A stretch of DNA of 64,000 nucleotides from Chrysophaeum taylorii (lineage: Eukaryota > Sar > Pelagophyceae > Pelagomonadales > Pelagomonadaceae): the NCBI GenBank assembly GCA_029834535.1, contig JAQMWT010000309.1:62001-126000 (forward strand). The letters are read 5' to 3'. Position 1 is the first letter of the stretch. Each line of letters starts with the position of its first letter. Of the stretch, positions 1-64,000 are shown piece after piece. The notes beneath the pieces are model-generated. The model worked only from the letters and a program-made list of their open reading frames with translations. It was not told where the DNA came from and did not search any database. Position numbers and translations under genes: made by a program.

Positions 1-438
1 AGGCTGGAGGAGCCTCAGTGAAAACGACACGATCGATCATGTATCTGGTACCGTTGCAGTGGCCGTGCGACGGGTCGAGGTTGCGAAGACTTTAAGCTCG
101 CGATCAAAGTCAGCATGCCGTTGGTTGTCAGGGAGTTCAAAACTCGACTGTAAAGAGCGAGGCGTCGGCTTCCGACCCAACCTAGTCGGCCGAAAAGAAC
201 TCCGACGCCTCGTCTCCGGGAAAAAAAGGCCGCGGTCATGCGCGCGTTGTCAGCATCGACAACATCGTTTCGACGGGGCGTGAGAATGGCGCGCTGGCTA
301 AAAGAGCCGCCGCGGGTCGTGGAAATAGTCTGCGAGGTCGCCGTAGACGGCTTGGAGGATCACTGTCTGGCTCTCGCGCCTACCTGATCCTTACTCTCGC
401 GCCTACCTGATCCTTACCCTAAATCGAGGGACAAACAA

Positions 439-477
<39 letters not shown>

Positions 478-498
478 TCTGTCGATTAGTAGTTAGGA
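1..498 (-). mobile_element. Helitron/PIF1 helicase fragment, copy A (cut by window edge)
   Basis: This stretch is nearly identical to 17886-18290 and to the reverse complement of 20100-20580. Read on the minus strand, the better-preserved copies encode the C-terminal part of a PIF1/Helitron-type helicase (see the copy at 20100). The element ends at 498 in a boundary shared by all three copies, TCCTAACTACTAATCG on the minus strand, after which flanking sequences diverge. Next to it lies a (GACA)n tract at 442-475. Copies A and C share a tandem duplication of a 24-bp segment (around 372-418 here) that copy B lacks, so A and C are closer relatives. The left part lies outside the window. There is no intact reading frame. 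Confidence 0.6.
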
Positions 499-1801
499 CT
501 ACTACTACAGTCGTTGGTTCTGTTGGCTATATATAGCCCCGCGGCGTCCTTGGATGTTCTGCGAGGCACATATTGTTCGGTTCTGTGCGCGCACAAGTGT
601 TTATGGCCTTAGTGCGGCCCTTAACAGATACTTCGAAATAATACGAAGTGAGTGTGGCTCTGAGAGACCCACACCTATAATAAACTCCCCGTTTTCGTTG
701 TCCGGCTGAAAGAAAGCCCCTGTCCATAGCAGCATCTTGAGTAAAAAACACATTAGTCGTCCTTCCTTTGGCGGCGAGACGTGGTGACTTTGTTCGGGCC
801 AATCGACTCCGCTGCTCGACACTCGATCCGAATATCGGTTGGTCGATGTGGTGCATCTGTCGCACCGCAGCTGCAACTCCTGCTGTCAGCTTTACCCTCA
901 CCATACTACCCATTTCCACATCTGCCGTTCCAGCCCTTATTCTTGATCTGTCATCTCGCACTCGAGATGTTAGTTTCTGCGAATGAAGAGAGAAACCGCC
1001 CCCTTTCCGGCATCCACGTGCTCTACGAGGACATCAGCTTAGGCGGGGTAAAGGGGACATTTCCTTTTTCGCTTTCGTCTTCCATGCATGTTATTGACAG
1101 AAGATGGGCGTCGCCCGACGCGAGACTACCTACCAACACTCTCTCTCTGATGACGTGTCAGTGGACCGGAACATCATGATGTTCCGGTAGTGCCCTCTTG
1201 CGCGTGAAGAAATGACGCTTCTTTCACGCCGCACGTGACGTCGAGGCATGTTGTGCGGCAGCATCGTGAGAGACGATCTCGCCCAACAGCAGCGCTTTGC
1301 GAGGTGGTGCAGCACTGTTTGGGCTGCTGCGAGAAGACCACGGAGACCATGTTTCAGTGCCAGCCGCTCGCGTCTGAGAGCGACCTAAGGCATTCATTCT
1401 GGTGGCTGATTCGGCTAGATAGATGCCAGGGGGAAGTGGCTTAGTCTTTTGATTCGGCCTCGTGTGCTTGCTTTATTAGTGCCCCCCTCCTTAATTGGTA
1501 ATTTATTTATTTAGTTATCACAGAGCTCACAGCGAGGCAGCCACCCAACAACGAGACGCCTCGGACACTCAAGGCTGACGGAGATCTTTCGTCGACGCCA
1601 CCTCCTTCACTTCTCATTCCCCCTTTCCCACATGGCCCTACCGCCATTCTCCCGCGCGGGACCGATGGTGTAAGGTGGTGGCAGAGTAGAGGTATTGGTA
1701 ACGGAAAAGGAGGGGAGGGTAAAAAGAGGGCAAAGTGTTGGGCGGAAATTGAGGAATCGGAGCGGGTCCCTCTGAAACAAACAAAATTGCAAATCTCCTC
1801 T
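499..1801. other. No confident gene; palindrome and hairpin
   Basis: I cannot assign a gene here. Two overlapping minus-strand frames (527-961 and 601-876) look partly coding-like around 640-780, but they are out of phase with each other and could be a decayed mobile-element protein. A perfect 24-bp palindrome lies at 1165-1188. An imperfect hairpin (GCGTGAAGAA against TTCTTTCACGC) lies at about 1203-1230. Confidence 0.3.
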
Positions 1802-2605
1802 TTAAGCATCTGCTGCTTCACACTTTTTCTCATCTATCTTGTGAAATCTCGAGAAACGAGCGCTCCACGTGAACAAAACTCGAACCAGATCGACGACGTA
1901 GATAACGAAACACAGGACATAATATACAGAAACGAAGATCCCATAACTGATACTGATCTTGACGATGGGCCCCGCGATCAGCGTCTGCTCAAGGAAGTTG
2001 TCGTAGTACGGTCTCCTTTCACGTTCCTCCGTGATTTCGAAGACAGTCGCGTTCTCCGCAGATGGCTGCCAAAAGTCGTTTGGTTTGTAAGAGGGGAACT
2101 TGATGCGAATGAGACCTCGAAAGGCATCGAGATATAGGATGAGGCCAATGAAAAAGCAAATGAAGGTCGTTAAGTACAGCACAACGAACAAGAGCACGAA
2201 AAGCAAGAATACCAACTCAAAAAGTGCTGCAAAGCCAGTAGGGAATGTATGACGGGTGGAAGGCGTACTCGACGTAGAATAGTCTACGTCGGGAAACCAA
2301 CACCTTTTCGCGATGAAGCCCGCGTGTACGTGGAAAACTGTAAACCCGACACACGCAGCGAGTGCAAGGGCCAGAAAGAAAATGGCCCATACGCCGTTCC
2401 GCAGTAGATCGTAGGAGAACACTTTACAGTCGTCCGACTTTTGGTTCCAGTGCCAACGTTCACTACAACTTGTGCACACGTCGCCACTTTCGCAGACAAG
2501 GTCGTCGCTGGTGACGTTGGTATTCTCAGTACCTCTCGGTCTCGTGGTGCCCAGAGACGTCTGATGGGTCGTCGAAGCTCCCGTACTCTCTGCGATCGCG
2601 ACCAT
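1802..2605 (-). CDS. Multi-pass membrane protein, unknown function
   Basis: A 267-residue open frame that I do not recognise. It has a Cys/Ser/Thr-rich N-terminus (residues about 1-65, with a CESGDVCTSC cluster). Hydrophobic segments lie at roughly 73-95, 125-165 (two adjacent spans rich in F, L and V) and 215-245, followed by a charged C-terminal tail ending KKCEAADA. This suggests four or five membrane spans. Charged and polar loops such as ITEERERRPYYDNFLEQ lie between spans. The ATG at 2605 is the first in frame. The protein could start further upstream if there is an unrecognised intron. It lies alone between repeat-rich stretches, and no neighbour suggests a job. The strong membrane pattern over 267 codons makes a real gene likely. 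Confidence 0.6.
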   Translation of the reverse strand: MVAIAESTGASTTHQTSLGTTRPRGTENTNVTSDDLVCESGDVCTSCSERWHWNQKSDDCKVFSYDLLRNGVWAIFFLALALAACVGFTVFHVHAGFIAKRCWFPDVDYSTSSTPSTRHTFPTGFAALFELVFLLFVLLFVVLYLTTFICFFIGLILYLDAFRGLIRIKFPSYKPNDFWQPSAENATVFEITEERERRPYYDNFLEQTLIAGPIVKISISYGIFVSVYYVLCFVIYVVDLVRVLFTWSARFSRFHKIDEKKCEAADA

Positions 2606-2680
2606 CTGGGGGGGGCGAGGGTGTCGCGCGGCGGAGGGTCGGCGAAGTGAACAAGAGACGAATAAGAATGACTGAATAAA

Positions 2681-2730
2681 GACGTAATAAGACGTAATAA
2701 AACGTAATTAGACGTAATTAGACGTAATAA
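2681..2730. repeat. 10-bp tandem repeat, five copies
   Basis: Five head-to-tail copies of a GACGTAATAA-type unit with single-base variants, directly upstream of the coding-like stretch at 2739. Confidence 0.9.
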
Positions 2731-2738
2731 AGGTAAGA

Positions 2739-3980
2739 ATGATAGAAAAAGCATCCATCATTCAAAATCGATGGCAGGAGGCGCGTGGAGCGGCTGTGAG
2801 CAAGTGTCGTAAAGGCCAAGCCTTCGAGAAACGAACGAGAGGTTCAAGCAAGGAGTACGTAAGGCCGCGGCCGCTAAACGTGCTAAACGGCGGAACGGTA
2901 TGCTTGCTGACGATGACGACGTTCTTCGGCGGTTGTTCCAGCTCGCCGAGGAGCTGTTTGACGCGACGCAGGACGCCACGAACACGTTCAAGAGAACTCT
3001 GCGAAACGCAGTGCGGCGGGCGCGGGCTGGCGACGACCCCTTCATAGAGTCGACGGGCGGCTGCCTCCTCGGTTGTCGAAATTCGAATCGCTCGCACTAT
3101 CTGTTCTGCACCAAGCGAAAAAGAAGTCCAGCCAGAAGTTGAGATCTGTCGTCGTTGACAGGTCGCGCCAGATTCTCAGGCAGGAGAAGAAAAGGCAGGT
3201 GACTGCCGCTGATGTGGAACAGGTAGCTGCCCTCCCCGCGACGTCCGCCTGTCGCGCCTCGCTCGACGGCGGTGACTGCGCCGACGCGCCGACTGCGACG
3301 AGGCAGCTGACATCTCGGACGTGTGAGTCCCCCGAAGTCAATGTGATACACGACAACAACGACGACGATTCGAGTGCGGCGTGCACGGACCGCCCCCGTG
3401 TCCAACCAGGTCTCGACGACAAGGAAGTGAAGGAGCAGGCCGACAGCAACTCCATCTCCGTCCACGACAAGGAGGTCGTGCTACTTGGGGAAAGTAGTCC
3501 GAGCATGGACAATACCTTGGACGAGCTGAGTGCCGCCATCACCGGTCGCCCAGAGTCTCGGCTGCCGTCGTGGCGGCGACGGCGGCGGCCCGCAATATTG
3601 ATGGCGTCATGTGCGACAGACAAGGAGCCAAACGTCTTCTTCGGCTCTGTGCCGGTGGCGCGACGGGAACCCTCTAGGGCGCGGCGCCGCGTCTCGGTGC
3701 TATTCCGAGTGTACAAGCAGAACCGCTCGAAGATTGTCTACGAGTACGAGGAAAAAGCAGCGCGAGGGGCCGTCCATCGAGAGACGACGTCTGTATTCAA
3801 GGGCGTCGGGTCGCCTTCTTCGTCAACTTGGAGGACGGCGAGCCTAAGAGGGTCTGCGAGGAATTCGGCCTAGCCTGCTGCCAAAATCCGGAGTGTGCTT
3901 CGGGGCACGCGTTTGGTGCGTGGCACGCGGCGCCGGTCAAAAGCAAGGACTGGTGGGCTTTCCACGCGCCCGGTCACACA
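2739..3980 (+). pseudogene. Frameshifted coding-like region, possible transposon ORF
   Basis: Four coding-like pieces lie in order on the plus strand but in different frames. The first is 2739-2900 (basic). The second is 2900-3060 (helical, RRLFQLAEELFDATQDATN). The third is 3073-3800 (266 residues including a low-complexity acidic middle and VLFRVYKQNRSKIVYEYEE). The fourth is about 3800-3980, reading RRVAFFVNLEDGEPKRVCEE followed by a Cys/His-rich stretch (ACCQNPECASGHAFGAWH) that ends at a TAG. The only long intact piece is 3073-3873. The repeated loss of frame argues for a decayed gene. The Cys/His cluster at the end could be a nucleic-acid binding knuckle of a retroelement, but I cannot name the family. 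It could instead be a multi-exon host gene with introns I do not see. Confidence 0.35.
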
Positions 3981-4898
3981 AGATCCTAGTTGAGGGCGAC
4001 GGCTCGTGCACGCTGGTTGTCTCGCGCCGACGATCGCTTTGTTCCCACGGCGGCACCACCTCGTACCATTTCGACCGGATTGTGCTCAGGCGCGTGCCAC
4101 TCCTCGCTTGGGTCGACCTCGACGTCGACACCGTGCATGCCACTCAACGCCAGTTTTATGGCTGCCCACACTGGACCGACCTCCGGCGACAGCGGCTGCA
4201 GAGTCAAGCACTTTATTTGATTCTTCCGCGACACATCCTCCGATGACAGCCTCGTGTCGCTCCTCCCTCACCACGCTCTGTCACCTCACCTCTCTTCACC
4301 ACCCCTCTTCGCTCTTCACCCTTCTCCCCGCCTTTTCCCACCTCTACCCCACCTTCCTTATTCTTATTGACGCGGCACCTGCTCTGTCCGAAAATGTAGT
4401 TCGGACGGACTCGTCGATCGAAAAAGCCGCCCCAAGACCAAGAGACGCCCTCGACCGCCGCGCGGCCACTCACTCGTCGAGCAGCCTCTTCGGATCGCTC
4501 AGCCCCGACAGTCGCGAACGGGCGTGCGGAGCCACGGCTTGAATGATCTCGGGGGCTTCCTTGCCCACACTTTCCCCTTAGGAGCGGCGGCGGCGCCCCG
4601 AGAGGACGGCGGGAGCGTACGCCGATTAAAGTCGAGGAATGGGATGGCCCAGAGGGGACTTCAGGAGTGGCTGGCCCCGTCTGCGCCAGGAGATCGCGCT
4701 GGAACCGAATCCGGGAAGCGCAACGAGCGAGAGTTTGCGACTCTGAATCTCTCGTCGCGTCGCTCTCCGTTCTTACGAGACGCTACCCTTCTCGAAAAGA
4801 AAATGACATTTTCGTCGTCCGGGTCGTTGGGCCTATTTCTCCGTGTGTACGGGGAGAAGCCAATCATCGACCCTTATCGGAATGGTGTGTTGTCACTG
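3981..4898. other. No supported gene up to the hAT element
   Basis: Only short overlapping frames occur on both strands, with no recognisable motif. It includes a pyrimidine-rich stretch at about 4240-4360. The hAT-like element starts at 4899. Confidence 0.3.
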
Positions 4899-4899
4899 G

Positions 4900-4919
4900 A
4901 GCGTTGGGAATTCACTTCA
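4900..4919 (+). repeat. Left terminal inverted repeat of the hAT element
   Basis: Perfect reverse complement of 7907-7926 over 20 bases. The base just outside (4899) is G where the canonical CAG end would have C. Confidence 0.75.
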
Positions 4920-5215
4920 GCAAGTGAACGTGAACCACTTCACCAGCAGCTACGCAATATTGGCGAAGTGATTTGAAGTGAACACGTCACCCTACGACGT
5001 GGTTAAAGTGAACCTTTGTGAAGTAGTGAACGCCACTTTTTTTCTTTTAACGCCAGCGCCGGTCCCTGCCGCACCCCGTCAGTTCCGTGCCCCCCGCCTG
5101 CTATTTATTGCCTCCTAGGTCTGGTGCTCTTAGATTCATTCGCGTTAAATTCGGGGCGAAGGAGGAGTTACTACCGTGGATGGGGTTTTCAGTGTTTCTT
5201 ACTTTAGGCGATGTG

Positions 5216-5254
5216 AACGAACGAACGAACGAACGAACGAACGAACGAACGAAC
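5216..5254. repeat. (GAAC)n microsatellite
   Basis: About ten uninterrupted GAAC tetranucleotides inside the hAT element, downstream of its transposase remnant. Confidence 0.9.
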
Positions 5255-5404
5255 GACCTCGGTATCTTCGTCTGATTCTTCCTCATCAACCTCCGTCTCC
5301 AAAGAGAGCCTTCGGGGAATCATGGTGCTCCCGGCGTTTTTGAAAAATTCGGTCTCGTGTCACACGAGGTCCCTGTACTTAAAATCCGGGCCGCCGCCGC
5401 CGCC

Positions 5405-7817
5405 GGAAGAAATTCTTGTTCATGCGCAGTATACTGGCAACTTTGCCCGTCTCGGACGTGTTTTTCTCGGTCAGGACAAGATTTCCAATGCTCAGGCTGC
5501 GCTCACAGTAGTAGCTCTGCGCGCCATGAGTACCAATTGAAAAATCCCTTTCTAGGAGGCTCTCGCCATGACCGGAAGGAAGAAGGAACCCATACTGCTT
5601 CTTTTGGTGAGCGGTTGATACAGCTTTCCAACGTCGAGCACAGCCAGATCTGTGAAGTCGATTTCATCCTTCATCTCAAGTTCAGGATAGTGCTCTTTCC
5701 AATTGTGCGATCTCGAGAGCCTGATCCATAGAGTGAAGACCTGTTCAAACTCCTCATTGAAATCGGGCATCTGGTTCTCAGGCATAGCAAAAGAAGGCAC
5801 GTCGCCACTAATGTCGTCGTCCCAAGCGTCGGGTGCGTCGAGTGCCGCCAAGAGGCTGCGGACAGGCGCAGGTTCGGAGGGCGGCGCAGGCTCGGAGGAA
5901 GTCTTTGCCTTTTCGTGGTGGAATGCAGTCCGTGCGTAAATCACATATTCTTCCTCGAGCAACTTCCTGGCCTGAGCTCTCTGATTGGACGACAGGTGCC
6001 GGCAGTTGATAGTCCGAAAGTCAAGAAGGAAGGGAATCAGCTCGCGATCGTTGAATTCGTAGTCGAAGTGACGCACGTAGTTTTTTTTATTCCCGCAAAA
6101 CCGACGCTCACATTCGAGAATAATAGCCCGTTCAAGACAGGTTTTTGCCAGTCTCGCTGAGATCGTCAACATCGAGACAGTCTTACGAGGCATGGATTTC
6201 GCAGTTATGTTCGGGAGATCAATGACTTCTAGCGTCCCAGCTCGCAGAGACTCGATCATGCTGTGCCTGATTAATGCGGCGCACGCCCCCAGGTAAAAGT
6301 GTTCATGTTGCACGAAAACAACGGGGTCATCCGTTATAGCAAAAATCGCCTCGAATTCACAGCAAACGCCACCCATTGCTCATCACTGATTATCCAGGGG
6401 AGTCCAATGTTGGTCGCCGTGTACAGTTTGAGCACGTGGTGCATACGCAGCAAGGAACGAATAAGTTGGTATCGCGCCCGGAACCTCGTCTTATTGAGGT
6501 CGAGCTTGAGCTTCGGCGATTTATTTCCCCGGCTGTAATGGCAAAAGCGCATGCAGATCCTTCAAACGTGTGTGCCGTAAGAAAAGTACTCGGCTCCACC
6601 GTGGCCACCACTGTTCAGCAGCTCCTGGCCAGCTGGGAATGGATTGGTCACCTGCTTGCCTCTGGATCGTGTCAAGTCGCCACATGCCGCTGCCGAGACC
6701 TTTGAGATATATCATGCATGTCACACACGCTTGGACCTCAACAAAAATTTCTTCAGCGACGCCAATTGCAGCCCGGTCTCGTGAACAATGGTTGCGGCCG
6801 CCAAATCGATATCGATTCCCGAACGCTCCGCGACCACAGAACGGAGCAGAGAAGACGTGCCGGAATCGGTTCCGATAGGCCAATGGCCTGTCGCTTGAAC
6901 TTCTTATCCTTGAGTGTCCCGCCGCCGTCATGCAGCACACACCTGGGGGGCGAATGGATTGCCGAAAGCCGCTTCATAAATAACACTCCGTAACGACGTG
7001 CTTCAAGATTCGAACAACAAAACAACGATATTCGGCGTTGTTCCACCCATTCATCAAACAGCGCCTTTCGAGTCATGAACGAGGGCGCTTGCCTTTTCCG
7101 CCGCCACCGCCGCGGTAATAATAATACGCCGCCTCAATTATTTGGTTGCGATGATCTTCGTCGTCGTCATCAAAGGTGCGCTTGGAAAAAAATCCGCTGC
7201 TGCGACGTGTACGCGTAGTGCCGGGCCGAGAACGTCGCCATCAGGGAAGAGTGCTTTGCCTAGCTGGGCATGGCCATGAAGTATCTCGTAATATCGTCCG
7301 ATTTACCCTTCGAGGCTGCCACAACGCCCACGGCCGTCATAAAAAACGCCCCCCTTATCTTGGTCTGTCTTCTGTTTCTTGGTGAGCTGTCAACACGTCC
7401 CAGCTCGTCGAATCCTCCTCCTCCGGATGCACAGCCTTGAATTGGGCCGGCACCAAGAGGGCTTGGTCGTCTGTCTGCTACGTGCCCTTTTCTTGAAGTC
7501 TCTCGTCACCTTCAGGCGCCCCCAGCACCGGATACACACATGCGTCGTCGCCTTCCCACTGGTCAGTCAACGCGGTGGTGTGTCAGGATGATTTTCCTTC
7601 AGTCGACGCACGCAGTCCCACCACCACACCTTGGAAAAAAAAACCTGGTTGTTGATCGTCCACTTTCGTTGCCGGGCGTGTTCTCCGCGTCACAACATCG
7701 ACGTCGCAGTGGGCTCGTTCTTGTGAACTTCCTCCTTCTGTTAACACCGCGTTTAAATTCCTCCTCATCATCGACATTATCCTCCACCTCCAGGTAGCGC
7801 GGCTCGACTTGGCTCAT
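5405..7817 (-). pseudogene. hAT transposase remnant
   Basis: Read right to left on the minus strand, frame-broken pieces follow the order expected of a hAT transposase. An acidic N-terminal piece (7583-7817) comes first, then core pieces in 6390-7076. The best-kept block, 5552-6376, is 274 residues and contains FNEEFEQVFTLWIRLSRSHN. A final piece at about 5405-5510 has the hAT dimerisation-domain pattern: CERSLSIGNLVLTEKNTSE, followed by a V-A-S-I-L-R-M-N-K-N run. In intact family members this is the block around SERVFS, with the R...L and N that follow. At least four frame changes separate the blocks, so it cannot make an active enzyme. The placement between the inverted repeats supports the call. 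The N-terminal zinc finger is not clearly visible. Confidence 0.55.
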
Positions 7818-7906
7818 CAGACGGGGTCAGGGTCAGGCCGTCAGCCAAAGTGAACGAACGTGAAGTGAACGTTGGACTTCGGACGAAAATTTTCGGTGAA
7901 GTGAAG

Positions 7907-7926
7907 TGAAGTGAATTCCCAACGCT
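7907..7926 (-). repeat. Right terminal inverted repeat of the hAT element
   Basis: Perfect 20-base inverted match to 4900-4919. The following G at 7927 completes a canonical CAG hAT end. Confidence 0.75.
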
Positions 7927-7929
7927 GTT

Positions 7930-8330
7930 TGTTTTCCTTTTATGGTGGCTGGTACTGCGGGATGGCGCAGCATTAGATCTACAAGATTTTGTATGCCCGA
8001 CTGTTGGGGGACCCGAGACGACCGTGGTGAATGCACTTCGAAAATTGACTCTCGACTCTTTAGTCCACGCGCCCTTCGTGGTGTTTTCCGGTATTTTATG
8101 CCTGCAAAGGTCGGTCTCTTCTACGACGGCATCGGCATCGGAGGCGGTCTTCTAAAATATCAAGACGAGGACATGATTGTGAATTATTATAAACTCTGGA
8201 TCCCCGCCAACCTCGCCGTCTTCACGATCGTGCCCGCGAGATCGGCTTCGTCGCCGCCACTTCTCTCGGCTGGCTCACCATACCTTCCTTCCTCACCCAC
8301 GGCGGCCTACACCAAGACACCAAAAACCTC
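7930..8330 (+). pseudogene. Mpv17/PMP22-family fragment, frameshifted
   Basis: Three blocks lie in order in different frames. Block 1 (about 7930-8090) holds WLVLRDGAALDLQDF and then LRKLTLDSLVHAPFVVFSG, which matches the K...D......P signature of the Mpv17 family. Block 2 (about 8097-8230) reads IVNYYKLWIPANLAVFTIVP, the W..W.P.N..F..VP signature that ends the family's third helix. Block 3 (about 8228-8310) continues REIGFVAATSLGWLTIPSFL, the last membrane helix. Family members are small four-helix proteins of peroxisomal or mitochondrial inner membranes. At least two single-base frame changes separate the blocks, and the N-terminal half is missing. Its left edge coincides with the right end of the hAT element at 7927. 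Confidence 0.5.
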
Positions 8331-8379
8331 TGCAGCAGCAGCATCAGAGGCTGCGGCTGGGGGTGGGTTTTTTAGCGTT

Positions 8380-8870
8380 TGTTTTATTGCGAACGCCTTC
8401 GGATCCCGCGCAGCTTGCTTGCTGTAAAAAGATTCGTAAAGGTGTAGGATATCCTCTTGTGCAACATTTTCAAAAATGTCAGTTGGATTAAGTAAGTTGC
8501 ATGGAATATTGGGTCAAAAAGCAACAACATGTTTGAGATCGGAACGATTGATCAACTCATCGACGCTCATATCAACCCTCGCATTAAGTTAATCGGTCCA
8601 TTGATCATCCTGAAAACATGATTAATCCTGCGGCAAACGAATAGCCTGCAAGAGCTGATTCAACATATCTTCATCATCAACAGAATCTTCTATTTTAAGG
8701 CGCACCGCCAGTTCTTCTTCTTCCTGAATGAGGTTTTCAACCTCTTCTTCATCGATATAAAAAAAGGTCACTATTTCGAAAGGACCCTTTGCTTTAATAT
8801 CCAGGAAAAGGCTGTTCGTGAAACAACATCTTGATGATAATGTTACTCAAAATATATGTAAGTAACTTCC
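8380..8870 (-). pseudogene. AT-rich coding-like frame with in-frame stops
   Basis: One minus-strand frame reads as convincing protein across nearly 500 bases: LDIKAKGPFEIVTFFYIDEE, an acidic helix (ENLIQEEEELAVRLKIED), DDEDMLNQLLQAIRLPQD, then MSVDELINRSDLKHVVAF, and NPTDIFENVAQEDILHLYES. It is interrupted by TAA at 8622-8624, TAA at 8589-8591 and TGA at 8514-8516, all in the same frame. Base composition is much more AT-rich than the surrounding genes. I do not recognise the protein. It may be a decayed gene of foreign, viral or organellar origin, or a gene whose reading is altered in a way I cannot see. No start codon precedes the upstream stop near 8875. Confidence 0.35.
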
Positions 8871-9535
8871 CCCTTGCTTTTCGTCTCCACCCACAAATGA
8901 CTGACTGACTGACTGACTCTGGGTAGAATTCTGGGAACAGGAATAATAATCGATAAAATTTTCCTGACATCCTCATTTACTCGAATCATCTATAGACACA
9001 ACAACAACAGAATGACTTATTCTCGAGAGTTGTGGAATAGGGTGCGATGGATCAATCGCCATCGGCGTAAGAACAGGGTATGTCTGCCCGGTGAAATAGT
9101 CACGCGAATCCAATTGAATTCAGTACGAGTCAATTCATCGCGAGTCTTAAAAACAGTAGTCTCCTCCGCCTTGAGGGATGGCACGAGAGTTGAGCAAGCC
9201 GACAGTCATACTTTGATCAGCTTGCACCAAGCCTGTTGTGATGGTGCTGTGGATTCGCCGTAACTGCTCCTTAGGGCCCAGCCCATCAATTCCGCGTTCG
9301 ACTACCCCTGAATCTACCTGCTGCACTAGCCCTGCTACACGTATCTAAAACAAATCGTCCAAGTTTGAAATTACTATCGAAAGAAACTTCAACCGCTCCA
9401 AACAAGGGCAATCTGTTAGACCGAGAAAGAAAAACCCAAAACGCGACGATCGAAAGCCAACCAACTCAACTCTCGATTAAAATAAGCGGGGTCATTCGAT
9501 TTGAATGAAAGGCCGATTCGATAATTACGGCTTTA
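8871..9535. other. No supported gene
   Basis: Contains a (GACT)n tract near 8897-8918 and moderate-GC sequence with only short frames, such as 9012-9263 on the plus strand, which shows no recognisable motif. Confidence 0.3.
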
Positions 9536-9537
9536 CG

Positions 9538-10525
9538 CCGATGACAGATCGTCGATAATGCCCAAGTCCACAACCTCGTCCTTGGGACGACGGCCCCATA
9601 CCCTGGCCGCGGAGCGCGCCGACGAGCCCCTTGCGAGCTTCTTGCTTGGAGAAAAATAAATCCCCCGCAGCACGCGCGGCACCGACGAGAAAAAATCGGC
9701 GCGCGTCCCAGGCGTCGACTTGCCACGCGCAGTAGACAATGGCGAAATAGAGTTTGTCTTCGCACGTAGTCGCGATCAGCAGTGAACCTTCTGCGCCTCC
9801 TCCAGGTCGGCGTCGACCTCGAAGCCATCCTTGATGAGGCGGGCTATGATCACCGCGGAGTCCGACACAACCTCACCCGAGGTAAACTTGGCGTACGGGA
9901 GCCAAGGCCGTCTACCTGGCTTGGATATGCACAGTGGTCCGCTCGTAGGAAATGGGGAAAGTATCTGCAACTTCAATCGCGACAACTTTGAGGCTCTCGG
10001 AAATGGGGAATGTATCTGCAACTTCAATCGCGACAACTTTGAGGCGACAACTTTGAGGCTCTCGGAAATGGGGAATGTATCTGCAACTTCAATCGCGACA
10101 ACTTTGAGGCTCTCGGAAATGGGGAATGTATCTGCAACTTCAATCGCGACAACTTTGAGGCTCTCGGAAATGGGGAATGTATCTGCAACTTCAATCGCGA
10201 CAACTTTGAGGCTCTCGGAAATGGGGAATGTATCTGCAACTTCAATCGCGACAACTTTGAGGCTCTCGGAAATGGGGAATGTATCTGCAACTTCAATCGC
10301 GACAACTTTGAGGCTCTCGGAAATGGGGAATGTATCTGCAACTTCAATCGCGACAACTTTGAGGCTCTCGGAAATGGGGAATGTATCTGCAACTTCAATC
10401 GCGACAACTTTGAGGCTCTCGGAAATGGCGGCGGCGGCGACTTGAATCCGTACTCGCCAACTTCGCGTTCTTATTAATTCGGTCTCCACGCAAATAGTCA
10501 GGCTTCGCGATTCATAACGATTCAT
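9538..10525 (-). pseudogene. FAXC/metaxin-like GST-fold gene, frameshifted, with minisatellite
   Basis: The minus strand gives one open frame of 249 codons (9776-10525). Its C-terminal part, KFTSGEVVSDSAVIIARLIK followed by a D-A-D-L segment, matches the DS..I...L signature of the GST N-domain in the failed-axon-connections/metaxin family. After a stop at 9776 the homology continues in a second frame: TCEDKLYFAIVYCAWQVDAW, then RRFFLVGAARAA, a helical-domain pattern of the same family. It ends in a third frame as GRRPKDEVVDLGIIDDLSSA near 9538. Two frame changes, near 9785 and 9590, therefore interrupt the gene. The N-terminal half of the frame consists of the 51-bp tandem repeat rather than the usual thioredoxin-like strand-helix. 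Short introns instead of frameshifts cannot be fully excluded. Confidence 0.5.
9949..10428. repeat. 51-bp minisatellite, about nine copies
   Basis: Near-perfect tandem units of 51 bp, for example from 10057. Because 51 is divisible by three, the array stays open on the minus strand as a 17-residue repeat, SESLKVVAIEVADTFPI, seven of them exact and in phase. A small internal duplication near 10035-10050 (ACAACTTTGAGG twice) shifts the phase of the last copies. Confidence 0.95.
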
Positions 10526-11299
10526 CCGGCAGCGCGTAAGGTCACGAGAGTCGCGAGATCACGAGGAGGAGTCAGCGAATAAAAGCCGCCATCGCTCGAA
10601 CTAAGAGCGCCGCCGCGAGACGTCCGGCACTTTCCTCCCCTACTAACAACATTGACTTGGGGAGAAACGGCCGTGGGCTTGCGCGGGACTTGCCGCCTGT
10701 GATAATGAGCCCCGCGTGCACTTGGTAAGGACCGAGACGACATCTGAGGCGCCGAAAGCGTGTACGCACAAAGGCGCGCTCCAGGACGGTCGACCGAGCT
10801 ACTCAAACTTCGCTGACGGTAGCATAACGACGATGGACTTGATTGCACTCGCTTGCAGACTGCACGTGCGGGACGGGACAGAGTCTGCCATCCGCATCTC
10901 GATGCATGCGGAAGATGTGGCGCTACTTTACCGTAGCGACCGGGAAATCTTTTGCGGACACCACGTCTTAAGGTGTGGGGCGTTCTGAACGCCGTGGCCC
11001 TCGACGACTTAAGAGAACGCGCCAGCTCGAGAGCCCAGTCAGGGCCGAGTGGACGCGCGCCACCGAGGACGGGCTCGAAGAGCAATGACGCAAACTCCGC
11101 TAGTTAAGCGACGACGATGACGGCGAATACTTTCTCCCCAGATTGTCCGATTGCGGGCACTTCGAGACGCATCGACAGCTGACGACACTCCCCGCATCCG
11201 CAGAGAGCCGCGTCCGCGACGCCGATCCCCCGGCTCCGTTTCCAGTAGAAAACGGCTGATCCCTGACTTAGACGTGGGTGACGGTAGTCAAATTCCGGT
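10526..11299. other. No supported gene; probable degraded LINE
   Basis: Open frames on both strands (such as 10522-11085 minus) have no recognisable domain and biased composition. The region leads directly into the LINE 3' fragment at 11300, and plus-strand pieces may be its upstream part. Confidence 0.3.
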
Positions 11300-11860
11300 T
11301 GTGGAGACGTTCAAAATTCAATTAGCGGGGCTCGGTGCTCTCTCGAAACTACGTCTCTGCTCGAGCCAAGCGAAACTGCCATCGTCTTCCGCGGTTTGGG
11401 ATCATGGTGCCTAACGAATGTTGCCTTCGATCGTCTACGAGGCTTTCGCGCTACAGACCACCAACTCGCGCCCTCAATACTCCTGTCAACACTCCTCGTC
11501 TGAGAGATATGTGATTCTGATCCCATGCGCTGGGATAAATCAGCCAGCGCCTTTGCATTGGGGGCTGGCCTCTTGCTAGTTGGGTTGTTTGTTTGTTTTT
11601 TTGTCGTGCGCTGGAATGACGGCGGATCGGCTCATGCCTCTGGCCAGAATCGTGCTCGTACACCCGGAAGACGCCCGCACGGCAAGACCTCAATACTACC
11701 CCAGCTATTCGGGCGACAGAGGGGGGGGGGGGGCGTCGGCATTTCAGGCTATGGCGGTTGAAGCCAGCTGCTCCACGCGTGCACATGTGTGATCCCCCTT
11801 GGCCCAAAAAGAGTATCTCTTGAGGCGGTGCGCCGCAATTTTTTTCGAGCAAATGCCCTG
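11300..11860 (+). mobile_element. LINE 3'-end fragment, left copy
   Basis: Shares long stretches with 13860-14720. Examples are the segment around 11343-11440 (GTCTCTGCTCGAGCCAA, then ATGGTGCCTAAC and GTCTACGAGGCTTTC) and 11530-11850 (GCGCTGGGAT, GGAATGACGGCGGATCGGCT, GGTTGAAGCCAGC). The segment that encodes the C-terminal protein motif in the right copy is deleted here. A poly-G run lies at 11721-11732. Confidence 0.55.
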
Positions 11861-12080
11861 CAGCGAACTACGCGAAACGTCCGGAAACAGCTAACAAATC
11901 CGTGTAACACCGAATATCGCGGAAATAATGACGGAGCTTGTAGACACAAATTTGCCACAAACATATACAGATTTGGCGAAAAACACGGTAGTCAACATCA
12001 CGACCCTTGTGTCGTGACCGTTTCGGATATCGTTGCGGGTGTTGGTCAAAACGTGAATCCAAAAAAAGAAGAAGAAGAGC
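11861..12080. other. LPMO upstream region
   Basis: 220 bp between the LINE fragment and the LPMO start. An A-rich stretch at 12059-12079 directly precedes the ATG. No TATA box is evident. Confidence 0.3.
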
Positions 12081-13403
12081 ATGATCAGCCTCGTCGTCAT
12101 CCTGTTCGCCGGCCGCGTCGCCGGCCACGGCTACCTGTTCGAGCCCAAGTCACGCCAGCGGCAAGCGCTCGACGCTAGGTCGGACTGGTGTCCCCACTGC
12201 GTGCTCGCGGCCCCCATGCTGGCCGATGTGCCGGGCTCCGAGACACGGTCGTGGCCCGGAAACCAAGCCTTCGCCGAGCCTGGTACCGCGCCGTCCGTCG
12301 GGTACCTGATGAATGGCGTCACCCCGTTCGGCGTTTGCGGGACCCAAAAACAAGGCACCAACGACTACAACTACCCCGACCCCGACGGCAAGTGGGGCAC
12401 TACGATCGTCGAGACCTACAAGGCGGGCGAGTCGTTCGAAGTTTCGTGGTGTGCCAACGCTGACCACGGCGGGGTCTATAGCTACCGCTTGTGCAACGAC
12501 CCGTCGATTATCGCCAAACTCCTCGCCGACGAGCCAATGTCCTCGGAAGAACAGGAGGAGGCCGAGGAATGTTTCCAGCGCACCGTGCTGCGGTGCGACG
12601 ACGCCGACGGCAACGACTGCTCGATCCAGCCCGACTGCCGTGCAGATTGGGGTTGCGCGGCAGATCCAGGCAAGTACTTCCACTGCGGCCTGGGGTCGGG
12701 CCACGCGTGCGCGGCACCGGACGCCGACACGTGCGAGAGCGGTCGCCTCGTCAAGGACAAGGTCGTGATCCCGGTCGAGTGGCCCGAGGGGCCGACCGTT
12801 CTCACGTGGCGCTGGGACTCGCACAAAACCACGGAGGTCTTCGCGGCCTGCGCGGACATCTACGTCGAGGAGGGTGAGTTCCAGCCGACGGCAACACCGG
12901 CGACCCCCCGGCCCACGACGTCGCCCAAGCCAACCGTCGCCGCCACGGCCGAGCCCACGAAGAAGCCGACCGAGCAATCCGGCGGTCGCTGCTGTTGGTG
13001 GTCGAGTGCGATCGACTGGTGCGCCGAGGGCGCGTGCCCCAACGCGAGCGAGGACGAGAACGGCTGCGCCGCGAGCGAGGAGGCCTGCCTTAGGTGCTCC
13101 TCGGCCGCGACCTTCTGCCCGCACGGCGGCGCGTCAAGCGGCACTCCCGCCCCGACGCCAAGACCCACGCCCGCGCCGACGCCCAGACCCACCAGATCCC
13201 CGACGCCCGCTCCCACCCCCAGGCCCACGGGCTACCCGACTCCCGAGCCGACAAACGCCCGCGTCGTGGCGGGCCCCGACGCCGACCCACACTGCTGCTT
13301 TCTCGGCGAGTGTGGGGCCTGCGCGGCGCCGGTCTTCGCCGACTACCATTGCGGCGAGTCCGCCTCCGAGTGCGCTGCGTGCGCCGGCATCTACTGCGAC
13401 TGA
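12081..13403 (+). CDS. Secreted lytic polysaccharide monooxygenase (AA15-like) with two Cys-rich modules
   Basis: 440 residues. A 15-residue signal peptide (MISLVVILFAGRVAG) leaves His16 as the mature N-terminus, the defining copper ligand of LPMOs. The catalytic domain covers residues about 16-265. HGYLFEPKSRQ opens it, the second copper-brace histidine is His129 (CANADHGGVYSYRLC), and Phe254 in TTEVFAACADIYVE is the likely axial residue. The WCP..C, GVCG and CESG cysteines and the overall order fit family AA15 / chitin-binding type 4, which oxidises chitin or cellulose. Behind it are a Pro/Thr-rich linker (266-298), a Cys-rich module (about 302-350, RCCWWSSAIDWCAEGAC), a second PT linker (TPAPTPRPTP repeats) and a second Cys-rich module (404-440) that may bind polysaccharide. 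Acting on external or prey polysaccharide is inferred. The frame is intact although LINE copies flank it. Confidence 0.85.
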   Translation: MISLVVILFAGRVAGHGYLFEPKSRQRQALDARSDWCPHCVLAAPMLADVPGSETRSWPGNQAFAEPGTAPSVGYLMNGVTPFGVCGTQKQGTNDYNYPDPDGKWGTTIVETYKAGESFEVSWCANADHGGVYSYRLCNDPSIIAKLLADEPMSSEEQEEAEECFQRTVLRCDDADGNDCSIQPDCRADWGCAADPGKYFHCGLGSGHACAAPDADTCESGRLVKDKVVIPVEWPEGPTVLTWRWDSHKTTEVFAACADIYVEEGEFQPTATPATPRPTTSPKPTVAATAEPTKKPTEQSGGRCCWWSSAIDWCAEGACPNASEDENGCAASEEACLRCSSAATFCPHGGASSGTPAPTPRPTPAPTPRPTRSPTPAPTPRPTGYPTPEPTNARVVAGPDADPHCCFLGECGACAAPVFADYHCGESASECAACAGIYCD

Positions 13404-13859
13404 GAGGGCGTCGTGTACACGACGAAGCAAGGACGGGAGCGAGCTCAAGCCCCCGCCAGCTTATCTCGCACCAGGGCATTCAGCTTTGAGACATCACCGG
13501 CCGGACTGGTTATAGGCATTCAGCCGGGCATATGCCCTATTCCAGGAAGCTATAAATTTTGGATCTGCTGCTGGCTGGGAGCACGGCGGCACCCTCGTGG
13601 ATTTGAGTTGTATTTCTGGCGTGGACGCTGGCGTTTTGTTGCGGTGTCGGGCAAAGCCATATCAGATCAGCGAGACACGCTCATACCTGCGGAATGCACC
13701 GATTCGTTTCGTGTCGCCTTTCGACACTGGGGGGGGGAGAGGGAGTACATAGGACACGGTACTCTCTCGCAACTGCAGTGAGGACACTGCTCTCGTCTAA
13801 AGAAGGCGGCAGCGGCTCGGGGTGTGCTCCGTGTCGTTAAGATTTTGCCTCGAGATACG
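13404..13859. other. LPMO downstream region
   Basis: No gene recognised. Frame 13413-13781 on the plus strand shows no known motif. The LINE copy begins near 13860. Confidence 0.3.
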
Positions 13860-14720
13860 TCTCTGCTGAGCTTCGTCTCTGCTCGAGCCAAACGAACTGT
13901 CTACGTCGGTGTCTCACATCCTCGCAATCCTACTCCACGGTGCGGAATCGTGATGCCTAACCAAAGTTAGTTACCTTCACTCGTCTACGAGGCTTTCACG
14001 CACAATGCGCACGCACGATGTGCCGCGTTACGCGACGGCGCCAGACCTGGAAAGACCACATCAAAACTTCAACTCTCTTTCAGAGTCTTGGACTTGAGAC
14101 TATTGATGCCTACACATCTCTCGCCGAAAACTCGGCTGTGCAGGCCACGTTGCCCGCATGCCCTGAAACCGCCTCCCTGGGAAATATACTCTCTTCTCTC
14201 TTTGTGCGCTTCCAACCCCCCCCCGCGGGGCCCCGCAGCTCACACGCGACCTGGGTCTCAACAGTGCACTCCGCAAACTCCACATACCGACGAAGGCCTG
14301 GTACTCCCGTCCCTCAACTCTCAAGACCGTGACGAATGGCTACAGTCCTTTAACTCGCCCTCGATACTCCGTTCTACGCCCTCGTCTAAGCGCTCTGTGA
14401 ATCTGACCCCGTGCGCTGGGATTTCTTAGCCTACATACACCCTATGCAGTGGGCTAGCCCCTTGTCAGTTGGAGTGTTCGTTTGTTCGTCGAGCACTGGA
14501 ATGGCGGCGGACCGGCTCATGCAAAGCCCTGGTTATGCTCAAACACACTCCGTGAGGCGCCCGCACGTTAAATCCTAAAGACTACCCCAACGACGTGGAG
14601 GACCGAGGGGGAGCCGTCGCCGTTTCGGGCTATGACGAACGGTTGAAGCCAGCCACGCGCTCGCACGCGCGTGATCCCTGTGGGCCCAGAGATTTTGATC
14701 CGGTATGCCGCAATAAATTA
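13860..14720 (+). mobile_element. LINE 3'-end fragment, right copy
   Basis: The plus-strand reading around 14135-14340 gives, with frame changes, GCAGHVARMP, NRLPGKY and PRGAPQLTRDLGL. This is the same C-terminal motif as the LINE insertion at 35622-35949 (GHVARMPFSRLPRKM, PPGAPQMTYGRSL), followed by a shared 3' non-coding tail (14400-14720). It is degenerate, with several stops. Together with 11300-11860 it forms a direct repeat that brackets the LPMO gene. Confidence 0.6.
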
Positions 14721-15440
14721 TGCTACCTGTGTTTCTTGCGGCGATTATTCTAGCGCTTGGCTCGTCAAATCCATCCCGGCTTTGGCAAATGACTCTTCAG
14801 GAGCTTTTCTTTTTCTTTGAGGGTGTGCTTCAGTCCCGGGACTCGGCGATACGATGCGTGAGGCCGACAGCTTTTGACGTCTATGTAGTCCCTGAATCAT
14901 CGCCGAAATCCAACAACTTAAGGACGGCACTCGCCGCTACATCGTCGACGGGATTGCGGCGGCGTGCTTCGGCCTGCTGTGACACGATTTGTTTGGGAAG
15001 GAGGGGCATCAAGATTTTGGTCAATTGGTGTATTCCTAGTCTTTTGTTGTGTCGAAAAAGCTGATTCAATGAACCCTCTCGCCGCCATAATACGACGCGC
15101 GGTGCGCACGTCGACCCTGTCCTCGCGACTTTAAGAAGTGTCTGGCGAGCCTACAATCCCGCAGACTTCGTTGTTTCACTCGTGCGGCCAATGTGTATAT
15201 TTTCCTTGCCGGCAGTCGTTCTTGCAAGTCGTGATGAATCGCGGCCAAAAATCACGCGCGTGTGCAATGAGGGAGAGGGAGAGGCACGCGTACTAAACGA
15301 ATCTGGGAGTAGTGTCGCGCGGCACAACCAAGACGCGGTATTCGAAAAAAGGAGACATGGAAGTGAGCGAGTCTTCACGCTGCTGTCTACACGTACGATA
15401 CCTCACCTCTCGCCTCACCTGAGCACCTCACCTGAGCAGC
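14721..15440. other. No supported gene; short direct repeats
   Basis: Only short frames occur. A run of CACCTGAGC/CTCACCT-type repeats lies at 15405-15457, just beyond the 3' end of the DUF2235 gene. Confidence 0.3.
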
Positions 15441-16647
15441 TCACCTGAGCACCTCACTCCAGCGACCATTTTTGATCGCAAACCCTTTTTCTCTGACCCT
15501 GCGCTCGCCCAAATGGACGTAGTACTTGCTCCAGCCGCAGCAACAGCCTTTGTTCTTGGTGCGGCGGCTCTTGACGCGCTGGGGGCACCCCTCGACGAGG
15601 AGCCACGCGCCCTCGAGAGACTTGTGCATCTTTCCGCTGGTTTTTGGGCTGGCGAATGGCTCGTCTAGTCTCGAACTGATCGTCGCGAGGAAACGGAATG
15701 TCGTCCGGCATGCGTCCGAAAAGCGTAGCGTTGGACGTAGTATTCTTGAAAACGCAGGCCAAAAATCTCGCGAATCATCCACAGCAGTGGATACTTGCTC
15801 AAGTGCGACTCGGCTTCGGGGTACCCGCCGCCGACGTGTGATAGCCCGCAAACCAGACCTCCTTGATGTCCTGAGAAGCGTGCGTGGAAACTACCCAGGG
15901 GATTGGGCGGTAGCCTTCCGCGCTCGACTGGACCCTATCGACCGTGAACATGATCAGTCTCTCGTAGACAGCGATCGCGTCCCGCCACGCTCGAACAACG
16001 CAATTTTGCAGCGTGTGAGGCAAGGTCCTGAGACGCTCGAGTCTTGGGATGCACCCGCGCTGCGACGGTACCAGTACCGAGGACACGGAGTCGAAGAGTC
16101 CAACGTACTCGATAGCAGCGCATCTCGACCTGGCTCTGCGGCGGAAATCGCTCGCGCAATCGTCCGCGTCCTCGGTCGACCCCACGTATGCGTTAAACGC
16201 GCTGTCGACGAGATTCCGCTGTTCCCTGCGGAGGAGTCCGACGGTGCGGATCATCGAAGCGACCATCCGCACTGTACAGGCGCCTCTCGAGAATCCGATC
16301 ATGAAAATCTTATCGTCGTCTCGCCAGTTCTCGACAAGAAATTCGTAAAAGGCGCATACCTTGCGCCGGAGGCCGTGTCCGGTTGCCAGCTGGAAGACCG
16401 ACTGCGCGCCGATCCGGCACATCACGCACCACGACGAGTAGCTCCACAAGCTTCTGTACTGTGTGGATCCCGACCTGTGACCTGTTTTTTTTTATTATTA
16501 TAAAAAACTCACCCCGGCATCGTAGAAGACGAGCTGCTGATCGTCCCTGTCGAGGGACATGTAGATCTTCGCAACGTTCGGCAAGTGGCTCCGGAGACCG
16601 TTACCGCTTCCATCGCACAGGATCATCACGATGTTGCGTGAAACCAT
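15441..16647 (-). CDS. DUF2235 (Tle1-like) alpha/beta hydrolase, three exons, one frameshift
   Basis: Exon 1 (16647-16513) reads SRNIVMILCDGSGN, then LPNVAKIY and QQLVFYDAG, matching the family's N-terminal V..DG...N and Q...Y..G. An intron of 54 bp (16512-16459, GTGAGT..CAG) leads to exon 2 (16458-15754), which carries the nucleophile elbow DKIFMIGFSRGACTVRMVAS. The aspartate region LFDSVSSV and IKEVWFAGYH follow. At 15836-15840 the frame breaks. One base shifted, it continues VGGGYPEAESHLSKYPLLWM, the expected VGGGY...L.WM block. A second intron (15753-15665) joins to exon 3 (15664-15441, MHKSLEGAWLLVEGCPQR). The product would be about 354 residues, similar to a DUF2235 catalytic domain. 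Bacterial relatives include type VI secretion phospholipases. The break may be a sequencing error or a real inactivation. Confidence 0.65.
15665..15753 (-). other. Intron 2 of the DUF2235 gene
   Basis: 89 bp, GTTTTC..CTAG on the minus strand. Joining restores the phase between IREIFGL and EPFASPKTSGKMHKSL. Confidence 0.5.
16459..16512 (-). other. Intron 1 of the DUF2235 gene
   Basis: 54 bp, GTGAGT..CACAG on the minus strand, AT-rich inside. It removes an in-frame TAA and joins FYDAG to YRSLWSYSSW. An alternative 27-bp intron would use the first CAG. Confidence 0.55.
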
Positions 16648-16781
16648 TGTGGCAACAACGGACCGTTCAACGGACGGTGTTTCTCTCCTGGACCCTCGAA
16701 AACGACGACGACGACGACGACATACTGTAAGCATATTAGGCGGGCGGTTGCTTTGCTTTGGTTTGGTTGTGTGTCTGTCTG

Positions 16782-17225
16782 CTATGAGGAGGAGGAGGAG
16801 GAGGCCGCCGCCGCCGCCTTGAGGGGGCTTCGTTTGGCGATGAAGGTGTCGCAGTTGGTGCAGAAGTGGGACGTGTCCTGGAGGTCGGGGATGAAGAGCG
16901 GGACGAGGCAGCAGCCGCAACAGCAACCTACGCAGGCGAGGCCGAGGCACGCGAGCCAGGGAACCAGGCCTGCTTTCCTCGTGACTCGCGTCGAGACGTT
17001 TTGATGGCAATGAGGACACGTTGTCAGAAACGGGGCGCTAGGCACCACGATCGCGGTAGTCACTGGGACAGCTTGCTGGACGGCAACTGGCTGCGAATCG
17101 ATCAAGAGTTTTTGCCCTGGTTTCACATCGGCTGGGAGTTCAACTTCGAACCTCACGTCGGGGCCCTGGACGAAGACCCTCTCACCAGGACTTACATCGT
17201 CCGGGACGGTGATCTCCACCGGCAT
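16782..17225 (-). CDS. LITAF-domain membrane protein
   Basis: 147 residues. The N-terminal half (1-60) is a small beta-like domain (VPDDVSPGERVFVQGPDVRF) seen before LITAF domains in algal proteins. The LITAF domain spans about residues 66-130: CPHCHQNVSTRVTRKAG gives the first CxxC, then comes a Cys/Leu-rich membrane-inserting helix (LACLGLACVGCCCGCCLVPL), then HFCTNCDTFIAKR with the second CxxC. The two CxxC pairs bind zinc and the hydrophobic stretch dips into the cytosolic face of endosomal membranes. The family acts in endosome-lysosome trafficking. The C-terminus is a poly-Ala/poly-Ser tail encoded by a GCC/GGA microsatellite. The frame is complete and the ATG at 17225 is unambiguous. 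It lies upstream of the DUF2235 gene on the same strand. Confidence 0.85.
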   Translation of the reverse strand: MPVEITVPDDVSPGERVFVQGPDVRFEVELPADVKPGQKLLIDSQPVAVQQAVPVTTAIVVPSAPFLTTCPHCHQNVSTRVTRKAGLVPWLACLGLACVGCCCGCCLVPLFIPDLQDTSHFCTNCDTFIAKRSPLKAAAAASSSSSS

Positions 17226-17317
17226 CCCTAACCCTCCTTCCTTCGCGAACCTTTTGAGGAGTCGTGTAGTCTTATATTATTAAACCCTCGTTTACTCTTA
17301 TATTATGACAAGTGCAG

Positions 17318-17660
17318 GCCAGTAAGTTCGCCAGTAAGTTCACCTGGTCCCAATCTCTAACCCCAGTAAGTTCACCTGGTCCCAGTAAGTTCACCTAGTC
17401 CCAATCTCTAACCCCAGTAAGTTCGGCGTAAGCCCACTCGTGCTCACATCCACTCACCCCACTCTCCTTCGAGCTCGTCGCTCTCACCTCCGCCAATCTA
17501 AGCTGCTTTGATCCGCACACGCCGCTAGCCTTTGCGTTCACTCTAAAAACCCCAGTAAGTTCACTTGGTCCCAGTAAGTTCACCTGGTCACTAAGTTCAC
17601 CTAGTCCCAATCTCAAACCCCAGTAAGTTCACGTGGTCCCAGTAAGTTCAACTACAGTGC
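17318..17660. repeat. Tandem AGTAAGTTCACCTGGTCCC minisatellite
   Basis: About ten irregular copies of a roughly 19-33-bp unit (CCCCAGTAAGTTCACCTGGT, with CCAATCTCTAA spacers). The reverse complement of the same array is at about 20800-21137. Confidence 0.85.
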
Positions 17661-18244
17661 GCGTGTAGACGCCGGGAGGGGGCTTATCGGTATTGCGCAG
17701 CACGTGTGGGGTAGGGTGGAGTCGTCGACTCAGAAGAGGATATCCTCGGGGTTGCCGATCGACAGAGAGCCACGTAGAGCTGGACGTGGCAGAAGACGGG
17801 CTTCGCCAAGAGGACGCCGACCTCGCGGGGCGTCTGGCCCTGGCTCTTGGTGATCGTTTGGCGTCGGCGGGCCTTACGGGATACAGGTTGGAGGAGCCTC
17901 GGTGACAACGACACGATCGATCATGTATCTGGTACCGTTGCAGTGGCCGTGCGACGGGTCGAGGTTGCGAAGACTTTAAGCTCGCGATCAAAGTCAGCAT
18001 GCCGTTGGTTGTCAGGGAGTTCAAAACTCGACTCTTGAGAGCGAGGCGTCGTCTTCCGACCCAACCTAGTCGGCCGAAAAGAACTCCGACGCCTCGTCTC
18101 CGGGAAAAAAAGGCCGCGGTCATGCGCGCGTTGTCAGCATCGACAACATCGTTTCGACGGGGCGTGAGAATGGCGCGCTGAAAGAGCCGCCGCGGGTCGT
18201 GGAAATAGTCTGCGAGGTCGCCGTAGACGGCTTGGAGGATCAAT

Positions 18245-18714
18245 GTGTGCCTCGCGGGCCTACCTGATCCTTACCCTAAATCGAGGGACAAACAACCTGG
18301 CTTCTTGGGCCCTGTCGAACAGCGGCTACGTAGCTACGGCACCGTCGCCGGCCTCGTCTTCGGTGCCTTCGGTGAGGCCAGCGCGGCGTGCCACGCTCTC
18401 GCCCAAACATGCGCAGAGCGCATCGCTGCGCGAACCTGGGTGACAAGCGGCTGCGCCAACTTCACAGAGGCAAAGGCGGCCCAAACTCGCCGCATCTACC
18501 GTGAGTGGGGATCGCCAACGCATTAGGCCGGGCTCGGTGTGCCCTCACCGCCCTCACCCATGTCGCCGCCTCGGGGAACCCCGCCCAGGCCGCCCGATCC
18601 CAGCAGGACGTCACCCTTCGTCGCACATACGTCCGGCGGCAGCATGCGTACGACCTACGGGCGGCATCCGTCCTCTCTTCGCCTGCCCCACGCCTCGGCG
18701 ATGACCCCGACTAG
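18245..18714 (+). pseudogene. Retroelement protein fragment inside Helitron copy B
   Basis: Two overlapping plus-strand frames read as one protein: GPVEQRLRSYGTVAGLVFGA with FGEASAACHALAQTC (18245-18526), then IANALGRARCALTALTHV (18505-18714). The frame changes near 18510. The LVFGAFGEAS...H.L block resembles a region found in retroelement polyproteins of other microalgae, as I recall it. It is absent from the matching place in copy C and so looks like an insertion into copy B. No start or catalytic motif is present. Confidence 0.35.
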
Positions 18715-18896
18715 GTCCCGCGTACTTATCTCCGCCCGTCAGGCACATCCCTCATACCCCACAAACCCACCCACATCCTTCATGCTCCCCACACACACCC
18801 CCCCCCTCTTAGCAGTCGACATTTAAAGACAAACAGACAGACAGACAAACAAACAAACAAACAAACAGACAAACATCTGTCGATTAGTAGTTAGGA

Positions 18897-20099
18897 AACC
18901 CTCGGCTCTGATTCTGTGGCAGGATGAGAAAAAAGAATGACCGCCGCCCATCGGGCTGCTGACGCGGGAGAGGATCGGGTTGAGGGGCAAACTCAAAGGA
19001 TAATTAGCGGAGCGTGCGCTGAATAAAAGCAGCTTAGACTGGCGAGCGGAAAGGGGAAGAACTGTGGTGCGTGAGTATCGGGTTAGTCTCGCCTTTTCGT
19101 GGTGCGTTGATGACTTGGGGGCCGTCTGCCGGAGGAGCCTGGTGCCCGCAGCAGTTGGGGTCGAAGGCGCTGGGTCGGTCGTCGAGACTGAAAGCGTTGG
19201 ATGCTGACACGAGGGCGACCTGTTTTGTTTTTTTTCGAAACGAGAAACCAGAATTAATTGTCCTCCGGTCGGCGTCGCCTCATCGCACCACGGCTCGCGG
19301 AGATGTGCGCGGAGGAGTGCGTTTTCATCACGGTTCGTCGACGTCGCGTCCGGCGCTGCCTCCGTTTCGGTGATAATACGCAGATGTGATATTGCCGTTG
19401 GAAGAAACTAGCCGTCGTTCCGAAGAGTCAGAAAGATAAGTCTTCGAAGGCTCGAGGCGTGGGCCTTCCACTACTCGGCGAAAGCAGGGAAGTCGAGGGC
19501 ACAGTTCGAGGTCATAAAACAAGCGGCGGCAGTTCGAGGGTGTATTCATTCCTTCATTCGTCTCTGCCAATTCGTCTCTGGCAGAGACGCGCGCGTCGTC
19601 GGAATCACCGACACCAGCGAGAGCCATCGCGAGGCAGAATCGCGCGCCACAGCTCGCCGTCCTTCTAGGATGGACCAACCATCCATCGTCGTGAAGTTCG
19701 GCGGCGAGGAGGACGTAGAACGTAGACGTCCCAAAAGGACGAGACAAAGGAAGGGATGAGCCGACCAGAACGCTGTCATCATCTCCTCAACCTTCTCAAC
19801 GAACCGGTTCTCAGGTGCCGGCCACGATACATTGGCGACAGATCGGCATTGTGCACGGCCAAAGTTCCAATGGCAGGAGAAGCTTTTAGTGAGAAGCGCT
19901 AGAGCGTGCCTTGGCTGGGCGCTACAAGAAGAAGGGTCGGAGATATGGTGATGATGTATGTCTTTTCGGGCTGAAGATTACCACTCGATAATGGTGACGC
20001 TTTCTTTCTTTCTGTCTGACGTGTCATAAATAATATGCGGAGAGAGCTGACTCACTCACTCACTCACTACGAATCGAAATATATTACTAGGTCGACTCA
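18897..20099. other. Spacer between the inverted helicase arms
   Basis: 1.2 kb between copies B and C. The 18985-19075 part (AAAGCAGCTTAGACTGGCG) resembles 20941-21010 and 48030-48180. A minus-strand frame at 19328-19747 (139 codons) lacks recognisable motifs and may be chance. A (CACT)n tract lies at 20050-20069. Confidence 0.35.
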
Positions 20100-21144
20100 T
20101 CCTAACTACTAATCGACAGATGTTTGTCTGTCTGTTTGTTTGTCCCTCGATTTAGGGTAAGGATCAGGTAGGCGCGAGAGTAAGGATCAGGTAGGCGCGA
20201 GAGCCAGACAGTGATCCTCCAAGCCGTCTACGGCGACCTCGCAGACTATTTCCACGACCCGCGGCGGCTCTTTCAGCGTGCCATTCTCACGCCCCGTCGA
20301 AACGATGTTGTCGATGCTGACAACGCGCGCATGACCGCGGCCTTTTTTCCCGGAGACGAGGCGTCGGAGTTCTTTTCGGCTGACTAGGCTGGGTCGGAAG
20401 ACGACGCCTCGCTCTCAAGAGTCGAGTTTTGAACTCCCTGACAACCAACGCATGCTGACTTTGATCGCGAGCTTAATGTCTTCGCAACCTCGACCCGTCG
20501 CACGGCCACTGCAACGGTACCAGATACATGATCGATCGTGTCGTTGTCACCGAGGCTCCTCCAACCTGTATCCCGTAAGGCCCGCCGACGCCAAACGATC
20601 AACAAGAGCCAGGGCCAGACGCCCCGCGAGGTCGGCGTCCTCTTGCCCAAGCCCGTCTTCTGCCACGTCCAGCTCTACGTGGCTCTCTGTCGATCGGCAA
20701 CCCCGAAGATATCGTCTTCTGAGTCGACGACTCCACCCTACCCCACACGTGCTGCGCAATACCGACAAGCCCCCTCCCGGCGTCTACACGCGCACGGTAG
20801 GTGAACTTACTGGGACCAGGTGGACTTACTGGGGTTTGAGATTGGGACTAGGTGAACTTACTGACCAGGTGAACTTACTGGGACCAAGTGAACTTACTGG
20901 GGTTTTTAGAGTGAACGCAAAGGCTAGCGGCGTGTACGGATAAAAGCAGCTTGGATTGGCGGAGGTGAGAGCGACGAGCTCGAAGGAGAGTGGGGTGAGT
21001 GGATGTGAGCACGAGTGGGCTTACGCCGAACTTACTGGGGTTAGAGATTGGGACTAGGTGAACTTACTGGGACCAGGTGAACTTTCTGGGGTTAGAGATT
21101 GGGACCAGGTGAACTTACTGGCGAACTTACTGGCCTCCACTTGT
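20100..21144 (+). mobile_element. Helitron/PIF1 helicase element, copy C (right inverted arm)
   Basis: Begins with the conserved TCCTAACTACTAATCG terminus. It then encodes, with frame changes, VYGDLADYFHDPRRLFQRAI, LTPRRNDVVDADNARM and the best-preserved block INKSQGQTPREVGVLL..VFCHVQLYVALCR (about 20590-20700). These are motifs V and VI at the C-terminus of PIF1-type helicases of Helitrons. The GGTGAACTTACTGG tandem array follows to 21137. The match to copy B continues to CACTTGT at 21138-21144. The Rep domain and N-terminal helicase are absent, so it is a deletion derivative. The start after an A and the 5'-TC end fit Helitrons, but I see no convincing CTRR 3' end. Confidence 0.6.
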
Positions 21145-21244
21145 TGATAAATTAAGTAGCAGTCTTATTTATTTATTAATATAAAAACAGTTTAGTTATT
21201 TATTTATTTATGGCTACATAATAATAATAATAAAGGAATGTAAT

Positions 21245-24037
21245 TTATTGGATCGCGCAGCGACAGCCGCCAGTGCCTGCGACCTCGACGTGCGGTGGCT
21301 GTTGATCGTGGTGCTCCTGGTATTGGGGGGGTGGTGTTTTCTTGGGGTTTAAGATCTGTGGCTCGTCGTTTGGCGTTTCTTTCGGCGCCGGGGGCGCGTC
21401 GGTCTTCTTCAAAGCAGTTGTCTGCTGCTGCTGCTCGCGGCTCTCGACGCGCTTTACTGCCGCCAGCACCTCGTCTTCAAGGAGAAACTCGAAGGAGTCA
21501 TCGTCCGGAGGAGGTCCAGAAAGCATTAAAGAGTAGAGGGGCGGCGTCCTGGTAGCGTTTATCTTGTGGGCGTCCGACACGAGAATCGAGACCTCGAGTG
21601 GTCCGACATCGATACATCTCGAATCAAAATAAAAGTCCCGGGACGGCGTAACGAACGCGCCGGGCATCGGGCCGCGCCAATCGACAACACTCTTAGCGGC
21701 GGCGGCGGCGGTTTCGGTTTCGGTTTCGGCGGCGCGAATAATAAAGTCTCGGCCGTTTGGCGCCAAAGCTCCCCAGAGCCTTCTGGATCCCGGAGAGTCG
21801 CAGCTTCTGACGACTTGGATCTCGTAGCTCTTGTCGCCAAGCAAGAGCGACGACTCGCCGCGCCACAGCACTGGGTTCTTCGAGGCAGGCGCCAGGAGAT
21901 GCTGCGCGAGCCTGGACATCGCGAAGAAGAGCGAACCTTCGCCCGTGCCGGCGGGCTTGTCGACGGCAGCTCCCGGAACGCTCACGACAGCGCGCTCCGT
22001 CTCGATACGGGACGCTTTCAGGCCGCAAATTCCCGCTCCGTCCACGTCGACGTCCACGAACGTCGCGACCGCGCTCACGACGCAGGCTCTCGTCGTCGAC
22101 TTTGTCGACTTTTTTGTTGTCGTAAGTCTCTTGTATTTTTTGAGAATCTTCCGAGCTCTGTGGATGTCGCGGCCGGTGCATTTCCGGATCGCGAGCCGGA
22201 CGCGGATCGCCGAAGCGTCGAAGAGCACCGAGTTCCTCGGAACGTCGAGCTCTAGGAGGCCCTCGCGGATCGCGACGTTCGACGCCGAAGCCAACGTCGA
22301 CTCGTAGGCCCCCGATACCCCAACATCAACGACCGAAATCGTGAGTTTTTCGGAAAACGGGAGCTCCAGGTCCTCGCCGGAGGAGGAGGAGTAGACGACG
22401 ACCCTGTTATCGTCGTCGTCGACGGTCGCGCCTTTTCCCGTGCGCTTGGACCCGACCTCGAGCCTCACGTCCGAGAGGATATCGGTGGACACGTTACAGA
22501 CTTCGAGCGGGGCTACGAGAAGCAAAGGGTCGTCGAGGTTCGTGTAGGCTCGGGCGAAGTTCATCGCAGCCGTACGCTTTTCGCACTTGAGGTGGCGTCG
22601 CGCGAGGGCCCTCAGCGCGGCCGCGCGCGGCACTTCCATCACCGAGTCGTACCACAACTGCTCGGCGTACAAAGCGACCGCAACCCGCGGCTCGAGGCGA
22701 TGATCGTCGCCGCCTTTCATCTGCCGCCAGCTCGACAACGCCGCATCGACGACGGCCGACGAAGAATTGAATAGCCTGCGCTTCACGAGCTCGCGAGCTC
22801 TAGCTCGCTCGTCGCCCAATTGATCTGGATACGCGTAGAACTTTCCCTGACGCGTCACGCAGCACGTCTCGTTCAGTTCGTAGTAAAGCTCGCCCGACGT
22901 GTGGCGGAAGATGCCGCATTTTATTTGGGACCGAAGGAGCTTCCGAATCGCGACGTACCGAGCGGCGCGACGCCACTCGCCAAACCACCTCCGCCACCGG
23001 CCCTTCCTCCGCTCGATATCCCCCAGAACCTTCCCGGCCACCAACCCCCAAAAGTGTCTTTTCTTCGGGGCTTCGGAGAACCTCGGGTCCTCTTCCTGGG
23101 CAAAAAACGTCTGGCTTCTTGCCGCATCCTGTCGCCGCCGATGGCCGCTCAGCAGCCTCGCCGAGCAGTCGAGGATCACCGACAAAAACTCCGGAAACAA
23201 AGAGATTTTCAGTCCGTTTACGCTCAGATCGACGTCTGCCTTCGAGACCCACGGCAGCAACAGACCAGAAGACCCCTCTTCTTCTTCCTCTTCTTCTTCG
23301 AGCATCGAGACGGGCGGCAGCTCCGCGATCGCGCCGGCGACGTTCGACAGGTCGAGCGCGAATCTCGCTCGGGCGCTTCCGCATTCAAACCCCTTTTTTC
23401 CCGCGCACTCCACCTCGACCCCCGACACGTCCAAGATCTTCTTCACAACCGCTGCTGTTTTTTTCGGGGGGCTTTCGTCTCCTCCCACCGTAATCTCCGC
23501 GATTCTCAGATCCGTGACGACATCCGAACCGACGCCGTCGCCGACAAATCGCTCGTTCGATCTAGACTCGACGCGCACGTGGACCTTCCGCACTTCCAGA
23601 CGGCTCGACTTGGCCAGCGCGAGGATCGTATCGGCGAGGCCGGAGGAGGGCCCTTCGAGGATCTCTTTAGGGGGGTTGTCCATCGTTTGCGGGCTCCGCA
23701 GGTAATTCGTCCAGTACAAGTTTATCGCGATCTCGACAGCGCGCCGCGCCGTTTCTACATCGCACGCGTACTCCTGGGTCCTCAGCACCACGTGGATGTC
23801 CTCGATCCGCACCACGAGCTCCCCGGTCAGAGGGAGCGTAATCACCAGGCTCCCGCAGTGCCCAGATATCGGGTCCAACGGCAACAGCATCCGCGACAGT
23901 TCGTTTGTATCGAGTCTCAAATCCGACAACTCGATCGTCCCGCCCAGCGAGATCGACACCTTGTCGGCGCTAAAGTCGCGCAGCCACCTCCCGCAGAGTC
24001 GCCGCACGAACTTCTCCAGCAGGTAGCTCAGGACCAT
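21245..24037 (-). CDS. Chorein/VPS13-like lipid-transfer protein with C-terminal CaaX box
   Basis: 930 residues in a single exon. The N-terminus (LSYLLEKFVRRLCGRWLRDF, then VSISLGGTIELSDLRLDTNEL and LPLTGELVVRIEDIHVVLR) is a canonical chorein N domain, the cap of the rod-shaped VPS13/ATG2/BLTP proteins. These proteins move lipids between membranes at contact sites. The following 600 residues alternate beta-rich stretches with disordered acidic insertions, as in the repeating-beta-groove part. At 930 residues it is far shorter than VPS13 (over 3000) and somewhat below the BLTP3 type. The Pro/Gln-rich tail ends in C-A-I-Q, a prenylation-type CaaX sequence preceded by another Cys. This suggests a lipid anchor at the C-terminus (inference). 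The ATG at 24037 is right for a chorein start. Confidence 0.8.
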   Translation of the reverse strand: MVLSYLLEKFVRRLCGRWLRDFSADKVSISLGGTIELSDLRLDTNELSRMLLPLDPISGHCGSLVITLPLTGELVVRIEDIHVVLRTQEYACDVETARRAVEIAINLYWTNYLRSPQTMDNPPKEILEGPSSGLADTILALAKSSRLEVRKVHVRVESRSNERFVGDGVGSDVVTDLRIAEITVGGDESPPKKTAAVVKKILDVSGVEVECAGKKGFECGSARARFALDLSNVAGAIAELPPVSMLEEEEEEEEGSSGLLLPWVSKADVDLSVNGLKISLFPEFLSVILDCSARLLSGHRRRQDAARSQTFFAQEEDPRFSEAPKKRHFWGLVAGKVLGDIERRKGRWRRWFGEWRRAARYVAIRKLLRSQIKCGIFRHTSGELYYELNETCCVTRQGKFYAYPDQLGDERARARELVKRRLFNSSSAVVDAALSSWRQMKGGDDHRLEPRVAVALYAEQLWYDSVMEVPRAAALRALARRHLKCEKRTAAMNFARAYTNLDDPLLLVAPLEVCNVSTDILSDVRLEVGSKRTGKGATVDDDDNRVVVYSSSSGEDLELPFSEKLTISVVDVGVSGAYESTLASASNVAIREGLLELDVPRNSVLFDASAIRVRLAIRKCTGRDIHRARKILKKYKRLTTTKKSTKSTTRACVVSAVATFVDVDVDGAGICGLKASRIETERAVVSVPGAAVDKPAGTGEGSLFFAMSRLAQHLLAPASKNPVLWRGESSLLLGDKSYEIQVVRSCDSPGSRRLWGALAPNGRDFIIRAAETETETAAAAAKSVVDWRGPMPGAFVTPSRDFYFDSRCIDVGPLEVSILVSDAHKINATRTPPLYSLMLSGPPPDDDSFEFLLEDEVLAAVKRVESREQQQQTTALKKTDAPPAPKETPNDEPQILNPKKTPPPQYQEHHDQQPPHVEVAGTGGCRCAIQ

Positions 24038-24249
24038 CTTTCTTATATTACTTTATTTTACTTATGTGTGGGCGACAGACGCTTCCTCCCTCCTCAATTG
24101 AATGATCTGATCCGATTTGGGGGTGTCTTTTGGTATAATGTATACTGTATACTGTATACTGTATACTGTACTGGGGGGGAAAAAACAAGAAGAAGAAGAA
24201 GAAGAATTCTTTCGTGTTCTTGTCTTGTCTTGTCTTGTCTTGTCTTGTC

Positions 24250-24290
<41 letters not shown>

Positions 24291-25509
24291 GCTTCTTTTT
24301 TTTCAAGGTGTGTGCCGGCCCGGCCGATCACACGACGATTACGGTGTGTGCGCACGACGTGCGCCGCCGCCGCCGCCGCCGCTTGGACCTACACCCAGGC
24401 GGCAGGGCCGCCTTTTCTTGCGTACCTCCAGGAGGTACGAATGAATCACCACGGCCCGGAACCGCAGAAAACCATGACGTCACTTAATTGAATTTCTGAT
24501 GTCACCAGAATTTTCTTTTCCAGGTCTGTCTCGCGCCCTCCAAGTTCCGTCGTCGTCGCTATAATAACACGAAGCGAAGAAAAGGCGATATGCCCCATCT
24601 TGGAAGGTGCGCCAGGCGGGTCCAGAACCGCCGGGAGCTTCAACTACACACCGCCGCCGCTTTTTAGAGAGATTGCTTACTCCACCGGCTTATTATTATG
24701 AGAAACTCGGTAGGTGTGGATATTCTCTTTCACATCAAAGAAAGCCCATCAGAAGAGGGAAAATGCGACGAGTTGGCGGAGGAGCAATTCGAGGGCCGCG
24801 TGGATCGAGGTTTTGCTTTGAAAGATTATCTTCGACCTCGACGCTCGTGAACCACCATCTTTCGGACGACGCCCGCTGGACCTCCTTCGAGGAACGAACT
24901 TTTCTATTGTCGAGCTCCGCCCATAGAAAGAAACCAGCTCGGAATACTACCTGCTGTCCCTTCGCGGCTGTCCTTGGTCGTGTCGGCGATGTCCCCCCTG
25001 GCACAAAGTGAAACTTTTGGTGTGTCGCAGCAAAGCCAGTAGATAGAGCGCGGGCTGGGCAAACATCATCCAGCCACGCCGCGGATTAGGATACTTGGCT
25101 TGTCGCGGAAGTACTAGGTCTTTTTTCTACGGACGGACGGACGGACGGACGGACGGACGGAGGGCACCCTTGTCAATGGAGATAGTGGCGTGTGGGGCCA
25201 GAGGCAGCAGCAGGAAGCCACCACCGCATCTTGTTGTTTTCCCGTCCGGGGCACGCGGAGCTGTCGGCGAGGATCAATGATATATCACCGTATCTCGATC
25301 GACTCCGCACTTTCAAAGGCCGACTGGTGGTGGCTCGAGCCTGGAGGAGGAGGAATGAATGAATAAATTATATAACCCTCCCTCGGCAGAGAGTTGTTGG
25401 TTGTATAACCAAATGATGATGGTGCTGGGGGGGGTAAGTTATTACATATCCTAAAAAGAGGCATCAGCCGCCGTTACTCAAGGAAGATAACACAAGAACA
25501 CTATCATAT
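24038..25509. other. Divergent intergenic region with microsatellites and a small ORF
   Basis: Lies between the chorein gene (minus) and the MAPK15-like gene (plus). It holds a GTATACT tandem at 24136-24171, (TGTCT)n at 24221-24249, (CAG)13 at 24250-24290 and (GGAC)n at 25131-25161. A 50-codon plus-strand frame (24698-24850; KESPSEEGKCDELAEEQFEG) looks coding-like but has no recognisable relatives. It could be a small protein or an exon. Confidence 0.4.
24250..24290. repeat. (CAG)n microsatellite
   Basis: About 13 uninterrupted CAG triplets, preceded by six TGTCT units. Confidence 0.95.
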
Positions 25510-26665
25510 ATGGAGAAGTGCGAGGAGTCGGTCGAGAAGCACGTGAAGCGAAGGTTCGAGATGTGCCAGAAGCTCGGGAAGGGGGCGTACGGAATCGTGT
25601 GGAAGGCCGTCGAACGCAAGACGCAGAAAACCGTCGCTCTGAAAAAGTGCTTCGATGCTTTTCGGAATGCAACCGACGCACAGCGAACGTTTCGGGAAAT
25701 CATGTATCTCCAGAAGCTCTCCGGCCACGAGAACATCATCAGGCTCCAGCACATGATCAAAGCCGAAAACGATCGCGATATTTACTTGACGTTTGACTTT
25801 ATGGAGACAGACCTTCACGCCGTGATACGAGCGTGAAACAACCACCCCCCCATCAGCGTCGTCGTCGTCTTTCCTTTCCTTTCCTTTCCTTGAAAAAAAA
25901 GCGCAATAAACCAAACGTAGGTCGATTCTCGAGGAAGTGCACAAAAAATACATTATTTACCAACTTCTGAAAGCCCTCAAGTACATGCATTCGGGCGAAC
26001 TCGTGCACCGCGACATAAAACCGTCCAACCTTCTCCTGAATTCCGATTGCCACGTCCGCGTCTGCGACTTTGGACTGTGTCGCAGCGTCAGGGTAGAAGC
26101 GAAGGAAACGGCGCCCGCTTTAACCGACTACGTTGCGACGAGATGGTATCGCGCACCGGAAATCTTGCTCGGGTCGCCGACGTACACGAAGGGCGTCGAT
26201 ATGTGGGCCGTCGGCTGTATTTTGGGCGAGATGCTTTTCGGAAAACCGGTCTTTCCCGGGACATCGACCGTCAATCAACTTGAAAAAGTTATCGAATTCA
26301 CTGGCATGCCGGCGCCGGAGGACATTGCGGCGGTGGGATCGCCCTACGCGTCGACCATGTTGGAGTCGATTGGCGCGGTGCCGAAAAAAAATCTCCAAGA
26401 AGCAGCGCCACCCCTGCTTCCGGCGACGCTTCTCTTTAACCCGCACGATCGAAAATCGGCGGCATCAGCTCTCGACGATCCTTACGTCTCCGACTTTAGA
26501 AGCACCGAAGACGAGCCCGAATATCCCGACGGACAAATTTCGATTCCCGTCGACGACAACACCAAACTTTCCGCAACCGACTACCGCGACGCCCTCTACG
26601 CCCACATCGTAGCCCTCAAAAAAGAACGTGGGCGCTCCAACTCCGCCGCCCCAGCCCCCTCCTGA
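25510..26665 (+). CDS. MAPK15: MAPK15 (ERK7/8)-like protein kinase
   Basis: Two exons (25510-25832 and 25921-26665) give 355 residues. The glycine loop is GKGAYG (23-28), the ATP lysine K45 (VALKK), the catalytic loop [12 protein letters not shown] (137-148), then DFG (157-159), the activation motif T176-D177-Y178 and [10 protein letters not shown]. The block [20 protein letters not shown], the long match around [20 protein letters not shown], and [20 protein letters not shown] are diagnostic of MAPK15 rather than ERK1/2. Human MAPK15 has TEY, whereas this protein has TDY. It also lacks the long C-terminal tail of the animal protein. MAPK15 phosphorylates itself and works in cilium formation and autophagy. 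The start [16 protein letters not shown] fits the family N-terminus. Confidence 0.9.
25833..25920 (+). other. Intron of the MAPK15-like gene
   Basis: 88 bp, GTGAAA..CGTAG, with a (CTTTC)n pyrimidine tract. Splicing splits an Ala codon and gives [16 protein letters not shown], colinear with the family. Without splicing, the frame stops at 25834. Confidence 0.85.
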
Positions 26666-26947
26666 AACTTTTAATTAGGAATCATCATCATCAGATTCGA
26701 GAGTCGTGAACGTTAGATCGAGAACCCTCTCAGCACCGACGACGACTGTGCTGATCGAACGAAGAACGGGCGCTGCGCTTCGCGCGCCTGGATCTGCCCA
26801 GCCACCTCGCAGGCGGTGGTGGTGGTGATCAAGCTGGTCTCGTCCTCCGGCTGGAGATCTTTTTTTTTACATCACAGCGGAAAAGAAAATAAATGAATGA
26901 ATGATCCCACCATTTACATTACATTACATTACACCCTCGAGAGTAAG
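26666..26947. other. Intergenic; (TTACA)n repeat
   Basis: 282 bp with GGTGGT runs near 26810-26830 and an ATTAC tandem at 26914-26932, just upstream of the GNAT start. Confidence 0.4.
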
Positions 26948-27616
26948 ATGTGGTGGTGGTGGTGGTGCTTCTCCGTCCTCCTCAGAAGAGGCGCCAGCGG
27001 CCTGCAGGTGGGGTACGCGCAATGGAGAGATCTTGCGGGGATGTCGGGTGTGGTGTGCGAGGCGTTCGGATCATCCCACGAACCTCGTTTCGTGAGCACT
27101 ATCGCCCGGCGCAGCGCGTGGATGGTCGCCTTTGGCCGCAGGCTCGGCGCTGTGGAGCGCGGTGATCTGCGACCCCACGCTCTCCTCGTCGCGCGCGACG
27201 CTTTTGGGGTCGTGGGCGTGAGCGAGATAGGCCTCCTCCCCGCGCCACCAGGGGTCAACGGCCTGCCCTCGCTCGCGTCCGAACTCAACGCGGAATGGCG
27301 CGGCGTCGCCCTCTCGAACGTAATAGCCTTCGCGAACGATGTTCCGACGATCGCTAATGTCGCCGTCGCCAAGCGCGCGCGCCGCAAAAGAGTGGGCACG
27401 GGCCTCGTGCGCTTCGCGCAACGCGCCATTCTCGATCACCCCAACTGGTCGGACTACAGGACCCGGGTCCAAACGCCCAAACTGTATGCGCGCGTCACCG
27501 ATCCCCAGGCCCTCCGCTTCTGGGCCGCCTGCGGCTTCCGCCAGCTCGGGGGCCGCGTCTCCGACGTCAGGGGCCAGTCCGGCGTCTGGCTGGCGCGGGA
27601 TCTCGCGTCAACTTAA
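26948..27616 (+). CDS. GNAT-family N-acetyltransferase
   Basis: About 222 residues from the ATG at 26948. An earlier in-frame ATG (26897) would add 17 residues from a microsatellite and is less likely. A hydrophobic/basic N-terminus (MWWWWWCFSVLLRRGASG) could be a signal or plastid transit sequence. The GNAT fold follows: SEIGLLPAPPGV, then the acetyl-CoA pyrophosphate loop region TIANVAVAKRARRKRVGTGL (motif A, R/Q-x-x-G-x-G/A as R-K-R-V-G-T-G). The C-terminal strand LYARVTDPQALRFWAACGFR matches the typical N..A...Y...GF ending. The substrate is unknown. The gene is intron-less and follows the MAPK15-like gene on the same strand. Confidence 0.8.
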   Translation: MWWWWWCFSVLLRRGASGLQVGYAQWRDLAGMSGVVCEAFGSSHEPRFVSTIARRSAWMVAFGRRLGAVERGDLRPHALLVARDAFGVVGVSEIGLLPAPPGVNGLPSLASELNAEWRGVALSNVIAFANDVPTIANVAVAKRARRKRVGTGLVRFAQRAILDHPNWSDYRTRVQTPKLYARVTDPQALRFWAACGFRQLGGRVSDVRGQSGVWLARDLAST

Positions 27617-28635
27617 CTTCATAATGCTACATCGGGGGTCGGGCTCGCGAAGCGGCGCCTCTGCTGCAAGAATTGGTCGCGGCGAGGTCGCCGTCGTCGA
27701 CGCGTGGCCTGGCCGTTGTAGAAGGTGTAAATGCAGGCTTCGATTCCCCGGATTGTCGTCCGACTGTTTTAAGATCATAGTCCGACCGTTTTAAGATCAT
27801 AGTCCGACCGCCGAGTAACTTGGGGCCGAAACGATTCGCCGCACCCAGCTGTCGCCACGATCCAGGCTTTAAGAACTAACGCGCTTATTCGTCCGTCGTC
27901 GCGAGAGGCAGCACACAAGCGGAACGGCGAGGCTGTCTTCGAGTCGACAGAGCCTTTCGAGGTTAACTCGAATGAAATCGCGGCGGCATAAGCTTCCTTC
28001 GCAACCTGTAACTTTGCATCACAAACTCGTCGTCCAACTTCTCCCTCGCGGAATCGATTGGAGCCGTGCCTCCCAACGTGTGGCATTCCGCCGGAAGTCA
28101 TCGCTTCATCCGCCGTATCCAATGCGATGCTGCCGTCGCCAAGGCAGGTCGTCGAGCGGCTCTCCGACACATTTTCCATCAACCAAAATTTTTATTTTGC
28201 GTCCCTCGCGCCGGCTTTCGCTGTGAAAAAAGCCGCGCGACGTGCAGCCCATCAGGTCGTCTACGCAGCACGCAATGCTTGCCGCTCTCCTGGCGCATCT
28301 TTCTTCGGAAGTGCAGTTCGGAGGTAATAACTAACTAACTCACTTCGTCGCACTCCGCAATGTGGATGAAAAAAAAAATTGACTCCTCGAAGTTAGTTAG
28401 TTAGTTCTCTTATGAGTTACTGGCAGCAGCAGCATGCGGCCTCTGGCAACACATCATCACAGGGCGGCGCTTTTCCCTGGCCTTTTCCGTCTGGCGCCGG
28501 CCTACTACTACTACAAACACCATTTTGGTTTGCAGCCCCCCAGTCCTGTGCACAAACAAACAAAAGAAGTGCTGTCACGCTTACCCCCCCGAGGTGACCT
28601 TTGGTTTTCTGAATCGACGAGAGCTCAAATATATT
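27617..28635. other. Long intergenic region, possible decayed gene
   Basis: A direct repeat (TTTTAAGATCATAGTCCGACCG) occurs twice at 27768-27810. The plus frame 28058-28324 (IPPEVIASSAVSNAMLPSPR, FSINQNFYFASLAPAF) looks coding-like without recognisable relatives, and the minus frame 27775-28182 competes with it. TTAG-type repeats face each other at 28327-28342 (AACT)n and 28391-28406 (TTAG)n. Confidence 0.3.
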
Positions 28636-29616
28636 ATGGAGAAGTCGTCGGCGTCGTCGTCGGAGTTGTCGTCGTACCAGTTCAAGAACGTGTGCCTCGT
28701 CGCGTACACGATCATTCGGCAGCCCGAGGTCGGGGACGTGGTGGTGCTCATCGCGGACCAGAAGGGAAAGGCCCGCAGACTGGAGGAACCAAAGGCCCAG
28801 TGCGAGTGCGAGCGGTGCGCGAGCGGGTGCGTCGGAACTGTGATGCTGAAGCAAAAGGGCAAGTTGAAGCGGACCTGCGTGCGGGTCGGGGACGTGGCGC
28901 GGCTCCTCGCCGACGCGACGCCGCTGCACCGGGCCGTCGCGGCGTCCGAGATTCGAACGGTGTCTGCGTCCGAGGCGGCGACCTTCGCCAATTTGTACGC
29001 TTCGGAGGGCGCGCTCCCCGTGCTTCCGCTCCATATCGGCGTCGAGAAGCGCAGGAAAGGCCTTTTGCGGCTCATCGCCGCGCACCCCGAGGCCGCGAAA
29101 GTAAAGGGATACGCGGGGTACCCGCTCCGCGCGGCGATCAGGGCAAAGCAGGAAAGCTTGGTCATCGAGGCCCTCTGCGACGCTTACCCTCATGCAGCGT
29201 CGGTCGACGACCCGCTCCATTTGGCGATCAGGCTCCAGGCGAGCGACTCTGTCGTCGCGGCGCTGCTGCGAGCTCACCCCGACTCGGCGCGGTCGCGGTA
29301 TTCGTTGTCTTCGATTTCGTTCAAGAAACGGCGACTTGCGAAGCCGACGGTGTTGGCGGCGGCTATTTTGTCGAGGACCGCGTGGTTTGCGAACATGCGG
29401 TGCACCTGTAGGGCGGGAGGGGTGGTGGCAGACCTGATGGAAGTCCGCTCCGCTCCGGCGTCGATACTCGACGCGTGCCCCGACCTCGTCCTCAAGCTCT
29501 CCGACGACCACGCAACCCTCCCGCTCGCCCTCGCCGACGCCGTCGGGCTTTCGCGCCGGGCTCCCGCCCTCAAGGAACTCATCCTTCAGGCCCACATCCG
29601 GGCTTGGTATAGGTAG
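28636..29616 (+). CDS. Ankyrin-like repeat protein
   Basis: 326 residues from the ATG at 28636 (MEKSSASSSEL); an upstream in-frame start at 28525 is possible. The N-terminal 90 residues hold a small Cys cluster (CECERCASGC). From about residue 100 come degenerate ankyrin-type units: DATPLHRAVAASEI, LPLHIGVEKRRKGLLRLIAAHP, YPLRAAIRAKQESLVIEALCDAYP, DPLHLAIRLQASDSVVAALL and HATLPLALADAVGLSR. The L..L....P.A....D....PLH.AI pattern is common in stramenopile ankyrin proteins. A protein-binding role is likely, but no partner can be named. Its stop is 6 bp from the stop of the convergent alanyl-tRNA synthetase gene. Confidence 0.7.
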   Translation: MEKSSASSSELSSYQFKNVCLVAYTIIRQPEVGDVVVLIADQKGKARRLEEPKAQCECERCASGCVGTVMLKQKGKLKRTCVRVGDVARLLADATPLHRAVAASEIRTVSASEAATFANLYASEGALPVLPLHIGVEKRRKGLLRLIAAHPEAAKVKGYAGYPLRAAIRAKQESLVIEALCDAYPHAASVDDPLHLAIRLQASDSVVAALLRAHPDSARSRYSLSSISFKKRRLAKPTVLAAAILSRTAWFANMRCTCRAGGVVADLMEVRSAPASILDACPDLVLKLSDDHATLPLALADAVGLSRRAPALKELILQAHIRAWYR

Positions 29617-29622
29617 TTGTTG

Positions 29623-32514
29623 TTACTTCGTAATGTTGTTGTCGAGGAGGTAGGTTTTGGCAGCTTCTATGGCCGCATCGATGCTGGCCGCGAGGTCGGT
29701 GGTATCAGAAACGACGACGGTGACGTTGGCGGCGAGGCCCTTGCCGCCGCCGCGACCGCCGCCCGCCGCGTCCGCCGCGGCCCGCGCCCAGGCCGCCGCG
29801 TCCAGATCCTTGTCGTCGTGGTGGGCTTTGGACACGATCGTGTAAATCACAAACTTCTTGTCCACGGCAGCAGTATCGGACGACACGACGCAGAAGGATG
29901 CGTCGGGCGCTAGTTTGGAAAGAATAGACTTTTGCATCTTGGCGAAGAGTTTTGAGTTCGCGCCAAAGTCGATGCGCGCCGCGCCGCCCCCCGCCTTTGC
30001 AAGCGCCTCGAACTCGGCCTCCACAGCTTTTTCCGCCTTGGCAGCCTCGGCCTTTTGCGCCTTCTTCACCTTTTCGACGAGCTCTGCGAGGCTTTCGCGC
30101 ACGGACAATTTGTCGACCGCCGGCATCACCATCGCGTCCAGGCTCAGCCGCAAGTCCTTGAGCTTCTTGGCGGCGGAGACATCATTATTATTTTCTTCTT
30201 CTTCTTCTTCGAGTGCGAGGCGGGCGATGCGGTCCTTCGCAGCGACGGCCGTCGCGCGCGCCTCGGCGGCTTTTTCGCGCGTCACGGCCACGATCCGGCG
30301 CACTCCTTTCGACACGGCAGTCTCTTCGAGAAGAGCAAAATCCACGGCGTCTTTCGTGTTTTTTACGTGAGTGCCGCCGCAGAGCTCGGCAGAACAATGA
30401 ACGGAAGAAGGGTTCGAGAGAAGCGCGTCGACCGACACGCCGACCGACACGATGCGCGCTGGGTCGGGGTATATTTCCCCCCGCATCGACCTGAGCGTCT
30501 CGATTTTCATCGCGTCGGCCAGCCGCGCGTTTTGGGCGTCGACGGGTAATGCCTTCTGGATATTGTCTCTGACGATATCCTCGATCCTTTTCACTTCCTC
30601 TTTCGAAAGCGCTTTGTCGTACGCGAAGTCGAACCGGAGTCTCTCGTCGTCGACCGAGGATCCGCGCTGCGCGCAACCGTCGCCCAAAACTTCTCGGATC
30701 GCGAAGTTCAAGACGTGAGTCATCGTATGATTCGGGGCTATTTTTGCGCGACGGTCGTAGTCGACGCGACACGACACCGTCGCGCCGACGGCGAGGGGCT
30801 TCACGGCGACCCCGGAATGCACCACGTACCCGCCGTACGCCTGGACGTCTTCGACGCTAAAGACTTCCGAATCCTCGACGAACAGCGACCCCGTATCCGC
30901 GCACTGGCCGCCCATTTCGGCGTAAAACGACGTCGCGTCCAGGACGAGGCCGCAGTACCCGGTGAGCGTCGTCGCTTCGTCGACGAAACCGCGAACGCGG
31001 CCGCCGAAGATCGCTATCACGGTCGCCGCTTCTTCTTCCAACTCTACACAACGCGTCGCGGAGTACGGGTCGACTTTCGTCTTCTCGAGGTGAGACAACG
31101 TAGCCACCTGCTCGGCGCCGAAAGACATGTCCGCCGCCCCTTGCCTCGCCGCCTTCCTCGCCTTCAACGCTTCGAGATTCTTCGCTTTATCTTGGGCGAG
31201 ACAGTCTTGGAACCCCTCGACGTCCACCGTCATCCCTTTCCGCTCGGCCATGATCTGCGTGAGGTCGAGCGGAAAACCCAACGTCGCCGCGAGGTGGAAG
31301 GCGTCGGCGCCCGAGATTACCGTCTCGCTCTCGGCCGCGCGTTTCGCAAAGAAACGAGCCCCTTTGTCTATGGTTCGGTTGAAGTCCCTCTCCTCGCTTT
31401 CGAGCACGCCTTGGATCGTAGCTAAAGATTTCTTCAGCTCGGGATATGCTTCTCCCATCGAATCCGCGAGAGTCGGAACGAGCTTGTGAAGAAATGATTT
31501 CGGGGCCTCCAGGTGATGCTGCGCGTACCAGACGGCGCGCCGCAAGACGCGCCGCAGCACGTATCCGCGCCCCAGATTATCCGGAACAGCGCCGTCGGCG
31601 ATCGCGAAGCTCAACGTGCGGACATGGTCGGCCACGACCCTGTACGCGACGTCGCGATCCGCCTCCAACAAACCCTCGTACCCCGCGCACCCCGCCTCCT
31701 TCTGGATCGCATCAAACAACGGCGTAAACACGTCCGTGTCGTAGTTGCTCATCTTTTTCTGCAATATCGACGCGAGCCTTTCGAAGCCCATGCCCGTGTC
31801 GACGTGTTGAGAAGGCAGCTCCTTCAAGCCGCCCGAGTCTCTGTTGAACTGGATGAACACGTTATTCCAGATCTCGAGAACGTTAGGGTCATCTTGATTT
31901 ACGAGGGGTGCCGCATCGCGCCCCCCACCAATCCTGTCGTAATGAATCTCCGTGCACGGACCGCACGGCCCCTGGTCGCCCATTTCCCAAAAATTGTCCT
32001 TCGCGTCGAACGCCAACACCCTTTCGGGCGGCAGAAATTCCAACCAAAATTCGCGCGTCTCGAGGTCCGGGGGAACCCCCGGGGCCGCAACATCGTCGCC
32101 GCCAAAATACGTGGCATACAGCCTCTTCGGCTCGAGGCCAAACACCACCGTCAAGCACTCCCACGCCATGCGTATCGCTTCTTTTTTGAAGTAGTCCCCA
32201 AAGCTCCAATTCCCGAGCATTTCGAAGAAAGTATGATGGTACAGATCCTTCCCGACGTCGTCGAGGTCGTTGTGTTTGCCGCCGGCGCGGATGCACTTTT
32301 GCGAATTCACAGCGCGCTTCAGTTTGGCCATCGGCGCCGACGGGTCAATAGTCCCAAGAAAAATAGACTTGTACTGATTCATGCCGGCGTTCGCGAACAA
32401 AAGAGTCGGGTCCTCGTGGGGCACGACGCTCGACGACGGCCAGTGCGTATGGCCCTTCTCTTCTTCAAAGTAACGAATGAACGTCGACCGAATCTTCTCC
32501 GCGGGCCACTCCAT
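29623..32514 (-). CDS. AARS: Alanyl-tRNA synthetase (cytosolic type)
   Basis: 963 residues in a single exon, the full length of the eukaryotic enzyme. It charges tRNA-Ala with alanine. The class II catalytic core starts at residue 5 (RSTFIRYFEEEKGHTHWPSS, NAGMNQYKSIFLG, KCIRAGGKHNDLDDVG, HHTFFEMLGNWSFGDYFKKE). The tRNA-recognition domain follows, then the editing domain with both zinc-site motifs: NHTMTHVLNFA (HxxxH, near residue 600) and SAELCGGTH (CxxxH, near 720). Together these hydrolyse mischarged Ser- or Gly-tRNA. The C-terminal C-Ala domain is complete (RIDFGANSKLFAKMQKS, GGGRGGGKGLAANVTVVVSD). There is no obvious organelle presequence. Overlapping frames on the other strand are only shadows. 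Confidence 0.97.
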   Translation of the reverse strand: MEWPAEKIRSTFIRYFEEEKGHTHWPSSSVVPHEDPTLLFANAGMNQYKSIFLGTIDPSAPMAKLKRAVNSQKCIRAGGKHNDLDDVGKDLYHHTFFEMLGNWSFGDYFKKEAIRMAWECLTVVFGLEPKRLYATYFGGDDVAAPGVPPDLETREFWLEFLPPERVLAFDAKDNFWEMGDQGPCGPCTEIHYDRIGGGRDAAPLVNQDDPNVLEIWNNVFIQFNRDSGGLKELPSQHVDTGMGFERLASILQKKMSNYDTDVFTPLFDAIQKEAGCAGYEGLLEADRDVAYRVVADHVRTLSFAIADGAVPDNLGRGYVLRRVLRRAVWYAQHHLEAPKSFLHKLVPTLADSMGEAYPELKKSLATIQGVLESEERDFNRTIDKGARFFAKRAAESETVISGADAFHLAATLGFPLDLTQIMAERKGMTVDVEGFQDCLAQDKAKNLEALKARKAARQGAADMSFGAEQVATLSHLEKTKVDPYSATRCVELEEEAATVIAIFGGRVRGFVDEATTLTGYCGLVLDATSFYAEMGGQCADTGSLFVEDSEVFSVEDVQAYGGYVVHSGVAVKPLAVGATVSCRVDYDRRAKIAPNHTMTHVLNFAIREVLGDGCAQRGSSVDDERLRFDFAYDKALSKEEVKRIEDIVRDNIQKALPVDAQNARLADAMKIETLRSMRGEIYPDPARIVSVGVSVDALLSNPSSVHCSAELCGGTHVKNTKDAVDFALLEETAVSKGVRRIVAVTREKAAEARATAVAAKDRIARLALEEEEEENNNDVSAAKKLKDLRLSLDAMVMPAVDKLSVRESLAELVEKVKKAQKAEAAKAEKAVEAEFEALAKAGGGAARIDFGANSKLFAKMQKSILSKLAPDASFCVVSSDTAAVDKKFVIYTIVSKAHHDDKDLDAAAWARAAADAAGGGRGGGKGLAANVTVVVSDTTDLAASIDAAIEAAKTYLLDNNITK

Positions 32515-34043
32515 CTTCTTCTTCTTGGCGACGCGACGCGACGCGACGTGACGTGCTTTTAGGGTTTAGTATTGTTGTTTTTTCTATTTGAGGTCGGAAC
32601 AAAAACAATAAACACCTACCAAGTTATAGGCCGCCCAAACAAGTGTCTGTTGACAGTCTCAAGGGCAATCTTCGCGCCACGGGCTCACTCATCAGTCGAC
32701 GAAGACCAAAAAAAAACGCCAAACTCGGAAGAGGAGTACGACCGACGACACGCCGTCCCCAGCAGCAAGCAACCCGAGGCCGGCATGGCGCAAAGCCCCC
32801 AAGCTCCAAGAACCCGAGGATCTCTCAACGGAGATAGATCGCGAGCCTAAGACCGCGTGTCCGGCGCCTCGGCTACGACAAAGAGGCATCATGTTAACAC
32901 AGAGCACCAGAAGGCTGAGACCGAGCTAGCCAGGTCGACGATCTTCTTCTTCTTCTTCTTCAAGTCGAACTGCGCGCCGGCATCGAGACCTCCTCCTCGC
33001 GACCTTCAACGCCGGCGCGCGATAAAGAAGAAGCACGAGTGCGAGCTCCTCGAGACCCGCTGTGTCGAGGTGCTGCGATGGAGCTGGCGTCAGAGGTGCG
33101 CGTCCGGGACGCCGAGGCCCGCGCCTCGGAGGCGTGGCGGAACTCGCTGCGGCTATTCTCGCGCGCGCCGAAGCAGACATTGCTTCGGCGCGGTTACCGT
33201 CGCCGAGGCTGCCACCGCCGATGCACGTGCGTCTGCTGAGGCCCGAGAGCAGCAAGAGCGACGCCGCCAGGCTGACGCGGACCGTCAGGCCCGCGAGAGG
33301 CCAGTCTCGAGGTGGGTCGCTCGTCGCGACGACGGCGTCCAACGCGAGCTACGTGATCAATGGATTGTTGCCCAGGAGCTCGAGCGAGAGCTCAACACGC
33401 AGTCGCCCGCGCGCAGAAGGCCGAAGTGGCGTCGGCCTATACCGTCGAGCAGCTCCGGTCTGTCTTTTAGCCCGGAAGTCACCGCCGAGCAGTAGCAATG
33501 CCCCCGTGATTGAGTGTTTTCGCACCGATGGGACTCGATCGTCAAGGCGTCCTTCTTGCGCTGATGGACGATCACGCAACGTCTGCTGCTGCTGCTGTCA
33601 ACTCGATGATTTTCGGCAAAAATGGCGCTGTTTCCTCGGTTATTTTCGTTTTGGCCGGGCCTCGAAGACCATAATATCATGGGAATAACGCGGAGGTTGG
33701 TTGGAAGCTCACAATGTACTCGCCGGACGTCACTAGAGTGCCGCAATCATCGAAGAATCAGCACGACGACGCGGCGCTTCTTTGGCCGTCTTCGACGTGG
33801 CCCAGCCCTGACTTCGCAACGACACGAGCCGTTCGATGCCGGTGGCTTTGTTGAGGGGTCGGCGGCAGGCACGAAGGGGACCGTATGCGAACGAGCGACG
33901 CCTGCCCGTCAGCCAGAAATCTCAAGCATCACGACTCAGGTGATTCACAGACATCACTCGGACCACACCTTGCTATCATCATCGCCGCCTTTTTTTCAGC
34001 GGAGCTCCACGCTTGCTTACACTTACCCTGGTGACGTACGATA
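32515..34043. other. No confident gene; coiled-coil-like broken frames
   Basis: Plus-strand frames at 32857-33495, 33039-33239 and 33062-33688 together spell Ala/Arg/Glu-rich coil sequence (ELAAAILARAEADIASARLP, ATADARASAEAREQQERRRQ, RELRDQWIVAQELERELNTQ) in shifting frames. This may be a decayed coiled-coil gene or retroelement gag-like ORF. A (CTT)n tract lies at 32941-32961. Confidence 0.3.
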
Positions 34044-34472
34044 ATGTTTTCTGAGCCCGTCGCAGACGCCGGCATTCAGTTGATCATTCTTGCCACGCTC
34101 CATCTCAAGAACCAGGCTGTGGTTGGCATCATCAACACGCTGTGCGCGGCGGCGCTCGCGCGCGACGCCGCCAAGGCGCTCGACGTTGTCACGGAGGCGA
34201 CCATCGCTCTCTCCGACGTCGCCGAATCCCAAATCCTGCGCGTTGCGAGCCTCGCGCTCTGCGCGATCTGCGCCGTGCGCTTCGCCAGAGGCACCGAGTG
34301 GTGGGCCGCGGCAGAGGCCATGAACTCGACGGCCGACGGCGTCTGGGCCGCGGCGATGATATGGGACCCGAGCACTGCCGACGACTCTACCCTCGCCGCC
34401 GCGTGCAGACTCGCCCTAACCGCCGGCGCCGTCTTCCTCCTAATCGACGCTTTCGCCGACCTTTTAAGATAA
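34044..34472 (+). CDS. Small Ala-rich membrane protein, unknown
   Basis: 142 residues, not recognised. It is helical throughout and rich in Ala, Leu and Val. Hydrophobic stretches lie at about 10-40 (AGIQLIILATLHL, VVGIINTLCAAALA), 67-82 (VASLALCAICAVRF) and 118-142 (LALTAGAVFLLIDAFADLL). A Trp-containing segment (GTEWWAAAEAMN) lies between them. It could be a three-helix membrane protein. The protein-like composition and the clean ATG support a real gene. Its TAA (34470-34472) touches the stop codon of the convergent dynein light chain with no base between. Confidence 0.55.
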   Translation: MFSEPVADAGIQLIILATLHLKNQAVVGIINTLCAAALARDAAKALDVVTEATIALSDVAESQILRVASLALCAICAVRFARGTEWWAAAEAMNSTADGVWAAAMIWDPSTADDSTLAAACRLALTAGAVFLLIDAFADLLR

Positions 34473-34883
34473 TTAGTCCGTGTAAACACCAAAGACCATG
34501 ACGTTGGCCCAGAGTGTTGTGTTCGAGAAGTTCACCGAAGCGTAGTTGTCGCGGGCGATGTCCCAGAGACACCGCGACGCGACGGAGACACCCTGGTCCT
34601 TGAGCTGGCCGATCGTCACCTGGACGATTATCTTGTACCTCGGGACGTTTTTTATTTCCTTCTTTATCGCGTTCGCGACGACGCAGATCCACTCCTTGGC
34701 AAGCTCGTCGTCGTACTCTTTGCCCTCGAGTTCTCTGCTCAACACGCGGTCGCAAATTTCGCGGACGATCGATGGGTAGAACTTTTCGTCCTCCTTCGGC
34801 TCCATCTGGTATGTCGGCAACACCACCTCGATGACCTGCTGTCCGGGCCGCGGCCCATCTTCCTGCTGCATCATAACGGACAC
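34473..34883 (-). CDS. Tctex-type dynein light chain
   Basis: 136 residues. The C-terminal 110 residues form a Tctex-1/DYNLT domain. IVREICDRVLSRELEGKEYD supplies the helix with the conserved LA.EWI-type block (DELAKEWICVVANAIKKEI). The beta-strand core follows (RYKIIVQVTIGQLKDQGVSV, SRCLWDIARDNYASVNFSNT, LWANVMVFGVYTD), closing with the W-D..D.....N.T pattern of the family. The sequence pattern is closer to the Tctex1D2/DYNLT2B branch, which serves dynein-2 in intraflagellar transport, than to DYNLT1, but I cannot decide this by eye. It cross-links dynein intermediate chains and cargo. The presence of other cilium-type genes in the window fits a flagellar role (inference). Confidence 0.85.
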   Translation of the reverse strand: MSVMMQQEDGPRPGQQVIEVVLPTYQMEPKEDEKFYPSIVREICDRVLSRELEGKEYDDELAKEWICVVANAIKKEIKNVPRYKIIVQVTIGQLKDQGVSVASRCLWDIARDNYASVNFSNTTLWANVMVFGVYTD

Positions 34884-35601
34884 CGCCGGAAACCTGACCT
34901 GGCAACGCTCCCTACTGACGTGGCCAACGTCAGTCAGTCCTCGATCCTATGCCGCTCGCACGCCCGAGGCGAGATCCGCATTTTGGTCTTCTTCCGTTTT
35001 CTTGTGCTACGAGAACGTCGAGCGCGAACGCACCGGGCTAAAGATTGGGTGCTGGCGTACCTCGCCAAGCCCCGACGTCCTCCGAAAATGGCGCCGTGGG
35101 ACCAGTCCACAGAGCCAACGACAGTGGTGCGGTTTCGGCGGAGCGTGATCAATTCCCCCTGAGCAACACGTCGATCTTTTTCTTGACATCGCCCCATTCC
35201 TCGTCCTTGTTATCGAGCGCGGCACGGCGCTGCTGTTCGACGGTGCTTCACGCGCGCTGCATTGGAGTTCATTCGCTCTTTCATCAGGCGGGCGAGCGCA
35301 GCAAGTGCGGCCCCGCTTCCACCCCGTGCGCTTCGCTTCAGAGTAAGGCGACAGTCGCTGCGTTATCGACCGTGGATAGTTTTGATCGATCGGCCCCGAC
35401 AGCCTCCGCGAAGCTGGCTTTGCTTTCTTTCAGGACGAAGTCCGTCCAGACTCCACCGCTCTTTCAAATCCTTGCGCTGTCACGGGGGCGGGCCGTAGTT
35501 TTCAGTCGAGCAGGAGCGAAAGCGGCGCCATCGGTCGCGAAGGCGACACGCGTGACCCGGCCAACGCAAACTCGTAAAAGTGCTCCGAAGGTCTCGCGGC
35601 T
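34884..35601. other. No supported gene
   Basis: A long plus frame (35045-35629) has biased Ser/Ala/Arg composition and no motif. Minus frame 34934-35197 likewise. Nothing is recognised up to the LINE target-site repeat. Confidence 0.3.
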
Positions 35602-35969
35602 CACTCTGAACAGGGTTGTGTGTAACTAACTAATTAACTTCGGACCTCTCCCGGGCATGGGAGCCAGGCTGGGCCGGTAGTGTAGCCGGTCCAGGATCAC
35701 AGAGCAAAAAATCACACAGTTGGGGTAGAAGCTTGGGATGAAAGTGCATGGATGGCGGACCGCCACTGCGCGCGGTCTTGTGCGAGGTCGTGCCACGAGT
35801 TGAAGGGGATGTCGCATTTCCGGAGTGCCTTGGCGAGCGACCTCCCGTACGTCATCTGCGGAGCCCCCGGTGGGCGCTTGGAGCGGACCCAAGACGAGAG
35901 CATCTTGCGAGGGAGTCGGGAGAAGGGCATGCGGGCGACGTGACCGGCCCACTCTGAACAGGGTTGTGT
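35602..35969 (-). mobile_element. 5'-truncated LINE insertion with 20-bp target-site duplication
   Basis: A perfect 20-bp direct repeat (CACTCTGAACAGGGTTGTGT) sits at 35602-35621 and 35950-35969. The 328 bp between encode, on the minus strand, only the last part of a LINE polyprotein: AGHVARMPFSRLPRKMLSSW, RPPGAPQMTYGRSLAKALRK and WHDLAQDRAQWRSAIHAL. The element's 3' end (low-coordinate side) is a TTAATTAGTTAGTTAC tail in place of poly-A. A 5' truncation plus a long duplication is the hallmark of target-primed reverse transcription. The frame through the element is still open, so the insertion is probably young. Confidence 0.8.
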
Positions 35970-37211
35970 TTGATGGAACCTTTTCGATGCGTGGGCTGAG
36001 GTGAAAATCCAACAACGTGGTGGGTTAAAAGAGTGCAACGGGTATTTTCGTATCGCGCCCCGAAATGCGGGCCTGCACCAAACTTCCGGAATTTGATTCA
36101 TAATCTGCAACTTTCCGAGTCAGAAGAAAAGGGGGGAATCCTCCAGGGAAAAGTTCTTGCCGACCGGTGTCCCGTCCTCCTCTCCGTTGCAAGCTTCATC
36201 CTCGAGCGGACCCCCTGCAAACAACGGCCGCGTGTCACATCGTACCGCGTGCGCTACGCCGGTCTCACCACGAGTCGACTCGCAGCTGCCTCTCGTTGAC
36301 TCGCCCGCGACCAACGCCGCATCTAGGTGTTTGAAGCAGCGACCTCCTCGCTGAAGCACCGTCGAGCCCATCCTCATTCGCCAGGGATATAATGCGGTTG
36401 TAGCGTTGTCCCCGAGAGAAACGGACTTGCTCGAGCGCTGTATTGAGTCTCGCTAGAGTGGGCTTGCTCTGGTCCCTGGTGTCCGTCTTTGGTGCCTTAC
36501 CCATATTAACTAACCTTAGGAGCGCAGCCTGGTGTCCCTGGCGCTATCGCAGGAGCTGGGTTTGTGAGAGATAAGCGGCGTGCGACGGCTATGTGAGTAT
36601 GGCATGTCGAGGTCTTCTTCTTCTTCTTCTTCTTCAAGTGAGCTCGCGTACCTATGGCACGAAACGATATCGATGTGCGAGAGAACATGCGCTCGGGTGC
36701 GAGAGCGTACGGATTCGAGCTGACTCTCGCGTACGAAGTTGGTTGGCTTTGATAATTTGGGCTCAAGAAATCGTGTTGCTCGGTAGAAAGTGCGCCGTAC
36801 CAGCAGCAGCTGCTGACTCAACAAAGAGCCTGCCTGCCAATGGTGGGAGCGAGGTTGTACACGTACGCGAGCGGACGCTTAATTTCATGCGGAGGGCGAA
36901 AGATTCGAAACAAGAGCTCGCATGAAGAGACAAGACAAAAAGTCGTCTAGCGCGCAACAAAAACAAGCGGGAGTCGGCGTTGATTAATGAAACACCATTG
37001 CGATCGATCGATCGATCGATCGATCCGCGTAAAAAATGCTCCGCACATGAAAAAGAGCAAATTGAGAATAATCTAGGAATATCAATGAGAATTCTTGGAT
37101 ACCTACTACTCTCGGCGGCGGCCAATAGGTTCAAGTTTCGTCAGAAAGGCAGATTTAAAAAAAAAAGGCACGCAGTCGAATCTCATATCTCATCCTCCCA
37201 AAAAGAGAGTA
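35970..37211. other. No supported gene
   Basis: Short frames only. (CTT)n lies at 36613-36635 and (ATCG)n at 37001-37025. The secreted-protein gene starts at 37212; upstream in-frame codons (from 37095) run through A-rich sequence and are not expected to be translated. Confidence 0.35.
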
Positions 37212-37799
37212 ATGATGTTGTTGTTGGTGGTGATCGTCGGCAGTACGCATGCGCAGTGCACGTCGTCGATTTGGAACGAATTCGTGAGGGGGGACTTGCC
37301 GCCCGCGGAGAGCGCGGAGTATTTGGGGGAACTGGGTGCGGGTAACTTCCGCGTCTCCGGCTCCGTCTCCGAGTACGCTGGCGACTCGCAGGACGCCGTC
37401 GGTTTTGATGTGCTGGAAGGATACGAATTCACGAATCTAACGATCCTGACGTACGCGAACGCCGATACTTGTGGCGAGGGAAATATCGGCTGGATTCAAC
37501 TGAACCAAAATCTGACGGGGTTCACGCCGTCGATCGTGGGCTTGGAGCGGATCTTGGGAGGGGCGATTTTGACCGACGAGGATGCGGGGGACATCTTGCC
37601 TATTCTCGCCAACTCGACGCTCGCGATCGACCCCGCCTTCCTCGCGACGGTCGCGGACCTGACCACGTTGCCATCCCTCGGCCAAGGGTTTGACCTCCCG
37701 CTGCCCGGTGGGAGCTACTCCTTCGTCATCTACACTCCCGCCGAGCCCCTCGGCCGGAACGAGACCCTCCTCTACGACATCGCCATCACCATCGCCTGA
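37212..37799 (+). CDS. Secreted glycoprotein, unknown
   Basis: 195 residues from the ATG at 37212, chosen because it opens a clean signal peptide (MMLLLVVIVGSTHAQ, cleaved before CTSS). The mature part is acidic and beta-rich with four N-glycosylation sequons (NLT twice, NST, NET). It has the look of an extracellular beta-sandwich (SVSEYAGDSQDAVGFDVLEG, LPGGSYSFVIYTPAEPLG, LLYDIAITIA). There is one Cys pair (CTSS, DTCGEGN). It has no recognised family. The C-terminal PGGSYSFVIYT...NETLLYDIAI pattern is typical of secreted domains in bacteria and algae. It is convergent with the sulfotransferase gene, with 20 bp between stops. Confidence 0.65.
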   Translation: MMLLLVVIVGSTHAQCTSSIWNEFVRGDLPPAESAEYLGELGAGNFRVSGSVSEYAGDSQDAVGFDVLEGYEFTNLTILTYANADTCGEGNIGWIQLNQNLTGFTPSIVGLERILGGAILTDEDAGDILPILANSTLAIDPAFLATVADLTTLPSLGQGFDLPLPGGSYSFVIYTPAEPLGRNETLLYDIAITIA

Positions 37800-37819
37800 T
37801 AATACCGACGACCTACATT

Positions 37820-38614
37820 TTAGCCACATCGGGGACACTGGGTCGGGGTGCAGCAGGCGTCCCAGTTGAAAAATCGCTGGAGGGGGGCGTCGAAGGAGGC
37901 GTTCCGCACGAAGGAGGCGAGGTCGGGGGGATAATAAAGACCGCACGCAGCGTGGGGACTCGCGTTGCGGGTTCCCGGACTAGCAAGTCTCCTCTTCCCC
38001 CCCCCCCCAAAAAAGTCGCGGACCTTGCGCCACCGCACGGTTCCCCCCTGGGCCTCGAACTTGCGGAGGCAGGACGTGGCATCCTCGACGAGGTTGGCAG
38101 TGTCGACCCAGCAATCGACGGCCGCGCGCGTTCCGAAATAAGTCAAAAATCGCGAAGCGAAGAGGCCCGCAGTGTGCGAGTCCGTCACGAACCGCCGCAG
38201 CGCCTTGAGGTTCCTCGCGTTCTCGTGGGGCGGTTTTCCGGTGGGGTAGATGTCGAGCTTGGCCATGGCTCTGCCCAGGACTCCGCGCGACGCGAATGCC
38301 CAAAGACTCAGGTACCAAGCGCAGGGTTCGCGGATGACGCTTATCACAAAATGGTCGCGCATGTCCTCTGCCGACACCTTGCCTTTTTCGGCACGGAGCG
38401 TATACCCCGGCGCGGCGGCGGCCATGAGCCCTTTAGCGTACGACCCACCGCACTTGGCAACGTGTTTGAAAAGCAACTTGGACCGGTTCTCGGAGACGCG
38501 CATCAGCTCGACCTCGTAGGGTTCCAGGCGCTGCCGGCGCGAGTCCCACTCCTTTGAGGTCAAAGGGTCCTTCAATTCCGCCGCCACAGCCACTGCCACC
38601 AGCCACAGCATCAT
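37820..38614 (-). CDS. Sulfotransferase-family protein
   Basis: 264 residues. A short hydrophobic N-terminus (MMLWLVAVAVAAELKDP) is a signal peptide or anchor, expected for a Golgi carbohydrate sulfotransferase. The PAPS 5'-phosphosulfate loop is LLFKHVAKCGGSYAKGLM (about 48-65), and the 3'-phosphate-binding region is HFVISVIREPCAWYLSLWAF (about 88-107, with the R..P...S pattern). The C-terminal half is Cys-rich (CCTPTQCPRCG at the very end). Transfer of sulfate to a secreted glycan or glycoprotein is the likely reaction. The acceptor is unknown. Length is normal for a family-2-like sulfotransferase. It follows the SDR gene on the same strand, 38 bp away. Confidence 0.75.
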   Translation of the reverse strand: MMLWLVAVAVAAELKDPLTSKEWDSRRQRLEPYEVELMRVSENRSKLLFKHVAKCGGSYAKGLMAAAAPGYTLRAEKGKVSAEDMRDHFVISVIREPCAWYLSLWAFASRGVLGRAMAKLDIYPTGKPPHENARNLKALRRFVTDSHTAGLFASRFLTYFGTRAAVDCWVDTANLVEDATSCLRKFEAQGGTVRWRKVRDFFGGGGKRRLASPGTRNASPHAACGLYYPPDLASFVRNASFDAPLQRFFNWDACCTPTQCPRCG

Positions 38615-38652
38615 CGGTTACTTTTCCGTTGTTCTTCTTGCTAGGGTAACGA

Positions 38653-39519
38653 TCACTCATTTATCATCATCACGCGGTAGTCGACTTTCGAGGTGCTGCG
38701 GAGGAGGAAGCGGACGACGGGGCCGAAGAAGTGGTAGAAGAGGGTCGTCGCGCGGAGCACGAAAGGGGCGTAGTAGATGCGAGAGCCCGAGGCGACCGCC
38801 CGGATTACCGCATCCGCCGCCTCGTCGACCGAAAGCGCAGCGCCCGTGAGGAGCCTGGAAAGCGGGGGAATGCGGTCTCGGGAGCCGGGGTTGTTCGAGA
38901 AGTAATTCGAGTGGGTCTCGCCGAGGACGACGATCTGGGGCTTGAGTTTCGAGCCGGCGCAGTCGGCGTCGAGGCTCTCGAAGAGGCCTTGGAGCGCCCA
39001 CCTCGCGCACGAGTACGACGTCGCGCCGGCGATGGGGCAGATGCCGCAGGGACTCTGCACAAAGACGAGCCGGCCGCCTCTCTCGAGCATACCGGGAAGG
39101 AGCTTGCGGGTGAGGTGGGCAGCGGCGAGAAATGGAGCGTCTAGGCAGAACTTGATATCCGTCGCTTCCGCTTCGGTGAGAAAACGGAAGCGGCCGGCGC
39201 CGGCGCAGTGTACGACCATCCAGGGCGCGGCGGCCCCCAAGTCCGCCGCCTCGACGGCAGCGGGATCCGAGCAGTCGCACGCGATCGCCCGCGCCTCGCC
39301 GCCCGTCTCGCGTATTTCGGCGACAAGCTCCTCGAGTTTATCCTCGCTCCGCGCCACAACCACCACGGACGCCCCCAGCGCCGCCAGCTTGAGAGCGACG
39401 GCGCGTCCGATCCCCTGCGAGGCGCCGGTGATCACCACCGTCTTCCCTTGCACCGCTGCGACCCGACGGAGCGGCCAGACGGTCGTCGTCGTCGTCGCAA
39501 ACTTGTTGAACAACAACAT
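38653..39519 (-). CDS. Short-chain dehydrogenase/reductase with Arg in place of catalytic Lys
   Basis: 288 residues. A Rossmann-fold SDR: TGASQGIG (NADP(H)-binding glycine motif, about 31-38), VVVVARSEDKLEELVAEI (Arg/Ser after beta-2 favours NADPH), DCSD, and HCAGAG in place of NNAG. The catalytic region is VFVQSPCGICPIAGATSYSCARWALQG. The Ser and Tyr are present, but the YxxxK lysine is Arg (AGG codon). The C-terminal part (hydrophobic, LRATTLFYHFFGPVVRFLL) could attach to the ER membrane, as in 3-ketodihydrosphingosine reductase and SDR7-type enzymes, which it resembles in length and layout. The exact substrate is unknown. The start at 39519 lies 47 bp from the divergent gene at 39567. Confidence 0.8.
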   Translation of the reverse strand: MLLFNKFATTTTTVWPLRRVAAVQGKTVVITGASQGIGRAVALKLAALGASVVVVARSEDKLEELVAEIRETGGEARAIACDCSDPAAVEAADLGAAAPWMVVHCAGAGRFRFLTEAEATDIKFCLDAPFLAAAHLTRKLLPGMLERGGRLVFVQSPCGICPIAGATSYSCARWALQGLFESLDADCAGSKLKPQIVVLGETHSNYFSNNPGSRDRIPPLSRLLTGAALSVDEAADAVIRAVASGSRIYYAPFVLRATTLFYHFFGPVVRFLLRSTSKVDYRVMMINE

Positions 39520-39566
39520 GTGGTGGTTGAAAAACTAGCCCTCCTCTTCTCGCGCATAAGAGGGTA
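39520..39566. promoter_or_regulatory. 47-bp shared divergent start region
   Basis: Separates the ATGs of the minus-strand SDR and the plus-strand membrane protein. If both starts are right, the two genes have overlapping 5' leaders or a bidirectional promoter. No TATA motif is visible. Confidence 0.35.
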
Positions 39567-40064
39567 ATGAAGATTGTGATGATTTTTTTGAGCCTGGTGG
39601 CGGCCGCGGCCGCGAGGTTGTTGTTTCCCAGCAAGAGTAGCAAGGGGACCGCACGAAAGAAGGAGGGGCTATCGCCGCATAGAGCTCTCTACGCCCTAAC
39701 AAGCATCAACACGGCCGTAGCCGTATACACCAACGACTACAAGAAAGTGCCCTGGCCCATCCGCAAACACGGCCCCCCGAACCTCATATACTCCAAACTT
39801 TTCTATTTCGCGCGACTCCGACCGCGCGTCCTCTTCGTGATCGGGGCATACCTGCGCGCGCTCCAGCTCACGACCCCCGCCCAGCACATCTTCGATCCGA
39901 AAATAGGCTGCGGCATCGGCCTCAACATCCTCGCTTTGTTTGCGGGGGCCCGCTGGCCCGCTCCGATCGTCCTCGGTTGGGCTAGTTCGAGGTTCTTCTG
40001 GCGTATTCTGGGCGCCCAGCGACCCCCCCCGGTCCGCGTGCCCATCAAGGTCGGCTTGGACTAA
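39567..40064 (+). CDS. Small membrane protein with signal sequence, unknown
   Basis: 165 residues, not recognised. The N-terminal MKIVMIFLSLVAAAAARLLF is a signal peptide or first membrane helix. A basic segment follows (SKSSKGTARKKEG). Further hydrophobic helices lie at about 90-105 (PRVLFVIGAYLRALQL) and 120-150 (CGIGLNILALFAGARWPAPI, VLGWASSRFFW). The middle contains TSINTAVAVYTNDYKKVPWP and KHGPPNLIYSKLFYF. Coding quality is high and the start is clean. It is close to and divergent from the SDR. The C-terminus PPPVRVPIKVGLD is cytosolic-type. Confidence 0.65.
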   Translation: MKIVMIFLSLVAAAAARLLFPSKSSKGTARKKEGLSPHRALYALTSINTAVAVYTNDYKKVPWPIRKHGPPNLIYSKLFYFARLRPRVLFVIGAYLRALQLTTPAQHIFDPKIGCGIGLNILALFAGARWPAPIVLGWASSRFFWRILGAQRPPPVRVPIKVGLD

Positions 40065-40666
40065 CCAACTCGGCACTTGATGATGCGCGCTGGTGGACGG
40101 ACGGACGGACGGACGGACGTCCGCAGTTCGGACGTCATCGCGCGAGTATAGGAGGACGCTTGCAAGAAGATTTCGGCGACTCTGTTTTTGTAGGCGTCGC
40201 GGCTTGGTAGTGCGAAAATAAATATGGGATTCAACGCCACTCGACGCACGCAAACCGCTGGCGCGCGGCCGCTCGACAGCACTGCATTGCAGCAGAATAA
40301 GGCTGCGGCCAGCGCGTCGTCGCCGATCGTTCCAAGGACTTCGTCTTCTTTCTTTTCTTCGTCGTGCAACTGCGACACGCGGCCACACGAACGACGTTCT
40401 ACACCTGCCGTCATCTCGCAATTGACGAACCGTCGGAGTCGCTGCGTCCCGTAGATTACAAGCACGTGACATGCCGCCCTTGGTATGTACACGGCGAATC
40501 AATCAATCGTGTTCCCAGGAGGGGAGAACCAGCTTGGTGATCTGCATCAGTAGTTAGTTAGTTAGTTACCCTTAGTAGTATCAAGCGCACCATCGTAAAC
40601 GTTTCTCGATGATGCATGCATGCATGTATGCAGCTTCGGTCGACGCAAGAGGAAAGGGTTTGTAGG
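40065..40666. other. Intergenic, no supported gene
   Basis: Contains (GGAC)n at 40096-40122 and a TTAG tandem at 40551-40568 like the 3' tail of the LINE at 35622. A minus frame at 40061-40492 lacks motifs. Confidence 0.35.
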
Positions 40667-43600
40667 TTATCTCGCGAGGGCCCCGCGCATGATTCGGGCG
40701 ATGCGCGCGGTCTCGGCCGTGGCGAAGGCGATGTCGGGCGAGAGGTGGCGCGGAGGTGTGCGGGGCGGTTTCTCGGGGAGGGTGGCGAAGGGGAGGCGGG
40801 CAGAGGCGGTGGCGGCGGCGCGCGCGAGGTCCGTCTTCTCTCGTCGTCTCACCTCCTCGCTGCGTTTTTTCCTACTATGCTGTTCCTCTTGCTGGTCTCG
40901 TAGTAGTACTTCTTTTTCTCGTTTCTTCCTTTGCTCTTCTTCTTCTCGTTTCTTCCTTTGCTCTTCTTCTTCTTCTTCTCGTTTCTTCCTTTGCTCTTCC
41001 TGTCGTTGTTGTTCTTCTTCTCGTTTCTTCCTTTGCTCTTCTTCTTCTTCTCGTTGTTGCTCTTCTTCTCGTTTCTTCCTTTGTTGTTCTTCTTCCTCGA
41101 GGCGCTCTCTTTCTCGGCGTCGCTCCTCTTCCTCCTGACGTCTCAACAACAACTCCTGCTCCCGGGCCTCGGCGCGGCGGCGGCGGTCGGCCTCGAGGGC
41201 GTCGCGGTGGCGCCGCGCCTGGAGGGCCGCGCTGGAGGCCGCCGCGGCTAGTTCGGCGTCGAGGCGGAGCTCGCGGCGCGTCGCGTCGAGAAGGTCGAGG
41301 TAGGCTCGCGCCGCGAGGGCGGCTCGGTCGGCCTCGAGAGCGTCGCGCTCCGCGCGGAGGGCCGCGAGCTCGCGGTCGCGGTCGTCGGGCGGATCCAGCG
41401 CGCGGAGGCGCGCGCGGAGACCTTCGAGGTCGTCGATCAGCATCGGGAGGTCGTCGTCCGCAACTCGCGGACTCAAAAGCGGCGGTTCGGGGGCAGCGAC
41501 GAGAGACGGGACCGGGAGGACGTCGTCGCCAAACGCGAGCGTCAAGGTCCCGCGGTCCCGGCAGAAGTCGTCGGCGAGGCGGTACGAGAGCCGGCGGCTC
41601 CAAGTAGAAGAAGAGAGGTCGACGACCGCCGAGCCCGCGGGCTCCGCGTTGCCCGCGTCGTCGACGGCCAGCACCCCAAACCGGAGCAGCGGCTTTTCCG
41701 CGACCACGACCGTCTCGCGGGGCCAGCGCACCGCGTAGGTACTACCGCCCTCGCGGGTACCGACGGCCAAGGGCGTGCGGTGGGAGTCCCACTCGACGCA
41801 AAACCGCCAGCCGACGGCGGGTCGCGGCCGCGCCGGGGCGCGCAGCCCCGAGGCCGCGACGACGCCGACGGCGACGGTCGCGGTTTGGCGCGAGGCGTCG
41901 AGGAGGACCGAGACGTCCGCGCGAAGCGGCCACCAGCCGCGCGTCCTCGCCGTCACGAGCGGAACGGTCGCCGCGGCAACGTCGACGTCGTCGCGTACCA
42001 ATACGACGTCGATGGCCGTCTCGTCGCGCGGAGACACGGCGTCGAGAACGTCGGTGGCGTCGCCGGTAATAGCCCCCGACCGAAAAAGTTCTTCGCCCCT
42101 CGCCCGCACGACGATCTCGTCTTTGGACGACTCGAACAGCCCGCGGACGCGCTCGATGCGCACGCGGAGTCGCGGCGTGGAAGCGGTAATCCACAGGTCT
42201 TTGCCTATTCGCATCGATGGTCCCCAGGCCTCTCGCGAAATTTCGCCGGTCGCGACGACCGCGTCCTCGCAGGTCGCGCGGAACTTCAACGGAAACGGGA
42301 TCGGTCCCGCGTGCCGGACGCGGCTGTTGAAGGCGGCCGACGCGGCGTCCCACCACATGGAGCCCATTGCAGACGTCACGAGGCACCCGGTCCCTCGGAG
42401 TCCGAGCTTACGCAGCAGCTCCCCGCACGTCCCGCCCATTTGCACGACGCACTCGTCGAGGACGCCAAGCGTCGCGTCCTCCGGCGACCACGACACCTCT
42501 CTCGTAACTTCTTCGACCATTCTTGCTTTCTCGAACGACGCTTGCTCGAGCGTTTCTCTGGTCTCCTCCTCCGTATCACTTGGCTCCTCCTCGAACACTT
42601 CGTCAAGCTTCACCTCCATGATTGGCTCCTCCTCGAAGACGCTCGGCTCTAGCTTCACCTCCATGATTGGCTCCTCCTCGAAGACGCTCGGCTCTTGCTT
42701 CACTTCTTGTATAACAATAGGCTCCTCCTCCTCCTCAAAGGCGCTCGGCTCTTGCTTCGGCGGTCTCGCCACCTCCTCAACAACAACAACACTTGGCTCC
42801 TCAAAGGTGCTCGGCTCTTGCTTCGGCGGTCTCTTCGCCACCTCCTCAACAACAACAACAATAGGCTCCTCCTCCTTCTCAAAGGCGCTCGACTCTCGCT
42901 TCGGCGGTCTCTTCGCCACCTCCTCAACAACAACAACACTTGGCTCCTCAAAGGCGCTCGGCTCTCGCTTCGGCGGTCTCTTCGCCTCCTCAACAACAAC
43001 AACAATTGGCTCCACAAACGCTTCGTCCTCTTCGCTCGGCTCTTGCTTCGCCTCTTGTTGTGCCTCCTCGACAACATTCGGCACCTCCTCCACCTCGAGC
43101 GTTCTCTCGACAATCGGCGGCGGCGGCTCTCGTCGTCGTCGTCGTCGTCGTCGTCTGGCCGCCGCCGCCGCCTCTACGACCCGCCTCGCTCGGCGACCGC
43201 GCGCGAGGGCCTGGAGGACCGTGGCGCGGCGATGCAGAAGCACATTTCGCGCAGCGGCGATCTCGGGCTTTGTTCCTTCTAGAACCGCGGCTCCGAGCAC
43301 GCCGACGGTTCGCGACGTTCGCGGGTCGACGAGGCGACACCTCGCGTCGAGGAGTACGCCCGTGCCGCCGGAGAGCGGCGGGAGCCGGCAGAGACCGACC
43401 AGGACGCGGTCCCAGACCTCGATGATCTGGACCTTGTTAGATCGCGGCCCGCTTTTTGCCCAGACCTCGTGCGTCGGACCTCCGACGGTCGAAAAGCGGC
43501 CGTCCGCGCCGGGGTTAGAGAGCGGCGTTCCCGGGAGACACCAGCGGTGCGCGACCCGGAGACCCGAGGCGACGCTGACGCGCAGCACGATAAACCGCTC

Positions 43601-44359
43601 TTCCTTCGGCGGCGGAGACGGCGGCGGCGCCTCGTCGCGCAGCACTGTTTCCACGAGCTGATCTTCGGCCGCGACCAGAAGTTCGAGTTCGCCGACGTCG
43701 TTCGCTTCGGCCGCGAGGGCCGTCGCGCGACGCTGCAGCCGCGACACCACCTCGGTGTCGAGGATGACAGCTTCCTCCTCTTCTTCAGGCGGCGGCGGCG
43801 AGTTATTATGTTCGGATTGGACGACGCGAGCTCTCAGATCTTCGCCTCTCCTCAGGATCGCCGAGAGCGAGCGCTCGTCGGCTGTCGCTGCTGCTGCTGC
43901 TGCCCAGGGGTTGTCGTCGACGGGGAGGGCCTTGAGGATCGTCGAGTGCGACCCCATGCGCACGGCGACGCGCACCCGCAGCGAGCAGTAGTCTCGCTGC
44001 TTGGCGTCGAGCGCGGTCACCGTCTTGTCCGCGAGCACGCGCTCGCGCGCTCTCGAAAAAACGTGAAGCGGGACCTTTGCGCGCGCGACGACCCTGTTCT
44101 TCTTGTTCAAGACGTCGACACGCAAGACCCGCATGTCCCGGAGATACGAGAGAAGAGAAGCTTCGTCGACGCGCACGGGAAACAAGCACCGCGACAGTTC
44201 CCCCGACCCCTCGAAATGAGTCGCCCGCGACTCGCCCCAGAACCGCACGGCGAAGAACCGGGGGGTCCCGCCGGGCTTGGCCTCGATGCACACCTCGACC
44301 TCGCCCTTCGACGGACCCTCGACGCGGGGCGGCAGCGAGCTTCCCACGCGCTCTCCCAT
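40667..44359 (-). CDS. C2CD3: C2CD3-like multi-C2 centriolar protein
   Basis: 1230 residues in a single exon. The N-terminal domain (about 20-110: GEVEVCIEAKPGGTPRFFAV, RFWGESRATHFEG, LLSYLRDMRVLRVDVLNKKN) matches the N-terminal C2 domain of C2CD3, with its VRWWGE, F..YL.DM..L.L.V pattern. Further C2-type beta regions lie at about 255-380 and 700-970 (LRVRIERVRGLFESSKDEIV). An IQ-like helix (VLQALARGRRARRVVEA) lies near 400. The stretch from about 430 to 620 is a tandem acidic repeat (EEPSVVVVEEVAKRPPKREP units). The C-terminal third is a long coiled coil with RKKREEE repeats. C2CD3 builds the distal end of centrioles and is needed for cilia. At 1230 residues it is about half the human length. 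CEP120 is an alternative. Confidence 0.65.
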   Translation of the reverse strand: MGERVGSSLPPRVEGPSKGEVEVCIEAKPGGTPRFFAVRFWGESRATHFEGSGELSRCLFPVRVDEASLLSYLRDMRVLRVDVLNKKNRVVARAKVPLHVFSRARERVLADKTVTALDAKQRDYCSLRVRVAVRMGSHSTILKALPVDDNPWAAAAAATADERSLSAILRRGEDLRARVVQSEHNNSPPPPEEEEEAVILDTEVVSRLQRRATALAAEANDVGELELLVAAEDQLVETVLRDEAPPPSPPPKEERFIVLRVSVASGLRVAHRWCLPGTPLSNPGADGRFSTVGGPTHEVWAKSGPRSNKVQIIEVWDRVLVGLCRLPPLSGGTGVLLDARCRLVDPRTSRTVGVLGAAVLEGTKPEIAAARNVLLHRRATVLQALARGRRARRVVEAAAAARRRRRRRRREPPPPIVERTLEVEEVPNVVEEAQQEAKQEPSEEDEAFVEPIVVVVEEAKRPPKREPSAFEEPSVVVVEEVAKRPPKRESSAFEKEEEPIVVVVEEVAKRPPKQEPSTFEEPSVVVVEEVARPPKQEPSAFEEEEEPIVIQEVKQEPSVFEEEPIMEVKLEPSVFEEEPIMEVKLDEVFEEEPSDTEEETRETLEQASFEKARMVEEVTREVSWSPEDATLGVLDECVVQMGGTCGELLRKLGLRGTGCLVTSAMGSMWWDAASAAFNSRVRHAGPIPFPLKFRATCEDAVVATGEISREAWGPSMRIGKDLWITASTPRLRVRIERVRGLFESSKDEIVVRARGEELFRSGAITGDATDVLDAVSPRDETAIDVVLVRDDVDVAAATVPLVTARTRGWWPLRADVSVLLDASRQTATVAVGVVAASGLRAPARPRPAVGWRFCVEWDSHRTPLAVGTREGGSTYAVRWPRETVVVAEKPLLRFGVLAVDDAGNAEPAGSAVVDLSSSTWSRRLSYRLADDFCRDRGTLTLAFGDDVLPVPSLVAAPEPPLLSPRVADDDLPMLIDDLEGLRARLRALDPPDDRDRELAALRAERDALEADRAALAARAYLDLLDATRRELRLDAELAAAASSAALQARRHRDALEADRRRRAEAREQELLLRRQEEEERRRERERLEEEEQQRKKREEEQQREEEEEQRKKREEEQQRQEEQRKKREEEEEEQRKKREEEEQRKKREKEVLLRDQQEEQHSRKKRSEEVRRREKTDLARAAATASARLPFATLPEKPPRTPPRHLSPDIAFATAETARIARIMRGALAR

Positions 44360-44399
44360 GGTTTTTTGAAATTTATTATTTAGGAAAGCGGTCCGTTCG

Positions 44400-45668
44400 T
44401 TAGGCGAGCTTTAGGGGGCCCTCGTGCCACAGCGAGGTCGCAAGCTTTCGGTCGGCCGTGTTGAGGATGCCAAGCTCGACGGTGCGGAGGCTGGCCGCCA
44501 GTCTCTGGTACTTCCGGAGAGCCGGTTCTACGTCTTGTTGTTGTTTTTGGTGGAAGAGGCGGCCCTTGCGCTTTGCGATCGCTTTTCGCGCGAGGGCGAT
44601 CGCGTCTCGCAGAATCGCCGGCGTCTTCGGCGTAGAAGCGAACTCGATGAGGGCGGGCCAGGGGTCCTTGTGATTATTGCGTCGAGCAACACAGAGCGTC
44701 GCCTCAAAGTCGGTGTTGCAGCAGTAGCTCACGATCGAGGCGGCGGCTACGACGTCTCGAGCCGCCGCGGCTTCGCCGCCGTCGTCGTCTCGAGGTCCTC
44801 GTTTCGACACGACCAACGCGATCGCGACGAGTTTCGCCGTGCCGACGGCGTGGGGCTTGATCTCGGCCGTGATGTCGTCCAAACCGTCCCAGGGAGTTTC
44901 TTCCAACGCGAGGGAGGCCCGGAGAAGGCGGTCGTCGGCGTAATTACTACCAAAGTCCTTCAACTCCAACGAAACCGCGTCGTCGTCGTCGTCGTTCTGG
45001 ATCTTCTTCTTCTTCGGCGCAAAGCCGTACCGGTACACAAAGTCCGCAACCGAGTCCGCGTAGTCCTGGAAGAGCTCGGCGCCCGCGCGGATGCGGCGAG
45101 TTGATGTGCCGACGACGTATTCTCCAGATTCGAAAAAAACCACGTTCTTCGGCTTTCCGTAGTTCAACAGACAAGCGAACGGAACGATCGACATCCCAAA
45201 CCACGGATTGGCGTGGGAAAGCGCGATTGCGCACTTCTTCGCGTACCCGGGGTCGCGGGATTCTTTGCGAAGCCGCTCCCGCTTTGCCGCCACGACCCGC
45301 TCCAGCTCGGTCCCCTTAAGAAACTCGACGGCCTTCTTCGGCCACGCGAAGGGACAGGCCGCGGGCCGCAGCACCGCCGAGAGAGGTCCCTTCAGCTTTT
45401 CGACGAGACTTTTTTGCGAGTCGCCGCCTCGAGCCTCGGCGCAGATGCAGGCGCGCTTGGGAATCACGAACAAGAGCTCGTTCTCCCCAATCGTCTGCGT
45501 CGCGATGCACCCGAGCCCCGCGACACCGCGCGCCATAATTATCCGGGGTTCCCAGGCCACCTCGAGCTCTTTCAGCCACGCCTCGAGCCTGCGGACCTCG
45601 CCCGGCCGACGGAAGCGACGCCACCCCTCGCGACGACGACGACGACGACGACGACGCCAACAACCCAT
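44400..45668 (-). CDS. SET-domain methyltransferase (SETD6/Rubisco-LSMT type)
   Basis: 422 residues. A poly-Arg N-terminus encoded by a (CGT/GCG)n microsatellite precedes the split SET domain. It begins MARGVAGLGCIATQTIGENE with LLFVIPKRACICAEA (about 45-75) and ends IVPFACLLNYGKPKNVVFFE, GTSTRRIRAGAELFQDYADS, DFVYRYGFAP (about 160-225). The C-terminal 150 residues are the helical Rubisco-LSMT substrate-binding domain. Such enzymes methylate lysines of non-histone proteins. The usual NH in the SAM site reads NY here and the YG reads YA, so the cofactor site is atypical. The frame is complete and the gene lies 40 bp upstream of the C2CD3-like gene on the same strand. Confidence 0.75.
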   Translation of the reverse strand: MGCWRRRRRRRRREGWRRFRRPGEVRRLEAWLKELEVAWEPRIIMARGVAGLGCIATQTIGENELLFVIPKRACICAEARGGDSQKSLVEKLKGPLSAVLRPAACPFAWPKKAVEFLKGTELERVVAAKRERLRKESRDPGYAKKCAIALSHANPWFGMSIVPFACLLNYGKPKNVVFFESGEYVVGTSTRRIRAGAELFQDYADSVADFVYRYGFAPKKKKIQNDDDDDAVSLELKDFGSNYADDRLLRASLALEETPWDGLDDITAEIKPHAVGTAKLVAIALVVSKRGPRDDDGGEAAAARDVVAAASIVSYCCNTDFEATLCVARRNNHKDPWPALIEFASTPKTPAILRDAIALARKAIAKRKGRLFHQKQQQDVEPALRKYQRLAASLRTVELGILNTADRKLATSLWHEGPLKLA

Positions 45669-46047
45669 ACCAACAACAACAACAGCAACGGATACGTCGC
45701 CACGTCATGATGGCGTCATGGACTGGAGTTGTTGGAAGTGTGAACAACTCACCCCACAAGGAGGAGGAGGTCCGGAGGGAGGCCTTCTCAGAAGCGACGT
45801 CAACACAAACAAGTAGTACCGGGTCTACGCTGCTTCTTCGCTACAAAAACTCCGCCCAAGAAAAACGAAGAGTCCAGGCATCACGGAGCGCACACGAGAG
45901 AATGAATGGACCATTATTATTCCAACAACCACCACTGAAAGAGAAAAAAGGCACCACCAGCCGAGAATATACAACCCACCCACCCACCCCCCCTTTTTTT
46001 AAACCAACTACAAAAAAAAACCCGCACACACACATTCATTCATTCAT
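45669..46047. other. Intergenic, low complexity
   Basis: Frame 45707-46075 on the plus strand is a biased low-complexity string and is not accepted as a gene. (ATTC)n at 46034-46050. Confidence 0.4.
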
Positions 46048-46650
46048 TCACTTCCGGCGACGCTTGACGTTGTAGTTGAAGACGCGAGCCATGTTGACTT
46101 CGACCGTGATGATTTGGTCGCGGAGATGGTCCAAGTCCTCGTCGCAAACCCGAAGCCGTTCTTTGGCGTTGTTGAGGGAGAGCTCGAGGATGTCGACAGC
46201 CTCGTCGTAGGGATACTCGACCATGACGTTGGCGCCTAGCCAAAGATAAACCGAACCATCGGCCGAAACTCTCGCCTTCGCGTACAACATCTCGCTCAAC
46301 GAGTAGTGCGTTGTGACGTCTTCGTTTTTCCGGAGGAACTTGACGAGTTCGAGGGTTCGAGTTATTTCCGGAATTTTTGCTTTCATGCTCACCTTAGTTC
46401 GCATTTTGTTCCCTTCCAAATGTTTCAACTTCTGATGAAGTTCGTTCAAGGCCCCTATCAACGACTCCACGGTCAGCTTCTCGTCCGCCCTAAGGAAATT
46501 TTCGACGTTCTCGATGAACACCACAAACGGAATGCCCCGCGGATTCGTCTCGCCCGTGAGAACAGTGGCGAGCTTCACGTCAGCGACCTCCTCTTCCGAC
46601 ATTCCCCCACCCCTTTCTTTATCCTTACCCCCTTCGCTGCCTGCGGCCAA
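46048..46650 (-). CDS. PFDN3: Prefoldin subunit 3 (VBP1)
   Basis: 200 residues. RGIPFVVFIENVENFL opens the first coiled-coil helix, as in the family's RGIP.A.F...V. The two beta-hairpins contain TTHYSLSEMLYAKARVSADG and VYLWLGANVMVEYPYDEAVD, the most diagnostic block of the family. The second helix ends LDHLRDQIITVEVNMARVFN. The basic C-terminus is YNVKRRRK. Prefoldin is a hexameric cytosolic chaperone that hands nascent actin and tubulin to the chaperonin CCT; subunit 3 is an alpha-type subunit. Length and order are normal. There are no introns. Confidence 0.95.
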   Translation of the reverse strand: MAAGSEGGKDKERGGGMSEEEVADVKLATVLTGETNPRGIPFVVFIENVENFLRADEKLTVESLIGALNELHQKLKHLEGNKMRTKVSMKAKIPEITRTLELVKFLRKNEDVTTHYSLSEMLYAKARVSADGSVYLWLGANVMVEYPYDEAVDILELSLNNAKERLRVCDEDLDHLRDQIITVEVNMARVFNYNVKRRRK

Positions 46651-46880
46651 ACACGTGTCTGGATTGTATGTTTTTCTGAGGGGGGGGTGGGTCGTCCGTC
46701 AAAAACTACGATGAATCAGTCAGTCCACTCAGTCAGTCGACACGAACGGCTTTGTCGCTCAACGAGGACCCGAGGACCCGAGCCGAATGATCGCCTCGAG
46801 CGCACACGCGACGCTGCTGCTCGCTCTCTTCCTCCAGCTTCATACTTAATTGATGCCTGCACTCTCACACTCAAACTCCT
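46651..46880. other. Intergenic
   Basis: No gene seen. A poly-G run and a GTCA tandem (46715-46738) lie upstream of the decayed paralogue. Confidence 0.35.
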
Positions 46881-47990
46881 CGACGACCTGTGAGACAGGG
46901 AAAGGTCCGGACGGCTACGGTAAAGAACGCCGAGACTGGGCCTGCCGTGTGGTCGCCAACTAGAAGAGGTCTTGTAGAAGAGCCACTACTCGTGCCTTCT
47001 CGGACAGCAGCCCAAGAGGAAGGATCCATGGCGGATCATCAAACTCGCCAAAATAGGGTCGCGGCATCGGAGGTTAAGGCCAACAAGGTGCGGTGTCGTC
47101 GGCTGGAGGAGCATCTGCACACGCTCGAGGCACCCCTCGCTTCCCGGCGATGTGCGCGCACTTCTCCAGCAGACGAGACGATCGCTCGGGGTAGTTCGCG
47201 ACGCGGCGAGCCTGGTTTCGTCAGGACCAGACGGTCTCGCACGCGGCGCCTTCCTGGGGACCAACAAGACTTGACGTCAACGAGCATCTCAGCTTGCGCG
47301 TCTCGGCCCTCCACCTCTAGATCAGAGTCGAGACGCCGCGCAGTCCGAGGGATGTCGCGAGCGCAGCCCTTCTACTTTGACATCGTTTTCCGCATCGCGT
47401 CGCGGGGATTCGCTCGATGTTGTTTTGGGATGCCAAACCAACTCCCGTGCCCGAGAGGCCGCGGCTGATAGGATATTTTGATTGTGCCAAGAAAATGAAA
47501 CCAACAGAAACGCAGCGCGTGACGCGGGCGCGATTGCTCGTCAACCTCGCCCGGGACGGCACGGCAGACCAAGCGAAAGAGGCGGTGGCGAAGTCGTTGT
47601 TGGCACTTGCCTTAACACAACGACGAAAACCAAATCGCGATCGCGAGGGCGGGCGCGATTATTCCGGTGCTCGTCAAACTCGCAAAGAAAGGGATCGAAC
47701 GCGCGGAAGTGCAGGCGGCGGGGGGGGGGGGGGTTGTTAAATCTCTCCTCCAAGAACGCCGAAAACAAAATTTTGATAGCGAACGCGGGCGCGATTATTC
47801 CGGTGCTCGTCGAACTCGCGGACGGATTCCGGTGCTCGTCGAACTCGCGGACGACGCGACAAGAGAGGATGGGGCTTTGTGGAATCTCGCCGTCGACGTC
47901 CAAAACCGAATCGCGATCGCAAAGGCGGGGTGCCCGGAGGATTCACCCATTTTCCCTTTCACACTAAAACACGTCACTTTCAAGTCGCTG
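46881..47990 (+). pseudogene. Decayed kinase-less paralogue of the 4HB-kinase-ARM gene
   Basis: Nucleotide-level homologue of 50583-55125. 47029-47300 matches its N-terminal helical domain (ASEVKANKVRCRRL, LHTLEAPLA). Sequence equivalent to the end of that domain (about 47300) then joins directly to the equivalent of the post-kinase linker (47345-47470, FYFDIVFRIASRG). The whole kinase (about 1.2 kb) is missing. Two to three armadillo units follow (about 47500-47950, ENKILIANAGAIIPVLVELA) in broken frames, with a poly-G run at 47719-47730. Several frameshifts and stops make it non-functional. It lies 2.6 kb upstream of the intact gene in the same orientation, as after a tandem duplication. 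Confidence 0.75.
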
Positions 47991-50582
47991 GGATTTATAA
48001 ACTGAAAAGGTTCTTGGCGAACGTGTGGTGATCACAGGAGCTTAGATTGGCGGGGGTGAGAGCCTTTGGGAGTAAACTCAAAGGTTGCGTTAAAGGGCGG
48101 AGCGTGCGCGGCTTCGATTGGCGGGGGTCCGGGCGTCGAGCGAAAAGGAGAACTGGGGTGAGTGGAAGGAATTGGCCTACGCATTGGGCTTGGATCTAGT
48201 TAGCTAAGTCCTGGTTTGTGGCCCGGTCTTGTTAGTGGCAGGGACCTGACGGTCCTCGGAGGCAGGGCTTGGCGACAGCCGCGTCCAAGGGGGCGGGGGG
48301 GGCGCGAGAACAGCGTTTTCCAAGGCGGGGGGGGCGCCACCCCCCAGCGCTAAAGTTTTGTGTCCGGGGGGAAGTCTGCGACCTCCTAGCTCGAAAGTTT
48401 CGTGGTGGTAAGGGGGTGTCCGACCTGACCTGACCTGACCTGACCTGACCTGACCTGACCTGACCACCGCGCACGCACTCTAGAAGAGGCTTCGAATGCT
48501 TGCCGAGCGCCCTGGTGGTCAGCAGAGCTATAGTACTACGGACGGCCACGGACTGGGTGCCGGCGACGAGCGCCTCTGCTAGCCTCGCGCTCTTCGCGGG
48601 CTAATGATTAAAAGCGTTAAAATAATCGGACCAGCGGCTGCAGGAAAATAAATCACTGTGCCTTAGCCATACGCGCGACTCCGAGCCAGAGTAAAACTTG
48701 TCGTCGTCGGAATATTGTACGCGTCCTGTCCTCAAGACGACGATGATGACGACAACGAACCGCCCCCCTCGAACATGGCGAGGCCAACGAGCCAGACTCC
48801 GCCGACGAGCCTGCCCTCGAGGAGGAGGAGGAGGAGGGGGAGGAGGAGGATGAGAGCCCAATTCCCGAGGAGAACCGAACCTCCGCGACTACCTCATGGA
48901 CCTCGGAGACGCCACATTCTACCATGAGGCCGCCGCCACACTCCTTGCGGCCCATTCGGCGTCGCCAAACACCCCCCTCGAAACCCAATTTCCCTGCCAA
49001 ACCGAAGCCTACATTGTAGAGCCACTCAAGTGCTGCGGTGCCCGTCGTCCTAAGGGGGGGGGGGGGGGGGGGCATCGATCCCTCCGCGCTATAGTAGGGG
49101 AGGAGATACCGACCCCCCAGCGCTGAGCTTTCGTGTTGGGGGGGTGTTCTTTTCGTGTTCTCGCCCCCCCCCCGGATGTGGCTGTCGCCAAGCCCAGGGG
49201 GGGTGCCGCGCTGGGACATCGACGTGCGGCGGAGACATCAAGGGTGGCCCATGGCTCACTCACGACGACGCTTGTCGATATGGGTGTAGTGCCTTGGCGC
49301 CCGATCTTTTACGGGACGACGACGATGACGAGATCAGATTGCCCCTGGTGCCCAAGCTATCGTCGGTCGAGGAAGGTGGCGTCACAGATAGATGCGCCCG
49401 GGGTCGACAAAGGGATGAGGTAGTTAGTGGACTTGGTAGACTTGGCGGCGTTGACCGACTTTGAGGCCGTCGAGGAGCAGAAACAACGGAGGCGGCTGCT
49501 ACCGTTCACGGACGAGGGTGAGCTCGCTGCGTGCGTCAGCAAGAGATGCAATAGAAAGTGCATCGAGCGCGGGTCTAATTTCGACAAGCTCATCGCATAC
49601 CGACGCCTCGTGCTGGCACACCGGTGAGAAGCCGACCGGGCATCCCGAGGGCGGTGCGTCGAGGGCACTAGTATGACCGCGGACCGGTCCAAGCGGTTCC
49701 GAGCGCACGCGCGCCGCGCGACCGCGCTCAATGGAGCGAAGAGCGCGAAAGAGCCCCGGGGCCGTTGACCACCGCGGTTTGTCCACGGCGCGAACGGCAG
49801 CGCAAAGGCGGCAGCGGCAACCACGGAGTCGTGTCAGCCTCGCGCGCACCAGGCGCACGGGCCATCTTGCCGCAGTCGTTTGGCCCTCGCCTCCCACGCT
49901 CGACAGCCAGAGCACACTCCGCCCCGCGAACCCGTCGCAGATCCGATCGACGCGACACGACAGAAACTGGTGGCCGACCAAGTTCGTTAGGAGGATTTGT
50001 TGGCCGTAGGCTTGCCAGGATTCCCACTAGCGATTTTCGCCGCGGATTTGCCGCCTCATTCGGATTCGACGTGCTCTGCTCCCCCTTTTGTGGATCCGGA
50101 CAAACGCCGCTTCCACAAAATTTTAGCTTTTCATCCTGTCATCTTTCTTCTTTAGACCCGAAACCGGCGCGACTTCTTCCCTACCGCAGACGTTCGAATC
50201 GCGTCGACAAAGCTGAATGCTGGCGGGGCCTTTTCGAGGCAAACAAACGGCAGCTCGGATCGACTTCGCCCGTCGCCGGCACGATCGCAAGTCTCCGTCT
50301 TCGAAGGGACCCCCTAAAAGTCCACCGAGGGCTTGCCAACCCCCAGGACGCCGCACGGACGCGTTCGCCACCGGCCTTTACTCCTACGACTCTGTCGAGA
50401 GTAAGGCCATAAGCAAGCGGTTTGCTGCTTTGAGAACGAACGACCCCCACCCACACTTATTTTGTGGTAAAAGACGCTTGCTTGTGGTTGAAGTCGTGGA
50501 GAGAATGCAAGAAAAATAAATCCAAGTGGTTTAATAATTGTCTGGGGCTGCCGTGTGCAACAAAAAAGAAAAGAAGGACATC
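47991..50582. other. Repeat-rich region, no confident gene
   Basis: 48030-48180 resembles Helitron-associated sequence at 18985-19075 and 20941-21010 (GCTTAGATTGGCGG, GGGGTGAGTGG). (CCTGA)9 lies at 48422-48465. G-rich tracts at 48290-48340 and 49055-49072 accompany two related blocks, CACCCCCCAGCGCTAAAG (48345) and GACCCCCCAGCGCTGAG (49109). Plus frame 49427-49627 (DLAALTDFEAVEEQKQRRRL) looks coding-like but is too short and unrecognised. 50000-50460 holds competing frames without motifs. Confidence 0.35.
48422..48465. repeat. (CCTGA)n tandem repeat
   Basis: About nine head-to-tail pentanucleotide units. Confidence 0.95.
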
Positions 50583-53500
50583 ATGGCGGACATCGTGGCG
50601 ACGATCATCAACCTCGTCCAAACGGGTTACGGCAACGCGTCGGAGGTCAAGGCAAACAAGGTGCGGTGTCGTCGGCTGGGCGAGCGTCTGCGCGCGCTCG
50701 AGGGCCCCCTCGCTCGCCTCGTCCGCGATGGCGTCGTCGAAGTAACCGGCGATGAGCGCGCACTTCTCCAGCAGACGCTCGGGGTGGTTCGCGACGCGAT
50801 GAGCCTGATCGAGAAGTTTCGTCAGACCAGATGGTACGGCCGCGCGTACGGCGCCGTCTTGGGAAACCACAAGACCGAGTTCGAGGACGTCAACGAGCGG
50901 CTCCGCGCGTGCGTCGAGGGCCTCCACCTCGAGATCAGCGCCGAGACGATGTTTGCCGCGCGCGACGATGACAAGGACGACTTGCTTGAGGACCTCAAGC
51001 AGAACCACGTCCTCCTCGAAGCCATGTTGGCCGAGCAGGGTCGTTCGAGCGCAGACGTCGCGGCGATACGAAAAGAGCTGAGCGCGGTCGACGCGCAGCT
51101 GCAGCACCTGGGCGAGCATTTGGTTTCGGCCGTCAAGGCTGTTTTCGAGAAGGGTCAGGCCGCAATGGTCGAGAGGCTGGAGACTATCGAGGCGCTGCTC
51201 GCGGCATCATCTCGTCGTCGACCGCCGAGTTCTAAAAAAGTGATGTTGCGCGAGATCAAGCAGAGCGAGATTCTCGAGACTGACGAGATCCTCGGCACGG
51301 GGGCGTTTGGCGAGGTCCGCGCTGCGACCTGGGGCGCGTGCCAAGTGGCTCTGAAGAGGATCGTAGTCGACTCGGCTCAAGCACGCGACGAGCTGCTGAA
51401 GGAAGCGATGGTGTACCAATCCCTGATCCACCCAAACGTGCTCGCGTATTACGGCTTCTGTTTGGAGAACAACTGCTTGGTCATGGAACGCGCGTTCGGC
51501 GGCAGTCTCTACGAAAGGATTCACGTGTCAAAGGCCGAGCTCCCGCTCGCTCTCGTCGTCGCGTACGCGAGCGATATCGTCGAGGGTCTCGCCTTCCTGC
51601 ACAGCCGCGGCGCGTACCATCGGGATCTCAAGTCACCAAACCTGCTGATATGCGGCGGCGGCAACCTCAAGCTCGCCGATTTTGGCATCGCCACAACGGC
51701 ATCGCGTGCGAGCACAATGTCCAAAAGGCGCGGAACCTGCCAATGGATGGCACCAGAGTGAGAGCGTTCTTCCGCGCGAATTGATCGCAACTCTCTTTGT
51801 GCGCAGAATCCTCAAGCGCGACGACTCGAGGAAGCCGCGGTGGGGGCAAGGCGACCTGTTCGCGCTCGGCATGGTGTTGTACGAGTTGTGCACCCATTCG
51901 CTTCCTTGGGATGGGTACGACGAGTTCCAGATTATGATGGCGGTCGTCTTTGAAAAGCGACGTCCTTTAATCCAGGATTCCGAGCGCGCTGCGCTTCCCG
52001 ACTTGGTCGAGCTCACAGAAAAGTTGTGGGTGCACGACCCGGACGCGCGCCCGACTCTCGCGGACGGTTCGGTGCAACGACGACTCGCGACGACCCTCGA
52101 AGCGCTCGGCGGCGACCCGCGAAAGTTCGACGTTGTCCTCCGCAGCGCTGCGGCTGCGCACTCTGGACAGCCGAGGGTTGTCACGCGAGACACAAGTGTG
52201 CTGGATTACTTCACTTCTACTTTGGCATCGTTTTCCTCATTGCTTCGCGGTTATTCCATCGACATCGCCGTTCGATGTTTCACTTCGACTATGACATGGT
52301 TATTGGCATTTGTTCGCAGGGACTCGATCGACGTCGCCGTTTCGGATTTGGGCTGTCGAACCAATCCCCGCGCCCGAGAGGCCGCGGCTGATATGGTTCT
52401 TCGATTATGCCGAAAAGATGAAACCAATAGAATAGCGTTGCGGGACGCGGGTGCGATTCCGTTGCTCGTCAACCTCGCGCTCGACGACACGGACCGAGCG
52501 AAAGAAGCGGCGGCGGCGGCGTTGCAGGATCTGGCCTTCGAAAACGACGAAAACAAAACTGCGATCGCGAAGGCGAGCGCGATTCCGGTGCTCGTCGAAC
52601 TCGCAAAGGATGGGAACGAGGCGGCGAAAAGGAAAGCGGCGGCGGCGTTGTCGAATCTCGCGGTCAACGCCAAAAACCAAATCGCGATCGCGAAGGCGGG
52701 TGCGATTCCGGTGCTCGTCGAACTCGCAAAGGATGGGAACGAGGCGGCGAAAAGGAAAGCGGCGGCGGCGTTGTCGAATCTCGCGGTCAACGCCGAAAAC
52801 GAAATCGCGATCGCGAAGGCGGGCGCAATTCCGGTGCTCGTCGAACTCGCAAAGGATGGGAACGATGCGTCGAGAGAGAAAGCGGCGAGGGCGTTGCGGA
52901 ATCTCGCTGTCAACGCCGAAAACAAAATTGCGATCGCGGAGGCGGGCGCGATTCCGGTGCTCGTCAAACTCGCAAAGGATGGGAACATTGTGGCGAGAGG
53001 GAATGCGGCGAGGGCTTTGTGGAGTCTCTCCGTCAACGACGAAAACAAAATTTTGATCGCGAAGGCGGGCGCGATTCCGGTGCTCGTCGAACTCGCAAAG
53101 GATGGGAACGAGGCGGCGAAAAAGAATGCGGCGGGGGCGTTGGGGAATCTCGCGGTCAACGCCAAAAACGAAATCGCGATCGCGAAGGCGGGCGCGATTC
53201 CGGTGCTCGTCGAACTCGCAAAGGATGGGAACATTGTGGCGAGAGAGAAAGCGGCGAGGGCTTTGTGGAGTCTCTCCGTCAACGCCGAAAACAGAATTTT
53301 GATAGCGAAGGCGGGCGCGATTCCGGTTCTCACCGAACTCGCAAAGGATGGGAACGATGCGGCGAAAGAGAAAGCGGCGGGGGCGTTGTGGAATCTCGCG
53401 GTCAACGCCGAAAACAAAATCGCGATCGCGAAGGCGGGCGCAATTCCGGTGCTCGTCGAACTCGCAAAGGATGGGAACGAAGGGGCGAAAAAGAAAGCGG

Positions 53501-55125
53501 CGGGGGCGTTGTGGAATCTCGCCGTCAACGCCGAAAACAGAATTTTGATAGCGAAGGCGGGCGCGATTCCGGTTCTCGTCGAACTCGCAAAGGATGGGAA
53601 CGATGCGGCGAAAAAGAATGCGGCGGGGGCGTTGGGGAATCTCGCGGTCAACGCCAAAAACGAAATCGCGATCGCGAAGGCGGGCGCGATTCCGGTGCTC
53701 GTCGAACTCGCAAAGGATGGGAACGAAGGGGCGAAAAAGAAAGCGGCGGGGGCGTTGGGGAATCTCGCGGTTAACGACGAAAACAAAATTTTGATCGCGA
53801 AGGCGGGCGCGATTCCGGTTCTCGTCGAACTCGCAAAGGATGGGAACGAGGCGGCGAAAAAGAATGCGGCGGGGGCGTTGGGGAATCTCGCCGTCAACGC
53901 CAAAAACGAAATCGCGATCGCGAAGGCGGGCGCGATTCCGGTGCTCGTCGAACTCGCAAAGGATGGGAACGAGGCGGCGAAAAAGAATGCGGCGGGGGCG
54001 TTGGGGAATCTCGCTGTCAACGCCGAAAACAAAATTGCGATCGCGGAGGCGGGCGCGATTCCGGTGCTCGTCAAACTCGCAAAGGATGGGAACATTGTGG
54101 CGAGAGGGAATGCGGCGAGGGCTTTGTGGAGTCTCTCCGTCAACGACGAAAACAAAATTTTGATCGCGAAGGCGGGCGCGATTCCGGTGCTCGTCGAACT
54201 CGCAAAGGATGGGAACGAGGCGGCGAAAAAGAATGCGGCGGGGGCGTTGGGGAATCTCGCCGTCAACGCCGAAAACAGAATTTTGATAGCGAAGGCAGGC
54301 GCGATTCCGGTTCTCACCGAACTCGCAAAGGATGGGAACGAAGGGGCGAAAAAGAAAGCGGCGGGGGCGTTGTGGAATCTCGCCGTCAACGCCGAAAACA
54401 GAATTTTGATAGCGAAGGCGGGCGCGATTCCGGTTCTCACCGAACTCGCAAAGGATGGGAACGAGGCGGCGAAAAAGAATGCGGCGGGGGCGTTGGGGAA
54501 TCTCGCGGTCAACGCCAAAAACGAAATCGCGATCGCGAAGGCGGGCGCGATTCCGGTGCTCGTCGAACTCGCAAAGGATGGGAACATTGTGGCGAGAGAG
54601 AAAGCGGCGGGGGCGTTGTGGAATCTCGCCGTCAACGCCGAAAACAGAATTTTGATAGCGAAGGCGGGCGCGATTCCGGTTCTCACCGAACTCGCAAAGG
54701 ATGGGAACGAAGGGGCGAAAAAGAAAGCGGCGGGGGCGTTGTGGAATCTCGCGGTTAACGACGAAAACAAAATTTTGATCGCGAAGGCGGGCGCGATTCC
54801 GGTTCTCGTCGAACTCGCAAAGGATGGGAACGAGGCGGCGAAAGAGAAAGCGGCGGGGGCGTTGTCGAATCTCGCCGTCAACGCCAAAAACGAAATCGCG
54901 ATCGCGAAGGCGGGCGCGATTCCGGTGCTCGTCGAACTCGCAAAGGATGGGAACGAGGCGGCGAGAGAGAATGCGGCGGGGGCGTTGTGGAATCTTGCCT
55001 TCTACAGAGGCAACATAAGAGCAATTCAGGAGGCAGGTGCTGTCAAAGCCCTCGAGGAGATCATGAGGTCAGGGAGCGATCGTGCGAAAGGAAACGCCAC
55101 TCGAGCCCTCGCCTTACTACGCTAA
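50583..55125 (+). CDS. MLKL-like 4-helix / TKL kinase / armadillo-repeat protein
   Basis: Two exons (50583-51757, 51807-55125), 1497 residues. Residues 1-160 are helical (EVKANKVRCRRLGERLRALE, KFRQTRWYGRAYGAVLGNHK, FEDVNERLRACVEGLHLEIS). The pattern fits the MLKL_NTD/HeLo-like four-helix superfamily, which in animals, plants and fungi permeabilises membranes in cell death. A coil and a Ser/Arg hinge follow. The kinase (about 230-500) has LGTGAFGEV, VALKRI, HRDLKSPNLL, DFG and GTCQWMAPE, all catalytic residues present, TKL/Raf-like. A linker (about 500-590) precedes 22 armadillo repeats to the C-terminus. An immune or stress death-sensor role is inference. A decayed kinase-less relative lies upstream. 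The start ATG gives MADIVATIINL; codons further upstream are non-ATG. Confidence 0.8.
51758..51806 (+). other. Intron of the 4HB-kinase-ARM gene
   Basis: 49 bp, GTGAGA..TGCGCAG. Splicing gives WMAPE-ILKRDD, the normal kinase subdomain VIII sequence. Unspliced, the frame stops at 51759. Confidence 0.85.
52417..55125 (+). repeat. Array of 22 armadillo repeats, 123-bp period
   Basis: Units of 41 residues (consensus NKIAIAKAGAIPVLVELAKD, then GNEAAKKNAAGALGNLAVNAE). The first and last two units are diverged; about 20 central units are near-identical at DNA level. Variation is concentrated at a few positions: residues 2-4, the V/T-E/K pair after VL, the dipeptide after DGN (EA, DA, EG, IV), and the residue before NL (G, W, S, R). 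A two-unit block (from NKIAIAEAGAIPVLVKLAK) recurs exactly nine units later, indicating segmental duplication inside the array. Confidence 0.95.
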
Positions 55126-55545
55126 CGCCGCCTTCCGCACGCTCTGGCGCGGGGCCGCGCATCTGGGCCGCGGGGGAACCGGGTCTATTCGTGAAGAACG
55201 GAACCACCTTGCCGGCTCACCAGTGTACCTTCGAGCTCTAGTGCTTTGTGACTCGCACGCGCCGCATAGGGTAATTGTGGTGGCCGGGTCTATGGTTGGC
55301 AAACTGGCGCAGGTTCCGAGCTAAGAGCCCCATCAACCTCACTGCCACCCTCTTTACACCATCTACTCCGTCTCATCCTCTTTCCTCGCTTTATTATCCC
55401 CTCCCTTAATTTCCATCCATCTTATGCGGCCCCGGCGCCTCACGCACACGTAGGGCGGCTTTCCTGGCCCGCAAGCTGTGGAGGTTTTGGTGTACCCCCC
55501 CCCCCACCACAGCATTGAATAATAATAACCCTTATAGGAGGAATA
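55126..55545. other. Intergenic
   Basis: 420 bp between the armadillo gene stop and VPS35L. A poly-C run lies at 55495-55505 and AATAATAA just before the ATG. No gene seen. Confidence 0.4.
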
Positions 55546-58281
55546 ATGGCTGATACGTCGCGATGGGAGTTTAGGGCGCGGGACTACGTCCGCGAGTCGG
55601 CGGAGGTCGCCGTGGCGCGGGTGGGGAGCAAGACGCATCCCTTGGCTGGGACGAAGCGGGGTGAGGAGACGAGGAGAGCAGACGATCCGCTGATGAGTGC
55701 GGACGATCCGTTGAGTGTCATCGGCGGCGAAAGCGGCTCTGGAAGCGGCGGGTCTGGCGCGCATCCCATCGAGGCCCCCGCAGTACCTTCGTCGTCGTCG
55801 TGGGGTCTGAAGAAGCAGACGATGGTGCGCGAGTACTTGGCGTCGGGGTGCGCGGCGCGGGCGCTGGTGCTGGTGAAGGAGATCAGGTCGAGCAAGGCGT
55901 CGAGCAGCTTTGGCGGCGGCGACGACGGGTTCGAGATGCTCGAGTCCTCGCAGCTCGTGGAGCGGTCGGCCGCGCGGCTGCAGCAGCTGGAGCGCGGCGG
56001 CGGTGAAAAAAAGTCCGAGTCCGAGTCGGAGTCAATCGCGAGGTTGGCCGCGCTCCACTCGGCGATGATCAGGCACTGGGCGAACGACGAGCGCGTCGCG
56101 GCTCTGAAGGTTGCGATTCAGGCCGCCAAAACCCTGGGCGAGAGCAATAAGGTGGAGGAGTTTTACCCCGCTCTCTTTGCCGTCGCGACGGAGATACTGG
56201 ACAACTTCGGGAGGCTCGTGTACGCGAGGATCGCGAAGAAGGAGGAAGTAAATCCCGTCGAAGCCAAGGAGACGTGCAGGAACTGGTTTTACAAAACCGC
56301 GTGCATTCGCGAGCTGGTGCCGCGGTTTTATGTGGAGGCGGCGATCGTGCGGTGCTACGCGTTTTTGAGCGCGGACTTCCCCCAGGTTTTGTCGCGGCTC
56401 GCGTCGATCGCGAGGGGCGTAGGTTCGCCGCTGCGCGCGGCTTACGCGCGAGCCTACCTCGCCCTCAACGCCCCCGTCCGCGGAAAGTTCGCCGCGACCA
56501 TCGTCCACGACACGCTCTTTCAGTTCAGGGGGGTGTTGAAGCTCGAGACCCCTTTGAAGCTGCTGGAGCCCGCGCTCGAGATGATCTTGGGATCGCCGGC
56601 CGACGTCGATTTGGGCGAGGTGCTCGCGCAGTACCGAGACTACTGCAACGACGCGACGGTTCTGAAACACATTATCGAAGCGTTTAGTCATGAAGACGTG
56701 GCGTCGCGCGCGGCGGCGATTGTCGCGCTCGCGAAGCGCGCCGAGCCGTCGACGACGTCGACGGTCGACCTTCTGGGGCGTTTGGGCAGGAAATTCGCCG
56801 GAGCGCCGCCGCCGAAAGACCAGCGCCTCGCAATCCTCAACGAGGTGTGGAAGGTCGTGACGCGGTGTAATGATGTGGGCGACTACGTGACCTGTGCGAC
56901 CCACTGGCTCGACTGCCTCCTCAAACACTACTCGGACCGGGAGGTGAGGGTGCTGCTGGGCGACGTGATTTCGCACGTCCAAGTCGCGACGACGACGACG
57001 ACGCCAAACCTCGAGGATCTCGTCCAGATGCTTATCCAGTCCAAGCAGATGCTGGCCTCGGACCACCTCCTCAAGCTTTTGGACGTGTTCCGCCCGCACC
57101 GCAAAGTCGAAATCGCAAAAGAAGTGCTCGCGTCCTCGTCGAAGAGGCGCGCGTCGTCGTCCGACCCCGCGACGATCCACGCTATGCTGGAAATCGCGCG
57201 CGTCGCGCACGACGCGCTCGACAGCCTCTCCCCCCCCGGCGAGCGCCGCCACGTGGCGTCGTTGGTGGTGTCTTTCGTCGAATCCGTGGACATGGGGCGC
57301 GACCTCGAGCGCCAGCTCGGGGTTTACGTCGAATGTCGCGCCGCGTTCCCGAATCTCGACCTCGTTCTCGACCGGTTGGTGTTGCTTGCTGCAAACCTCG
57401 CGATGACCTCCAAGAGAGTCGCGACGCGGGCGCTCCGGAAATCAGCAGACAACAAGAGCCTCGCGGAACGAGCGCAGCATTTCTCTAAAGCGTGTCTCGC
57501 GTTCGCTCACGTCACGATACCGTCCGTCGAGTCGGGGTTTCGTAAGTTAGAACTGCTCTCGCTCTGCGGCCACGTCGCGCTCCTCAACAACTGCCTGCCG
57601 CACGCGGACACCTTTTTCAAGGCCGCGGTGGCGTTGGTGCCTGATCTTCCGGAGGGCGACGACCGCCTCTCGGGGTTCGTCGCGACCTTCTCGTCCTCTT
57701 TAGTTTTAGTTCCGGGACACCCCGACCGCGGTCCGTTCTACCTCGTCCAGGGTCTGCTCAACGCGCTCCCCCGGTACGCCCACTGGAAAACGCGACAATG
57801 CGACGCCTATATCCCCCTCATTCCCCTGCTCGGGGCCTACGCCCAGCGCAAGCTTCCCTACTCGGTCGTCGACGCGAACGACGTCCTCTACGGCGGTGCC
57901 CCCGACTACCTCCTCGAACTCAAAACCCACCTCTCTTCCCTCGTCTCGAACATCCTCGATCATCTCGCCTCCCTCGACCCCGCCTCCCTCAAACGCGCCG
58001 AGCTCGTCCTAGACCTCATCAACAACCTCCACCTCGTCATCAACCTCGAGGACGCCGGCGACGCCAAGGACTTCGCCCGCAAACTCCTCGCCCTCGCCAC
58101 CAAGGTCAAGCACACCTTCCCCCCGCCCCTCAAAGCCTACTTCGACCACACCCATGCCCTCCTGCACAACAACAACAACAACAACAACAACAACCACCCC
58201 CCCCAACTTGCTTCTGCTGCTTCTTCTTCTTCTTCTTCTGCTCGAGGAGCAGGTTCCTCTTCTCCTAATTATAATAAATAA
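55546..58281 (+). CDS. VPS35L: VPS35L, Retriever/Commander complex subunit
   Basis: 911 residues in a single exon. VPS35L scaffolds Retriever (with VPS26C and VPS29) within Commander, which recycles cargo from endosomes to the cell surface. The N-terminus carries the conserved WEFRARDYV and HPLAG followed by a Ser-rich DPLS linker. The body is an alpha-solenoid with family blocks NWFYKTACIRELVPRFYVEA, YLALNAPVRGKFAATIVHDT, DYVTCATHWLDCLLKHYSDR, EVRVLLGDVISHV, RDLERQLGVYVECRAAFPNL, VALLNNCLPHADTFFKAAVA and VPGHPDRGPFYLVQGLLNAL. These match VPS35L rather than retromer VPS35, which lacks the extended N-terminus. The C-terminus ends in an Asn/Ser-rich tail from a CAACAA microsatellite. The ATG follows a T-rich leader at 55546. 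Confidence 0.9.
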   Translation: MADTSRWEFRARDYVRESAEVAVARVGSKTHPLAGTKRGEETRRADDPLMSADDPLSVIGGESGSGSGGSGAHPIEAPAVPSSSSWGLKKQTMVREYLASGCAARALVLVKEIRSSKASSSFGGGDDGFEMLESSQLVERSAARLQQLERGGGEKKSESESESIARLAALHSAMIRHWANDERVAALKVAIQAAKTLGESNKVEEFYPALFAVATEILDNFGRLVYARIAKKEEVNPVEAKETCRNWFYKTACIRELVPRFYVEAAIVRCYAFLSADFPQVLSRLASIARGVGSPLRAAYARAYLALNAPVRGKFAATIVHDTLFQFRGVLKLETPLKLLEPALEMILGSPADVDLGEVLAQYRDYCNDATVLKHIIEAFSHEDVASRAAAIVALAKRAEPSTTSTVDLLGRLGRKFAGAPPPKDQRLAILNEVWKVVTRCNDVGDYVTCATHWLDCLLKHYSDREVRVLLGDVISHVQVATTTTTPNLEDLVQMLIQSKQMLASDHLLKLLDVFRPHRKVEIAKEVLASSSKRRASSSDPATIHAMLEIARVAHDALDSLSPPGERRHVASLVVSFVESVDMGRDLERQLGVYVECRAAFPNLDLVLDRLVLLAANLAMTSKRVATRALRKSADNKSLAERAQHFSKACLAFAHVTIPSVESGFRKLELLSLCGHVALLNNCLPHADTFFKAAVALVPDLPEGDDRLSGFVATFSSSLVLVPGHPDRGPFYLVQGLLNALPRYAHWKTRQCDAYIPLIPLLGAYAQRKLPYSVVDANDVLYGGAPDYLLELKTHLSSLVSNILDHLASLDPASLKRAELVLDLINNLHLVINLEDAGDAKDFARKLLALATKVKHTFPPPLKAYFDHTHALLHNNNNNNNNNHPPQLASAASSSSSSARGAGSSSPNYNK

Positions 58282-58313
58282 GTAAATAAATAAATAAAAG
58301 GGTGCGCGCGGCG

Positions 58314-59426
58314 CTAGGTAGTAGATGTGGGGTCGAAGAGGATTGGGGGCATCGAGGAGGAGGAGGAGTTCGAGGAGGTCGCCTCTCGGAGCTGCTTGGA
58401 GAGGGTGCAGTTGGGTCTGTGGGTGATACGGTCTTCGCGGCTCCTCGAACGGACCGCGCGGCAGCAGACGCACTGCAATAGGCCGTCCTTCTTGATGGGG
58501 GCCCAGCCGAGGTCCTTCAATCGGGTCTTCGAGACGAGGTCGTCGTCGGGAATCTCCGGAGGTGGGGGGGGCACGGTTTTGGGGGACGGGAGCCTCGGCG
58601 GCGGAGGGGCAAAGGGAATGATCGGGGCGGCACCAGTTGTTGGAAAGGGAGTGGCGGCGGGGGGTCTGTGGCGGTGGTGATGTTGGATAACCTCGAGGCG
58701 TCGCGAGGTCGCAGGTACGGACGTGAATAAGTCGCTCGATGCCTGCCAATCGCAAGACACGTGGACCCGAAATCCACCCGAGCTCTCGAATGGACCCGGC
58801 ATCACAAACAAGGAAAATGTCGCCTGGCCTTCCGAATCAGTAATCACTCGACCGCCCTGCGCACTCGCCCGAGCGACGAGCCACGTCGCCGGTCCGGGGG
58901 CAACCGCGTAGCCCGCGTCGTCGAGGAGTGCGACAGCTAACGGCTTCTGAGCTTTGGCGGCGATGTCCTTTTTGTACGCGAATAAGGAACACGACACCTC
59001 GCACATCATTCCTGTTTGCTCGAGCCGCGTCGCCACGTCGCATAGTATGATCTGGTACGTGCACAGCATGATCGCTTGCGCCTGACCGGCGCACCCCGCT
59101 CCTTCAACAATGACCGTCGCCATGCACCGGTACATGTCGATCGCGTCGCCGTCGAAGAGAAATCGACCGCAAAACTTCGCGCTCCCCCCAATCAGCCACA
59201 ACTGCTTGCATTCGAGGATCTCGAATCGAACGTCCGAATTTTGTTGCCTGCCAAGCTGAGCCAGCGTCGCCAGATGAAGTTTCACCTCCAAAGCGACGCG
59301 ACCTTCGCCACCCGTCACCTCAAAGTTTATTTTACCACCGTTCAGCGCGTGGTCCTGGTCCGCGTTGACGGTCAGCATTTTTTCCGAAAACAAAGCGGCA
59401 CGCCGCAGTAACGACTGCCACCTCAC
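58314..59426 (-). CDS. Unknown protein with C-terminal Cys/His cluster
   Basis: 370 residues from the first ATG; an internal Met17 (MLTVNADQDHALNGG) could be the true start. The N-terminal 240 residues look like two beta-sandwich repeats (KINFEVTGGEGRVALEVKLH, DVRFEILECKQLWLIGGSAK, GGRVITDSEGQATFSLFVMP). A Pro-rich linker (PPPPRLPSPKTVPPPPPEIP) follows. The C-terminal DLGWAPIKKDGLLQCVCCRA with THRPNC a little further on spaces Cys-Cys-Cys-His-Cys like a small zinc-binding module. I do not recognise the family. The tail is poly-Ser. The gene is divergent from the selenoprotein (135 bp between starts) and convergent with VPS35L (32 bp between stops). Confidence 0.6.
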   Translation of the reverse strand: MRWQSLLRRAALFSEKMLTVNADQDHALNGGKINFEVTGGEGRVALEVKLHLATLAQLGRQQNSDVRFEILECKQLWLIGGSAKFCGRFLFDGDAIDMYRCMATVIVEGAGCAGQAQAIMLCTYQIILCDVATRLEQTGMMCEVSCSLFAYKKDIAAKAQKPLAVALLDDAGYAVAPGPATWLVARASAQGGRVITDSEGQATFSLFVMPGPFESSGGFRVHVSCDWQASSDLFTSVPATSRRLEVIQHHHRHRPPAATPFPTTGAAPIIPFAPPPPRLPSPKTVPPPPPEIPDDDLVSKTRLKDLGWAPIKKDGLLQCVCCRAVRSRSREDRITHRPNCTLSKQLREATSSNSSSSSMPPILFDPTSTT

Positions 59427-59561
59427 TCTTCAACAATAGCGTTAAATCGCGTGCCGACGACTTTCACAACTAAGATATTCATTATGCTTACCCTACCTAT
59501 TTCGAAACCTTGCTTGTACCCGCGACCGCCGCGAAAAAAGGAGAACCACACAAAAAACATT

Positions 59562-59897
59562 ATGGTCAAGGTCGAGATATCGCACTGCGCGACATGATTC
59601 GTGGGCATGTCGGGGAAGCTCAAGGAGCTCCTCGAGGCCGACCCGGCGCTCGACTGCGCCGTCTCGCTCGTCCCCGTCGACTCGTCCAACGCCCCCAAGG
59701 TCTACAAAATTAAGTTAGACGGCGAGATGTATTTTGACTTCGAGCTGCCGCAGAAGGGACCGCCCCCTCTCGTTGCCGTCAAGCCGAACGACAACTGGCA
59801 AACACCCGTCAACTTCGAAACGCACGTCAAGTACTTTGGACCGCACAAGGCGTGGCAGGTCGACGACCTCAAGGAGGCCATCAAGGCCAAGATGTAG
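59562..59897 (+). CDS. CxxU selenoprotein (SelH/SelW-type Rdx family)
   Basis: 111 residues if the in-frame TGA at 59595-59597 is read as selenocysteine. The peptide opens MVKVEISHCAT-Sec-FVGMSG, so the TGA falls exactly where Rdx-family proteins have CxxU in the beta1-loop-alpha1 turn. It continues SGKLKELLEADPALDCAVSL and KVYKIKLDGEMYFDFELPQK, then GPPPLVAV, similar to the FEV...G..... KGPPR block of SELENOH. It ends DDLKEAIKAKM and stops at TAG (59895-59897). Such proteins are small thioredoxin-fold redox proteins. The frame is open and protein-like on both sides of the TGA. A SECIS element is required in the 3' UTR. A weak candidate starts at the ATGA at 59939, but I cannot confirm it. 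Many stramenopile algae use selenocysteine. Confidence 0.7.
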
Positions 59898-60279
59898 ACG
59901 AGAAGAAGATGATGTCAAGGGTGAGGAGACTCCGCTCCATGACGAGCGCACGCACATTCTGGTTCTACGCTCCGACACGTCCCGGCGCCTCCCTCGCCAT
60001 CCATATCTTCTTCTTTACGTTATGTTACTAGTTTCCACTTTGTAGGTGCGTTCTCGGAGGGCTGCTGGTCTGGTGCGGTGCTGTGCGACATAACGCACGC
60101 GTGAGTCGAAGGGAATCAGGATCACTCTTCTTCTTGTCGTCGTCGTCGTCGTCGCGGCAGCCTCCTCAAACTCGTAGTTACACTCGGGCGAACGGCTCCC
60201 GCGAAGAAGAAGAACACGGTGTCTCTACTACGCGGCCGGGAGTGCGGTCACCTCCCCCAACGACGAAAGCGCAATTTAC
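59898..60279. other. Selenoprotein 3' region
   Basis: Expected location of a SECIS hairpin. An ATGA (59939-59942) is followed by GAGCG (59944-59948), which can pair with CGCTC (59968-59972), and then CGA; the stem is short. A longer stem, GTGCGTT with AACGCAC, spans about 60046-60105 but lacks an ATGA in the right place. (GTC)n lies at 60136-60155. Confidence 0.3.
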
Positions 60280-61710
60280 GTGACGACGACGACGAACATA
60301 TTACGGGTTCGTGTTATAAGCCATTCTGCTCGTGCGAATGGCTGCCCGTGGAACTACGAAGCTAGAGGCGTTGAGGCAGCTCCGAAATATAGCCTTCCCG
60401 AGCAGGGGGTGGATGAGGAGCCGGGCACATCAAAGCACGTCGCGTGGTTGCGGCCGCTTCTAGCTCATGTTGCCGCCGATGCTGTCAACCACACCGTACT
60501 TGCGCGCGTCGTGACCCTGCGACCCGCAGCTACGACCGAAATATCTGGAAAAACTGCACTGGCGAGAAAATGCCGGCGAACCTGAGGACAGAAACAGCGG
60601 TCGCACGCGTGGTATCCGATCAACGTTGCGGCCGTGGCCGCTCGCGCCTCGTCTATGGCGCCCGCACCCTCGCGGAGCAGTACCCCGATCGCGTTATCAC
60701 CAAACTCTCGACGTGCCTTCAACGAGCTTAAGCCTCTGACGGTCGTGAACCAGCTCTCGCCAAGACGCCAATGCTAAGCTACGGCTTTTTGGCCACTTCA
60801 TGTTCGTGCAACTTTGACCAGCCGGCGTCCAGGATGGCGGTCTACGGCCCGACCACCTTCGCTCCCGCCCCCTTCAACTTCCAAGAAGGTAGCCAGCAAG
60901 GCGATCCAACTTGCCCGCGTGCCTATTGGTTGGCAACACGTGACGCCGCCCTAAATATGCCCGCGTGCGTTCGCGTCTACGTGGCATCGACGACGACGTC
61001 ATCTTCGGTTCCCCTCGCGAACATCGCTCAAAATTCACAGGCGACGAGGCACGCGTGCGTCGTCGCGGTCGCTCGTGCTGCTGGGCCCGTTTTGAAAACA
61101 AGACAGGATCTTCAAAGTCTAGCGATGGACGAAATCCTCCTTGTCCGGTCAAATACCAAACGGAATGCCTTGTCGAGCCTAGCGTGCGTCTGGGGCTACG
61201 CGACATAAGTCAAGTGCATTCTCGTCTAGGCGCCGTGCGCTTTCACTGCGCTGCGGTCGTTCTCGCGCTTTTCCTTGTTCCAAAAACCTACGACCGTCTA
61301 CGCCCTTTCACAGCCTCGACGTACGTCGGAGACTTGTTTTTGTAGTAGCCATCGCCCTATCTCCAAAATCGCCACCCACCGCCGTCAATTGCTCGAAGGG
61401 CGTTCGGGATCAAAGGTGTCGTCGCGCGCTCGACATGAGTCGTCGAAACGGACGAAACTACTGCAGCGACCTGCCCTCGACTCTGATAAAAAACTTGGAG
61501 CGTCGCGACCTCAACACCGACTACGACGTCGCTCGCCTCGACGCCAGCTCCTTCCTGACGAATAATAAGTCGCTCACCACTCTAGTCGTGGCCGCTGTGG
61601 CTGCGACTCGTGGCTCAGAGCCTGGGGTGAACAGTTTTTTTTGGACAGCCCAGCCCTCCTTAACAACGTCGCCCTCAAATGCGCTGTCGAACCATCTTCG
61701 AGTCGCGTTA
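60280..61710 (+). pseudogene. Degenerate LINE reverse transcriptase
   Basis: Frame-broken RT motifs lie in order on the plus strand. RSRLVYGARTLAEQYPDRVI (60444-60731) corresponds to the helix before motif A, with a damaged KLD...FNEL next to it. QEGSQQGDPTCPRAYWLAT (60771-61208) is motif B (QGDP). GIDDDVIFGSP (60965-61345) stands for the Y.DD motif C. At least three frame changes occur. The order A, B, C over about 600 bp matches a non-LTR RT. The 61435-61713 part is unassigned. It may belong to the same LINE family as the 3' fragments at 11.3, 13.9 and 35.6 kb, but the two do not overlap, so this cannot be tested by eye. Confidence 0.6.
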
Positions 61711-61937
61711 TAGCAATCGGCATTCCTTCGCGAAATTAGATCTCGGCCCTCCTGACGACACGAGAGAGACTTTCCCACCTACACTCATCTTCGTGACGCA
61801 CAAGTAGCACGTGTGCCCCTTCACTCCCGTTATTAGGGGTCCGCATGCAACAGTTCTTGAGGCTGCTGGTGCCATGAGCGCGCCTCGTGTAATGTCCCCA
61901 AGATTGAAAGCGCTAGAGATCAAGCAACTTGAGACGA

Positions 61938-62158
61938 TGTTCCCGAACTTGAACATTTATAGAATGGCACTTTGAATCTCAGTGACCACGGAGAAAATAG
62001 ATCCACTTATTATTATTATTATTATTACAGCCGCAGACATCACAGATAAAGTAGTGCAGGACTGTGAAGAAGCTATGACACTTACCCCTGCACCACGTAT
62101 CCAGTATCCTTACGTCTTTCTCCTATCGCTAGTCTAACGCCTCATACCATTCGTAACA
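61938..62158 (+). repeat. Probable left LTR of the copia-type element (5' end uncertain)
   Basis: The 3' boundary is set by a primer-binding site at 62159, immediately preceded by ...AACA, a canonical LTR ending in CA. The 5' boundary is a guess at TGTT (61938). A TTATAG motif at 61957-61962 could serve as promoter, and an (ATT)n tract lies at 62008-62028. The right LTR is outside the window, so boundaries cannot be tested here. Confidence 0.4.
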
Positions 62159-62167
62159 TGGTAGCAG
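62159..62167 (+). other. Primer-binding site (initiator-tRNA-Met type)
   Basis: TGGTAGCAG is complementary to the 3' end of an animal-type initiator tRNA-Met (CTGCTACCA) and lies directly after the LTR's CA end, the usual arrangement for Ty1/copia elements. Confidence 0.55.
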
Positions 62168-62269
62168 CTGGTGTCCGTCACGGTCGCACGACCGCTTGAC
62201 TTCCCGGACAACAGCGACTCCTCCTCGGCTTCAGTTCATTGCTACGTGTTCGGTTCGTTATCGTTTATC

Positions 62270-64000
62270 ATGTCCTCGATCGAAATTAAGGATAGCAAGC
62301 TTTCGCAAAAACTCGATGCTTTCAGCGGTGAGCGACATCTTTTTCACCCTTGGGCCCGGCGCTTGGAAAACATGATCATTTCCACCGGTGATCGCATTAT
62401 CTTGACCACTGACATTTGGACTAGCATTTCCGCTTCTGGCTGCTCTGAAGAAGAATTTGATCTCAAGCAGCAACGCTGGTACAGTGCACTCTTCATGGCA
62501 CTACCAATGCATGATACTGATCGTGCGGATATCCGTGAAAACCGCGATATGAACTTCACGCGGCTTTACAAACGCATTACTGATGTTTACATGGGTCATG
62601 GAGATCGTGTCGCTCAGTCTGCAATTGCTTCATTGCATTCCTTGGTGTGCAATAACATCGATGAACTTGAGTCCTTTCTTAACAAGTTCATCACTGGTGT
62701 TCAAGTTGCTCGGCATCATCAAGATTTCCCTGACTCAACTGCATTGCAGCTGCTCCAAACGAAAATCCCCGACTCGCTCTTGTCTAAAGATCTCATTGCA
62801 CTTGATCCTAAATTGCGCACATATGATGGTTTCGTTGATCGCCTCCACAGTAAAGTTTTTGATTATCTTCAGACCAAGTCTGTGCACGTCCATGCTACGT
62901 TCCGTGAAAGTCCCCGTTATCGTGAACGTTCCAACTTTTACGGTCGCCGTCCTTCTGAAAAGTACTTTCGTCGCCTCAATGCTTTGCGCTCTCAACAACG
63001 TTCTATAGCCCACGCCCCTCTTTTCGATCATCATTCCGTCACCCACCTTCATCTTCACGTGGTTTCCATCGCAAGCGCCCACGCCATACTGATCTTTGTT
63101 GTCACTTTTGTGGTATTCCGGAGGCCATCACCAGAAAGATTGTCATAAGCGCCAGCGCTATTTGCTCTCACAAGCTACCGCCCGCCCTCGGCATCAACAC
63201 CAATACCCACCTCGGTCCACTCCCCAATACCCACCTAGGCCCCATCCACCCTTCTACCAACACCATCTTTTCGCCCCCAATCCACCCTTGCCACCATCTC
63301 AATCCTCTCCGCCGCTTCTTGCGTTGCCACCCTCCACCACACCCTCTGTCCCGCCTTCCACCGCTGTCACCCTTCCTGACCCATCCCTTTCTGCACCCAC
63401 CTACCCGTCCTACAATTTCCACCTTCTTTCCATCTCCCCCTCCATTCACCAAGTCCTTTCCTCCACCAACGCCCTTACCGCTCTGCTCACCGCTCGTGAG
63501 CGTGACTACCTTCACAGCACCAACCTTCGTCTCGTTGTCTATGATACCGGCGCCAACGTCAGCCTTTTTAATTCTCCCGCTGGCTTCACTGACCTGGACA
63601 ACACTCAACAGCATTCCATCACTTCTGCTATCGGCACTGGCTCTGTTTCCGGTTCTGGCACTGCTCACTTAACGTTCCCTTCAATTGGTCCTCTTGACAA
63701 TCGTGGTCTTCCTTCTCCTGCACCCACTCTCTCCGCCCCTCATGGTATACATGTCGCGTTTCCGCATACCCTCATCTCTCCTGGCCTTGGTGACAAACGG
63801 ATTCTTTCGGATCATTCCCTTGAACAAGTTGGTTACGATTGCCACACCATTCAGGCCGTTGATCCTGCTTATCCGCAACGTATTTTACGTCACCGCCAAA
63901 CGCATCACGTTATTCCCCTGCTTCGTCGCTGTGGTCTTCTTTTGATCGTCTGTTGGATCGGCAATACGACCGCTGCGCCCTACACGGACTACGTTTCACC
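62270..64000 (+). mobile_element. Ty1/copia-type retrotransposon gag and protease, frameshifted, runs off window
   Basis: From the ATG at 62270 (MSSIEIKDSKLSQKLDAF) the frame encodes a copia-type Gag: FSGERHLFHPWARRLENMII, then a UBN2-like helical region with SLHSLVCNNIDELESFLNKF, SLLSKDLIALDPKLRTYDGF and HSKVFDYLQTKSVH. Near 63000 the reading shifts by one frame (HTDLCCHFCGIP) and near 63121 again (GHHQKDCHKR). Together these give a CCHC zinc knuckle (CHFC...GHH..DC) split by two frame changes. The third frame stays open to the window end. After a Pro/Ser-rich linker it carries the aspartic protease motif LVVYDTGANVSLFN (about 63525-63566). The low-GC codon use differs from host genes. Integrase and RT lie beyond 64000. 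Confidence 0.75.

Follow-up and report, generated by a model that had tools for sequence, protein, structure and literature searches.

The gene at 50583-55125 on the forward strand of the window (the whole stretch of 64,000 nucleotides of Chrysophaeum taylorii DNA analysed here) joins a sequence homologue of the MLKL N-terminal domain, a kinase with its catalytic motifs and a long armadillo (ARM) array, whose near-identical units vary at peptide-pocket positions. We interpret it as a member of a small, fast-turning-over family of this pelagophyte that encodes a candidate intracellular receptor for non-self recognition and cell death, a reading to which we assign a probability of about one half. 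The locus comprises the following features:

50583-55125, forward strand: whole gene with a single 49-bp intron; the spliced frame is 1,497 amino acids with one terminal stop
50583..51757, forward strand: exon 1, with MLKL_N, helical linker and kinase as far as MAPE (spliced frame, Pfam, same exon end in three paralogs)
50598..50945, forward strand: MLKL_N domain, residues 6-121 (PF22215, 62.4 bits, cut-off 27, E 4.3e-17; PDB MLKL matches)
50946..51266, forward strand: predicted helical linker, residues 122-228 (low-confidence model helices 129-150 and 156-212; conserved in paralogs)
51267..52062, forward strand: TKL-type protein kinase domain, intron-interrupted (PF00069/PF07714, residue 232 into exon 2; nearest PDB kinases; motifs)
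51354..51356, forward strand: codon of the catalytic Lys of VALK (residue 258; motif)
51618..51641, forward strand: HRDLKSPN catalytic loop (residues 346-353; motif)
51758..51806, forward strand: intron, 49 bp, GT..AG, splitting the Glu codon of MAPE; site shared with P0002-P0004
51807..55125, forward strand: exon 2, with kinase end, connector, armadillo array and stop codon (spliced frame and Pfam)
52417..55002, forward strand: armadillo array of 21 motif-bearing units (units 2-21 with mean identity 0.81 in amino acids and 0.90 in nucleotides; variability test)
55003..55122, forward strand: degenerate C-terminal armadillo cap (spliced-frame sequence; 22 Arm stretches in Pfam)
47064..47933, forward strand: decayed-looking relative upstream, with MLKL_N, connector and ARM fragments in order and no kinase match (tblastn within the window)

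The original prediction placed three modules in one spliced frame, which the frame itself and the Pfam matches confirm. The ATG at 50583 is the earliest Met of the open frame, neither exon contains an internal stop, and the domain order is common to the window gene and three annotated paralogs (P0002, P0003 and P0004), in which an intron (43, 43 and 41 bp, respectively) lies at the same codon position and phase. The exons are therefore one gene, and the alternative of two separate genes is ruled out by this shared site. It could be argued that the model is nevertheless an artefact, with two genes fused or the array collapsed or inflated during assembly, since units that are up to 100% identical are difficult to assemble and the full-length window protein is absent among the annotated proteins returned by protein searches. 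However, the intron shared in site and phase, the absence of internal stops and the nature of the C. taylorii genome resource, which consists of long-read contigs with gene calls supported by RNA-seq (PMC10366177, where the RNA-seq accession SRR22085759 is given), make this extremely improbable.

By sequence, the N-terminal domain is homologous to MLKL, as had been proposed (Pfam MLKL_N, E 4e-17). In a single-sequence PDB search MLKL chains were the only matches below E 0.05 (best 7.4e-8), and an eight-sequence profile combining the window with seven relatives retrieved seven MLKL sequences, their E-values running from 3e-18 to 2e-15, before a next match at 0.003; the alternative of an ordinary coiled coil is thus not upheld. 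MLKL_N is matched by all eight members of A7, and for the domain in the window it is the sole Pfam family up to E 1, with no HeLo family among these matches (Pfam profiles only). Mapped via the Rotaria protein P0020, the window carries the same residue at eight of the ten loss-of-function sites of rotifer AvMLKL-1 (the mismatches being Ile17, which is Gly at window residue 15, and Thr77, which is Glu), and 9/12 residues common to rotifer and mammalian MLKL are kept (PMC11476962). The homology and these kept residues suggest that the domain may permeabilize membranes; the retained residues may, alternatively, merely hold the fold. The N-terminus had been called basic and is only slightly so, with 18 Lys and Arg against 16 Asp and Glu in residues 1-120. 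Its AlphaFold model, at pLDDT 55 too weak to judge the fold by, contains helices at 2-14, 19-49, 56-81 and 89-114, and fold comparisons were not significant. The helical linker that is predicted to follow would occupy the place of the MLKL brace, a likeness of position for which brace homology is not claimed.

A four-helix domain and ARM repeats are also the ingredients of a polarity or trafficking scaffold similar to plant ARO or PUB proteins, here with a kinase in between. Two of the eight A7 members match DUF7792 (best 5.3e-6), which we take to be the N-terminal domain of plant ARO, and one matches PUB10_N (0.022). The window's own domain, however, matches neither of them in Pfam up to E 1, only MLKL_N, and we regard such a scaffold as very unlikely.

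The kinase is closest to members of the TKL group, judged by its nearest PDB kinases (TAK1 at 2.2e-29 and an EGFR chain at 4.5e-29, then TAK1, RAF, CTR1 and MAP3K9), and the Pfam Pkinase match in exon 1 scores 116.1 bits. VALK, HRDLKSPN, DFG and APE are all found, which bears out the earlier claim of a full set of catalytic residues and suggests that the domain may be catalytically active. The motifs are also present in P0002, P0006 and P0007 (by script) and in P0003, where VALK was read by eye; in P0003 and P0005 the script had picked a Lys other than the catalytic one, and in P0014 it gave no Lys match. The catalytic-loop Asn is missing from P0004, and HRD reads HLH in P0005; activity is therefore not kept in all copies.

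In the kinase tree, for which 38 unlabelled kinases were used out of 120 proteins, the window, its paralogs, P0006 and P0008 (labelled MLKL_N despite having no MLKL_N match) group at 98/67, which is under the tool's star, and P0007 is absent because no kinase stretch of more than 180 amino acids passed the filter. The MLKL_N label needs six changes on this tree, at least two of them forced by starred branches. A single ancient fusion of MLKL_N to a kinase is accordingly unsupported, and MLKL_N may therefore have paired with different kinases.

Such pairing would also be in keeping with a signalling kinase of the MAP3K kind, whose MLKL_N domain would mediate oligomerization or lipid docking and whose ARM array would act as scaffold or sensor; its output would be the phosphorylation of other proteins and not membrane rupture by its own chain. 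The intact motifs and the presence of TAK1 and RAF among the nearest PDB kinases point the same way, as does the similar constraint on the kinase part of exon 1 (dN/dS 0.31-0.50) and on the N-domain (0.41-0.51) between paralogs. A kinase of this kind could still serve stress or immunity. On the other hand, eight of the ten sites required for killing by rotifer MLKL are kept, and we consider this reading possible but doubtful.

The third module had been described as 22 armadillo repeats, in agreement with 22 Arm stretches in Pfam (633 bits); the motif count gives 21 units, spaced by 42 amino acids once and by 41 nineteen times, with a degenerate cap next to them. The whole array lies within one exon. 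Five pocket positions (27, 30, 31, 34 and 37) were taken from the residue numbers of peptide-pocket contacts in designed ARM proteins (PMC12202725) and placed on the window by a 6SA8 alignment; for 5AEI, the match table is consistent with a constant offset of 7. Two other papers on designed ARM proteins (PMC10684580, PMC6838082) list no residue numbers. The mapping was made after the variability data had been seen, and its position list unites the contacts of two neighbouring units; two earlier sets, one from literature on designed ARM proteins and one picked partly from the window, were dropped. In each array the counts begin with the second motif-bearing unit (giving 20/21 units in the window and 10/11, 9/10 and 14/15 in the paralog arrays C565, C8 and C25), units lacking the search motif are not included, and C521 is omitted, being equal to C25 over its 6,887 compared bases.

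On this mapping, the array appears to vary most where designed ARM proteins have their peptide pockets, with units of different pocket type such as VGNRW and AKNGG. Entropy is 1.38 at the five positions and 0.30 at the others; permutation gives p 4e-5 when all positions are considered, 5e-4 within 25-41 and 3e-3 among 19 polar-consensus positions. In the window, pN/pS is 0.280/0.000 at the pocket as against 0.077/0.121 elsewhere. These values come from permutation and pN/pS on units that are not independent. The paralog arrays show the same direction, with pocket pN above pS in each of the four arrays (the window, C565, C25 and C8), although the pocket pN/pS is just 1.1 in C565 and 1.5 in C25 and the test in C8 is weak (p 0.02, 0.07 and 0.09). 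Outside the pocket, positions 5 and 26 vary in the window. Taken together, this pattern suggests that the array may bind a ligand.

Similar variation might be expected of a lineage-specific repeat-kinase family without a defence role, in which unequal exchange spreads neutral variants and tolerant surface positions vary. This would fit the exact recurrence of some units, the nucleotide identity of 0.90 across the array, the modest constraint implied by the N-domain dN/dS, the broken appearance of several copies and the variation of the non-pocket positions 2, 22, 25 and 41 in some paralog arrays. It is harder to reconcile with the invariance of positions 22-25 in 20/20 window units while the pocket positions vary, with the prominence of the pocket set even when only polar-consensus positions are compared and with the excess of pN over pS at every pocket tested, and we judge it unlikely.

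Relatives with other repeats are found in Aureoumbra lagunensis, where the MLKL_N-kinase core is followed by TPR (P0006) or LRR (P0007) in place of the window's ARM. Their N-domains are 44% and 43% identical to that of the window, respectively, and the kinase is related, P0006 and P0008 falling in the 98/67 group and P0007 itself being unplaced in the tree. P0006 and P0007 are transcriptome models, and the internal duplications of P0007 may be artefacts.

MLKL_N-type domains also head NPHP3_N (NACHT-like) proteins in the same C. taylorii genome; one of three such domains passes the MLKL_N cut-off, and the other two are assigned by likeness to it and by profile comparison. Two NPHP3_N proteins have WD40 units (12 counted per array) that are most variable at positions 12, 13, 15 and 34, a variation that resembles that of Podospora allorecognition genes (PMC1805685). 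Fungi place HeLo-like domains at this same spot, the head of STAND proteins (PMC4986451, PMC10197012), which argues against a MAP3K-like output for the domain. ANK/Roc-type domains (A6), considered as further MLKL_N relatives, are weakly alike (hhalign 56%) and are not relied on.

Within C. taylorii, MLKL_N-kinase-ARM genes form a small family in which several copies look decayed; besides the upstream relative, matches carrying stops occur on C309, C74 and C308. Protein searches returned one protein for a 391-residue query and four for a query of 1,031 of the 1,497 residues (region 1-225), all from C. taylorii. In a wider search, in which the 7,991 candidates sharing most words were scored, 12 of the best 120 of 1,550 proteins carry MLKL_N, and MLKL_N with kinase motifs is also found in a rotifer and in other proteins. 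The gene copies are few for an immune repertoire, which counts against the receptor reading.

Animal MLKL resembles the window protein in its homologous N-domain, followed in the window by a predicted helical linker and a kinase fold, and in the 9/12 shared residues (PMC11476962); it differs in ending in a C-terminal pseudokinase without catalytic residues, whereas the window kinase retains its motifs and is followed by a long ARM array. In wheat Pm13, an MLKL_NTD and linker likewise precede a predicted active Ser/Thr kinase, and the gene gives disease resistance with cell death. As far as the accessible text of that report goes (PMC10951266), Pm13 has 476 amino acids and no described repeat array, in contrast to the 22 Arm stretches of the window, its kinase is assigned to the LRR_8B subfamily, and whether its MLKL_NTD kills or senses is left open, a point that also suits a MAP3K-like role.

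Fungal NLRs, with HeLo-like or HET N-domains on NACHT-WD40, -ANK or -TPR chains, share with the window protein an N-terminal effector and near-identical repeats, and in the Podospora hnwd family the repeats show selected variation at the interaction surface, comparable to that at the window pocket. As in part of the fungal NLRs, high internal conservation is combined with variable ligand-facing positions, although the mean amino acid identity of 0.81 is just under the criterion of the fungal survey (over 85% over 100 amino acids); the word armadillo is absent from that 2014 survey (PMC4986451). The fungal switch, however, is a NACHT or NB-ARC ATPase, whereas the window protein has a kinase, with no NACHT, NB-ARC or NPHP3_N among its 7 and 24 Pfam families up to E 1. 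Brown-algal LRR-ROCO and NB-ARC-TPR candidate immune receptors switch through a GTPase or NB-ARC and diversify by exon shuffling (PMC11378527), in contrast to the single-exon window array. Glomeromycotina, according to the available text (PMC8778642), likewise have MLKL-family proteins with repeats outside animals, of Sel1 type rather than ARM.

An MLKL_N-kinase core with a diversified array was not found described in the literature covered (titles and abstract starts). The original prediction of an undescribed system therefore holds for this combination but not for an MLKL_NTD joined to a predicted live kinase, which is already described for Pm13 (PMC10951266) and which rotifer and other proteins echo in their motifs. 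New here are the pocket-focused ARM variation, the TPR or LRR swap on the Aureoumbra core, the MLKL_N-type domains on NACHT-like/WD40 proteins and the decayed-looking copies; the first three lend weight to the further suggestion of a receptor, switch and executor on one chain, for which killing, catalysis and ligand binding are what we infer.

In the receptor that we favour, the third helix of each unit in the long ARM array would contribute to binding a ligand, either a peptide or a protein; the most variable positions match known pocket positions. Binding would cluster molecules or lift inhibition, upon which the TKL-type kinase, given its intact motifs, would phosphorylate itself and possibly also the helical linker or MLKL_N. 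MLKL_N would then be released, oligomerize and permeabilize a membrane like animal MLKL, as its homology and kept residues suggest. More tentatively, it is possible that pelagophytes have a distinct type of intracellular immune receptor whose switch is an active TKL kinase instead of the nucleotide switch of NLRs; an interchangeable, fast-diversifying ARM, TPR or LRR sensor would drive that kinase to fire an MLKL-type killer on the same chain.

In a survey of 67 protists published in 2020, no homologue of any regulator of mammalian necroptosis was reported, and the pathway was judged likely to be exclusive to vertebrates (PMC7539657). Here, in a photosynthetic stramenopile, one sequence suffices to recognize the N-terminal domain as MLKL, and this domain is joined to a kinase and an array diversified at its pockets. 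Should the chain kill, it would be a one-molecule form of a cascade that animals divide over several proteins, and whether the MLKL kinase domain was live in ancestral forms would become testable. A separate receptor class, if true, would mean that stramenopiles have both MLKL-type death and repeat diversification in the fungal style. It would also unite the sensor, kinase and executor roles of RIPK1, RIPK3 and MLKL in one molecule, and share the same kind of killer domain with the NACHT-like/WD40 receptors of the genome. The arrays themselves would offer a natural repertoire of binding surfaces built from ARM units.

The gene lies on contig C309, of which the window covers positions 62001–126000, in the genome of Chrysophaeum taylorii, a pelagophyte alga and stramenopile, whose assembly comprises 70.8 Mb in 697 contigs (71 Mbp and 702 contigs as published, PMC10366177). 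Its two exons join in one frame:

Window 50583–51757: first exon
Window 51807–55125: second exon; the joined frame encodes 1,497 amino acids

Pfam finds in this single spliced frame all three modules of the original prediction: MLKL_N (residues 6–121), a protein kinase and 22 Arm stretches. The same domain order occurs in the annotated paralogs P0002, P0003 and P0004, and all four genes have a GT-AG intron of 41–49 bp that interrupts the Glu codon of the MAPE motif at an identical point. Because the intron site is shared, the exons belong to one gene, and the worry that they were two is ruled out.

Sequence comparison identifies the N-terminal domain as an MLKL domain, as had been proposed. 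A PDB search with the single window domain returned seven MLKL sequences (best 4btf, E = 7.4e-8; others 6e-4 to 4e-3) and nothing except MLKL below E = 0.05. A profile of eight sequences (the window, three paralogs, two Aureoumbra, one Rotaria and one further sequence) recovered these seven again, at 3e-18 to 2e-15, ahead of a match at 0.003, followed by the plant disease-resistance protein At5g66900 at 0.035. All eight members match MLKL_N, with weaker additional matches to PigL_N (5/8), RPW8 (4/8) and DUF7792 (2/8); for the window's own domain MLKL_N is the sole Pfam match up to E = 1. Structure prediction yielded a low-confidence model (pLDDT 55) that gave no significant match in a fold search and speaks neither for nor against the fold. 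Ten mutants of rotifer AvMLKL-1 are listed as impaired in killing (PMC11476962); with Rotaria P0020, identical at 11 of the 12 residue numbers listed, as an indirect bridge for the mapping, eight of these ten sites are identical in the window protein. Ile17 is replaced by Gly, and Lys alone is kept of the Thr77-Lys78 pair.

The kinase looks live from its motifs, VALK, HRDLKSPN, DFG and APE all being there, in line with the full catalytic set claimed earlier; among kinases of known structure it comes closest to TAK1, an EGFR chain and RAF. Kinase intactness varies within the family as judged by motifs, which are altered or missing in some copies: the catalytic loop reads HRDLKSRK in P0004 and HLHLKSWN in P0005, and P0001 is without N-lobe kinase motifs. 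P0004, in which the catalytic-loop Asn is replaced, is possibly a pseudokinase; its annotated N-terminal extension has a weak EF-hand match. Its contigs, C25 and C521, are identical over the 6,887 bases compared across the family gene, a likely sign of either uncollapsed haplotigs or very recent duplication. Between the four paralogs without a stop in exon 1, dN/dS is 0.41–0.51 for the N-domain, 0.16–0.60 for the linker and 0.31–0.50 for the kinase part of that exon, a moderate constraint.

Family matches with internal stops or split frames occur on contigs C309 (about 44, 145 and 150 kb), C74 and C308, although some split matches could stem from undetected introns. One further copy lies in the window:

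Window 47064–47933: family relic retaining fragments of N-domain, connector and ARM; kinase match absent

The broken matches and the relic would fit family turnover by birth and death. Elsewhere in the window, a weak match to the gene's kinase at 25964–26233 (29% over 94 amino acids) is perhaps a piece of another kinase, and a 911-residue open frame downstream of the gene (55546–58278), with a Vps35 match below threshold (25.9 bits, cut-off 35), is possibly VPS35L of the retriever complex.

The armadillo array of the window shows a recognition-like signature. Across its units 2–21, identity is 0.81 for amino acids and 0.90 for nucleotides. Seven pocket residues are given for the designed ARM proteins 6SA8 and 5AEI (PMC12202725), and placing them through the 6SA8 alignment yields unit positions 27, 30, 31, 34 and 37. 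Mean entropy at these five is 1.38 bits versus 0.30 elsewhere; against random sets of five, p is 4e-5 over all positions, 5e-4 within positions 25–41 (taken as helix 3) and 3e-3 within 19 polar-consensus positions that include the five. The pN/pS values are 0.280/0.000 in the pocket and 0.077/0.121 elsewhere. For the paralog arrays, pocket versus other entropy, p over all positions and pocket pN/pS are 1.72 versus 0.67, 5e-4 and 0.410/0.368 on C565; 1.39 versus 0.48, 6e-4 and 0.326/0.222 on C25; and 1.00 versus 0.36, 0.02 and 0.313/0.085 on C8. Counting against a pocket signature, strong variation is also seen outside the pocket, at positions 5 and 26 of the window array and, in some paralog arrays, at positions 2, 22, 25 and 41. 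In the window, C8 and C25 arrays, units resemble those of their own locus more than those of other loci, which does not hold for C565; such within-locus likeness is what partial homogenisation would give.

The same core occurs with other repeats. In the pelagophyte Aureoumbra lagunensis, P0006 combines MLKL_N and kinase with TPR, and P0007 with LRR. At least 12 relatives carry MLKL_N (12 among the best 120 of 1,550 protein matches), with Arm tails in five C. taylorii proteins, TPR in P0006 and P0010, LRR in P0007 and, among the matches listed, no repeats for P0014, P0018, P0020 and P0051. On domain matches, MLKL_N joined to a kinase is thus widespread, the tail being the part that varies. The kinase tree unites the six C. 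taylorii proteins with P0006 and P0008 (98/67, not starred); within this group the C. taylorii and Aureoumbra parts are each starred.

Scanning the C. taylorii genome gave 15 MLKL_N matches, 11 over cut-off. Three of these 15 matches, including one above cut-off, head NPHP3_N (NACHT-like) proteins at loci from contigs C359 and C44:

L044:2313–4367: MLKL_N-type domain with NPHP3_N/NACHT-like ATPase
L044:5728–9900: MLKL_N-type domain with NPHP3_N/NACHT-like ATPase
L047:2926–7212: MLKL_N-type domain with NPHP3_N/NACHT-like ATPase

A profile of these three domains matches the eight-sequence profile with 97.4% probability (E = 1.3e-11, 95 columns). Two of the proteins have WD40 arrays, each with 12 counted units of 46 amino acids (identity 0.81 and 0.83). 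Variability peaks at positions 12, 13, 15 and 34 (additionally at 36 in C44), which flank the unvarying Val14 and Asp35, and is lower at, for example, 4, 7 and 27. In Podospora, allorecognition repeats contain four codons under strong selection, grouped in pairs around constrained ones (PMC1805685). The MLKL_N-type/NPHP3_N/WD40 genes would thus appear, from sequence features, to be NLR-like, allorecognition-style genes in a pelagophyte. The genome has a repertoire of STAND-type matches: at E ≤ 1e-4 there are 12 to NACHT and 13 to NPHP3_N, all over cut-offs, some being the same places in both lists. Weaker MLKL_N-like matches sit in CHAT-like/Roc frames and ANK-kinase-NACHT frames. L045:867–9899 (C309 near 615 kb) and L048:3519–9899 (C529) are long frames in which a weak MLKL_N-like match and ankyrin repeats are followed by a kinase, a weak NACHT match and further ankyrin repeats, split over two frames on C529. 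In L046:660–4376 (C324), a single open frame combines a CHAT match just under cut-off with matches to Roc GTPase and, weakly, MLKL_N.

An MLKL_NTD with a predicted live kinase is already known from wheat Pm13, which can confer disease resistance and whose authors leave undecided whether the MLKL_NTD kills or senses (PMC10951266). Among the papers listed in literature searches, none describes the MLKL_N-kinase core with a diversified array. The single modules are each known already; their combination and its diversification are not known from those papers. The main alternative, held to be less likely, is a signalling kinase in which MLKL_N would serve docking or clustering. With a probability of about 0.5, the facts above fit the proposed arrangement, in which the window protein is a candidate receptor whose single chain would unite a sensor, a kinase switch and an executor.
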